DNA from: Oscillospiraceae bacterium
GTDB taxonomy: Bacteria > Bacillota > Clostridia > Oscillospirales > JAAYXM01
Assembly (NCBI GenBank): GCA_015068085.1
Contig: SVLF01000020.1
Coordinates: 1 to 43,034 of the forward strand
Direction: 5' to 3'
DNA length: 43,034 nt
The translations under genes and the position numbers were made by a program. The notes under the pieces are model-generated. The model was not told where the DNA came from, searched no databases, and worked only from the letters and a program-made list of their open reading frames with translations. Shown one piece after another: positions 1-43,034 of this stretch. Position 1 is the stretch's first letter; each line of letters starts with the position of its first letter.

Positions 1-286
1 CGTCGCAAGACCGCACTAACCGGGGAGTTAGCGGTGCCCTGTACCTGCAATCCGCTACAGCAGGGGCGAATTCCCGTTCTGAGGTGCAGGTGCGTGCGGC
101 AGGGTTATACAGACGGTGTTGAGAGGTCGGTCCCGCGCAGCGTAGGGCTGTGAACCATGTCAGGCGGGGAACCGAGCAGCATTAAGCGGTTTACTTCGTG
201 TGCCGCGGGTGTGCCGGCTTTGAGTCGTTTGTATAAATTCCGCGCATGTGCTTGTTGTCGAAGTTCGGGTGTGCGGTCGTGCGATG
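1..286 (+). ncRNA. ffs: Signal recognition particle RNA (large, Alu-containing bacterial type)
   Basis: This is the RNA scaffold of the SRP, which with Ffh targets nascent membrane and secreted proteins. The conserved helix 8 is visible at 151-186: GAACCATGTCAGG, a GGAA tetraloop closed by CGG/CCG, then AGCAGCATTAAG. The Alu-domain signature GGGGAGTTAGCGGTGCCC and the TGCAATCCGCTA motif lie near 17-57. Bases 1-16 pair with 271-286 with one mismatch and one G-U, forming the closing helix, so the molecule is nearly complete and its 5' end lies at or just before base 1. The location upstream of dnaX-ybaB-recR is the usual one in Bacillota. The exact 3' end is uncertain because no T-run follows. 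Confidence 0.92.
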
Positions 287-322
287 GGTCAAAATTACGA
301 TTGATAAAGCAGAGGTAGGTCT

Positions 323-1978
323 ATGCATCAGGCACTGTACCGCAAGTGGCGGCCTCAGTCCTTTGCCGATGTTGTCGGACAGTCGGCTATAACCGACACG
401 CTGACAAAGCAGGTGGAGACGGGAAAAACTTCACACGCATATTTGTTCTCGGGCTCTCGCGGAACGGGAAAGACTACTTGTGCAAAAATTCTTGCAAAAG
501 CCATAAACTGTGAAAATCCCTTTCATGGAAATCCGTGCAATGAGTGCTCTTCCTGCAAGGGAATTATGAGCGGAGAGGTTCTTGATGTTGTGGAAATTGA
601 CGCAGCATCCAACAACGGCGTAGATTATGTCCGCGATCTTCGTGAAGAGGCGATATATTCTCCGGCAAACGTAAAAAAACGTGTGTATATCATTGATGAG
701 GTTCATATGTTTTCAACAAGTGCATTTAATGCACTTCTTAAGATAATGGAAGAGCCTCCCGAGCATGTCGTTTTTATTCTTGCAACAACAGAACTGCATA
801 AGGTTCCTGCAACGATATCCTCGCGGTGCCAGCGCTTTATTTTTAAGCGTATTCCGCAAAGTGTAATTGCAGAGCGCCTGCAGTTTATAACGCGCAGTGA
901 AGGTGCAACGCTTTCGGATGATGCTGCCGGCTACATAGCGAATCTTTCCGATGGTGCGATGCGTGATGCGTTGTCGCTTCTCGATCAGTGTATTTCGGTT
1001 GGCGAAGGAAATGTCAGTGCGGAAACAGTTGAAAATGTCGTCGGTCTTGCGGGAAAGAAACAGACTTTTGATATGGCGAATGCCATTGCAGACCGCGATC
1101 TCGGTGCGTCGCTTACCTTCTTAAACGATATTTATACAAGCGGTAAAAATTTAAGCTCTGTGCTTACTGAGCTTGCTGAGGTTTTCCGCGATGTTCTTAT
1201 ACTCAAAACCGCAGGAGGAGAAAAGCTTCCGCGCTTAAGTGCACGATATACGGACGGTGAGCTTCGTTCTCTTTCTGATAAGTTCGATACACTTCGCCTT
1301 TGCCGTGCAGTTGAAGCACTGCAGGAGGCAACGGGTGCGATTGCATCAAGCTCGAATAAGCGCATAGATGCAGAGCTGTGTTGTGTGCGCCTTTGCGAGG
1401 GTGCGGATTCTGCGGACATTGATTCTGTGATTTCGCGCGTTAATGAGCTTGAAAACAAGATAAAAAGCGGAGGCTTTGCGGCTGTTCCGGCAAGAGATAC
1501 TGCGCCGCGACCTGAGGTCTCGGAAGCGGCAAAGGTTTCACCGCAGCAAAAACGCGAAGAGCCGGCACCGGTTCGCGCTGAAGATAAAAAGCCTGAGGTT
1601 GCGCTTTCTGAGAATGAGAAAACGCCAACGGTACAGAAAAGTGCAACGTCCCCGGAAAGCGGTGATGCAAAAGCTCTTTGGGGCAGCATTCTTTCTGCAG
1701 CAAAAGATAAGCTTTCTCCCGGCGTTGCTCCGTTGTTCGGAGGTGTTGCGGCATCTCTTTCGGAAAGCACGCTTTCTCTTTCAAGCGACAATCCTTTTGT
1801 GCTTCAAATGTTGACAAGAGCGGAAAATTTAGATATACTAAGAAGTGCGGCAAGCTCGGTGGCTCCGGGAATAACGGTCACTGCGGGGAAAAAAGTTGAA
1901 GTACCTAAGGTCGAAACGAGCGGGCTTGATGAGCTGCTTGCAGGGCTTGATGACGATATGGATATAACGATACAATAA
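323..1978 (+). CDS. dnaX: DNA polymerase III subunit gamma/tau
   Basis: This is the clamp-loader ATPase that opens the sliding clamp and links it to the polymerase at the replication fork. The 551-aa product shows a Walker A motif GSRGTGKTT at residues 44-52, a zinc module with Cys63, Cys72, Cys75 and Cys78, Walker B IIDEVH at 123-128 and the SRC arginine-finger motif at 167-169. A low-complexity Pro/Lys/Glu linker follows (about 390-450) before a short C-terminal domain. A GAGGTAGG ribosome site precedes the ATG. It is first in a dnaX-ybaB-recR operon with 14 bases to the next start, and the SRP RNA lies directly upstream. Length and motifs are normal for Clostridia. Confidence 0.97.
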
Positions 1979-1992
1979 GGAGTGTTATTACA

Positions 1993-2343
1993 ATGGCAAG
2001 AGGCGGTTTTCCGGGCGGAGGATTTCCCGGTGGAATGAATATGAACAATATGATGAAGCAGGCTCAGAAAATGCAGCAGGATATGATGCGTATGCAGCAG
2101 GAGCTTGAGGAAAAGACGTACACTGCAAGTGCAGGCGGCGGGGCTGTTGAGGCTACCGTCAGCGGTAAGAACCGCGTTACAGCGATTAAAATTGCACCTG
2201 AAGCTGTTGACCCTGATGATGTTGAGATGCTTGAAGACCTTATCGTTGCGGCAATTGGCGAGGCGATGAATCAGGCAGAATCCGCGGCAGGCGCGGAAAT
2301 GAAAAAGATTACCGGCGGGATGAATATTCCGGGAATGTTTTAA
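1993..2343 (+). CDS. ybaB: YbaB/EbfC family nucleoid-associated protein
   Basis: A small DNA-binding protein of the YbaB/EbfC family, members of which bind DNA as dimers and are almost always encoded between dnaX and recR. The 116-aa product has the typical Gly/Pro-rich start followed by a Met/Gln-rich helix ([19 protein letters not shown]) and the conserved segment [19 protein letters not shown]. An AAGGAG ribosome site overlaps the end of dnaX, and the stop lies 17 bases before the recR start chosen here. The operon suggests a shared role in replication or recombination, but the exact function of this family remains loosely defined. Confidence 0.95.
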
Positions 2344-2360
2344 TCATGACGGAGGCAGGG

Positions 2361-2966
2361 ATGATGCGTTTTTTTACGGCACCGGTTGAAAATTTGATAG
2401 AGCAGTTCCAGAAGCTGCCCGGCGTCGGAAGAAAGACGGCACAGCGGCTTGCGTTCTTTATCCTTTCGCTTCCCGAGGCTGAGGCAGAGGGGTTTGCCAA
2501 CGCTGTTATAAATGCAAAAAAATTAGTAAAGTTCTGCAGTGAATGTCAGAACCTTACTGATACGGAATTGTGTTCAATCTGTGCCGATAATGCACGCGAT
2601 AAGACCACGGTCTGTGTGGTAAGTGACCCGAAGGATGTTGCGGCGATTGAAAAAACCCGCGAATATAACGGGCTTTACCATGTGCTTCACGGTTGTATTT
2701 CTCCGATGAACGGAATAGGTCCGGATGATGTGCGCATCAAAGAGCTGCTCACCCGCGTCGCAAAGGGTGAGATAAAGGAAGTTATTATGGCAACAAACCC
2801 CGATACCGAGGGCGAGGCAACAGCAATGTATATCTCCCGTCTTTTAAAGCCGTTTGGAATAAGCACAACGCGTTTGGCTTACGGAATCCCCGTTGGTGGG
2901 CATCTTGAATTTGCCGATGAAATGACGCTTACCCGCGCCATTGAAGGCAGAAGACTTATGGACTGA
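2361..2966 (+). CDS. recR: Recombination mediator protein RecR
   Basis: RecR acts with RecO and RecF to load RecA on gapped DNA. The sequence shows the helix-hairpin-helix LPGVGRKTAQRLAF, a Cys4 zinc finger (FCSECQ ... LCSICA), the TOPRIM domain beginning VCVVSDPKDV and the conserved ATNPDTEGEATA and IPVGGHLEFAD stretches. An upstream ATG at 2346 has no ribosome site. GGAGG at 2351-2355 sits 5 bases before ATG 2361 and 8 before ATG 2364, so one of those two is the likely start, and this fits the usual N-terminus close to EPVExLIxxFxKLPGVG. It is the last gene of the dnaX operon. Confidence 0.96.
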   Translation: MMRFFTAPVENLIEQFQKLPGVGRKTAQRLAFFILSLPEAEAEGFANAVINAKKLVKFCSECQNLTDTELCSICADNARDKTTVCVVSDPKDVAAIEKTREYNGLYHVLHGCISPMNGIGPDDVRIKELLTRVAKGEIKEVIMATNPDTEGEATAMYISRLLKPFGISTTRLAYGIPVGGHLEFADEMTLTRAIEGRRLMD

Positions 2967-2988
2967 TTTTAAATTTTGCATTTAATCC

Positions 2989-3071
2989 GCGGGCGTGGTG
3001 GAATGGCAGACACGCTGGTCTTAGGAGCCAGTGTCTTCGACGTGTGGGTTCAAGTCCCACCGCCCGCACCA
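2989..3071 (+). tRNA. tRNA-Leu (anticodon UAG)
   Basis: A class II tRNA with a seven-base acceptor stem (GCGGGCG pairing with CGCCCGC), an anticodon loop CTTAGGA giving anticodon TAG, a long variable arm around GTCTTCGAC, a TTCAAGT T-loop region and an encoded 3' CCA at 3069-3071. It reads CUA leucine codons. It lies 22 bases after recR and is followed at once by a strong terminator, so it may be co-transcribed with the dnaX operon. Confidence 0.97.
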
Positions 3072-3105
3072 GAAAAAGCGACTTGTTTCGACAAGTCGCT
3101 TTTTC
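3072..3105 (+). terminator. Intrinsic terminator after tRNA-Leu
   Basis: A 14-bp perfect stem (GAAAAAGCGACTTG at 3072-3085 and its complement at 3092-3105) encloses a TTTCGA loop. The right arm ends in five T residues. It ends the recR/tRNA transcript. Confidence 0.9.
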
Positions 3106-3273
3106 AATGAAATTTGCCTTTGGCAAGTGAAATAGCTTCGCTATGAAATACACGTTGTGTATGAAATATTGCTATGCAATATGAAAAGGCAAATTTTATT
3201 TCACATTTTTCTGTAAGAAAAATATTTCATAATCCGTCAGGATTATTTCATATCAACGAAGTTGATATTTCAT
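3106..3273. repeat. Ordered array of seven small hairpins with mirror-symmetric spacers
   Basis: Left half: four hairpins, each preceded by TGAAAT or ATGAAAT. They are TTGCC/GGCAA at 3114-3126, AGC/GCT at 3134-3142, ACAC/GTGT at 3150-3160 and ATTGC/GCAAT at 3168-3180. Centre: GGCAAATTT then TATTTCA (about 3188-3203), complementary to the left end. Right half: three hairpins, each followed by ATTTCAT. They are an 8-bp stem at 3205-3223, AATCC/GGATT at 3231-3244 and ATCAAC/GTTGAT at 3252-3266. Most loops are 3-4 bases. Because the spacers of the two halves are complementary, the RNA could fold as one long stem with side hairpins. No ORF is credible here. Bases 3274-3323 show no further structure. 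Confidence 0.85.
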
Positions 3274-3323
3274 TAAAAACTAAACTGCATCTTTATTGAT
3301 TGCAATACAAGGCTTTATCAGCG

Positions 3324-4490
3324 TCACAGTCCATTCCTGTCAATTACGGGTTTTACGATAAAGCTTGTATCAAGTGCTGAAACCGCGGTTATAACCATTG
3401 CGGATACCGTGTCATCCGGTGCAGGATAATCTATGGGAATTACAACGTCAAACAGAATGTTTTTAAAATCGCCGCTCGGGACAATGCGGAAATCGTGCAT
3501 GGAAAACGAGCTGTCAAGCTTTCTTAACGCACCGTAAACATCATCGCGGATGCGGCAAACCTCCTCGTTTTCCACTTCGAGAGGATCCATATGTATGAGG
3601 ATTTCTATTCCGAGTTTTTTTGAAACCTCACTCTCAATAAGGTCAATAAGACCATGGCTGTCCATAATATTTTCTGTTGAAGAAACCTCTGCGTGGAGAG
3701 AAGCGAAAATCCGCCCCGGACCGTATTCGTGCACGATAAGGTCGTGTATCCCGAGAATTTTGTCGTAGCCGAGAATTTCATCGTGGATGTTCTTTACAAG
3801 CTCCGGATCCGGCGCCGTTCCGAGAAGCGGCGTGAGCGTGTCACGGACAATGCCTATTCCCGCCCACATAACAAGCAGGCTTACGAGAATGCCTATGTAT
3901 CCGTCGACTGGGAGAGTTGTAAATTTAGCGGCGATTATAGAAATGAGCGTAACTCCGGTTGCGAGCGCGTCGGAAAGACTGTCTGCAGAAACGGCTTCCA
4001 TTGCGGATGAGTTGATTTTTTTACCGAGCGTTTTATTGAAAACGCTCATCCAAAGCTTTACGCAGACTGAGAGGAACAGACCGAAAACGACAAACGGTGA
4101 AAAAGTTGCGCTCGCACCGCTCGTAATGCGACTAACGGATGTTTTTCCAAGCTCAAAGCCAACAAGAAGAACAAGAAAGGCGATGACGAGCGCGCAGATG
4201 TATTCTATTCTTCCGTGACCGAAGGGATGCTCGCGGTCTGCGGGCTTTGATGAGAGCTTAAAGCCAACGAGCGTTACAACGCTTGACGCGCTGTCGGATA
4301 AGTTGTTGGCGGCATCTGCAGTTACGGCGATACTGTGTGAAAGAATGCCGAGAATAAATTTGAGAACGGCAAGAAACAGATTACAGACAATTCCAACCGT
4401 GCTTGAAACTACGCCGTAGCGTGTGCGCACGGCAGGATTCCCCGTGTTCTCAGCATCTTTAATAAAAAGCCTTGTTATAAGTTTTGTCAT
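3324..4490 (-). CDS. Cation diffusion facilitator (CDF) family transporter
   Basis: A membrane antiporter expected to export divalent metals such as Zn, Mn or Fe in exchange for protons. The 388-aa product has hydrophobic segments around residues 25-50, 70-80, 98-115, 130-150, 175-190 and 200-215. Family metal-site residues are visible as DAANNLSD (Asp59 and Asp66), and the HPFGHGRIE motif (His88, His92) follows. The cytoplasmic C-terminal domain (about 225-310) is followed by an extra ~80 residues resembling a second copy of that ferredoxin-like fold. An AAGGA ribosome site lies upstream. It is last in the four-gene minus-strand operon, 20 bases after the deacetylase. The metal specificity cannot be read from the sequence. 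Confidence 0.93.
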   Translation of the reverse strand: MTKLITRLFIKDAENTGNPAVRTRYGVVSSTVGIVCNLFLAVLKFILGILSHSIAVTADAANNLSDSASSVVTLVGFKLSSKPADREHPFGHGRIEYICALVIAFLVLLVGFELGKTSVSRITSGASATFSPFVVFGLFLSVCVKLWMSVFNKTLGKKINSSAMEAVSADSLSDALATGVTLISIIAAKFTTLPVDGYIGILVSLLVMWAGIGIVRDTLTPLLGTAPDPELVKNIHDEILGYDKILGIHDLIVHEYGPGRIFASLHAEVSSTENIMDSHGLIDLIESEVSKKLGIEILIHMDPLEVENEEVCRIRDDVYGALRKLDSSFSMHDFRIVPSGDFKNILFDVVIPIDYPAPDDTVSAMVITAVSALDTSFIVKPVIDRNGL

Positions 4491-4510
4491 TATTAGAACA
4501 ATTCCTTTGA

Positions 4511-5866
4511 TTATTTGATAAGTGCTCGTCTTATATGTGCAAAAACATCTTTGCGTAAAAGCTTTCCGGGCTTTGTTGTGAATTCATAATCCGGTGAGAT
4601 TTTGCGCATAACGGTTGCGAAAAGCTCTCCGGTCACAGGAAACTTAAACGAAAGCTTTTCTTTGTTTGCGCGGTTGATTATGCCAAGCTCGGATGCAACA
4701 CAGAAAGCAATAAAATATGGATGAGATGGCGCAAGCCCATAGCTTTCGGCACAGGCGCGGTCAAGCCCTTCCGTGGAGTAGCTGGAGTCCACAAAGCTCC
4801 GGTACGCTTCGTTTACCTTTTCGGGTGGCGTAATCATAGTGATAAGCTCGCCGAAGGTAAGCGCCCGGGAAGGTTGCAGAGTGTTATTGCGATATGCAAC
4901 CGTATATCCTGCGCTTACAAGCGCGGCGGCATCTTCGTCATAGCAATCAACAAACGGAGAGAGAGCTAAAAGCTCAGATACGGTAACGACTTCATAACCG
5001 TAGCTCTTGAGAAGTTTCAGCTGCTCGGGAAGTGCGGCGGCAACGGGCGTAAGACGCGCCATGCTGTAGCCGTCCTTCTGGAAAATTATCTGTCCGTTGA
5101 GAGAATCCGGGTTATCCTCAAGAGCACGGCGAAGCGGTGCTACCATCGCTTCTACATCGGATTCAAAATCACCTGTGGGAAGCCAACCGCCGCCGTCAAA
5201 GCTTGCCGCCATATAGTTGTAACCGGCGTAGCGGTAAGCATCGTATGAGTTTTTACCGTCAGGAATTTTGTCGACATAGTGCGGCGGGCGCGAAAGACTC
5301 ATCTTATAACCGTGGCGGTCAAGAAGGAGACTGTCAAGCTCCATAATATCGGCAATGACCTCGTGGACATTGTTGAAATGCTCGCGGTCACCGTAAACCA
5401 TTTTCATTTTACCAAACAGGATATGGCGATAGCCGTGGTTTGATATCTCGTGACCTCCGGCAAGGATGCGTGAGATAAGCTCCGGCTTGTTTTTTGCACC
5501 TGCGTGACTATCCTGATTGATGTCCGGGTAGTGGTCGAATTTAACGCCGCCCCAGGTGAAAGAACCGTGAGTTCCGGCTTCGTCCGGATAGTTATGCTCG
5601 GTTGTGCCGATAACATCAAATGTTCCGCGCGCACCGAAGCTTTCAAGAGTTTCAAGAAGATGCAAAGTGAGACCGGAGTCTGTGATTTTCGGATTTGTTT
5701 GCGCATCGGTAGGGCCGTCGTCAAAAGTCATTGCAACAACACGGCGCAGATGTGGGGGAAAAACCTTTTCTATTCTGCGCACAGGTGTGATGTATTCACA
5801 GTCACGGTTTTTCTGATACTCTTTTAAAACGTGCTTTGCGCGTCTTGCAAGATCATATAAAATCAT
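4511..5866 (-). CDS. Polysaccharide deacetylase (NodB homology) family protein with SLH-like tail
   Basis: A probable metal-dependent carbohydrate deacetylase. The NodB core covers about residues 43-300: motif 1 is AMTFDDGP with Asp49/Asp50, motif 2 is GHEISNHGYRH with His144 and His148 as metal ligands, and motif 3 is SRPPHYVD. Residues from about 305 to 451 resemble degenerate SLH repeats (for example ALVSAGYTVAYRNNTLQPSR). There is no N-terminal signal peptide or membrane helix, which is odd for a wall-acting enzyme. The start ATG overlaps the stop of the upstream PHP gene (ATGA) with an AAGGAGG ribosome site, so the two are translationally coupled. The substrate is unknown. Confidence 0.9.
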   Translation of the reverse strand: MILYDLARRAKHVLKEYQKNRDCEYITPVRRIEKVFPPHLRRVVAMTFDDGPTDAQTNPKITDSGLTLHLLETLESFGARGTFDVIGTTEHNYPDEAGTHGSFTWGGVKFDHYPDINQDSHAGAKNKPELISRILAGGHEISNHGYRHILFGKMKMVYGDREHFNNVHEVIADIMELDSLLLDRHGYKMSLSRPPHYVDKIPDGKNSYDAYRYAGYNYMAASFDGGGWLPTGDFESDVEAMVAPLRRALEDNPDSLNGQIIFQKDGYSMARLTPVAAALPEQLKLLKSYGYEVVTVSELLALSPFVDCYDEDAAALVSAGYTVAYRNNTLQPSRALTFGELITMITPPEKVNEAYRSFVDSSYSTEGLDRACAESYGLAPSHPYFIAFCVASELGIINRANKEKLSFKFPVTGELFATVMRKISPDYEFTTKPGKLLRKDVFAHIRRALIK

Positions 5867-6654
5867 TTTCTTTCCTCCTTGTATACCTCGACGTATTTTC
5901 CGTTTTCTTTTTTTGCAAAAGGATATTTTATTCCCAGATAGATAAGCGCAAAAAGAGTTTTGATATATTTGCCGTAGAGCCGCTCAACTTTGTAACCGTA
6001 TCTTTTGCAACGGAGAACAACTCCGGGACTTGCACATCCGCACCAGACCCTACCGCGGCGGGAGAGAAGCGCCGATTTAAGCTTTTCCTCAAAATCCGGC
6101 TCATTCATTGCAGATTCAGGAAGGTCACACTCCCAGTAGCTTGTGCCGACTTCACCGGGGCAATGCGCATCGCTTCCGGCAGAAAAGGGAAGATTGTGTT
6201 TTCTGCAAAGCTCAAGTGCGCGCTTGTTTGCCGAGCGTAGCCTTGAGTGGACAACGCGGGAGTTAAATACTTCAATGCCGTCAATCTGCTCGTATAGAGC
6301 TTTGTTGTGTGGGCGCGGCGGAGCGAAAGGGTGTGCGTAAAAGACAAGTGCGCCCTGCTCGTGTGCCGCGCGGCAAATATCGCGCCAGTAAAAACGGCCA
6401 TATTCATCCCGGGAGAGATTCTCGTTTATGTGCTCTTTCATAAAGAAAACGAGAAGATGACCGACATCGGTTGAAAATTCGCAAGACGGGATTATGAAAA
6501 AATTATCGCGCGGTCTGTGACTCCTGAAAGCGTTGTGGTCACAGGTGGCAACACCGGAAAGACCTGCACGCCGTGCCGCTTCCACAAGCTCGTCGGAGGT
6601 CATCTGCGAATCGTAGGAAAGGTTTGTGTGAACGTGTAAATCAAATTTCATCAT
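5863..6654 (-). CDS. PHP domain-containing phosphoesterase
   Basis: A 263-aa protein of the PHP family, trinuclear-metal phosphoesterases. Visible ligands are DLHVHT (His7, His9), Asp15, the CDHN motif (Asp39-His40), Glu59, His66, AHPF (His108) and GSDAH (Asp162, His164), so the metal centre looks complete. The C-terminal ~70 residues are basic and lack a known domain. It starts 3 bases after the ATP-grasp stop codon and overlaps the deacetylase gene by 4 bases. The substrate could be a phosphorylated sugar or nucleotide intermediate; the operon suggests polymer or cell-envelope chemistry, but that is inference. Confidence 0.9.
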   Translation of the reverse strand: MMKFDLHVHTNLSYDSQMTSDELVEAARRAGLSGVATCDHNAFRSHRPRDNFFIIPSCEFSTDVGHLLVFFMKEHINENLSRDEYGRFYWRDICRAAHEQGALVFYAHPFAPPRPHNKALYEQIDGIEVFNSRVVHSRLRSANKRALELCRKHNLPFSAGSDAHCPGEVGTSYWECDLPESAMNEPDFEEKLKSALLSRRGRVWCGCASPGVVLRCKRYGYKVERLYGKYIKTLFALIYLGIKYPFAKKENGKYVEVYKEERK

Positions 6655-6657
6655 ATG

Positions 6658-7860
6658 TTACCTCACGATGCTGTCAGTTTTCTTCAGGGCGCATTTAAGA
6701 TATCTGACCGACGAGCGTATGTCGTGGATATCAAGCACGCCGTCAGAAATGCGTGGGTTCAAAAGCCCGAAGACAAAAGAAAGGGCGAATTTTATTTTAC
6801 TGCTGCTGCGCCGCAAGTATGCAGGAAAAGCAAGCAAATCCTGAAGCAGAAAGCGCATTTTATGCCCGACTTTATATTGCGGCGTGAAGCTCGTGAATGC
6901 GGGGGCTTCTTCACCGCGTGCCGCGCGGCAAAGCGCGAGAGAAATATTGCAACCGGAATTTGGAGCAAGCGCAGAGCTTCCCCAGAAGCGCGGATTAATT
7001 TCCATAAGATAAAAGCCTGTTTCGGGGGTTCCTTTAAACTCAACCATCGCAACGCCCACCCAATTAAGTGCGCGCAAAAGCTTTACAGCGAAGTCTGCAA
7101 GCTCCGGAAGGTCAGCACTTTCGCAGAAGCAGGACGGTCCGCCCGATGCAGGGTATTCACGAAGTCTGTGATGACAGAATATCTCAAGAGGTTCGTGGTT
7201 TTTGCCGAAAACTGCCGAAACGCCGTAGCCGTCACCCGTGATATATTGCTGTACGAGAATGTCACCGCCGTACCTTGCAAATTTCGGATAGCTTTTCAAA
7301 AATTCCTCTTTTGTGTTTACTATTTTATATCTTTCATCCGGAGAAAGCCCGAGCATTTCACCGGCAGGAAGCTTTATCACAGCGGGATAGCTTATGCGAA
7401 GTGAAAGCTCCTCTAACGTTTCGTTTTCTTTCAAAAAAGTTGTTTCGGGAACCGGAACGCCGATGCTTTCTGCAAAAGGGATAAGCCGGGATTTATCGTT
7501 TGCAAGCTCAATTGAAGAAAGGGGAGGAAGCGCGGTGTCGGCAAACGCTTCTATCTCTGCGTGCTTTTCGCACATCGCAAGAAGCGAGGTTATACCTACC
7601 GGGATGATAACAGGGCGCTCATTGCAGCTTTCAGAAAGCTTTCGCAGATCGGCAATAAACTGTGCCGGATTCTTTTCCGCATCGGAAATATAAGCAGCTT
7701 CCGAGGTGTATTTTGAATAAAAGCCGAGCTCTGAACCTTTTTTGCATACTGTTCGTTCCGTGGCGGTAATATGAAAACCCTCTTTGCCGAGAGAACGGAT
7801 AACCGGCAGGCTCATACGGTAACGGACATCTGTAACGATTACGGGATTCAATGCAGCCAC
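6658..7860 (-). CDS. ATP-grasp domain-containing ligase-like protein
   Basis: A probable ATP-dependent carboxylate-amine ligase of the carbamoyl-phosphate-synthase-like ATP-grasp group. The 400-aa product has an N-terminal Rossmann-like part (about 5-105), the ATP-grasp fold (about 115-310) with SYPAVIKLP, the hinge DILVQQYITGDGYGVSAVF and the metal-binding MEINPRFWGS, then a basic C-terminal region with a hydrophobic stretch. It begins with GTG at 7860. A GGGG ribosome site sits only one base before it, so an in-frame TTG at 7851 is a possible alternative start. It is first in the operon, behind a good promoter. The acceptor is unknown. Related proteins often modify amino-acid- or sugar-containing surface molecules. 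Confidence 0.88.
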   Translation of the reverse strand: MAALNPVIVTDVRYRMSLPVIRSLGKEGFHITATERTVCKKGSELGFYSKYTSEAAYISDAEKNPAQFIADLRKLSESCNERPVIIPVGITSLLAMCEKHAEIEAFADTALPPLSSIELANDKSRLIPFAESIGVPVPETTFLKENETLEELSLRISYPAVIKLPAGEMLGLSPDERYKIVNTKEEFLKSYPKFARYGGDILVQQYITGDGYGVSAVFGKNHEPLEIFCHHRLREYPASGGPSCFCESADLPELADFAVKLLRALNWVGVAMVEFKGTPETGFYLMEINPRFWGSSALAPNSGCNISLALCRAARGEEAPAFTSFTPQYKVGHKMRFLLQDLLAFPAYLRRSSSKIKFALSFVFGLLNPRISDGVLDIHDIRSSVRYLKCALKKTDSIVR

Positions 7861-7888
7861 GCCCCTTTCTTTTTTACATTATTATATT

Positions 7889-7918
7889 AGTATACCACAA
7901 AACAGAGCCTCTTGTAAA
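7889..7918 (-). promoter_or_regulatory. Promoter for the ATP-grasp/PHP/deacetylase/CDF operon
   Basis: Read on the minus strand, TTTACA (7918-7913) is followed after 18 bases by TATACT (7894-7889), a sigma-A-like promoter about 29 bases before the GTG start. Confidence 0.6.
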
Positions 7919-7929
7919 GCATAAGGATA

Positions 7930-7965
7930 ACTAATAACTAAAAGACGGAGAGTTGAGTTATTAGT
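7930..7965. promoter_or_regulatory. Inverted repeat between two divergent promoters
   Basis: ACTAATAACT (7930-7939) and its exact complement AGTTATTAGT (7956-7965) flank 16 bases. The repeat sits in the 238-base divergent region, 11 bases upstream of the minus-strand -35 box and about 55 upstream of the plus-strand -35 box. It may be an operator for a shared regulator or simply an RNA hairpin. No regulator gene is adjacent. Confidence 0.4.
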
Positions 7966-8020
7966 AAAAACTATAACTCTTTTAAAATCATTTGTAATTA
8001 ATATATGATGCGAAAAGTGC

Positions 8021-8049
8021 TTGTTTATTTTGAAAAAATGTTGTATACT
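8021..8049 (+). promoter_or_regulatory. Promoter for the Gfo/Idh-DPD-like-amidohydrolase operon
   Basis: TTGTTT (8021-8026), a 17-base spacer, then TATACT (8044-8049). The predicted transcript would begin near 8056, so the coding start must be downstream, at ATG 8099. Confidence 0.65.
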
Positions 8050-8098
8050 GTGTATTAGACAAATAATGTTCAAATACATATTACGGAGGGTTTCCAAA

Positions 8099-9163
8099 AT
8101 GGGAAAAGTTAGAGTTCTTCTCATCGGCGCCGCGTTCTCCGCGGATTTGCACGCAGAAGGGTATGCCCGCTGCGGCGACATTGCAGAGCTTGTTGCGATT
8201 TGTGATAAGGATACAAGCCGCATAAAGACTCTTGCAGACAGATACGGCTTTAAGGATTATGCTGTATATGATGACATGTTCAAGGCTATTGAAGAGGTCG
8301 ACTGCGATGTTGTTGACATCTGCCTGCCGAACTTCCTTCACCACGATGCTGCTCTTGCTGCATTCAAGAAGGGCCGTCACGTTATCAGCGAAAAGCCGCT
8401 TGCTACAACCGTAGAAGATGCAAAGGAAATGCTTGATGCTGCAGAGGCTGCAGGCAAGAAGCTTTACTATGCTGAGGACTGGCTCTTTGCTCCGGCTCTC
8501 AACCGTGCTCTTGAAGTTATCGACGAGGGCGCAATCGGCAAGCCGATGTTTGTCCGCGCTCGTGAGTGCCACAACGGTTCACACTCTCCGTTTGCTCAGA
8601 CAATTAAATTCTGCGGCGGCGGTTCGATGGTTCACCTCGGTGTTCATCCGGTCTGCTTTATGCTCGCTCTTAAGAACAACCGCTGGACAGAGGTTGTTGC
8701 AATGACCTCCGGCGGCGGTGAGTCCAATCTTCGTCATAAGACAATGGAGGGCGAAGACTGGGGCGCAGCACTTATGCGTTTTGAAGACGGCACAACAGCA
8801 CTTTTAGAGGCAAACTACGTATCAGAGGGCGGTATGGAAGACGTTATCGACTTCTACGGCGATCAGGGTTGCCTCCATGTTGACCTTACCTTCTCTTCTG
8901 CTCTTAACCTTTTCTCAATTCCGGGTGCAAAGTACACGGTTGAGAAGGCAGATATAACAACAGGCTGGTCACGTCCTGCTGTTGACGAGAAGTTCAACCT
9001 CGGTTATGTAAACGAAATCCGTCACTTTATGGAATCTGCACGCGATAACAAGGACGCAAAAGTAGGTCTCCGTGGCGTTGACGGTTATGAAGCAATCAGA
9101 GTTATTAACCTTATCTACAAATCAGCACGCGAAGGCGTAGCTGTTAAGAATGACAAGCTTTAA
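8099..9163 (+). CDS. Gfo/Idh/MocA family oxidoreductase
   Basis: An NAD(P)-dependent sugar or cyclitol dehydrogenase-type enzyme. The N-terminal Rossmann domain runs from about residue 4 to 125 and ends in the EKPLATT motif, whose Lys is usually the catalytic residue. The C-terminal GFO_IDH_MocA domain follows (about 135-345) with GGGSMVHLGVHPVCF supplying the usual His. I chose ATG 8099 because GGAGGG sits 8 bases before it and because the promoter at 8021-8049 lies inside the longer open frame. It is followed after 21 bases by the dihydropyrimidine-dehydrogenase-like gene. Codons favour AAG, GAC and CGT/CGC, suggesting high expression. The substrate is not recognisable. Confidence 0.92.
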   Translation: MGKVRVLLIGAAFSADLHAEGYARCGDIAELVAICDKDTSRIKTLADRYGFKDYAVYDDMFKAIEEVDCDVVDICLPNFLHHDAALAAFKKGRHVISEKPLATTVEDAKEMLDAAEAAGKKLYYAEDWLFAPALNRALEVIDEGAIGKPMFVRARECHNGSHSPFAQTIKFCGGGSMVHLGVHPVCFMLALKNNRWTEVVAMTSGGGESNLRHKTMEGEDWGAALMRFEDGTTALLEANYVSEGGMEDVIDFYGDQGCLHVDLTFSSALNLFSIPGAKYTVEKADITTGWSRPAVDEKFNLGYVNEIRHFMESARDNKDAKVGLRGVDGYEAIRVINLIYKSAREGVAVKNDKL

Positions 9164-9184
9164 TATTGAAGGAGGATAATAGAT

Positions 9185-11827
9185 ATGACAGGCAATTTTA
9201 ATCTTCCGGTAGAAATAGCCGGCGTAAAGTTCCGCAACCCGTTCTATGTAGCTTCCGGCCCGACCACAAAGTCGGTTGAGCAGCTAAAGAAAATCGAAGA
9301 GTGCGGCTGGGGTGCAGCTTCCATTAAGCTCACAATCGATCCCGCTCCGTACATCAACCGCGTTCCGCGTTATGCAATCTTCAAGGACCGCAACGCACTT
9401 TGCTTCACTGTTGAGAAGCGTCTTAAGTTCTCAGAAGGTCTCCAGCTTATGCGTGATGCAAAGAAGGAACTCAAGGGCGACCTTAAGCTTTTCGCTAACA
9501 TTACATATGCAGGCGATAAGGGCGTTGAAGGCTGGGTAAATATGGCTGTTGAGTTTGAAAAGGCAGGCGCCGATGTTATCGAGCTTAATATGTGCTGCCC
9601 GAACATGTCCTTCAACCTTCAGCTTTCTCAGGGTGATGACAACGCATCCAAGGTAAAGACCGGCGCAAGCCTTGGTCAGAACGGCGATGCTGTTGCAGAA
9701 ATCGTTCGTGCAATTAAGAAAGAAATTTCTATTCCGCTTTTTGTTAAGCTTACTCCGGAGGGCGGCAAGATCGCTCAGATCGCTACTGCTCTTTATGCTG
9801 CAGGCGCTGATGCTGTCGGCGGCACATCAAACCGTATGGCTCTTCCGCCGATCAACCTTGAGCATCCGGAAAGAGCTCCGTATCATCTCCAGGATGAGAT
9901 TTCCATGTCCTGCCACTGCGGTTCATGGGTAAAGCCTCTCGCTCTCCGTGATACATACGAAATCCGTAAGGTAAACGGTCCGGCTCCGAAGATCATGATG
10001 GCAGGCGGTGTCCGCAACTGGAAGGACGCTTGCGAAATGTTCATGGCAGGTGCAGATATGGTTGGTATCTGCTCTGAGACACTTATCTCCGGTTATGACT
10101 TTATCGGTGACCTCATCGACGGTGTACGTGACTTTATGGCAACACACGGCTATAACACAACACGTGATATGCGCGACCTCATTCTTCCGCATGTCCGCAC
10201 CGCTGCTGATGTTACACTTTACAAGGGATATTCCCACATTAAGGGAACTCTTGCAGCTCCGTGTAAGACTGCTTGCCCGGCTAACGTTCCGGCACAGGCT
10301 TATGTCAATATGATTGCTAAGAAGGATTACAAGCGTGCATACGAGCTTATCGTCGGTGCGGCTCCGCTCATGGGCATCTGCGGCGTAGTCTGCAGCCATC
10401 CGTGTGAGCTTTCATGTACCCGCGGTATCACAGGCCGCGCAATCCAGATTCGTGACCTTAAGAGATTTACTCTTGAGCAGGCAAAGAAGAACGGCTGGAA
10501 GCCGGATCTTGTTAAGGAAAAGGCAAACGGCAAGAAGATTGCTGTTATCGGTTCCGGTCCTGCAGGTATCTCCGCTGCATTCTACCTTGCAAAGGCAGGA
10601 TATAGCGTAACAGTATTTGAAAAGGAAAGCTATCTCGGCGGTATGCTCCGCTTCGCTATCCCGAACTTCCGTCTCGATAAGAGCCTTATCGACGATGAAA
10701 TCGCAGTTCTCAAGGAGCTCGGCGTAGAGTTCAAGACCGGCGTAATGTTTGGTCGCGACATCACAGCTGAGAGCCTTAAGGCTGAGGGCTATGCTTCTGT
10801 ATTCCTCGGTGTCGGTGCTCAGGCAGGACGTCTCCCGGGTATTGCAGGTGAGGATGCAAAGGGCGTTTACAACGCAGTTGACTTCCTTAAGGATGTATAT
10901 GACGGCAAGAAGATTGCAATCGGTGATGACGTTGTTATCCTCGGTGGCGGATTTACTGCTGTTGATGCTGCGCGTACAGCTCGCCGTCTCGGCGCAAAGA
11001 ACGTTTATATCGCTTACCGCCGCACACGCGACGAGATGCCGGCAACTGCAGAGGAAATTGCAGAGGCAGAGGCAGAGGGCGTAAAGATTATGTACCTTGT
11101 TGCTCCGACTGAAATCGTAGCAAAGAACGGCAAGGTTTCTGCTATTAAGATGACAACTCAGGTTCTCGGTGAGTCCGATGCAAGTGGCCGCCGCTCACCT
11201 GAAGCTGTTTGCGGTGCTGAGTTCACTCTCAAGTGTGACACTGTTGTTGCTGCTATCGGTCAGATTCCGTGCACATGCGCAACAGAAGGCCTTAAGACAA
11301 CAAGAAGCGGCATGATCAAGGTTGACGAGTGCAACTCCGTTGACGGATTCATCTATGCCGGTGGTGACGCTGTTGAGGTTCGCAACATCATCTCTGCTGT
11401 TGCAGACGGTCGCCGTGCAGCTTACTGCATCGACTTTGACCTTAGCGGCGGCAACCCGAAGATCGAGGTTGTTCAGATTGCAAACACCGTTGATCCGTAT
11501 GCAGTTCTCCGTCGTAACCCGTACTTTACAGACAACGCTGCTGTTGACCTCGATACAAAGTCAGGCGCAGAGCGCGTTAAGAACTTCGACACCTTCCGCC
11601 GCGTAATGACAGAGGATGAAGCTGTCAAGGAAGCTTCCCGCTGCTTAAAGTGCGGATGCGGTGAAGGCTGCCAGCTCTGTAAGACAATATGCACAGACTT
11701 TGCTGTTGATGTTGTTGCTGACGACACAATGCAGATTAACAAGGATAAGTGCGTTGCTTGCGGAATGTGCTACAACCGTTGCCCGAACGGCAACATCGAG
11801 ATGATCGACCTTGGTATCAAGGCATAA
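9185..11827 (+). CDS. Dihydropyrimidine-dehydrogenase-like fusion flavoprotein (PreA- and PreT-like parts)
   Basis: An 880-aa iron-sulfur flavoprotein. Residues 1-340 form a dihydroorotate/dihydropyrimidine dehydrogenase FMN barrel (VIELNMCCPN, FVKLTPEGG, MMAGGVRNW). Next is an N-terminal Fe-S helical domain of the GltD/DPYD type (Cys360, Cys364, Cys399, Cys403, Cys407, Cys411). An FAD domain begins near 453 (VIGSGPAGIS) and an NAD(P)H site near 587 (GGGFTAVDAAR). The end is Cys-rich (Cys820-Cys836) with a 4Fe-4S motif, Cys856, 859, 862 and 866. In mammalian DPYD the FMN barrel follows the FAD part; here it comes first. The active-site loop has GASLGQ where DPYD has GLACGQ with the acid Cys, and carries an insertion, so the substrate may not be uracil or thymine. 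An AAGGAGG ribosome site precedes the ATG. Confidence 0.88.
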   Translation: MTGNFNLPVEIAGVKFRNPFYVASGPTTKSVEQLKKIEECGWGAASIKLTIDPAPYINRVPRYAIFKDRNALCFTVEKRLKFSEGLQLMRDAKKELKGDLKLFANITYAGDKGVEGWVNMAVEFEKAGADVIELNMCCPNMSFNLQLSQGDDNASKVKTGASLGQNGDAVAEIVRAIKKEISIPLFVKLTPEGGKIAQIATALYAAGADAVGGTSNRMALPPINLEHPERAPYHLQDEISMSCHCGSWVKPLALRDTYEIRKVNGPAPKIMMAGGVRNWKDACEMFMAGADMVGICSETLISGYDFIGDLIDGVRDFMATHGYNTTRDMRDLILPHVRTAADVTLYKGYSHIKGTLAAPCKTACPANVPAQAYVNMIAKKDYKRAYELIVGAAPLMGICGVVCSHPCELSCTRGITGRAIQIRDLKRFTLEQAKKNGWKPDLVKEKANGKKIAVIGSGPAGISAAFYLAKAGYSVTVFEKESYLGGMLRFAIPNFRLDKSLIDDEIAVLKELGVEFKTGVMFGRDITAESLKAEGYASVFLGVGAQAGRLPGIAGEDAKGVYNAVDFLKDVYDGKKIAIGDDVVILGGGFTAVDAARTARRLGAKNVYIAYRRTRDEMPATAEEIAEAEAEGVKIMYLVAPTEIVAKNGKVSAIKMTTQVLGESDASGRRSPEAVCGAEFTLKCDTVVAAIGQIPCTCATEGLKTTRSGMIKVDECNSVDGFIYAGGDAVEVRNIISAVADGRRAAYCIDFDLSGGNPKIEVVQIANTVDPYAVLRRNPYFTDNAAVDLDTKSGAERVKNFDTFRRVMTEDEAVKEASRCLKCGCGEGCQLCKTICTDFAVDVVADDTMQINKDKCVACGMCYNRCPNGNIEMIDLGIKA

Positions 11828-11847
11828 TTAAAGATTTATCTGACCTT

Positions 11848-11880
11848 TCGCGTGCGCACCTTATAAAAGGGCGCACGCGA
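11848..11880 (+). promoter_or_regulatory. Strong intra-operon hairpin
   Basis: TCGCGTGCGC (11848-11857) pairs perfectly with 11871-11880, and inner CCTT/AAGG bases extend the stem. It fills most of the 80-base gap between the flavoprotein and amidohydrolase genes. No T-run follows, so it is not a standard terminator. It may protect the upstream mRNA end or reduce read-through, giving less amidohydrolase than flavoprotein. Confidence 0.6.
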
Positions 11881-11907
11881 TGCGATATATAATTGAGGTA
11901 ATAGATT

Positions 11908-13500
11908 ATGAAACTTTACATAAACGGCGAATTTCACGCGATGGACAAGTCCCTCAATGTATTCTCCGCTCTTCTTGAAAAGGACGGAAAGATTGCAGAT
12001 GTGGGAGACAGCGAGACGCTTATAGCAAAATATCCGGATGCAGAGGCGGTTGACCTTGGCGGAAAGTGCGTCATTCCGGGGGTTATCGATACGCACGTAC
12101 ATATCTTTATGGCGGCGTACAGCGAAATGGCAACTGTACTTCCTGCACCGCTGAGCAATAAAGACCTTTTTGCAGACCTTACGGAAAGAGTAAAGGCTGC
12201 CAAACCCGGCGAATGGATAATATATAAAAACGCGTATCCGTTACGCCTTGATGAGCTTCGTTATCCGACAAAAGAAGAACTTGATGCCATAGCACCGGAT
12301 AACCCTGTTATCGTCAACGGTCACTACGCTGCACAGGTAAACAGTGCGGCTCTCCGGATAATAGAGCTTGATAAACTCAATCCCGGTGCAAGTGTTATGT
12401 ATGACGAAACCGGAAATCCAACAGGAGTTCTTGCTGGCGCAAAGCCGTATCTGAGCCGGTTCTTCTATAATGATGAGGGAGATCCGGATGATTCACTTGT
12501 GCGCCTTATGCATGAATACAACAAGTGCGGGATGACAAGTGTTGTTGATGCAATGTGTGAACCTGATGATATCAGACGAATGACCCGCCTTTATAAGGAC
12601 GGCAAGCAGACTGTGCGTGTGCGTTACACGGTTGCGGCAACCGATGCAGTTTGTGAAGAGGCAAAATCAATTGATACATACAATCCGGACTTCGGGCGTC
12701 TTCACTTTGCAAAGGATTTTCTTGACGGGGGCTTTTTAACTGCAACCTCGTTTATGGAATATCCATATCACAATATGAAGGAAATCTTCGGTATAGAGAC
12801 CGACGGTGAAGATAACTGCGGTATGATTTTTCTTACAAAGGAACAGCTTGCAGATAAAATCCGTCTTGCAAGAAAGTATGGACTCCAGTACGGCGCACAC
12901 TGCGTAGGAAGCGGAGCAAGCCGCAGACTTCTTGATGCATATAAAATTGTAGACGCCGAAAGCAAGATTAAGGGTGAGCGCCACAGCCTTATCCATGCGG
13001 ATTTTATGGACGATGATGCTATTTCTGATGCAAACTCAATGGGAATTGCTGTTCTTTTCCAACCTGCGTGGCATTATATGGATGCTCACAGAGTAGAGCT
13101 TTTCCTTCATCCCAAAGAGGTAGAGCGCTTTATGAAGTATACGACCATCCTGAAGGCTGACCTTGCTGCGGCGGGAAGTGACCATATGGTAAAGCACGAT
13201 CCTGATGAGTCCGTAAACCCGTACAACCCGTTTATGGGTATGTACAATATGTCAACCTGCCGTGCGCGTGACGGTAAGGCATACGGGGCAGAATATGCAG
13301 TAAGCCGTGATGATGCACTTGCATCTTACACACGCGAAGCTGCACGTGTCTGCTTTGACGAAGAGTGCCTTGGCACGCTCGAAGTGGGAAAGTTTGCAGA
13401 CTTTGCAGTGCTTGACAATAACTACTTCACTTGCCCTGAAGAAGAAATCCCCGCAATTCGTGCCGAAATGACAGTTGTCAACGGCAAGCGGGTTTGCTGA
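11908..13500 (+). CDS. Amidohydrolase family protein (YtcJ-like, amidohydrolase group 3)
   Basis: A 530-aa metal-dependent hydrolase. The N-terminal beta-sandwich (about 1-55) leads to the metal motif VIDTHVHIF (His63, His65). Later features are GAHCVGSG, RHSLIHADFMD and the AAGSDHMVKHDP motif with a catalytic-type Asp. The C-terminal sandwich ends LEVGKFADFAVLDNN, which is typical of the family. A GAGGT ribosome site lies upstream. It is third in the operon with the Gfo/Idh and dihydropyrimidine-dehydrogenase-like genes, which suggests a reduce-then-hydrolyse pathway for a ring amide or imide. That is inference; YtcJ-like enzymes act on varied amides and carbamates. There is no signal peptide, so it is cytoplasmic. 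Confidence 0.9.
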   Translation: MKLYINGEFHAMDKSLNVFSALLEKDGKIADVGDSETLIAKYPDAEAVDLGGKCVIPGVIDTHVHIFMAAYSEMATVLPAPLSNKDLFADLTERVKAAKPGEWIIYKNAYPLRLDELRYPTKEELDAIAPDNPVIVNGHYAAQVNSAALRIIELDKLNPGASVMYDETGNPTGVLAGAKPYLSRFFYNDEGDPDDSLVRLMHEYNKCGMTSVVDAMCEPDDIRRMTRLYKDGKQTVRVRYTVAATDAVCEEAKSIDTYNPDFGRLHFAKDFLDGGFLTATSFMEYPYHNMKEIFGIETDGEDNCGMIFLTKEQLADKIRLARKYGLQYGAHCVGSGASRRLLDAYKIVDAESKIKGERHSLIHADFMDDDAISDANSMGIAVLFQPAWHYMDAHRVELFLHPKEVERFMKYTTILKADLAAAGSDHMVKHDPDESVNPYNPFMGMYNMSTCRARDGKAYGAEYAVSRDDALASYTREAARVCFDEECLGTLEVGKFADFAVLDNNYFTCPEEEIPAIRAEMTVVNGKRVC

Positions 13501-13520
13501 ATGTGCTTAATTGAATAAAC

Positions 13521-13568
13521 AAAAAGGATTACTTTGGAGATTTGCGTCTCTCCGGAGTAATCCTTTTT
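13521..13568. terminator. Bidirectional terminator, copy 1 of a dispersed sequence
   Basis: A five-base A-run, a 15-bp stem starting GGATTACTTTGGAGA (two G-U pairs), the loop TTTGCGTC, the complementary arm and a T5 run. It separates the convergent amidohydrolase (+) and AraC (-) genes and can act both ways. Nearly the same sequence recurs at 28759-28804. Confidence 0.88.
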
Positions 13569-13604
13569 GCAAATTGCAGTGATAATTGTGATAAAGCGTG
13601 CTTT

Positions 13605-14552
13605 TCAGCCCTCTAATGAATCTCTCAGAATTTGTATGGGCATATTCCGGTTGCGTGATTGAAGATCTTCATACAAGGACTGCTTTTGATATCTTCTCTT
13701 ATATTCCGTGGGGGTCATACCGCAATATGCAGTAAATGCATGTGTGAAATGAGCTGCGTCAAAAAAACCGGCATAATTAGCTGTTTTAGTCATATTAAAG
13801 CCTCTGGATAAAAATAATATTTTCGACCAGAAAATTCGAGTGCCCATCAGATAGTCCATTGCTGACAATCCGGTGATACCCTTAAAATACTCAGAAAAAC
13901 AGGGCTTTGACATTTTTGCAAGCTGGCAGAGCTCGGGAATTGTAATCTTTTTTCTGTAATTGTTATGTATATATGAAATGGTTTCCAAAATGGCTTTTGT
14001 TCGCTCAAGCTTGGATATACTGATTTTTTGCTTTGTGCTCTCGCCTCCCATGAGACGCAGAAATTCTGCATACAATTCAAACATTTTCGCAAAATCCGGA
14101 AGAGGTTGTTTTGAAAATTCTATGGTAAGCTCTCTTGCGATTTTATCGGTTTTATCTTTGGCTTTTCCCGAAAAAGACGAAAAAACCGGCAGTATTTTAC
14201 CTTCAAAAAAAATCCTGTTGTTTAAAAATGAAAAAAAGTTATGACCGTAAGAACGAAAAGCAAAGTCGCAGACATTTACGCTTATGAAAACAGGAATATC
14301 TTTTGAGGTTTTAGTCGAAATATCATGCGGAGTAAATGCCGGAACGATAACACAACTGCCAGGTGTCTGGATGAATTTCTCGTTGCCTACAAGGTGCTCG
14401 GCTTCGCCATGCATACAATACCAAAGCTCGCTGCAATTATGAATATGTAGTGAACCGGGCTTTACGCGCTTACACATAACCCCTATTTCTAACGGTAAAG
14501 GAGAAAACATAACATTTTTATTTTCAATGTGTGGATTATAGATATTTCTCAA
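13605..14552 (-). CDS. AraC family transcriptional regulator
   Basis: A ligand-responsive regulator. The N-terminal cupin-type sensing domain (about residues 15-140, with the HIHNCSELWYCMHG metal/ligand segment) is followed by a C-terminal double helix-turn-helix (ITIPELCQLAKMSKPCFSEYFK and the second HTH ending FFDAAHFTHAFTAYCG) and the MTPTEYKRRY tail. The open frame reaches TTG 14579, but that codon lies inside the -10 box. An AAGGAG site at 14567-14562 precedes TTG 14552 by 9 bases, so I use that start. ATG 14573 is possible but would be nearly leaderless. It diverges from the ceramidase-like gene at 14701 and probably controls that locus. Confidence 0.92.
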   Translation of the reverse strand: MRNIYNPHIENKNVMFSPLPLEIGVMCKRVKPGSLHIHNCSELWYCMHGEAEHLVGNEKFIQTPGSCVIVPAFTPHDISTKTSKDIPVFISVNVCDFAFRSYGHNFFSFLNNRIFFEGKILPVFSSFSGKAKDKTDKIARELTIEFSKQPLPDFAKMFELYAEFLRLMGGESTKQKISISKLERTKAILETISYIHNNYRKKITIPELCQLAKMSKPCFSEYFKGITGLSAMDYLMGTRIFWSKILFLSRGFNMTKTANYAGFFDAAHFTHAFTAYCGMTPTEYKRRYQKQSLYEDLQSRNRNMPIQILRDSLEG

Positions 14553-14578
14553 GCAAATCAACTCCTTTTCCATATACA

Positions 14579-14607
14579 AGTATATTATGTATGAGTTATA
14601 AAGTCAA
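14579..14607 (-). promoter_or_regulatory. Promoter of the AraC gene
   Basis: On the minus strand, TTGACT (14607-14602), a 17-base spacer, then TATACT (14584-14579). Transcription would start near 14572, giving a leader of about 20 bases before TTG 14552. Confidence 0.72.
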
Positions 14608-14623
14608 TAATTTTCCAGACAAT

Positions 14624-14652
14624 TTTACAAAAAATAGTGATGGAATTATCCT
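14624..14652 (+). promoter_or_regulatory. Possible promoter for the glycan locus
   Basis: TTTACA (14624-14629), a 17-base spacer, then TATCCT (14647-14652). A second -10-like TATACT lies at 14664-14669 with a poor -35. A weak core promoter fits activation by the divergent AraC protein, but the choice between the two is uncertain. Confidence 0.4.
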
Positions 14653-14700
14653 TTGATTTAATTTATACTTAATTTAGAAAAGTCAGAAAGGGGTTGCTTT

Positions 14701-16062
14701 ATGAGCACAAATAACGGATTTTGCTTCGGCGTTTCCAAAGAGATTATAACACCAAACATACCGAGTACAATGATTGGCTTTGCAAGTATGTTCGGCGTTG
14801 AATTTACGGACATTCATGATGACCTTTACGTGCGTACTCTTGTTTTACGCGATGATTGTGAAACTGTTGTTCTTCTGAGCTTTGATCTGCTGTTTCACGA
14901 TGATGACCTTCCAAAAGCTCTGAGAGCATATGTAAAGGAAAAATACAACATTCCGGAGAGCAATCTTCACGTAAGCTATACGCATACACACTTCGGACCG
15001 GCTGTCAAAGGCTATGATTTCACGTGGTATACAGAGGAGTATGAAGAATTTCTCTTATCACGTGCAAAATCAAGCATCGACCGTGCGCTTCTTACGATGA
15101 AAAAAGGAACGCTGAAATATTCCTCCGTTTGCGGAGAATGGAATATAAGCCGACGCCTTTTCTATAACGGATTTATGGATTTCAAGCCAAATCCTGACAA
15201 CGAATGTGATAAAAACCTTTATATGTTAAAGCTTGAGGATGAAGCCGGAAATATGCGGGCACTTGCGATGAATTTTGCATGTCATCCGTCAAATGTCAGC
15301 AACTGTAGCGTGCTTTCCGCGGAGTATCCTGGAAGGCTGTGCCAGCGTATTGAAAGCGAGTTTTACGGGTGTACCGCACTTTTCTTTCAGGGGTTTGGCT
15401 CTGATGCAAAGCTTAAAATAGGCGCACGTGAAACGTTGAGGTTCCATGGCATAAGCTATGATGATTGCGATGAGGTTGCGCTTTCTATGGTTCAAAGGAT
15501 AAAAACATCGCTGATAAACGGCGATTGGCAGACTTTGCCCGTAAAGCTCGGTTCGGATGTGTTTAAGGTAGAGCTTCCGCTTGATGTTTATCCGATTGAG
15601 CATTATAAGAAAGCAAAAGAAGTGCATGCAGACAGCCCTGATGCACATTTTATGCCGGTTCCGGGACGCCTTGATACAATAATGGAAAACGTCAGACAGT
15701 TCCATTGGGCAAGAGCAGATTATGTCATTGATAAATATGATGAGCTGCCGGATGCGTTGCCGCTCAACTGCGGAGTCATCAGGCTCAATCCGGATTTCTA
15801 CATATTCTCAATGGGCGGAGAGCCCGGATGCAATATAGCCACTGTTTTGCGTGAGGCATTTCCCGATAAAAAGCTTATCTGCTTTGGATACAACGATGCT
15901 ATAGCATATGTTCCAAGCGATAAGATGATCGGCGAAGGCGGCTATGAAGCAGGTGAGCGTTCCATTGACGAATACCGTTTAAAGGGTGCGATTTTACCCG
16001 GTGTTGATGAAATATATAAGAGGGGTTATTCCGATGCAATAAACCGCATCGATAACAAATAA
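14701..16062 (+). CDS. Neutral/alkaline ceramidase N-terminal domain-like protein
   Basis: A 453-aa protein resembling the N-terminal catalytic domain of neutral ceramidases. Visible are the opening GVSKEIITP, the VSYTHTHFGPA segment (His95, His97, usual zinc ligands), NFACHPSNVS with another His, and the late FSMGGEPGCNIA. It lacks the signal peptide and C-terminal domain of true ceramidases, so it is probably a cytoplasmic hydrolase acting on another amide, ester or sugar substrate. The ribosome site is AAAGGGG. It is first of four co-oriented genes (lipoprotein, fucosidase, giant heparinase-like protein), 22 bases before the lipoprotein gene, which points to glycan or glycoconjugate breakdown. 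Confidence 0.8.
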   Translation: MSTNNGFCFGVSKEIITPNIPSTMIGFASMFGVEFTDIHDDLYVRTLVLRDDCETVVLLSFDLLFHDDDLPKALRAYVKEKYNIPESNLHVSYTHTHFGPAVKGYDFTWYTEEYEEFLLSRAKSSIDRALLTMKKGTLKYSSVCGEWNISRRLFYNGFMDFKPNPDNECDKNLYMLKLEDEAGNMRALAMNFACHPSNVSNCSVLSAEYPGRLCQRIESEFYGCTALFFQGFGSDAKLKIGARETLRFHGISYDDCDEVALSMVQRIKTSLINGDWQTLPVKLGSDVFKVELPLDVYPIEHYKKAKEVHADSPDAHFMPVPGRLDTIMENVRQFHWARADYVIDKYDELPDALPLNCGVIRLNPDFYIFSMGGEPGCNIATVLREAFPDKKLICFGYNDAIAYVPSDKMIGEGGYEAGERSIDEYRLKGAILPGVDEIYKRGYSDAINRIDNK

Positions 16063-16084
16063 AAATACAGAAAGGGAAATTACT

Positions 16085-17665
16085 ATGAAAAAGAAATTGA
16101 TATCACTGGTTCTTGCAGCAATTATGATTCTTACCCTCGCAGCATGCACAGGTACCTCCGAGTCCGGCAACGATGTGTCGGACAACAATCAGACAAGCGG
16201 AGAAAAGCTTTTTGCGGAAGGAACAACGTTCAAGGTTTTAATCGACTCTCATGCAAGCTGGCCGTATGACGAAAACTGGCCGATGTGGAAGCTCTTTGAA
16301 GAAGCGACAGGCGCAAAGTTTGATGTTCTTGCCGTGCCGGCCGTTGATATGGCAACAAAGCTTCCGCTTATGATGACCGATCCTGATGACCTTCCGGATA
16401 TGATGTTCTTTATATCCGCAAAGCATTTTGCAGATATATACGGTCCTGACGGCGCATTCGCATCTGTTTCCGAAAACCTTGATAAGATGCCGAACTACAA
16501 GGCTTTCTGGGAATCTCTTCCTGAAGGCGAGCGTAATGACAATATGATTCTTCGCATAAGCGGTGACGGAAATATCTACGCTCCGCCGAACTATGGAGTT
16601 CAGACTGTAGGTAACACAAGAACGTGGATGTACCGCAAAGATATCTTTGAAAAGCATAACCTCAAGACTCCAGAAACAACAGACGAGCTTTACGAAACGG
16701 CAAAAAAGCTTAAAGAGCTTTACCCCGACAGCTATCCGCTCTCACTGAGATCAGGCTTCGGTAATATGAACCTGATGGGACCTATGTGGAAAGAGCATTT
16801 TGCCCTCAATCCGTATTTTGACTACAATGACAACAAATGGCATTACGGTATTGTTGAGCCGGAGGCTCGCGAAATGGTAGAGTTTTTCCGCAAGCTTTAT
16901 ACAGAAGAGCTCATCACTCCAAATTTCTTTACAATTCCGGCTTTAAGTTGGGAAGAGCTTGTCAACACAGACCGCGGATTTATGATGCTTGAATATCTTC
17001 TCCGCCTTGACCATTTCAATATACCTGCACGTGAGAAGAACCCGGAATACACATGGGCATCCATGATGCCGCCTAAGGCGACAAACGGCAAGGGAAAGAA
17101 TGAGATTGGAAATCAGTCTTATGAGCTTGCAGGTTATGTAGTATGCAATACCGGCGATGAAGAGATGATGGAAAACTCCTTTAAGCTTCTTGATTGGCTG
17201 TATTCTCCGGAAGGAATAGAGTTCCAGAGCTGGGGAAAAGAAGGTGTTACCTATGAAGAAGTTGACGGTGAAAAGAAATGGATTGTTGGTGAATTCGGAA
17301 GCCCGTACGCAGATCTCGGTATAGGCACTCCCGGTCTTTATCAGGTAGTTAAAACAGAAGCAAACGAAGCTCTTTATTCGGAAGAGCAGGGAATAAACGG
17401 TGAATTCTGCCGCAAGTTCCAGGCATCGCGAATCAATCCGTTCAACGTTCTCTCCTTCCCGGATGAGGTTGCAACAGAACGCGGAGATCTCTATACTTCC
17501 ATTAATCAGTATGTCGAGGAAATGGTAAGCAAGTTTATTATGGGTCTCGAACCGATGGAAAACTGGGATGAATTTGTTGATGAAGTCAACTCTATGGGTG
17601 TTGAGCGTCTTCTTGAGCTTTACACCGAACGCTATAACGATGTTCTCAAAAATATCGGATGGTGA
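16085..17665 (+). CDS. ABC transporter solute-binding lipoprotein (LplA-like)
   Basis: An extracellular carbohydrate-binding component of an ABC importer. The 526-aa precursor has a lipoprotein signal (MKKK, a hydrophobic core, then LAAC with Cys21) and a Ser/Asn/Gly-rich spacer before the binding fold. Features such as MMTDPDDLPDMMFF, GPMWKEHFALNP and LLDWLYSPEGIEFQSWGKEGVTY match the large oligosaccharide-binding proteins of this group. The ribosome site is AAAGGGA. No permease or ATPase gene is found in the window, so its partners must lie elsewhere. Its place between the ceramidase-like and fucosidase genes suggests an oligosaccharide ligand released by the locus. Confidence 0.93.
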   Translation: MKKKLISLVLAAIMILTLAACTGTSESGNDVSDNNQTSGEKLFAEGTTFKVLIDSHASWPYDENWPMWKLFEEATGAKFDVLAVPAVDMATKLPLMMTDPDDLPDMMFFISAKHFADIYGPDGAFASVSENLDKMPNYKAFWESLPEGERNDNMILRISGDGNIYAPPNYGVQTVGNTRTWMYRKDIFEKHNLKTPETTDELYETAKKLKELYPDSYPLSLRSGFGNMNLMGPMWKEHFALNPYFDYNDNKWHYGIVEPEAREMVEFFRKLYTEELITPNFFTIPALSWEELVNTDRGFMMLEYLLRLDHFNIPAREKNPEYTWASMMPPKATNGKGKNEIGNQSYELAGYVVCNTGDEEMMENSFKLLDWLYSPEGIEFQSWGKEGVTYEEVDGEKKWIVGEFGSPYADLGIGTPGLYQVVKTEANEALYSEEQGINGEFCRKFQASRINPFNVLSFPDEVATERGDLYTSINQYVEEMVSKFIMGLEPMENWDEFVDEVNSMGVERLLELYTERYNDVLKNIGW

Positions 17666-17728
17666 TTTGAGTGTGCCGAATTCATAAAGTGAACTGCCAA
17701 AACGGACAAAACATATGAGGTAAAATAT

Positions 17729-19057
17729 ATGTCAAGCTATGTAAGAAGGAAAACACCGGGGGATACAGAATGGTTTGTGCATGATCGTTTTGGAATGTTC
17801 ATTCATTTTGGTCTGTATTCAATGCCGGCACGGCATGAGTGGATAAAATCCTATGAAATGATTTCCGAAGAAAAATATGATACTTATTTTAATCACTTCA
17901 ATCCTGATTTGTTTGATGCACGTGAATGGGCAAAGGCGGCAAAACGCGCAGGAATGAAATATGCGGTGCTGACGACAAAGCATCATGAGGGTTTCTGCTT
18001 GTTTGATTCAGCGTTTACCGACTACAAAATCACAAACACGCCGTTCGGGCGCGACCTTGTGCGTGAGTATGTTGATGCATTCCGTGCGGAAGGACTGAAA
18101 ATAGGTTTTTACTATTCTCTTATAGACTGGCATCATCCGGAATTCACCATCGACAGATTTCATCCGCGGCGCAAAGATGCAGATGCATACGAACAAAGCA
18201 AGAATCGCGATATGAAAAAGTATGCCGAGTATATGAGAAATCAGGTTCGGGAGCTTCTCACAGGATACGGAAAGATTGATATTCTGTGGTTTGATTACTC
18301 ATATTCATGGTTGTCAAAAGAGCTTGATGAACCGTGGATGCGCGGCAAAGGCAAGGAGGACTGGGAGTCTGAAAAGCTGATAGCGCTTGCGCGTGAACTC
18401 CAGCCGGAGATTGTTATTGACAATCGTGCTGAGATCGAACAGGATTTGTGGACGCCGGAGCAGCATCAGGTTCTTGAATGGCAACGCCATGAAAAGACAG
18501 GAGAGCTTGTGACCTGGGAGGCTTGCCAGACGTTTTCAGGCTCGTGGGGATATCACCGAGACGAACACACATGGAAATCTCCGAAGCAGCTTATTGATAT
18601 GCTTGTCAATACGGTTTCCTGCGGCGGAAATCTGCTTATGAATGTCGGACCAACCTCTCGCGGACACTTCGATAAACGTGCGCTTGACGCTCTGAATGTA
18701 TACAGCGAATGGATGAAGTATAATTCACGTTCGATTTACGGCTGCACAATGGCAGAGCCTGAATTTACCGCTCCGCGCGGCACACGGCTTACGCAGTCTG
18801 AGGACGGCACACGGCTATATATTCATGTCGTCGAATATCCGTATGTATATCTTGAAATGCCGGATATGACAGGAAAGATAGAATATGCGCAGTTTCTGCA
18901 CGACGGAAGTGAAATTCTCTTTACAGAGGGATATCTTGCGCAGGTGGGGGACGTAAAGGTTCCGAGAAACCCCGATACCGTGGTGTTTATGCTTCCGGAA
19001 ATTAAGCCTGATGTCATTGATCCTGTTATAGAAGTGATACTGAAAGAGAACAGATGA
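17729..19057 (+). CDS. Alpha-L-fucosidase, glycoside hydrolase family 29
   Basis: A retaining exo-fucosidase. The 442-aa protein shows the GH29 signature series: RFGMFIHFGLYS near residue 20, YAVLTTKHHEGFCLFDS near 78, IGFYYSLIDWHHP near 125 and the nucleophile motif DILWFDYS with Asp189. NVGPTSRGHFD lies further on. No signal peptide is present, so it acts inside the cell on imported oligosaccharides, which fits the binding lipoprotein encoded 63 bases upstream. The ribosome site is ATGAGGT. The general acid cannot be assigned by eye, and some family members act on related deoxysugars. Confidence 0.93.
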   Translation: MSSYVRRKTPGDTEWFVHDRFGMFIHFGLYSMPARHEWIKSYEMISEEKYDTYFNHFNPDLFDAREWAKAAKRAGMKYAVLTTKHHEGFCLFDSAFTDYKITNTPFGRDLVREYVDAFRAEGLKIGFYYSLIDWHHPEFTIDRFHPRRKDADAYEQSKNRDMKKYAEYMRNQVRELLTGYGKIDILWFDYSYSWLSKELDEPWMRGKGKEDWESEKLIALARELQPEIVIDNRAEIEQDLWTPEQHQVLEWQRHEKTGELVTWEACQTFSGSWGYHRDEHTWKSPKQLIDMLVNTVSCGGNLLMNVGPTSRGHFDKRALDALNVYSEWMKYNSRSIYGCTMAEPEFTAPRGTRLTQSEDGTRLYIHVVEYPYVYLEMPDMTGKIEYAQFLHDGSEILFTEGYLAQVGDVKVPRNPDTVVFMLPEIKPDVIDPVIEVILKENR

Positions 19058-19064
19058 ATTGTAG

Positions 19065-19147
19065 GCAAATGACGATTTGCGTCTTAAAAATCATATATGA
19101 TCCGCGCAAAGGCATATGCCTTTGGTATTCCGGACCGGAATACCAAA
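19065..19147 (+). promoter_or_regulatory. Tandem palindromes in the leader of the giant gene
   Basis: Three inverted repeats lie in the 124-base gap after the fucosidase: GCAAAT/ATTTGC at 19065-19080, the perfect 16-base palindrome AAAGGCATATGCCTTT at 19108-19123, and a 13-bp inverted repeat starting TTTGGTATTCCGG at 19121-19147. None has a T-run. They could set mRNA stability or translation of the 9.6-kb gene that follows. Confidence 0.5.
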
Positions 19148-19181
19148 ATCCTTAATGAAAAAATGAGGAGGAAAAAACAAA

Positions 19182-22100
19182 ATGAAAAAATTCTTGGCAA
19201 TCATTCTCGCAATAGCTATGTGCATAACTTTATTCCCTGCTGCGTATGCAGAGGGTGGGTCCACAACAGATGCAGGTGGATATGAGTATGTATTCACAAG
19301 TGCTGCATATGGAGAAGAAACGGATATAGGTAGGGCTGCTCTCGCCGAAAAAGCACTGACTGACATATCCGCTTCTGCTTCTGCCCCATGGAGAGGTATA
19401 GGAACATACTATATCGATAATCTAAATTTGAAAAAAAGTGCTCTTGAGTTTAACGCGACCAGCAATCGTATAGCAACTACGCGTGTTATTTTTGAGGTTT
19501 CAGTCCCGGATGGAGGAAAATATATTCCAAAGCTTACCTATACAGCAAAGGAAACTTCTCCGATTGTCGATGTTTACCTTGGCGAGAAACCGGATAATGA
19601 TACAGTATTTACTTTTGCCGATACTGATTGGAATACATATAATTATGTACAGAATGTTCTGACAGCAGACGAAAAGCTCGGCACTATTGACATGTATCCT
19701 TCTGACGGTGTTGAGGGAACAAAAACCGCAACTTTCGGTGAAAGAACACTCTCAGCAGGCTCGTACTATCTGTGCTTTTATGTTTCAGGGGAAAACAGCC
19801 CTGAGCTCACTACAGACAACACAACTACTTTTGAAGTTTATCTCGAAAGTTTTGAACTTGAGCTTGTTCCCGAAGATAACCTTTTATCTCTTGAGCTTTC
19901 GTCAACCTCGAACTCTGTTAAGGTGAACGAAACCGTAGCCCTTACCGCAACTGCGACGTATTCTTTAAGCGGAGAAAAGGCGTTGAGCGAAGGCGTTGAA
20001 TATGTAAGCTCTGATTCTGCTGTTGCAGAGGTATCAAGTGACGGCGTTATAACCGGTAAGAAACGCGGCACAGCAACAATCACCGCAACGGTTGAGGGGA
20101 CTGAAATATCTTCGTCGGTGGATATCACAGTCACATCAGCGCATGATTATGAGTATGACTTTGCTATTTCTTCGCTTTCCAAAAGTGACACAAGTTTTGG
20201 GTATTCAACACTTAAGACGAAAACTATGGATGACGTGATAACTGCAGTATCAGATCCATGGAAGTGGGCAGGCTTTACATATACACACAATCTTTACAGC
20301 AACGCGGCAGGTATTCAAATGAACATTGCTAAAAATCGGGCGAGCGGAGCGTCTTTTGTTGTGCTGGAGCTTGATGTAAAGAATGGTGGAGAGTATGTGC
20401 CGAGTCTTGTTTATAAAACAGATGGCGGAGCACCAAAAGCTGATGTGTATCTTATAAAGAATGTTGACACGATAGACGACTTTAGTGTTGAAACTACAGG
20501 CGGTGAAGGTAATGCGGCAATAAGCCAGTATGTCGGGAAATGGCAAAATGGTGAGGTTGGCGGATATCAGCTTGCTGATGATGCTGTGTTCTCTGCAACA
20601 GAGGAAACTACAGTTACATTCGATGAGTGCACCCTTGATTCGGACAGCACATATTATCTGATCTTTAATTTCGTGGGCTATGAAGGCGAAGTTACAGACT
20701 ACATTTATTATTACGCAAAAAACTTTACACTGACCGATCCTGATTATATTGTTGCAGATGAGCTTGAATCCATTGAGCTTTCGTCCAATGCAACAACGAT
20801 CGTTGTCGGTAGCGAAATGACGCTTTCTGCAAACGGAATATATACAGTCAGCGGTAAAAAGCCTTTAACGGAAGGTATTGAATATACAAGCTCTGATGAA
20901 GATATTGCAACGGTATCCGCTGGCGGAAGAGTCAAAGGTATTGCAAAAGGAACAGCAAGAATAACGGCAACGCTTTCCGGGACAGATATGTCGGCGTATA
21001 TAGATGTGACCGTTACAGAAAAACCCCGCGCAACCCGTGAGTATAAGTATATGTTTGACAGAAATGCTTATGGCACAACGGCCTCCAATGTATCATGGAC
21101 ACAGCTTGCTGAAAAGACTACGGATGATGTTGTGAACGGCGATGCATGGCGCGGTGCAGGAACATTTTACATAAATAATCTGTATGCAAATGATGAAGGC
21201 TTGTATCTCAATGCCGGAAGCGGCCGTGCAGACAGTGGTGTAGCATATCTTGCCTTTGAATTTGAACTCAATGAGGCCGGTACATTCATACCGATTATAA
21301 GCTATAATGCAGCGCCGAGTGCGCCGATTGTGGATATTTATCTTGTTAAAAAAGCAGAGAATACACCTGCGTTTATATTCACTTCCAACACAACTGGAAG
21401 CATAAATCTGCATAATTATGTAATCGGGCTTGACGATGGGTATAAGCTTGCAAATCTTGATATGTTTGCGGAAACGAAGACTGAGAAAAAACTGATTTTG
21501 CCGGAACGCGAAATTTTGGAAAAAGGAACATATTATCTTATTTTCAGAACAGTAGGAAAAAATAAAAACTTCATTGCGGCGAGCTCCAACCTTTTGGAAA
21601 TGACGATACGTTCTTTCAGCATGAAGCCTCCTGCCGGAGATTTTGACAAAATTACGCTTTCTGTTGATAATCTTATAAATGAAAGTGACCCGATGCCGAA
21701 TATGACGCAGCGTCAGCTTGAGTATAAGCTCTATGACGATGTAGGGATTGAAATTGATGAAATTGATACAGAAAAGCTTTCTGTTACGTTTTCTTCTGAC
21801 AATGAAAACATTGCCTCTGTTTCGGAAACCGGGCTTATTACGGCTGTAAGCAACGGAGAAGTGACGCTGAGAGCCGATGTAACATATGACGGGATAACGA
21901 GAAGTGCAAGGTTTAATCTCGTTGTTGAGCCGGCCGGAAGAAATCTTATGGAAGGCTTGAATGCAGATTTTGAAGCCGACGAATGGGTGTGGGATACTGC
22001 AAACGAGACAAATACAGAAGCCGGGAAGCAGCTTCAACGCACAACAATCGGCGTTATGGAAAAGGACGGCAACGCAGATAACAGGGCACTTGCAGTAAGT

Positions 22101-25100
22101 TTTGACCCGGAATACACGGGAATGAGCGGACCTCCGTCAATTTCCCTTAAAAATGATGGACACCGTGTTGCGGTTGTGCCCGGAAAGCTTTATCAGCTTA
22201 CATTCAAGGTTAAGGATGATTCCGTCTGGGCGGATAATGCCTCTCATCTGAGTATGCTTTTCGACATCTATTCATACATTAATCCTACGGGTACATCGTC
22301 GAGTGCTCTTGCTCTTGCAAACAACAGAAATATGAATTATGCGCTTTCCGATGCATGCAAAGAAAATCATGGGAAGTGGGTAGAGGTTTCGGTCCCTGTT
22401 GCCGCTCCGTTTGAGCACGAACAGGACATCATCTATATCACTCCGAGACTTGACTTCAGAACGGCTACCGACGACAAAGGAAAGGCAGGCTTTGGCGGGA
22501 CTATTTGGATTGATGATTTCGAGCTTCGCGAGGTGGGATACGCAGGCGTTGAGGTTGAGGTGACAGGCGCGCTTGATTCAGGCACGCAATCCGATGTGAC
22601 AATCATCACAAAACCGTATACAACCCTTGGAAGCTATATTTCCATCGGCTCCGAATGGTCACCTGACCGCTTTTTGAAGGTTTCGTCGGGCAACGAATAT
22701 GTTGTAGGAAGCATCGGGGATACAGCGCGCACACAAACTGTTACGAGTAGTGGTATGTTCTTTATGAACACTGCGGCGAAGACGAACGGAATGAACGGAA
22801 ACACCGATATTACTTCGAGCATGACAATTCACGGAATAACGAGGACGGGAACGACTACGGTGACCACCTCGAGGTTTGCGCTCGGATTGCTGTATGCTGA
22901 GGCTAAGGCGAGCTCTCCGACGATTGCGGCGGGAGATAAAACAGCGGTGACCCCGACAGGTTATCTTTCCGACGGCACGGTTGCCGATTTAAACAATGCA
23001 ACTATATTCTATCAAACCTCGACTCCTGATATCGTGTCTGTGGACAAAACAACGGGAGAAGTCATTGGACTCCGTGCAGGGACAGGTAAGATTAACGTAA
23101 GTGTTAATCTGGATGGCAGAATTGCGTCTGATGTTGTTGAGATTAAGGTAACAGACTCTACACCGATTGTCACGGCAACTCTTTGCGGTCCCGATACCGT
23201 TGGGTACCTTCGCGACGAACAGCTGACGATAACCGGTGTAACCGAAGGTGGGTATGCTGCAGATATTAGTGCTTCTGATGTCCGGTGGGTAATATCAAAC
23301 GAAGCGGCTGTGTCTGTTGATAAAAAATACCTTGTTTTCGGTAAGACTTTAGGTGAAACGGCAAAGGTTAAAGCGTTTGTTACTCTCAACGGAGCAACGG
23401 TCGAGACGAATGAAATAACGGTAAAGGTTACCAAAACCGATTTGCGCGATCACTTGATAGATTTCAGAAAAGCAACTGTTTCAAGACCGAAGGATGCAAC
23501 TCTTAAAAGCGACGGCTGGCAGCTTAATCTCGCCGAATCAGCTGCACCGGTAGCAAGCGCAAGATTGAGTACGGACGGAATGCCGATAGAAACATCGGCG
23601 GTGGGACAGAAGGTTGTGCTTGATGTTGATATTCCGTATACCGGCGTCTATCAGATAATTCTGACAGGATATCTCAATAACTATAACACACCGCTTGCAG
23701 ATGTTTACCTTGACGGAATTTATGTCGGAGACTATGTGTTCTACGAAGAAGGAAGAAATTCTGCAACAGAGCCGGAACGTATGAGAACGCTGAGCCTTGA
23801 AAGCGGAAAGCACACCTTTACGTTAATCCCTGTTGAAACGGGGAAAAACAATGAAAATATGATTCTTCAGGAAATCCGATTTAAAGCACGTGAAGAAATG
23901 CCGGAGATAAAGGCTGTTATGGCGGCGCGTAATGAATATGCCGTTGAAATGGAAAGCACGGCAAAGATAGCGGCAGAGGTTCTTACAAGCGATGGCAATT
24001 TCTATAACGGAAGCCCGATGCTTAGCGGGAAGAATGATCCGATTATAACAGTAAGCTATACGAGCCACGATACAAGCATTGCAACGGTCAATGCAGATGG
24101 TACGATAAATGCTGTAAAACCGGGTAAAACAAAAATCACGGTTGTTGCAACAGATGGAAGCACATCTGCAGAAACCACGGTGGATGTTGTTGTGTACGAA
24201 AAAGGCGGAACATTTGCAGGAGAGTTTTCGAAAGCGGAAATAGTTTCCGACAGCTTTGTTATGAGCTTGAAAACTGAAGGGATAAAGCTTTCTGTTAAAG
24301 GCTTTGACGATGCTGGAAACGTCCTTGACCTCAGCGATGCAACAATTTCTTGGGAAAGCTCGGATGAGAGCATTGCAACGGTTGATGCCACGGGAAAGGT
24401 TACCCCTGTTTCTATAGGGACGGCCGATATAACGGCAACTGTCACGCTCGGTGATATCACGGTTACTGGAACGAGAACCGTATCCGTCCGTGCCGGAAAA
24501 ACGGGAAGAACATATTACACGGATGAAATGGTCGCTGCTGCCCGTGAGAACGCAAAAAAATATAGCTGGGCAAAGAATACAGTAAAATCAACCGTTGCCA
24601 GAGCGGATAAATATCTCGGAAATCTTGATATGCTGTATGAGATGATTCCGGGAGAAGGTATTCCGCGCTCAACCACTGTAGGTTACAGAAATGATCCCGA
24701 CCGCTTTTATTGCAAGTATTGCGGTGAAGACCTGTATACAAAGCATGGTATGTATCCGTGGGTTACTAATGTCCTGCAAAGACCGTGGAAGGTGCAGTGT
24801 CCGGATTGCAAGCGCTTATTCCCGACTAATGATTTCGAGAAGCTTTATGAGCTTGGACGTGATGAGCACGGCGTATATAACGAAGCGCTTGCACTCGAGC
24901 GAAACGCAGAGCTTGTTGCAAATGGTGAAAAAGGATATGCAGTAAACGTGTTGTACCCGGAAATCGGTACGGAAAATCACCCTGACACAGTGAGGTTTTC
25001 ATCATGGGAAACAACTGAGGGGTGGGGCGTCGATACCGGTAAGGGCTATGATACCGGGAGAATCTGCTCGAACGGAGTAAAAGAAGTGCATACATACCTT

Positions 25101-28100
25101 GCCTATATTATGCATTGCGGCATTTGGTATAACGTTATGGGTAATGGAGCAAAGGGAGAATTGCACAGCGCAGTGAAAGACCTTTCCCAGGCTTATCTTT
25201 ATACCGGAGATGAGAAATACGGACGAGCGGGGGCTATACTCATTGACAGAATAGCCGATGTTTATCCGGGGTATAATCTCCGCCTTTATTCGCTTGATTA
25301 TGCAAATTCCGACGGCGGTGCAAAGCGAGGAAAGGTTCTCGGAAGTATATGGGAAATCGGAATTCAGCACGACTTTTCTGCTGCGTATGATGCTGTTTTC
25401 CCGATGTATGATGATCCGCAGGTGATTTCTTATTTAAGAGAAAAGGCTGGAAAATTTAACCTTGATAATGATAAGTCTGACCCTGAAAAAATCCGCACGA
25501 ACATAGAAACCGGGCTCTTGCGTGAGATCTACGAAACCGTTTGTACCGGTGATAGTCATGGTAATTTCGGTATGCACCAGTCTGCGCTGGCGGCTGCTGC
25601 CGTAACCCTTGATACACAGCCTGAAACGAATGAGATGATAGACTGGATATTCAGATACAGCGAGCTTACCTCTACAAGCAATACAGGCGGTGAAGTGAAC
25701 CAGAGACTAATCAACGAAGTCAGCCGCGACGGACAAGGAACGGAGTCATCTCCGACGTATAATCGAGGCTGGATAAACAACCTGACGGATGCCGCCGCAA
25801 TTCTTGCAAGATATCCGGAATATGACGGAATGGATATATACGGAAATCCGAAGTATATCGGAATGCTTCAATCTTATCCGTATATGACGATTCTCCGCCG
25901 CGGTGTTCCTCAAATCGGTGACAGTGGAAGCTATGCGGGCTATGGACTGCTTCCTGATGATGACCAGATTATGGTTGACGGATTTAAGTATACGCGTGAG
26001 AAAAATCCGGAAGCAGCAAAAGAGATAGCTCAGCATATGTATTTTGTAAAGGACGGTAATCTTGACGGTATCCATTATGATATATGGACAAGAAATCCGG
26101 AAAGCATTGCGGATGAAGTGGAAGAGATAATAGATACATATGGCGAATGGGATTATGATAAGAGCACCGCGCTTACGGGATACGGCCTTAATATTCTTCG
26201 TGGCGGAACCCTTTATGAGTCAAACGGAACGGACGTTATGCGTGACACTCAGCGAGATTTCTGGATTTACTACGGCGGTGCAAAGTCTCACAGAAAGAAT
26301 GACACACTTACTCTCGGTGTTGATGCGTATGGCATTAGCATAAGCTCGGGACTTGGGTATCCGGAGGATACGGGTTCTGATCCAAACAGAGTGCAGTGGC
26401 AGAATGCAACGCTTTCTCACAACACTGTTGTGGTAAATGAGCAGAATCTTAATCGAAGTGCATACACTCCCAAAACGCTTCATTTCGATGCGAAAAAGGA
26501 TTCCCGCGTGAAACTGATGGATATTGACGTTCCGGGAGCATATACTGCAACCGACGAATACAGAAGAACGGTTGTTATGATAGACTATGATGATGAAATA
26601 TCTTATGGTATTGATTTCTTCAGAGTACTGGGTGGAGATGATCATTTATACTCGTTCCATGTATCGTCTCAGGATAATCCATTACACTCCGATAACCTTA
26701 ACTTTAATCATCAGGAAACCGGAACGTATGCGGGAATAGATGTGCCTTATGGAAAGGACCCGTATACGACAACATCAGCATATACAATTCTTAAATATCC
26801 GAACGGTTACACATGGCTCGATGATATCCATCGTGCTGATAAGCCGGAGAACTCCGAATTCTGGTTGGATTATAAAATTACCGATTTCAGGAAGCTCTCC
26901 AGAAACGGTAAGATGGATGTTCGCCTCAGAATGACCATGGTAAACGACTGGATAGCAGACGAGGTTACCCTTGCTAACGGTATGCCACCGAGAACGAAGG
27001 AAACTCTTGCCGTGTTGGATCACATTGAATATATGCTTGTGCGCCGTAAAGGGCGTGATCTTGATACTCTTTTCACTACGGTTATTGAGCCATATAACGG
27101 TAGTCGGTATATCAAGCATATTGAAGGTATCCCTGTAACGGTTGTAGAAGGCACTCCTGATAAAAATGACAGTGTCAAGGCACTCAAAGTGGAGCTTATC
27201 GACGGAAGATGCGACTATATCGTATATGCACAGAATAATGCAGTGACATATAATGTTGGCGATGTGTTCAGATTCCGCGGATTTGTCGGAGTGTGGACAG
27301 TTGCCGAAAACGGAGAGAATATTTACAGTTATGTAAGCGACGGCGAGATAATAGGAAACGATTCATATATCCGTGAAGGGCTTGATTCGAAGCTTGAAGG
27401 AACTGTTGTTGATTTCCAAAGAGAGCTTTCATTCGATAACTGGGTAGAGGTTGAATTTGACCGCGAAGTAACTCCCGAAGAAGCAGATTCGCTTGCTGAC
27501 AGACTGGTGAACTTTGAGCACAAGGGCGTAGGGAACGCTTCCTTTATAATTAAAGGAGTTACGATGACAAGTGCAACACGCGGCATCATAGACTTCGGGG
27601 GCATAACGCTTATCAACTCTTACGTAGATGCTAAAAACGAAGAATTGGGATACAAGTATGATGTTGATGTGGGCAAGACGTTTGAAATTCCGCTTTCATA
27701 CGAGGAAAATGCTGCGCCTGTCTTCGATGAAGTGAGCGAAAATTTCAGCACTTCTGCCGGAAGCTCAATTTCCGTTAAGGTAAATGCAACTGCAGAGAAC
27801 AACGGAGAGGTAACGTATTCTGCACGAACACTCCCCAGAGGAGCAAGCTTTAATGCTGAAACAGGAATGTTCTCATGGAAACCTGATGCATCGCAGATAG
27901 GAGAAAGCCTTGTGGCAATTGACGCGGTGGATGAATATGGAAGAATAAGCACTCAGTTTTTCACCATAACAGTTTACGGTTCAACAACGTCAAAGCCGTC
28001 GGATGCGACGGAAAACACGGAAACCCCGTCAACCGGAAACGCAGGAAGCTCCGGTGGTGGAGGAGGCGGTGGCGGAGGTGCCGCACCGACCGACAAACCG

Positions 28101-28745
28101 GATGATGAAGCGAGCACCGGAGAAACAGATAAGGCAGAAGATGGCGAAACATCACCCGAGACCTCGGGTGAAACGGATAACATCCGTTTCACCGACATTT
28201 CTAACCACGCATGGGCGGCTGATGCAATAAACAGCCTTGCCGACAGTGGAGTTATTAAGGGTACAAGTGAGAATACCTTCTCGCCTGCAAATAACATCAC
28301 CCGTGCGGATTTTGCACTGTTGCTTGTACGTGCGTTTGAGCTGGAAGCGGACAACACGGAGAACTTTGCAGATGTAAGCGCATCGGACTACTTCGCACCT
28401 GAGCTTGCAGTAGCAAGAAACTATGGTATAATAAGAGGTGTTGGCGACAACAGATTCGCACCGCGGAATACCATCACTCGTCAGGATATGATGGTAATTG
28501 TATATCGGGCACTCGAAGCCTCCCTTGCCCTAAAGGGAGGGGGACCGTCGAATGACGGTGGAGGGATTCTACACTCGCAATACCCCGATTACGACACCGT
28601 CGCTGCCTACGCCCGCGAAGCTGTTTCGGCGCTCGTCGGTGCAGGACTTGTCAACGGCAAAAATGGCAAAATCGCTCCTACGGACTACACCACGCGTGCG
28701 GAGGTTGCAGTGCTTATCAAACGCATACTTGATTTTATAAAATAA
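19182..28745 (+). CDS. Giant secreted multidomain heparinase II/III-like protein with BIG2 and SLH domains
   Basis: A 3187-aa surface protein with a signal peptide (residues 1-23, cut near YAE) and an AGGAGG ribosome site. In order: three copies of an unnamed ~200-aa module (about 33-230, 321-522, 619-820; shared W[RK]-x-G/A-G-x-[FY], NL and DVYL positions) alternating with BIG2-type Ig folds (233-318, 528-613, 823-920). Then a CBM-like beta-sandwich (921-1120), more Ig-like folds (about 1240-1420), a region recalling the module (1421-1570) and two BIG2 domains (1573-1772). The catalytic part follows: a helical toroid with a Cys4 site (Cys1844, 1847, 1873, 1876) and a heparinase-type sandwich from about 2360 with SHRKNDTLTLGVDAYG and SHNTVVVNEQN. 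A putative Ig fold, a Ser/Thr/Gly linker with nine glycines, and three SLH repeats (3003, 3065, 3134) end it. It is likely a wall-anchored polysaccharide lyase; the polymer is unknown. Confidence 0.9.
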   Translation: MKKFLAIILAIAMCITLFPAAYAEGGSTTDAGGYEYVFTSAAYGEETDIGRAALAEKALTDISASASAPWRGIGTYYIDNLNLKKSALEFNATSNRIATTRVIFEVSVPDGGKYIPKLTYTAKETSPIVDVYLGEKPDNDTVFTFADTDWNTYNYVQNVLTADEKLGTIDMYPSDGVEGTKTATFGERTLSAGSYYLCFYVSGENSPELTTDNTTTFEVYLESFELELVPEDNLLSLELSSTSNSVKVNETVALTATATYSLSGEKALSEGVEYVSSDSAVAEVSSDGVITGKKRGTATITATVEGTEISSSVDITVTSAHDYEYDFAISSLSKSDTSFGYSTLKTKTMDDVITAVSDPWKWAGFTYTHNLYSNAAGIQMNIAKNRASGASFVVLELDVKNGGEYVPSLVYKTDGGAPKADVYLIKNVDTIDDFSVETTGGEGNAAISQYVGKWQNGEVGGYQLADDAVFSATEETTVTFDECTLDSDSTYYLIFNFVGYEGEVTDYIYYYAKNFTLTDPDYIVADELESIELSSNATTIVVGSEMTLSANGIYTVSGKKPLTEGIEYTSSDEDIATVSAGGRVKGIAKGTARITATLSGTDMSAYIDVTVTEKPRATREYKYMFDRNAYGTTASNVSWTQLAEKTTDDVVNGDAWRGAGTFYINNLYANDEGLYLNAGSGRADSGVAYLAFEFELNEAGTFIPIISYNAAPSAPIVDIYLVKKAENTPAFIFTSNTTGSINLHNYVIGLDDGYKLANLDMFAETKTEKKLILPEREILEKGTYYLIFRTVGKNKNFIAASSNLLEMTIRSFSMKPPAGDFDKITLSVDNLINESDPMPNMTQRQLEYKLYDDVGIEIDEIDTEKLSVTFSSDNENIASVSETGLITAVSNGEVTLRADVTYDGITRSARFNLVVEPAGRNLMEGLNADFEADEWVWDTANETNTEAGKQLQRTTIGVMEKDGNADNRALAVSFDPEYTGMSGPPSISLKNDGHRVAVVPGKLYQLTFKVKDDSVWADNASHLSMLFDIYSYINPTGTSSSALALANNRNMNYALSDACKENHGKWVEVSVPVAAPFEHEQDIIYITPRLDFRTATDDKGKAGFGGTIWIDDFELREVGYAGVEVEVTGALDSGTQSDVTIITKPYTTLGSYISIGSEWSPDRFLKVSSGNEYVVGSIGDTARTQTVTSSGMFFMNTAAKTNGMNGNTDITSSMTIHGITRTGTTTVTTSRFALGLLYAEAKASSPTIAAGDKTAVTPTGYLSDGTVADLNNATIFYQTSTPDIVSVDKTTGEVIGLRAGTGKINVSVNLDGRIASDVVEIKVTDSTPIVTATLCGPDTVGYLRDEQLTITGVTEGGYAADISASDVRWVISNEAAVSVDKKYLVFGKTLGETAKVKAFVTLNGATVETNEITVKVTKTDLRDHLIDFRKATVSRPKDATLKSDGWQLNLAESAAPVASARLSTDGMPIETSAVGQKVVLDVDIPYTGVYQIILTGYLNNYNTPLADVYLDGIYVGDYVFYEEGRNSATEPERMRTLSLESGKHTFTLIPVETGKNNENMILQEIRFKAREEMPEIKAVMAARNEYAVEMESTAKIAAEVLTSDGNFYNGSPMLSGKNDPIITVSYTSHDTSIATVNADGTINAVKPGKTKITVVATDGSTSAETTVDVVVYEKGGTFAGEFSKAEIVSDSFVMSLKTEGIKLSVKGFDDAGNVLDLSDATISWESSDESIATVDATGKVTPVSIGTADITATVTLGDITVTGTRTVSVRAGKTGRTYYTDEMVAAARENAKKYSWAKNTVKSTVARADKYLGNLDMLYEMIPGEGIPRSTTVGYRNDPDRFYCKYCGEDLYTKHGMYPWVTNVLQRPWKVQCPDCKRLFPTNDFEKLYELGRDEHGVYNEALALERNAELVANGEKGYAVNVLYPEIGTENHPDTVRFSSWETTEGWGVDTGKGYDTGRICSNGVKEVHTYLAYIMHCGIWYNVMGNGAKGELHSAVKDLSQAYLYTGDEKYGRAGAILIDRIADVYPGYNLRLYSLDYANSDGGAKRGKVLGSIWEIGIQHDFSAAYDAVFPMYDDPQVISYLREKAGKFNLDNDKSDPEKIRTNIETGLLREIYETVCTGDSHGNFGMHQSALAAAAVTLDTQPETNEMIDWIFRYSELTSTSNTGGEVNQRLINEVSRDGQGTESSPTYNRGWINNLTDAAAILARYPEYDGMDIYGNPKYIGMLQSYPYMTILRRGVPQIGDSGSYAGYGLLPDDDQIMVDGFKYTREKNPEAAKEIAQHMYFVKDGNLDGIHYDIWTRNPESIADEVEEIIDTYGEWDYDKSTALTGYGLNILRGGTLYESNGTDVMRDTQRDFWIYYGGAKSHRKNDTLTLGVDAYGISISSGLGYPEDTGSDPNRVQWQNATLSHNTVVVNEQNLNRSAYTPKTLHFDAKKDSRVKLMDIDVPGAYTATDEYRRTVVMIDYDDEISYGIDFFRVLGGDDHLYSFHVSSQDNPLHSDNLNFNHQETGTYAGIDVPYGKDPYTTTSAYTILKYPNGYTWLDDIHRADKPENSEFWLDYKITDFRKLSRNGKMDVRLRMTMVNDWIADEVTLANGMPPRTKETLAVLDHIEYMLVRRKGRDLDTLFTTVIEPYNGSRYIKHIEGIPVTVVEGTPDKNDSVKALKVELIDGRCDYIVYAQNNAVTYNVGDVFRFRGFVGVWTVAENGENIYSYVSDGEIIGNDSYIREGLDSKLEGTVVDFQRELSFDNWVEVEFDREVTPEEADSLADRLVNFEHKGVGNASFIIKGVTMTSATRGIIDFGGITLINSYVDAKNEELGYKYDVDVGKTFEIPLSYEENAAPVFDEVSENFSTSAGSSISVKVNATAENNGEVTYSARTLPRGASFNAETGMFSWKPDASQIGESLVAIDAVDEYGRISTQFFTITVYGSTTSKPSDATENTETPSTGNAGSSGGGGGGGGGAAPTDKPDDEASTGETDKAEDGETSPETSGETDNIRFTDISNHAWAADAINSLADSGVIKGTSENTFSPANNITRADFALLLVRAFELEADNTENFADVSASDYFAPELAVARNYGIIRGVGDNRFAPRNTITRQDMMVIVYRALEASLALKGGGPSNDGGGILHSQYPDYDTVAAYAREAVSALVGAGLVNGKNGKIAPTDYTTRAEVAVLIKRILDFIK
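28515..28577 (+). repeat. Double-hairpin palindromic repeat inside the coding sequence
   Basis: Two adjacent hairpins lie in the giant gene: CCTCCCTT/AAGGGAGG (28519-28540, loop GCCCTA) and ACCGTC/GACGGT (28544-28559, loop GAAT), followed by GGAGGGATT. The 63 bases are read in frame as a Gly-rich linker (residues about 3112-3132) between SLH repeats 2 and 3. The composition (purine-rich GGAGGG blocks) differs from the surrounding gene and resembles dispersed intergenic palindromic repeats of Clostridia. Confidence 0.7.
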
Positions 28746-28758
28746 TTTTCCGTAAAAC

Positions 28759-28804
28759 AAAAGGATTACTTTGGAGATTTGTGTCTCCGGAGTAATCCTT
28801 TTTT
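28759..28804. terminator. Bidirectional terminator, copy 2 of a dispersed sequence
   Basis: The stem starting GGATTACTTTGGAGA has loop TTTGTG and a T6 tail on the right arm, with an A4 run on the left. It ends the giant gene and, on the other strand, the AraC gene. It matches the terminator at 13521-13568 almost base for base, including the loop and the CAAATT that follows. Confidence 0.9.
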
Positions 28805-28815
28805 CAAATTATATT

Positions 28816-29676
28816 TTATTTCAGATGTTGTTTGAATTCCAATGGGGACATTCCCGTATGCTTTTTGTACAGACGGTAGAAGTTTGAATAGTTTTTAAAG
28901 CCGCATTTATAGCAGGCTTCTTCTGCCCTGTAACCCATTTTTATGAGATCGTCAAAGAATAAGAGCCGGCGTTTTATCACATAACTCCAGGGAGATATGC
29001 CGGTTTTGGATTTGAAGATTTTTTCCATATGAAATTTGCTGATGTTAAATTTTGCGGCAATTTCGTCGCAGGTTATATCTTCGGAAAAATGTTCGCTAAG
29101 GTATTTTATGATTTTGTTTACGGTGGGAACATCTGTATTGCTTGGAATAACGGCATTATTTTCCGGTATAATTGCTCTGTTCAGCACGCTCATAAGCTCA
29201 ACAGTTTTGCAGATTCCCAAAGCTTCATTTGATGGTGAGTGCGTTGTGCAAAGAAGATATATGTCTTCAAGAAGTCTATCTATTCCCGTAGAACTTACAG
29301 TTTTTGCCGGAATAAAATTCCCTTTTCCTAACGGACGTTTCCGGAAAGCATCGAAAAGCTCTGTCGGGGCGGAAGGGAAGATTTTAAGAATATTTTCGCT
29401 GATATACAATGTGATTCGCTCACAGAATTTATCGCTCTCCGGAAAAACGCAGTGTATCTCATTGCGGTTGAGAAGAATGATATCTCCGTCGTTAAGCTCG
29501 GTTCGGTTTCCTTCGATTTTTATATTTCCGCAAAAATGTTTAAAATAAGCTATCGTAAGATGGGTATCGTAATGCGGCTCGGCGGAATAAGCGTGAGCGA
29601 TGTTAAAGCCCTTCAGATGATGAAGCTGAAACAGATTGTTGTTATTAAAGAATGTTTTCTCAAATGATTTGTTCAT
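28816..29676 (-). CDS. AraC family transcriptional regulator (divergent from dsdA)
   Basis: A 286-aa regulator. The N-terminal cupin-like domain (about residues 20-130, with HYDTHLTIAYF and LNRNEIHCVFPE) is followed by the double helix-turn-helix (ITCDEIAAKFNISKFHMEKIFK and the segment ACYKCGFKNYSNFYRLYKK) ending in TGMSPLEFKQ. The open frame extends about 98 codons further upstream, but AGGAGG precedes ATG 29676 and the promoter lies inside that extension, so this start is strongly favoured. It diverges from D-serine ammonia-lyase and converges on the giant gene, so it could control either. The shared promoter region favours dsdA. Confidence 0.92.
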   Translation of the reverse strand: MNKSFEKTFFNNNNLFQLHHLKGFNIAHAYSAEPHYDTHLTIAYFKHFCGNIKIEGNRTELNDGDIILLNRNEIHCVFPESDKFCERITLYISENILKIFPSAPTELFDAFRKRPLGKGNFIPAKTVSSTGIDRLLEDIYLLCTTHSPSNEALGICKTVELMSVLNRAIIPENNAVIPSNTDVPTVNKIIKYLSEHFSEDITCDEIAAKFNISKFHMEKIFKSKTGISPWSYVIKRRLLFFDDLIKMGYRAEEACYKCGFKNYSNFYRLYKKHTGMSPLEFKQHLK

Positions 29677-29697
29677 AGCCAACCTCCTGATAACAAG

Positions 29698-29726
29698 ATT
29701 GTACAACAAAAAGCTGCAAAAGTCAA
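29698..29726 (-). promoter_or_regulatory. Promoter of the AraC gene
   Basis: On the minus strand, TTGACT (29726-29721), a 17-base spacer, then TACAAT (29703-29698). Its -35 box touches the -35 box of the opposite promoter. Confidence 0.75.
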
Positions 29727-29755
29727 TTGCATTATTTATATTGTTGTGGTATAAT
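29727..29755 (+). promoter_or_regulatory. Promoter of dsdA
   Basis: TTGCAT (29727-29732), a 17-base spacer, then the consensus TATAAT (29750-29755). A transcript from near 29762 gives a short leader with the GAAAGG ribosome site. Confidence 0.75.
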
Positions 29756-29787
29756 TCTGTTATTATTGCTGAAAGGTGTTGCTTTTT

Positions 29788-31116
29788 ATGATGAATTTTG
29801 AGGAAAACAGCTGCGTGATAAGAGAGCTTTCCGCTTGCAAAGAAACATGCTGGATAAATCCATACAAGCTGCCGTTCGATATGATAAAATCCGTCAGCGA
29901 GCTTGTTGTGTCTGATGCCGATATTGAGGATGCAGAGGCGCGGCTTTTGCGCTTTGCGCCGTTTATTCAAAAATGTTTTCCGGAAACATCCGGAGAGCAG
30001 GGGGTTATAGAGTCAAAGCTTCGGGAGCTTTCCGTGATGAAAGAAAATTTGGAGAAAGAGTGTGGCTGCAGCATTCCGGGAAAGGTGTTTATGAAGATGG
30101 ACAGCCATCTTGCCGTTGTAGGGTCGATAAAGGCGAGGGGCGGAATTTATGAGGTGCTGAAGCATGCGGAGGATCTGGCGTTAAAGCACGGATTGATTGA
30201 CGAAAGTGACAATTACGAAAAATTTGCTGACGAAAAAATCAGAAAATTCCTTAGTGAATATACGGTTCAGGTGGGATCTACCGGAAATCTCGGTTTGTCT
30301 ATAGGGATTATAAGTGCAACTCTCGGTTTTAAGGTGAAAATCCATATGTCTGCCGATGCGAAGCAGTGGAAAAAGGATATGCTGAGGGAAAAGGGTGTTG
30401 AGGTTCTGGAATACGCGGACGATTATTCATATGCCGTAGCACAAGGGAGAGCACAATCGGATAAAGATCCGAAGAGCTATTTTGTTGATGATGAAAAATC
30501 TGTTGATTTATTTATCGGTTATGCAGTTGCCGCCAAAAGACTGAAAGAACAATTGGAAGAAGCAGGTTTGAAAATCAGTTCTGAAAAGCCGCTCGTAGTT
30601 TATATTCCGGCAGGAGTGGGCGGGGCCCCGGGTGGTATATGCTATGGATTAAAGCGCGTGTTCGGCGATGCTGTACATTGCTTTTTTGTGGAGCCTGTAT
30701 TATGCCCATCACTGCTTTTGGGAATTGCAACTCAAAAGCATGAAAAGGCAAATGTTCATGATTTTGGAATATGCGGTAATACCGAAGCGGACGGACTTGC
30801 GTGCGCATCGCCTTCCGGCTTTGTAACAAGAATGATGACCAATCTTGTCTCGGGTGAGTTTACTGTAGACGATGCAAAGCTTTACGATTATCTCAGATTG
30901 CTGTATGAAAGCGAAAGGATAAGAATTGAACCGTCAAGCTGTGCCGTGTTTGAGGGGATATGTTCTTTCAGAACTCACAACCGGGCACGCCGATACTGTG
31001 TGGATAACGGTTTAACTGAAAATGTATTAAATAACGCTGTTCAGATATTATGGGCAACAGGCGGAAGCTTGGTTCCCGATGATGTATTTGAAACTTACCT
31101 GAATACATATCTTTAA
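29788..31116 (+). CDS. dsdA: D-serine ammonia-lyase
   Basis: A PLP enzyme converting D-serine to pyruvate and ammonia. The 442-aa product shows the PLP-lysine motif VVGSIKARGGIYEVL (Lys115), the phosphate-side motif QVGSTGNLGLSIGI and the glycine-rich loop PAGVGGAPGGICYG, with the DsdA-type segments MSADAKQWKKDMLREKGV and DGLACASPSGFV. Length matches the family. The frame can start at GTG 29776, but ATG 29788 lies 11 bases after GAAAGG and is preferred; ATG 29791 is also possible. It is monocistronic between the AraC-dsdA divergent promoter and the hairpin at 31126. It may be used for nutrition or to detoxify D-serine. Confidence 0.93.
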   Translation: MMNFEENSCVIRELSACKETCWINPYKLPFDMIKSVSELVVSDADIEDAEARLLRFAPFIQKCFPETSGEQGVIESKLRELSVMKENLEKECGCSIPGKVFMKMDSHLAVVGSIKARGGIYEVLKHAEDLALKHGLIDESDNYEKFADEKIRKFLSEYTVQVGSTGNLGLSIGIISATLGFKVKIHMSADAKQWKKDMLREKGVEVLEYADDYSYAVAQGRAQSDKDPKSYFVDDEKSVDLFIGYAVAAKRLKEQLEEAGLKISSEKPLVVYIPAGVGGAPGGICYGLKRVFGDAVHCFFVEPVLCPSLLLGIATQKHEKANVHDFGICGNTEADGLACASPSGFVTRMMTNLVSGEFTVDDAKLYDYLRLLYESERIRIEPSSCAVFEGICSFRTHNRARRYCVDNGLTENVLNNAVQILWATGGSLVPDDVFETYLNTYL

Positions 31117-31125
31117 TAAAAAATG

Positions 31126-31157
31126 CCGGCTAAGAATGATCATCCATTCTTAGCCGG
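31126..31157 (-). terminator. Terminator of the minus-strand isomerase/oxidoreductase operon
   Basis: A 13-bp perfect stem (CCGGCTAAGAATG and complement) with a six-base loop. On the minus strand it is followed by GCATTTTTTATT, a good T-run. On the plus strand only TGCCATTT follows, so termination of dsdA would be weaker. Confidence 0.85.
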
Positions 31158-31176
31158 TGCCATTTCGTGAAAAAAA

Positions 31177-32184
31177 TTAAAGAGCAATAACTTTTCCGCT
31201 TTTTGCGGATTCCACCTCGCAGAGTGCAAGAGATATGGACTCGCTGACAGATTCGGCGGATGTTACAGAACACGCCTTGCCGTCAAGCGCAAGTCCGAGA
31301 AAAGCGCGTATCTCATCCATATAATAATCGCCGGCATCAATCTCAACCTCTTGCTCCCCGTCGTCTGTATATACGGTGAGCTTTCCATCGCAGAGGCGCA
31401 CTGTTGCTTTTTCAAAGTTTATCAGGCACCGGGCGGTAAACGGAAAGCTTTGGGGAAATGACCAGTCCGCCGCCGATGTGACGAGAAAACCGTTATAGAA
31501 ATAACGCGTAAACACAGATTCGAGTTCTACCTTGTTTTCGGTAATCACAGAGCTTACGGAAACGGGGAGCCCGAAGAGGTAGTTTATGAGGTCAACATCG
31601 TGAATGTGCATATCAAGAATGCAACCGCCGCTCATTTTGGGATCCAGAATCCAGTTGTTCCATGTCCATGTCGGAGTCTGCGAATAGCGGGTGAACTCCG
31701 CGCGGCATACCTTGCCGAAAGTTTTTTCGTCAATGTATTGTTTGATTTTGCGGTAAGCCGTGTCAAAGCGCAGACACTGGCCTATCATAAGGGTTTTGTT
31801 GTTTTTTCTGGCTGTATCAATCATATTCCTGCAGCTTTCCGCTGAAAGAGCCATCGGCTTTTCGGAAAAGACGTGAACTCCGTGTGAAAGTGCGTAAACG
31901 GCGACTTCCTCGTGCAAATACGTGGGAAGCGTGGACAGGATGAAATCAGGCTTTTCTTTATCTATGAGCTCTTTGTAATCCTGATAGAACCCGCAGGAAG
32001 AAAAATCAATCGAGCTGATATCAACATTGCCGATGTTGAGCTTCACGTTTGATTTGAAGCTTTCGGGATCTGCGCCGCAAAGGGCGCAAAGCTTTATGTC
32101 TCCACGCTCTTTCTCAAGTTTTACAAGGTTGCCGAGATGTAGCTTGCCAAGTCCTCCGAATCCTATTATTGCATATCTGTACAT
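31177..32184 (-). CDS. Gfo/Idh/MocA family oxidoreductase
   Basis: A 335-aa NAD(P)-dependent dehydrogenase-type enzyme. The Rossmann nucleotide site is AIIGFGGLGKLHLGN at the N-terminus, the catalytic-type motif is HVFSEKPMALS, and the C-terminal domain contains GGCILDMHIHDVDLINYLFG with the usual Asp and His residues. The frame extends 14 codons upstream to another ATG inside the ribosome site; ATG 32184, preceded by AAAGGA 12 bases away, matches the normal family N-terminus. It follows two TIM-barrel isomerases after a 127-base repeat-containing gap, so it probably works on the same sugar or cyclitol. It is not close to the other Gfo/Idh protein in this window (8099-9163). Confidence 0.91.
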   Translation of the reverse strand: MYRYAIIGFGGLGKLHLGNLVKLEKERGDIKLCALCGADPESFKSNVKLNIGNVDISSIDFSSCGFYQDYKELIDKEKPDFILSTLPTYLHEEVAVYALSHGVHVFSEKPMALSAESCRNMIDTARKNNKTLMIGQCLRFDTAYRKIKQYIDEKTFGKVCRAEFTRYSQTPTWTWNNWILDPKMSGGCILDMHIHDVDLINYLFGLPVSVSSVITENKVELESVFTRYFYNGFLVTSAADWSFPQSFPFTARCLINFEKATVRLCDGKLTVYTDDGEQEVEIDAGDYYMDEIRAFLGLALDGKACSVTSAESVSESISLALCEVESAKSGKVIAL

Positions 32185-32239
32185 AATTATAACCATTCCT
32201 TTCACTGCGTTCAAGGCACAAAACAATGTATAATAAAAT

Positions 32240-32307
32240 CAAAATGCATTGCATTTTGCACTTTACCTCTTAACTCTTCACTCTTACCTGTCTGAATTTA
32301 TTCAGAC
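32240..32307. repeat. Intergenic palindromes with short direct repeats
   Basis: The 127-base gap holds CAAAATGC/GCATTTTG with loop ATT (32240-32258), a run of related TTAACTCTTCACTCTTACC words (32270-32288), and the perfect GTCTGAAT/ATTCAGAC hairpin with loop TT (32290-32307) directly after the isomerase stop codon. No T-run follows on the minus strand, so these are not good terminators. Confidence 0.55.
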
Positions 32308-32311
32308 TTAT

Positions 32312-33157
32312 CTACCTCATTAAGCTCTTTAAATATTTAACTGTTTTCTTAACGTCCTCTGCACGTTCTGCTCCCGATATTTCGCGCTCGATATAGAGAT
32401 CGCCTTTGTAACCGCTTGCAAGAAGCTTAGGTAAAAATACCGGATAATTAACAGTGCCCTCTCCGACAACCCGCTCGCATCCAAGCTCGTGGAAGTTGCC
32501 TTTCGGATAATCTCCGTCTTTCATATGCGCACCACGGATTTTATCGCCGTAGATGTCAATTGCATCAATCGGATTTCCGCGTCCGTAGAGGATGAGGTTT
32601 GCAGGGTCGAGGTTTACGCCGAGATTATCTGCGCCGACATCCGAGAAAAGGCGCATAAGAGTTACGGGGGTTTCTTGACCGGTTTCGAAGTTGAAATACA
32701 AATCGCGCTCGGCACAGTATTCCGCAATATAGCGAACTGCCGATACAAGCTCACGGTATCCCTGATAGCACGGCTGCTCGGGGACAAAGCCTACGTGTGT
32801 TGCCATATCGTGAACGCCGAGTGTGCGGGCGAAGTCAGCACAGCGGCAGAGGTCTGAAAGGCGCCCGGCGCGATACGCTTCGGGAACGAGCCCGAGCGTT
32901 GAGGGGCCGTCGATGAAGTCCCATTTTCGCGGACCGCTCCACATCCCCCAGACAGAGGTTATTCTAACTCTTCCTTCCGTCATACGGAGAAGCTTCTCTG
33001 CGTTTTCTTCCGTTACAAGACCGGGAACGCTTGTGTTTGCAATTACCTGAACGGTTTCTACTCCTGCGTCAATCATCATATCGAGCAAATCTGTTTCCGC
33101 GGCGTTGAAAAAGTGGCGAAGCTCCTGAACGACGCCTATTGAATTTGTGTATGCCAT
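32312..33157 (-). CDS. Sugar phosphate isomerase/epimerase (xylose isomerase-like TIM barrel)
   Basis: A 281-aa member of the AP-endonuclease-2/xylose-isomerase-like barrel family, which includes inosose and sugar epimerases and dehydratases. Metal-ligand positions can be seen: Glu in YFNFETGQE, Asp-containing GVNLDPANLIL, His in RGAHMKDGD and Glu in LYIEREISG. An upstream in-frame GTG (33169) lies inside the GGAG ribosome site, so ATG 33157 is chosen, 11 bases downstream of GGAG. It follows the second isomerase by 17 bases. With that gene and the Gfo/Idh enzyme it forms a typical small sugar or cyclitol catabolic operon. The exact substrate is unknown. Confidence 0.9.
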   Translation of the reverse strand: MAYTNSIGVVQELRHFFNAAETDLLDMMIDAGVETVQVIANTSVPGLVTEENAEKLLRMTEGRVRITSVWGMWSGPRKWDFIDGPSTLGLVPEAYRAGRLSDLCRCADFARTLGVHDMATHVGFVPEQPCYQGYRELVSAVRYIAEYCAERDLYFNFETGQETPVTLMRLFSDVGADNLGVNLDPANLILYGRGNPIDAIDIYGDKIRGAHMKDGDYPKGNFHELGCERVVGEGTVNYPVFLPKLLASGYKGDLYIEREISGAERAEDVKKTVKYLKSLMR

Positions 33158-33174
33158 TTTGTTAGTCACTCCTG

Positions 33175-34017
33175 TTATTTGAAAATTGAATTATACGTAT
33201 TTTTCATGTATTCAACTGCAGGTGGCGGGACCGTGGATTCTATGGAAACTACATCGTCATACCCTGCGGCTTTGAGTATTTTCATACATTCGTCAATTTC
33301 GCAAATTCCCGTTCCAAGAGGAACATCGGAGATGTATGAACCGTCACGCGTGCGCATCCAACCGGGTTTCCTTTCCTCAGTGGACGGGAAACGCTTGTAT
33401 TCCTTTACATGAACGTGCTTTATATCAGTTATAAATTCACGGAAAAAGTCCTTTGGCGAAACATCGACGAAAAGAGTGTTTCCTATATCTCCGCAGACAC
33501 CGACATTCTTGCAACTGCGCTTCATTTCATCAAAAAACTTGTGGTATCCTTCTATTCCGTTGACTATAAGACCCTGACCTTCGTACAGGCAGGTTATGCC
33601 AAAGTTTGCCGCGTGATTTGCAATTTCTTCTGCCGCCGAAACAGCCCGCTCAATCGCATCTTCTGCTTCCGGGATTTCCGCGCAAGGCTCAATCCACGGA
33701 AGAAGGGTATGGTGGAGAAACGGAGAACCGAGCTCATGAGCAAGCTCCGCATATGACTTAAGATACTCAACCGTTTCCGGAGAGTCGTATAAATTTGCAA
33801 ATACAGAGCAACACGATATCGAAACACCGTGAAAGTCCAGCACTTTGCGTGCCTCACGCACCTGCTCAATGCTGCTTAAAACGGGTTCTTCGGAGGAAAA
33901 AGGTGTGTCGATGGTTTCAAGCATATTGCATCCCAGGCTGAGTGCTTCTTTTGCTGCGGCTTCCCATCCGCGCTCCCTTATGATTTTTGACACTCCGCAA
34001 TAAAGAGAAAGCTTCAT
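33175..34017 (-). CDS. Sugar phosphate isomerase/epimerase (xylose isomerase-like TIM barrel)
   Basis: The first gene of the minus-strand operon, 280 aa, of the same fold as its downstream neighbour but only distantly similar. Metal-site residues are visible as Glu in CLYEGQG, Asp in GVCGDIGNT, His in KHVHVKEYKRF and Glu in VSIESTVPP, so the active site looks complete. An AAGGACTG ribosome site precedes the ATG. The gene diverges from the AraC regulator at 34103, which is the likely controller. Two different barrels plus a Gfo/Idh dehydrogenase are a common set for isomerising and oxidising unusual sugars or inositols; the identity here is open. Confidence 0.9.
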   Translation of the reverse strand: MKLSLYCGVSKIIRERGWEAAAKEALSLGCNMLETIDTPFSSEEPVLSSIEQVREARKVLDFHGVSISCCSVFANLYDSPETVEYLKSYAELAHELGSPFLHHTLLPWIEPCAEIPEAEDAIERAVSAAEEIANHAANFGITCLYEGQGLIVNGIEGYHKFFDEMKRSCKNVGVCGDIGNTLFVDVSPKDFFREFITDIKHVHVKEYKRFPSTEERKPGWMRTRDGSYISDVPLGTGICEIDECMKILKAAGYDDVVSIESTVPPPAVEYMKNTYNSIFK

Positions 34018-34045
34018 GTTTTTCAGTCCTTAATAAAAATTTGTC

Positions 34046-34074
34046 TTGACCGCAGATGGTCTGTATGGTAATAT
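34046..34074 (+). promoter_or_regulatory. Promoter of the AraC gene
   Basis: TTGACC (34046-34051), a 17-base spacer, then TAATAT (34069-34074), with TATAAT overlapping at 34072-34077. A short GACC/GGTC inverted repeat (34048-34061) overlaps the -35 region and may be an operator. Confidence 0.6.
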
Positions 34075-34102
34075 AATAGCGTATATAAAAACAAAAGTAT
34101 AT

Positions 34103-35011
34103 ATGAAAAAGTATATATTATATATAAATTTGTATAAAGATGGTGTGCCTGTGTTCAGTACAGAAGAGATAAGGAATGTCTTTCAGATTAAAAAGATATA
34201 CACGGCGTTTAGCAAGAAGTGCGACAGCCGGTTTTTCTTTGAGGGAGAAACGCATAATTTCTGGGAAATTGTTATTGTTCTTGACGGCGAGATTGGCATA
34301 ACCTCGGGAAACGGTGTTTTTCTGCTCGAAAGCGGGCAGGCAATCATTCATGCACCGATGGAGTTTCATCGGCTGTGGAGTGAGGGGGGCTCCTGCCCGG
34401 AAATAATCATTTTCAGCTTTGAGGCGATCAATGTGCCGGAATATTCGTCAAAGCTTTTTGAAGTCCGTAATATGGAGATACCCAAGCGTGTTCTGACAGA
34501 GATTGAGGCAGCGTTTCTTTTTGATGGAGGGTGCGTGAAAGAGATAAAAAATCCCGCATGTCTTGACAGCCAAATTGCATTGAAAGACCTTGAAATGTTT
34601 CTTTTGCAAATTCTGTCTCAGCGCTCGGTAAAAACAGCGCCGAAAAGTACGGGAAGCGCGGGAAATTATAATGCTATAGTGACCGTGCTTGAAAATAATA
34701 TTGATAAGAGTCTTTCGGTTGCAGATATAGCGAGAATGTGCGGAATGAGTGAGATAAACTTAAAGAAAACATTTTCAAAATATGCCGGAATCGGTGTTAT
34801 GCAATATTTTAACCGTATGAAAACTGCGGAAGCCACGCGCCTTTTAAAAAGCGGAAGAAGCGTCAAAGAGGTTGCAGCATCGCTTGGCTTTGCAAATCAG
34901 AACTACTTCAGCACCGTGTTCAAGCGCATTACGGGGACCGCTCCGACTCACTGTTTGAAAAATGCAGAAAGTATCAGAGAAGAGCATAAACCGGGGATTG
35001 CAGCGAAATGA
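34103..35011 (+). CDS. AraC family transcriptional regulator
   Basis: A 302-aa regulator with an N-terminal cupin (WEIVIVLDGEIGITSGNG then IIHAPMEFHRLWSEGG) and a C-terminal double helix-turn-helix (LSVADIARMCGMSEINLKKTFS, then VKEVAASLGFANQNYFSTVFKR), ending TGTAPTHCL. A longer frame from TTG 34046 overlaps the promoter, so ATG 34103 is used. No clear Shine-Dalgarno precedes it and the leader is only about 20 very AT-rich bases. It diverges from the TIM-barrel/Gfo/Idh operon, its probable target. The last codons and the stop lie in a 17-bp hairpin (34988-35032). Confidence 0.91.
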   Translation: MKKYILYINLYKDGVPVFSTEEIRNVFQIKKIYTAFSKKCDSRFFFEGETHNFWEIVIVLDGEIGITSGNGVFLLESGQAIIHAPMEFHRLWSEGGSCPEIIIFSFEAINVPEYSSKLFEVRNMEIPKRVLTEIEAAFLFDGGCVKEIKNPACLDSQIALKDLEMFLLQILSQRSVKTAPKSTGSAGNYNAIVTVLENNIDKSLSVADIARMCGMSEINLKKTFSKYAGIGVMQYFNRMKTAEATRLLKSGRSVKEVAASLGFANQNYFSTVFKRITGTAPTHCLKNAESIREEHKPGIAAK

Positions 35012-35032
35012 ATTTGCTGCAATCCCCGGTTT
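34988..35032. terminator. Hairpin containing the AraC stop codon
   Basis: A perfect 17-bp stem (AAACCGGGGATTGCAGC at 34988-35004, complement at 35016-35032). The TGA stop (35009-35011) sits in the 11-base loop. The downstream T-run is only three bases, so termination may be weak or coupled to translation. It separates convergent AraC and XRE genes. Confidence 0.65.
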
Positions 35033-35077
35033 GAATGTATTATATTAAATGTATTTTCAGCATACGGCAGAAAAATT

Positions 35078-35560
35078 TTATTCGTCGCTATTCTCATCCC
35101 GGAAACGGTAAGGTGGCATTGTTGAAGCAAGCTTCAGCGTGCTTGATGGCTTGATGACTCTTTCGGGATCGTGTTTAGTTCCGTCTTCGGAGCGCTGTCC
35201 GGCTTTGAGAAGATTAAGTAACGCAGTCTGATAATCGGGTGAAGCCTGGCGATAAAGAACGATAAGTGTTTTTTCATCTTCGGAAAGACCGGGAGCCTCA
35301 AGCGGCTTTATAGGATTGTTTTTTTGGACAGGAGAATTGAGCTTTCCGCAAGGATCGGAGCCCCACCCGGCAAGCTGAGCCGGAGCGATGCCGAAAACTT
35401 CGGAAAGCGCCTGTATTCTTTTCATAGGTATATTGTGAATTATGCCCTTTTCATATTTATAAATATTTTGAGGAGAGGTTTTGATTTTAGCGGCAAGCTC
35501 TTCCTGAGTCATACCTAATGCTTCACGGTACCTCTTTATTCTTTCGCCTGTTGTTTCCAT
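35078..35560 (-). CDS. XRE-type helix-turn-helix regulator
   Basis: A 160-aa repressor-like protein. Residues about 5-62 form the HTH (ERIKRYREALGMTQEELAAKI then SPQNIYKYEKGI). The C-terminal part is hydrophilic, with LSEDEKTLIVLYRQASPDYQTALLNLL, a helix found in many XRE proteins of Clostridia, and no peptidase or cupin motif. An upstream ATG at 35614 lies in the promoter's -35 box, so ATG 35560 is used; its ribosome site (GGGTGAT) is modest. It diverges from a tiny HTH gene at 35712, an arrangement like a phage or stress switch, but no phage genes are nearby. Confidence 0.88.
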   Translation of the reverse strand: METTGERIKRYREALGMTQEELAAKIKTSPQNIYKYEKGIIHNIPMKRIQALSEVFGIAPAQLAGWGSDPCGKLNSPVQKNNPIKPLEAPGLSEDEKTLIVLYRQASPDYQTALLNLLKAGQRSEDGTKHDPERVIKPSSTLKLASTMPPYRFRDENSDE

Positions 35561-35585
35561 TATATCACCCACTTTTACATAATAC

Positions 35586-35614
35586 ATTGTACCATAGTTT
35601 TTGGTGATTTGCAA
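35586..35614 (-). promoter_or_regulatory. Promoter of the XRE gene
   Basis: On the minus strand, TTGCAA (35614-35609), a 17-base spacer, then TACAAT (35591-35586), about 25 bases before the ATG. Confidence 0.72.
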
Positions 35615-35642
35615 GAAAAATGAAAAAATTTGCCTTTTTGAC

Positions 35643-35671
35643 TTGCGAAGTTATAAGAAATGTGCTATTAT
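35643..35671 (+). promoter_or_regulatory. Possible promoter of the small HTH and DUF6514-like genes
   Basis: TTGCGA (35643-35648), a 17-base spacer, then TATTAT (35666-35671). An inverted repeat GTTATA/TATAAC (35650-35655 and 35671-35676) spans the -10 region and could be an operator for the neighbouring HTH proteins. Confidence 0.45.
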
Positions 35672-35711
35672 ATAACAGACATAAAAATCAGCGCAAGGAT
35701 GTGTCGGACGG

Positions 35712-35903
35712 ATGCGTGTCGCAAAAATCAAAAAAGCAATTTTGGATAAAGGCTTGTGCTTTGAGGAAATTGCGTGTGAACTGGGTTTGTCGTCAAAAAC
35801 ATTAGAGGAAAAGCTTAAAAAGAATACGATTGGAATAGTCGAAGCGGAGTATATTGCAGAAAAGCTTGAAGTAAATAACCCCGCTGAGCTTTTTTTTGAC
35901 TAA
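35712..35903 (+). CDS. Small Cro-like helix-turn-helix protein
   Basis: A 63-aa protein that is almost only a helix-turn-helix domain: KIKKAILDKGLCFEEIACELGLSS, recognition helix KTLEEKLKK, then IVEAEYIAEKLEVNNPAELFF, the standard XRE/Cro ending. The ribosome site AAGGA lies 12 bases upstream of the ATG, rather far. Its stop is 34 bases before the DUF6514-like gene, and it diverges from the longer XRE gene, so the three may form one control unit. It could be a DNA-binding regulator or an antagonist of its neighbour; there is no direct evidence for either. Confidence 0.72.
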   Translation: MRVAKIKKAILDKGLCFEEIACELGLSSKTLEEKLKKNTIGIVEAEYIAEKLEVNNPAELFFD

Positions 35904-35937
35904 GAACTAACCTAAAAAGTTGCAAGGGAAGGTGGGA

Positions 35938-36165
35938 ATGATGGTTAGTTACAAAGTGATAAAAGAACGGTTGGAGAGCGAGAAAGGTGTGGTATATACT
36001 GCATATGGGATAAAAGCAGTAAAAAACGGAAGTGAGCTCTGTCGGGTGTCCGATATCGGATGTACATATATCGCTGTGAAAAAGCTTTGCATAAGGTGCA
36101 ACAGGCTGAAACTCAGCCCGGTGCACCTGCGCGATGTTGCAGAGGATTTTATTGCAAAAGTATAA
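35938..36165 (+). CDS. DUF6514-like small protein of unknown function
   Basis: A 75-aa protein. The pattern YGI near residue 24, VSDIG, a paired Cys segment and LSPVHLRDVAEDF at the end recalls the DUF6514 family of Clostridia, as far as I can recognise it by eye. A GGAAGGTGGG ribosome site favours ATG 35938 or 35941 over the upstream TTG 35920. It has no signal peptide or membrane segment. It probably shares a transcript with the small HTH gene and ends at the terminator at 36185. The function is unknown. It is too short for enzyme motifs. Confidence 0.68.
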   Translation: MMVSYKVIKERLESEKGVVYTAYGIKAVKNGSELCRVSDIGCTYIAVKKLCIRCNRLKLSPVHLRDVAEDFIAKV

Positions 36166-36184
36166 TGACGATATATATGGGGAG

Positions 36185-36223
36185 AGCGGGACGGTATAAA
36201 TCAAAAAGCCATCCCGCTTTTTT
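36185..36223 (+). terminator. Intrinsic terminator after the DUF6514-like gene
   Basis: AGCGGGACGG (36185-36194) pairs with CCATCCCGCT (36209-36218) with one mismatch; a T6 run ends at 36223. Confidence 0.85.
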
Positions 36224-36256
36224 ATATCAAATTGTGTATCTTTTGCGTGAAAGCTA

Positions 36257-36285
36257 TTGACGAATAAGGAAAAATTTATTAAAAT
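36257..36285 (+). promoter_or_regulatory. Promoter of the PfkB kinase/ROK genes
   Basis: TTGACG (36257-36262), a 17-base spacer, then TAAAAT (36280-36285), about 31 bases before the kinase ATG. Confidence 0.62.
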
Positions 36286-36316
36286 ATATATATTAAAATA
36301 AAGGTGGTAAGAGAAA

Positions 36317-37264
36317 ATGTATGATGTAGCATGTGTGGGAATCCTTGTTGCGGATGCGATATGCAAGGAGGTCAACAAGCTCCCTGAAAAGGGAAAGCTC
36401 GCTCTTATAGACAGCGTTAAGCTTTATAACGGCGGTTGCGCAATGAGTGCGGCAATAAATATGTCGGTTCTCGGTTCAAAAACCGCGATGGTCGGAAAAA
36501 TCGGAAACGACGGTTTTGGTACATACTTAAAATCGGTTCTTGTCGACAAAGGTGTAAACATCGACGGGCTTGTCGTTGAGGACGGCGGGGATACCTCTGC
36601 TTCAGTTGTTGTTGTTGATTCAAGCGGTGAGCGTTCATTCCTTCACTGCAAAGGAACGAATGACACTTTCTGCTATGATGATGTTAATTTTGATGTTATC
36701 GAAAATTCACGCATTGTGTTTGTTGCAGGCTCCATGCTTATGAGCACGTTTGACGGCGAGGACTGCGCGCGTATGTTAAAGCGTGCAAAGGAGATGGGGA
36801 AAGTTACGGCACTTGACACAGCTTGGGATGACAGCGGCCGTTGGATGAGTGTTCTCAAACCGGCACTCCGGTATGTTGATTATTTTATCCCCAGCATTGA
36901 AGAGGCTATTGAGCTTGCCGGCGGAGAAACAGACCACGACAAAATTGCTGATTTCTTTTTTGATTGCGGCGTAAAGCACGTTGCAATAAAGGTCGGGAAA
37001 AAAGGCTGCTACTGCAGAGAAAGCAGAGAGGCAAAAGGTGTTTATATTGCGCCGTTTACCCGCGAAAATCCTGTTGACACAACCGGCGCCGGAGATTCAT
37101 GGTGCTCGGGCTTCCTTCATGGCATCGCAATTGGTAAAACGATGGAAGAATCCTGCCTTATCGGAAATGCAGTCGGTGCGCATATTATTATGGCGGTCGG
37201 CGCGACTACAGGTATTGTGCCATATTCCGAAATTGAAAAATTTATAGCAGAAAACAGGAAGTAA
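36317..37264 (+). CDS. PfkB family carbohydrate kinase
   Basis: A ribokinase-fold sugar kinase of 315 aa. The N-terminal signature GGCAMSAAINMSVLGSKTAMVG and the C-terminal PfkB signature DTTGAGDSWCSGFLHG with catalytic Asp260 are both intact. The order of motifs and the lack of a lid-specific sequence do not reveal the sugar. The ribosome site is AAAGGTGG. It ends 6 bases before the ROK gene and so is co-transcribed with it, which suggests that the ROK protein senses or regulates use of the kinase's sugar. It might act downstream of the TIM-barrel operon encoded at 31177-34017, but that link is only by proximity. Confidence 0.93.
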   Translation: MYDVACVGILVADAICKEVNKLPEKGKLALIDSVKLYNGGCAMSAAINMSVLGSKTAMVGKIGNDGFGTYLKSVLVDKGVNIDGLVVEDGGDTSASVVVVDSSGERSFLHCKGTNDTFCYDDVNFDVIENSRIVFVAGSMLMSTFDGEDCARMLKRAKEMGKVTALDTAWDDSGRWMSVLKPALRYVDYFIPSIEEAIELAGGETDHDKIADFFFDCGVKHVAIKVGKKGCYCRESREAKGVYIAPFTRENPVDTTGAGDSWCSGFLHGIAIGKTMEESCLIGNAVGAHIIMAVGATTGIVPYSEIEKFIAENRK

Positions 37265-37270
37265 AACAAA

Positions 37271-38419
37271 ATGGTGATGAAGGTTGAAAAAAACCACAAG
37301 ACGGCTAATTTAAAGCTTGTCAAGCAGTCAAACCTGACACTTGTTTTCAACTTAATAAATGAGAATCAGCCCGTATCGAGAGCCTCGATAGCTCACGCTA
37401 CGGGCTTGAGTCCTACTACCGTTTCTTCGCTTGTGGATGAACTTATTCTTGAGAATATGGTTGAAGAAACGGGAATGGGGAAGCTTTCCGGCAGCGGAAG
37501 AAAGCCTATTCTGCTCGCAGTAAAGCGCGATGGCGGATGTGTTGTTGCGGTTGAGATACGGGATGGCGGGTTTAACTTGGAAATATTCAACCTTGAAGGC
37601 GCAAGTGTCCTGTATTGCAACAGAGAGATAACAGATTACGGGGATATAGGAAATATCATTGCCGATGAGGTTTCGGAAAAGTGCTGTGAGTTCGGCCGTC
37701 TTCTGGGAATTTGTGTCGGTGTGCCGGGTGTTATTGACAAAAAAACAAAACGTGTTTTGTCAACGCTTATTCCTATTACCCGTGACAATGATTTTTTTAA
37801 CGTTATCCGCAGTCGTTTTCCGGATATAAAGGTAAAGCTTGGGAACGAATCATCATTTTGCGCATACATTGAAAAAACGCAGAAAAAAGAAATACACAGT
37901 CTCGTATATATCGACATAAACATTGGTATAGGTGCAGGTATAATACTTGATGACAGGATTTTTACCGGGGCGTTCGGAAATGCCGGTGAGTTCGGGCATA
38001 TCTCTATTGACATTAACGGTGAAAGGTGCAAGTGCGGAAATTTCGGATGCCTTGAAGGTCTTGCTAATGTTCCTGCAATATGCAGGGCGGCGGGAGTATC
38101 AAAACTCCGGGAAATTGATACATCGGATGAAAAAAGCATTGAGAAGCTTCGCGGCGTATGCAGATATATTGCATCGGGAATAAACAACATAATAAATATG
38201 ATAAACCCCGAAGCAATCGTTATCGGGGGAGAAATTTCCTGCTTGGGTGAGCCGTTTCTGTCGGAGATAAAAAAAGAGCTTGCACCGATAATGTTTGCGG
38301 CGGATATGGAGCGATTTTCGCTTGAGTTCTCGTCGGTTGCCGGAAATCCGGTAACGCGCGGTGCGGGCAGATATTTGCTTGACCGCATATTTGAAGACGG
38401 AGATTTTATTATAGAATAG
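37271..38419 (+). CDS. ROK family transcriptional regulator (NagC/XylR type)
   Basis: A 382-aa sugar-responsive repressor. An N-terminal winged helix-turn-helix (about residues 20-75, PVSRASIAHATGLSPTTVSSL) is fused to the ROK sugar-kinase-like fold. Zinc-site features are present: GEFGHISI with His243 and the CKCGNFGCLE motif with Cys253, Cys255 and Cys260. The ATP-binding region looks less typical than in ROK kinases, which fits a repressor. An AGGAAG ribosome site overlaps the end of the kinase gene. Its stop lies only a few bases before pth, so read-through into pth-mfd is likely. Confidence 0.93.
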   Translation: MVMKVEKNHKTANLKLVKQSNLTLVFNLINENQPVSRASIAHATGLSPTTVSSLVDELILENMVEETGMGKLSGSGRKPILLAVKRDGGCVVAVEIRDGGFNLEIFNLEGASVLYCNREITDYGDIGNIIADEVSEKCCEFGRLLGICVGVPGVIDKKTKRVLSTLIPITRDNDFFNVIRSRFPDIKVKLGNESSFCAYIEKTQKKEIHSLVYIDINIGIGAGIILDDRIFTGAFGNAGEFGHISIDINGERCKCGNFGCLEGLANVPAICRAAGVSKLREIDTSDEKSIEKLRGVCRYIASGINNIINMINPEAIVIGGEISCLGEPFLSEIKKELAPIMFAADMERFSLEFSSVAGNPVTRGAGRYLLDRIFEDGDFIIE

Positions 38420-38431
38420 CGGGTGATAGAG

Positions 38432-39052
38432 TTGTCGATATTCGACCTTTTCAAGAAGATAGAAAGTGAAAGAAGGCCCCCGCTCGGAAAACCGGAATGG
38501 ATTATTGCCGGCCTCGGAAACCCGGGGAAGGAATACGATATGTCACGCCACAACACCGGATTTATGGCGCTTGACACAATTGCGGGCATAAATAAAACGG
38601 ATGTGCGGGAGCTTAAATTTAAAGCGCTCTGCGGAAAGGGCGAAATCGCAGGGCAAAGCGTCCTGCTGCTTAAACCTCAGACGTTTATGAACCTTTCCGG
38701 GGATGCAATTGTTGCCGCGGCGGCATTTTATAAGATACCGATGGAAAGAGTTATTGTGATATATGACGATATCTCTCTTCCGGTAGGAAAGATTCGCGTC
38801 CGCGCAAAGGGAAGCGCCGGCGGGCATAACGGGATTAAGAACATTATTGAGCGTAGCGGTACGGATGTTTTTCCGCGCATAAAAATCGGTGTGGGTGCAC
38901 CGAAGGGTGAGGGAGAGCTTGTCGGCTGGGTTCTCGGCTCTTTCTCAAAGGAGGAGCAGGCTGTTCTCGCCGATGCGATAGATCGCGCGTGCCGTGCGGC
39001 GGAAGAGATAATGATCGGTGGGTGTGCCACTGCCGCCGGAAAGTATAATTAA
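38432..39052 (+). CDS. pth: Peptidyl-tRNA hydrolase
   Basis: It releases tRNA from prematurely dropped peptidyl-tRNA. Conserved segments are IIAGLGNPGKEYDMSRHNTGF with the catalytic His, LLKPQTFMNLSG, VIYDDISLPVGKIR and SAGGHNGIKNII. An N-terminal extension starting SIFDLFKKIE is common in Clostridia. The frame can begin at GTG 38423, but GGGTGA precedes TTG 38432 and gives the expected N-terminus, so I prefer that start. It sits 12 bases after the ROK stop and 15 before mfd; the pth-mfd pair is conserved in Bacillota. The product is 206 aa, a normal length with the extension. Confidence 0.95.
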   Translation: MSIFDLFKKIESERRPPLGKPEWIIAGLGNPGKEYDMSRHNTGFMALDTIAGINKTDVRELKFKALCGKGEIAGQSVLLLKPQTFMNLSGDAIVAAAAFYKIPMERVIVIYDDISLPVGKIRVRAKGSAGGHNGIKNIIERSGTDVFPRIKIGVGAPKGEGELVGWVLGSFSKEEQAVLADAIDRACRAAEEIMIGGCATAAGKYN

Positions 39053-39067
39053 GGCAGGTTTGCGTTT

Positions 39068-42000
39068 ATGCTTGCTTTGACTGAATGTTTAAAACACAAT
39101 AAGGATTTTTCTGCGCTTTTGCAGAAACTTGAAGCCGGAGAATGCCCGATTGCAATCTCCGGCTTGTCTGCCGTACACAAAGCACATATAATTTCCGCAG
39201 TACGAATGATAACGAAGAAGCCTGTTGTGTGTATCTATGCCGATGAGCTTGACGCACGCCGTGCCGCGCGGGATATATCCGTTATGTGCGGTGAAGAGGC
39301 GCGTATCCTGCCGGCGCTTGAGCGGTCGTTTCACGATGTGGATTCCGCGTCTCATGAATTTGAGCACGAGAGAATAGCTGCTCTGAAAGCTTTGGCAGAC
39401 GGAACTGCCGGCATAACTCTTGCGCCGGTGTTTTCTCTTCTCCAGAGGACCGCTCCGCCGTCGGAGGTTGCGGAGAAGGGGATTACGGTAAAGCTTGGTG
39501 AGGAGCATTCGCAGGATGAGCTTATAAAGAAGCTTTCGTCTTACGGATACACGCGAACAGATACAGTTGAAAGCGAAGGGCAGTTTGCTGTTCGCGGCGG
39601 AATTGTGGACGTTTTCTCTCCTGGTGCAGAAAATCCGGTGCGTATAGAGTTTTTTGGCGATGAAGTTGACTCTATGGGATATTTTGAGGCGGATACCCAA
39701 CGCCGCGTTGAAAATACAAAGGCGGTACGCTTTCTTCCGGCGTCAAGTATTGGTGAAGATTCATATTCTGAGCTTGGCAATGCGCTTAGGGAGGCATTAT
39801 CCCGTGAGCAGAGGAGAAAGAAAAAGAATGAGCGGATGATCAAAACGCTTGAAACGGATATAGAGCTTATTGAAAACGGACTTCCGCTTCGTGCAAGGGA
39901 CAGATATTTTAACCTCATTTATCCGGAGTATCATTGCGCTCTTGATTATATTTCCGATGATACGATAATTTTTGTTGACGATTATTACCGAATCCGCGAT
40001 GCGGCGGGACGTGAGCGTAAGCGCGAGCTGGATGATGTCAAAAGCCTTATTTTCGGCGGTATTCTTTTGCCGGAAACGGATGCTTTCTGTGAGGATTTTG
40101 AGCTTGTTAAAAGGTTTGTTAGCGAACGGAAAAGTGTGTTTTTAGAGGTATTTGTCCGCGCTGAATATGGTATTTCGCCAAAAGCTGTGTTGTCGATGAT
40201 TGCAAGAACGCTTCCAAGCTACGGCGGAAATCTTGAGCTTGCGTGCTCGGAAATATCGGAGCATCTTCTTGACGGCAACCGTATCATGATACTTACGGGA
40301 AGCCGCAAGAGTGCGGAGAATATGCAGGTTCTTCTGCGTGAGCGGGATATATCGGCAAGTCTTGATTTTATGCTTGCAACGCTTCCGGAAAAACCATGCG
40401 TTATAATCGGTGAGGGTGTTCTTTCGTCAGGTTTTTCATATCCGGGAGATAATTTCGCGGTATTCACCGAAGGTCAGCTCATGCGTTCGGCGGCAAAACG
40501 CGGAAGAATAAAGCGTGATAAGAAGAACAGTCAGAAGATAAGCAATTACCGGGACCTTACGCCGGGATGTCTTGTCGTGCATGATTTGCACGGTATCGGA
40601 CGGTTTGCGGGAATTTCAAAGATAAAGACTGACGGTGTTGAGAAGGATTATATAAAGATAATGTATCTTGGCACAGATGCGCTCTATGTTCCTGTAACTC
40701 AGCTTGATATGGTTTCAAAATACATCGGCGGCGGGGAAGAGAGCGGTGTGAGACTTTCAAAGCTCGGCGGTGCGGAGTGGCAGAAGGCAAAGCTTCGTGC
40801 AAAGGGCGCGGCAAAGGAACTTGCCGAGGAGCTTATAAAGCTTTATGCCGCACGCCAGGCTCTTGAGCGTGAACCCTTCCCGCCGGACAGTGACTGGCAG
40901 AAGGAGTTTGAGGAGAGCTTTGAGTTTGAGGATACTGATGACCAGCTTCGTTGCAGTGCTGAGATAAAGGGCGATATGCAGCGGCGTTATCCTATGGACA
41001 GACTTCTCTGCGGAGACGTAGGCTTCGGTAAAACTGAGGTTGCTTTCCGTGCGGCTATGAAGTGTATCCTTGGCGGAAAGCAGGTTGCGGTTCTGGTGCC
41101 CACTACCGTGCTTGCAGAACAGCATTATATGACGGCGTGCCGGAGATTTTCAAACTACCCGATAAAAATAGGGCTTACATCGCGTTTCTGTTCTGACAGA
41201 CAGAACAAAGAGACTCTCCGCGGTGCGAAAACCGGCGAGCTCGATATGATTATCGGTACGCATAAGCTGCTTGCAAAGACCGTAAGCTTTAAAAATCTCG
41301 GTCTGCTTATAGTTGACGAGGAACAGCGCTTTGGTGTATCGCATAAAGAACGTCTTAAGGAAATGACAAAAGAGGTTGACGTTTTAACGCTTACAGCAAC
41401 GCCGATTCCGAGAACACTTAATATGGCTCTTTCCGGCATCCGCGATATGTCGATTATGGAGGAGGCACCGCGTAACCGTCATCCGGTTATGACGTATGTT
41501 TTTGAGCATGACCGTGAGATAATTGCAGACGCAATCCGCAAGGAAATTGCACGCGGCGGACAGGTGTTCTATCTCCACAACAATGTATCATCAATTGAAG
41601 CGTGTGCAGGGCGAATTTCGCGGCTTGTGCCGGATGTCACCGTTGCTGTCGGTCACGGTCAGATGGGCGAGGGCGAGCTTTCTGAGGTTATGCGGAAAAT
41701 GGGCGAGGGAGAAATACAGGTTCTTGTATGCACAACGATTATCGAGACGGGTATTGATATCCCCAATGTCAACACGCTTATTATAGAAGATGCCGATAAG
41801 ATGGGGCTTGCCCAGCTCCACCAGATTCGCGGACGTGTGGGACGCTCAACTCGCCATGCGTATGCATATCTCACATATCGGCGAGGTAAGGCATTGTCCG
41901 AGATTGCAGAGAAACGTCTTGCGGCAATACGGGAATATGTCGAGTTCGGCTCCGGGTTCAGAATAGCAATGCGAGACCTTGAGCTTCGCGGCGCGGGCAA

Positions 42001-42565
42001 TGTTCTCGGCGCGGAACAGAGCGGGCATATGATGAGTGTTGGATACGATATGTATTTAAAGCTTCTTGAAACTGCAATCGCGGAAGAAAAGGGTGAAGAG
42101 AATCCGTCTCTTGCAGTGTGCAGTGCGGACCTTACCGTGTCTGCCAATATTCCGGAAAAATACGTTGCATCAAGTGAAACCCGAATGGATTTGTACCGTC
42201 GTATTGCATCAATTTCGGACCGCGAGGATGCAGACGATGTTATAGATGAGCTTATAGACCGCTTCGGAGAGCCACCGCGCGAGACAATGACGCTTGTCGA
42301 TATCGCGCTGTTGCGCGTTGCCGCTGCGGAAGCAGGTATATGCGACATAACGCAAAAGGGACAGAGCATCAAGATAACAATGGTTGACCCGACGTTTGAT
42401 ATTATCTCTAAGCTGTGCGCAAAGCAGGAATATAAGGGTAGAATTTTGCTTAACGCCGGTCAGGAACCGTATCTTATGCTTAAACTCAAAAATGCAGATG
42501 ACCCTTTAAAGGCATCTGAAGCCTTTGTAAAAGCGTATAAAGAGGCAAAAGAACAGACGGAATGA
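39068..42565 (+). CDS. mfd: Transcription-repair coupling factor Mfd
   Basis: An ATP-driven translocase that removes stalled RNA polymerase and recruits UvrA. The 1165-aa protein has the full domain set: a UvrB-like module at the N-terminus (about 1-330), the RNA-polymerase-interacting CarD-like domain (about 490-560, LTPGCLVVHDLHGIGRFAGI), and a RecG-like helicase core with Walker A GDVGFGKTEVAFRA near 648, the DEEQRFG box near 750, TATPIPRTLNMAL, QIRGRVGRS and ELRGAGNVLGAEQSGH. The C-terminal TRCF domain follows. No motif is missing. Ribosome site AAGGCAGG is slightly distant from the ATG. The last codons form part of a hairpin (42551-42584). Confidence 0.97.
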   Translation: MLALTECLKHNKDFSALLQKLEAGECPIAISGLSAVHKAHIISAVRMITKKPVVCIYADELDARRAARDISVMCGEEARILPALERSFHDVDSASHEFEHERIAALKALADGTAGITLAPVFSLLQRTAPPSEVAEKGITVKLGEEHSQDELIKKLSSYGYTRTDTVESEGQFAVRGGIVDVFSPGAENPVRIEFFGDEVDSMGYFEADTQRRVENTKAVRFLPASSIGEDSYSELGNALREALSREQRRKKKNERMIKTLETDIELIENGLPLRARDRYFNLIYPEYHCALDYISDDTIIFVDDYYRIRDAAGRERKRELDDVKSLIFGGILLPETDAFCEDFELVKRFVSERKSVFLEVFVRAEYGISPKAVLSMIARTLPSYGGNLELACSEISEHLLDGNRIMILTGSRKSAENMQVLLRERDISASLDFMLATLPEKPCVIIGEGVLSSGFSYPGDNFAVFTEGQLMRSAAKRGRIKRDKKNSQKISNYRDLTPGCLVVHDLHGIGRFAGISKIKTDGVEKDYIKIMYLGTDALYVPVTQLDMVSKYIGGGEESGVRLSKLGGAEWQKAKLRAKGAAKELAEELIKLYAARQALEREPFPPDSDWQKEFEESFEFEDTDDQLRCSAEIKGDMQRRYPMDRLLCGDVGFGKTEVAFRAAMKCILGGKQVAVLVPTTVLAEQHYMTACRRFSNYPIKIGLTSRFCSDRQNKETLRGAKTGELDMIIGTHKLLAKTVSFKNLGLLIVDEEQRFGVSHKERLKEMTKEVDVLTLTATPIPRTLNMALSGIRDMSIMEEAPRNRHPVMTYVFEHDREIIADAIRKEIARGGQVFYLHNNVSSIEACAGRISRLVPDVTVAVGHGQMGEGELSEVMRKMGEGEIQVLVCTTIIETGIDIPNVNTLIIEDADKMGLAQLHQIRGRVGRSTRHAYAYLTYRRGKALSEIAEKRLAAIREYVEFGSGFRIAMRDLELRGAGNVLGAEQSGHMMSVGYDMYLKLLETAIAEEKGEENPSLAVCSADLTVSANIPEKYVASSETRMDLYRRIASISDREDADDVIDELIDRFGEPPRETMTLVDIALLRVAAAEAGICDITQKGQSIKITMVDPTFDIISKLCAKQEYKGRILLNAGQEPYLMLKLKNADDPLKASEAFVKAYKEAKEQTE

Positions 42566-42584
42566 TAATTCGCGTCGTCTGTTC
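42551..42584 (+). terminator. Hairpin over the mfd stop codon
   Basis: GAACAGACG (42551-42559) pairs with CGTCTGTTC (42576-42584), with the TGA stop in the 16-base loop and a smaller GAAT/ATTC pairing inside. No T-run follows, so termination is uncertain. The arrangement repeats that at 34988-35032. Confidence 0.45.
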
Positions 42585-42649
42585 TCATATAGCAAAAGCA
42601 GTACCTGAGTTAATGCGCATCAAATGCTTATAAACGGTAAAGCTGATGA

Positions 42650-42865
42650 AATTACAAAGGACGATTTTATGAAGGTTGCAGAATTTGCCGGAATAAAAAA
42701 GCTGAAGCAGAAGAAATGCTCCCCGATAAGGACAAACTGATTTTAGTATATTGCCGCAGTGGCAGACGTAGCAAAATCGCAGCCGAAAGCCTTGCAAATC
42801 TTGGTTATACCAATGTAAAAGAGTTCGGCGGTATTATCGACTGGCAGTATGAGATAGAAAAATAA
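42650..42865 (+). pseudogene. Decayed rhodanese-domain fragment
   Basis: The frame ending at TAA 42863 encodes the C-terminal half of a rhodanese-like sulfurtransferase: EAEEMLPDKDKLILVYCRSG with the active-site Cys loop CRSGRRS, then LANLGYTNVKEFGGIIDW. The expected N-terminal half (DVRT...GHIPGA) is missing or scrambled: a FYEG remnant leads into unrelated residues, and the frame is closed by a stop at 42647-42649. A short start at ATG 42716 would give only 49 codons, too small to fold. There is no ribosome site or promoter. Bases 42585-42649 hold only further degraded sequence. Confidence 0.75.
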
Positions 42866-42881
42866 ACCTATAAAAACACCG

Positions 42882-42915
42882 ACAGCCGATGCGAATTTTT
42901 CGCATCGGCTGTTTT
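42882..42915. terminator. Strong intrinsic terminator
   Basis: A 14-bp stem (ACAGCCGATGCGAA and complement) with a three-base loop, ending in TTTT; on the other strand the flank GGTGTTTTTATAGG also gives a T-run. It isolates the mfd region from the regulator that follows. Confidence 0.88.
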
Positions 42916-42927
42916 CGTTAATAGATA

Positions 42928-42956
42928 TTGACAAGCAAAAGATTATGAGTTATAAT
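42928..42956 (+). promoter_or_regulatory. Consensus sigma-A promoter of the TetR-type gene
   Basis: TTGACA (42928-42933), a 17-base spacer and TATAAT (42951-42956), a perfect match to the housekeeping consensus. Confidence 0.88.
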
Positions 42957-42965
42957 AAAACAAAT

Positions 42966-42989
42966 GTTATGCAACACTTGTTGCATAAC
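42966..42989. promoter_or_regulatory. Palindromic operator, probably autoregulatory
   Basis: GTTATGCAACA (42966-42976) and its exact complement TGTTGCATAAC (42979-42989) are separated by CT. The site covers the start of the transcript just after the consensus promoter, an ideal position for repression by the TetR-type protein encoded directly downstream. Confidence 0.8.
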
Positions 42990-43010
42990 AACTTTGAAAG
43001 GATGATGAAA

Positions 43011-43034
43011 ATGCCCCCAAAGCCAAAATATACT
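43011..43034 (+). CDS. TetR/AcrR family regulator, 5' fragment
   Basis: Only eight codons (MPPKPKYT) lie inside the window. This start is typical of TetR-family regulators of Clostridia, which continue with a REEI-type first helix. AAAGGATG precedes the ATG by about 9 bases. The strong promoter with an overlapping 11-bp inverted repeat supports a self-repressing regulator. The identity rests on these few residues and the context. Confidence 0.6.

Follow-up and report, generated by a model that had tools for sequence, protein, structure and literature searches.

Neither the Gut-1 RNA (2010) nor the S23/IVP proteins (1993) has, to our knowledge, been assigned a function. The REP/BIME elements, associated with the RAYT family of Y1 transposases, are interspersed hairpins with a constant foot sequence that occur in direct and inverted orientation and often 3' of genes, and a four-helix-bundle fold is known from the DGR accessory protein Avd. 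In PMC2864571 Gut-1 is classed as a probable non-coding RNA, found in the human gut only and from environmental sequences only. The 23S rRNA intervening sequences (IVS) with an S23/IVP ORF combine a PF05635 protein, inverted repeats, association with stable-RNA genes, sporadic occurrence and suspected mobility; they lie inside 23S rRNA helices and are cut from the precursor (PMC4990558). The S23 proteins are homopentamers of four-helix bundles (PMC4990558), and for the IVS it has already been proposed that the IVP ORF serves mobility (Ralph and McClelland 1993, cited in PMC4990558).

The DNA analysed here (the window) is a contig of 43,034 nucleotides from an Oscillospiraceae genome, in which an array of hairpins lies behind a tRNA-Leu gene. 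Its features are:

Also in the window: SRP RNA and recR (the name recR taken from relatives)
2989 to 3071, +: tRNA-Leu (UAG) with encoded CCA (ARAGORN, Rfam RF00005); the insertion site, with the element from the next base on
3072 to 3105, +: leader hairpin GAAAAAGCGACTTGT(TTCG)ACAAGTCGCTTTTTC, intrinsic-terminator-like, its first base being the base after the tRNA-Leu CCA
3105 to 3172, +: Rfam Gut-1 match (RF01706) on the left half of the array, 53.8 bits, cut-off 50
3108 to 3126, +: spacer W1 (TGAAAT at 3108) and hairpin 1 (TTGCC/GGCAA), arm 1 of which is able to pair with the centre too
3128 to 3182, +: hairpins 2 to 4 (ATAGC/GCTAT, ATACAC/GTGTAT, ATATTGC/GCAATAT), each after TGAAAT (3128, 3144, 3162)
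3188 to 3203, +: centre GGCAAATTT (3188-3196), the complement of spacer 1 plus arm 1, then the first mirrored spacer ATTTCA (3198)
3205 to 3272, +: hairpins 5 to 7 (ATTTTTCT/AGAAAAAT, ATAATCC/GGATTAT, ATATCAAC/GTTGATAT), with mirrored ATTTCA at 3224, 3245 and 3267
3273 to about 3298, +: conserved short tail TTAAAAACTAAACTGCATCTTTATTG
3324 to 4490, opposite strand: gene called CDF by an earlier, sequence-only reading, convergent to tRNA-Leu

That reading had described seven hairpins spaced by TGAAAT on the left and by ATTTCA on the right, with a centre complementary to the left end. Both descriptions were confirmed. Within 3108-3272 there are exactly seven Watson-Crick hairpins (four left and three right) with loops of 3-4 nt, and the centre (3188-3196) and the left end AAATTTGCC (3110-3118) are complementary, a pairing that is used by the predicted fold. 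Seven hairpins were reached in 1/2000 dinucleotide shuffles, and a mirror score of 7, the array itself scoring 9, in 2/2000. The predicted RNA fold of the array has an energy of -47.3 kcal/mol (z = -4.6 on the + strand and -5.3 on the - strand). The array had also been taken to be neither a CRISPR nor a terminator. A CRISPR is indeed excluded, the repeats being mirrored and the units between them being hairpins themselves, but an eighth hairpin beside the tRNA, the leader, resembles an intrinsic terminator. A GC-rich hairpin followed by a U run is present only there (3072-3105), and on inspection of the sequence no U run follows hairpins 1-7 of the window array. The leader hairpin is identical behind six different tRNAs of the window's own genome and carries compensated changes elsewhere. 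In delimiting the element the sequence-only reading was right about the seven hairpins and overlooked the eighth, the tail and the Gut-1 match; as to context, it missed the exact placement behind CCA and the IVP gene linked to other copies. A full copy at a tRNA site runs in the order CCA, leader hairpin, W spacers with hairpins 1-4, centre, mirrored spacers with hairpins 5-7, and tail. In other copies of the same genome the tail continues to ...TTGTTCTGCCTTGCCA, where similarity ends, and the window copy departs from this common right end shortly before TTGTTCTGCCTTGCCA.

The Gut-1 model (RF01706) passes its gathering score on the left half of the array (+ strand), and the mirrored half gives a match on the bottom strand of 42.2 bits, under the cut-off. 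The array had been said to belong to no named family while seeming familiar from Clostridia; the familiarity was right, yet the named family covers hairpins 1-3 only. Spacers and hairpins are alike in that half, but the model stops after hairpin 3 and is without the leader, hairpin 4, the centre, the mirrored half, the tail and the IVP gene, and the spacer words found here include ones that it detects poorly. When the remaining spacer types were compared with Rfam, Gut-1 was the sole family matched. In the window's own genome the Gut-1 model gave 24 matches with E no higher than 10, of which 8 passed the cut-off. At E below 0.001 there are about 13 distinct loci, some of them truncated where a contig ends, and besides the window array the genome has about a dozen copies. 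An array directly follows nine tRNA genes (Ser GCU, Ser GGA, Leu CAA, Leu UAG, Met, Gln, Cys, Lys and Arg CCG), the window's tRNA-Leu included, among 40 tRNA matches. Recurrence in Clostridia also holds, matches over the cut-off being found in 37/98 related genomes, with up to 39 in one genome; these genomes are mostly MAGs, and absence from a draft is weak evidence. On genomic comparison the mirrored array in its full form recurs as a dispersed element, of which the window array is one copy. Gut-1, described as a human-gut-only RNA, appears here as a dispersed element of Clostridia MAGs, many of them ruminant-derived.

The stems vary between copies in a compensated manner. Arm 1 (TTGCC, ACGCC, CCACCC, CCGTCC, AAATCC, TCGCC, CCGTTCC and others) has two possible pairing partners, the second arm of its hairpin and the centre, and both track its changes in 29/38 copies, a figure from hand-anchored parsing, automated parsing of all arrays being brittle. 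In hairpins 5-7 entire stems are exchanged between copies within one genome. This compensated variation, with the three-way complementarity of arm 1, its partner and the centre, upholds the earlier proposal that secondary structure is selected both locally, in the hairpins, and over a longer range, in a stem. On the tRNA-sense strand G.T mismatches outnumber A.C mismatches by 18:3 among 425 unique array hairpins (11:1 and 7:2 in the two halves), compared with 130:118 in a flanking-hairpin control (Fisher p 0.003). Less stringent settings gave 13:5 and 14:6, and the strand effect is moderate because of the last of these ratios. The bias speaks for a folded sense strand, which could be RNA or single-stranded DNA; because G.T outnumbers A.C on that strand, it is a single sense strand that appears to be folded, probably as RNA. 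No loop covariation between left and right hairpins was seen in the only 19 arrays parsed, and kissing loops between the two halves were rejected.

Among 98 oriented copies, which are the best-scoring ones and not a random sample, a tRNA or tmRNA was located just upstream in 40, with 16 kinds represented counting tmRNA. The RNA gene is mostly 31-43 nt before the array, and most leader hairpins at these sites begin at the base after CCA. Of the copies away from tRNA genes, 31/51 lie at the stop codon of an ORF in the same orientation; for random positions the share is 21%, and the mirrored test gave 11/51. By these counts the element is placed at 3' ends, in the same orientation as the gene before it. 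At four loci (L063, L317, L318 and L327) the left arm of the leader holds the last codons of the upstream protein gene, so that coding sequence recurs, inverted, in the right arm.

Comparison between congeneric species (MAGs, and not strains) showed that a given tRNA may be followed by one array type in one species and by another type, or by no array, in the next; this was the case for tRNA-Met, Leu(UAG), Cys, Leu(CAA), Ser and Lys. Behind tRNA-Met there is a TGAAAT array in G000 (the window's own genome), a 7-mer mirror array in G001 and a GTGATAT array in G002. Behind tRNA-Leu(UAG), the site of the window array, TGAAAT in G000 corresponds to TGATATAC in G004, to no array in G002 and to an insertion in G001 that was judged by eye to be integrase-like. 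The common sequence downstream of tRNA-Lys resumes about 56 nt behind the tRNA in G002 and about 460 nt behind it in G000. A base-exact empty site with both flanks was not obtained in this congeneric-species comparison. Direct repeats of the tRNA 3' end were sought and were present at 20/181 tRNAs; they belong mostly to another element class and were rejected as a target-site duplication. Such a repeat, of 12 nt, was seen in one array element. At L025 (G000:C37, tRNA-Ser GCU) an insert of about 1 kb contains two arrays, one of the TGAAAT type and the second degenerate, together with an ORF of about 149 codons. It closes with 12 nt that repeat the 3' end of the tRNA, and an older TGATGT array comes next.

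The S23/IVP ORF (PF05635) is absent from the window copy. In the same genome three of the four IVP loci lie just downstream of an array, the genes adjoining the arrays C103 (frameshifted), C126 and C93. Across 87 IVP loci in public genomes and viral contigs a mirror array was present upstream in 53 and downstream in 2, with 4/435 in shuffles, and a co-oriented tRNA or tmRNA lay upstream of the IVP gene at 37/71 loci, none being opposite-oriented or downstream. Gut-1 and IVP co-occur over 59 genomes (odds ratio 23, p 6e-7, Spearman 0.77). The spacer word (TGAAAT, TGATGT, TGATGC, TGAAGT, TGAATTG, TGATATT, GCTAAAT and others) changes 12 times on the IVP tree, the minimum being 9 and the shuffled mean 41.9, and 0/200 shuffles were as low; the classes were assigned by eye, and the tree, being of so short a protein, lacks resolution at many forks. 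Such co-diversification could be explained by mere co-inheritance. A strong promoter lies between array and gene in 18/49 IVP copies (1.3% in shuffles), and in those 18 the array is therefore outside the IVP mRNA; in others it may be in the mRNA leader, because the gap between array and gene is too short for a promoter. Carriage by phages was rejected, only 10 IVP loci being found in 2.9 million viral contigs and 2 in 50,697 phage records. The IVP protein matches the solved structure 2RLD and is like Avd in its four-helix-bundle fold, the S23 proteins being pentamers (PMC4990558); the context of a DGR is unlike that of the arrays, no reverse transcriptase or variable-repeat cassette having been seen adjoining them. 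No description of the link between Gut-1 or the array and IVP was found among the open-licence papers searched. The element resembles the 23S rRNA IVS in its protein family, inverted repeats, association with stable-RNA genes, sporadic occurrence and suspected mobility, and differs from it in lying behind tRNA, tmRNA and protein genes; the window copy is between tRNA-Leu and the convergent gene at 3324-4490 and not within a 23S rRNA helix. The mirrored hairpin array is a feature of the present element and not of the IVS.

The window array is probably a short copy, without the IVP gene, of a mobile element that is linked to IVP and targets the 3' ends of RNA genes. It has the leader, the mirrored array and the re-pairing centre, lies directly behind a 3' end and has its spacer class in common with IVP copies. 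Dispersal, exact sites, compensated stems, the folding strand and linkage to and co-diversification with IVP can be read directly from the genomes compared, and mobility is probable from the turnover between species. A small element of this kind would insert at RNA-gene 3' ends, mostly right behind the CCA of a tRNA or tmRNA and in the orientation of the upstream gene, and a full copy would comprise the leader, four W hairpins, the re-pairing centre, three mirrored hairpins, the IVP/S23 gene and a short tail. The leader hairpin may act as a terminator at tRNA sites. The array would be the structural core, its centre re-pairing with W1 plus arm 1, and would fold as a single strand, probably RNA and possibly single-stranded DNA; a role for RNA at tRNA sites is weakened because the leader should stop tRNA transcripts ahead of the array. 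The array may further be the recognition module of the 23S_rRNA_IVP/S23 four-helix-bundle protein, which may help the element to move or to persist; short copies, that of the window among them, may be mobilised in trans or be relics. No known recombinase was linked to the arrays, Y1_Tnp being uncorrelated with them and RVT_1 missing in several copy-rich genomes, and an obligate Y1-transposase or reverse-transcriptase partner is disfavoured.

A bolder proposal, which we regard as possible though rather doubtful, is that the element forms a transposon class of its own, in which S23/IVP would recognise the array by its spacer word and direct insertion to tRNA 3'-CCA without Y1 or reverse transcriptase, Gut-1 and the rRNA IVS being two faces of it. 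If IVP does read the spacer word, the element would be a small targeting system for tRNA 3' ends that nature has diversified, and how rRNA intervening sequences spread could be tested with the purified protein, about 117 residues long, and a synthetic array. An orphan RNA family is in any case joined to an orphan protein family, because the longer copies of the element carry the S23/IVP gene, and the sequence evidence unites the two in one unit with a defined insertion site.

It is unlikely that the array is instead a REP/BIME-like structural repeat of 3' ends, serving as a terminator or in RNA 3' protection and passively spread with IVP as incidental cargo. The interspersed hairpins with their constant foot, in both orientations and frequently 3' of genes, do resemble REP/BIME, and the placement at co-oriented 3' ends, the terminator-like leader at tRNA sites and the bias to folding of the sense strand would all suit such a repeat. 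The fixed 4+3 design, the re-pairing centre and the exact post-CCA placement are unlike REP/BIME, however, and the tight linkage of IVP, its co-diversification with the spacer words and the swapping of array types at the same tRNA between species argue against passive spread; the leader alone would moreover be enough for termination. The own genome G000 (88% complete) has 0 matches to the Y1 transposase family PF01797, and across 59 genomes Y1_Tnp is uncorrelated with Gut-1 copies, so that a Y1/RAYT partner was rejected.

An element acting at the DNA level, its mirrored units extruding as cruciforms or single-stranded hairpins that a protein recognises as Y1 transposases do REPs, is quite improbable. 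This reading is suggested by the loops, which are polar by unit, mostly T-N-C or T-NN-C in the left half and their reverse complements GNA or GNNA in the right, with no clear preference for GNRA over GNYA in the right half (30:27). GNA and GNNA loops form unusually stable DNA mini-hairpins. Against it stand the G.T excess on one strand in both halves, for which purely DNA cruciform recognition was rejected, and the missing and uncorrelated Y1_Tnp. The loop pattern and the G.T strand bias point different ways and are not fully reconciled.

That Gut-1 is a free-standing RNA with a host function, as it was seen at discovery, is highly improbable. An Rfam model exists, PMC2864571 lists it as a likely non-coding RNA, and the sense-strand G.T excess would be compatible with an expressed RNA; yet copy number ranges from 0 to 39 inside one order, neither a fixed neighbourhood nor a promoter of its own was seen, the array sits behind a terminator-like hairpin, and the conserved unit extends beyond the 77 nt that are modelled. 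The case is a caution that what is catalogued as a conserved family of structured RNAs may be a piece of a mobile element.

The reverse transcriptase of the Mauriceville retroplasmid template-switches to tRNA 3'-CCA. Spread of the element by such a route, with IVP as an Avd-like partner of the enzyme, would account for a junction exactly at the CCA of unrelated tRNAs and tmRNA and for several right ends that read ...GCCA, but is barely credible, RVT_1 being unmatched in the copy-rich, nearly complete genomes G010, G048, G052, G026 and G022, and a Mauriceville-like partner was rejected. A sequence accident, already refuted by the dinucleotide shuffles and the dozens of copies with compensated stems, is a negligible prospect. 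Neither of the two signs of an accident named by the sequence-only reading, a lack of further copies in the genome and a lack of compensating stem changes, was observed.

Several other arrangements were seen beside the IVP-linked arrays. A second class of small insert behind tRNAs consists of a terminator, an antisense T-arm-like stretch, a hairpin and a direct repeat (18-30 nt) of the tRNA 3' end with CCA, with an array element behind the second CCA in several loci (class loci L151, L146, L160, L161, L164, L169, L175, L077, L200, L245, L249 and L259). Mirror arrays of 7-mer repeats (ACTTATT, ACTATTC and their reverse complements) with no hairpin units occur at L165, L144, L133, L098, L099 and L179, mostly directly behind CCA and in some copies with an IVP gene; at L165 and L098 their right end, CATTATTGTTCT.CCTTGCCA, is the same as that of the TGAAAT elements. 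The IVP genes at L038, L072, L074 and L075 have no hairpin arrays and are flanked by short tandem words such as TGCAAAA or AATGCAT, on one side or on both sides in inverse orientation. At L016 (G000:C63) a GCGATAT-spaced hairpin array precedes an ORF that by eye looks to be of Bro-N type. Elsewhere in the window, positions 19182-28745 are occupied by one ORF of 3187 codons.
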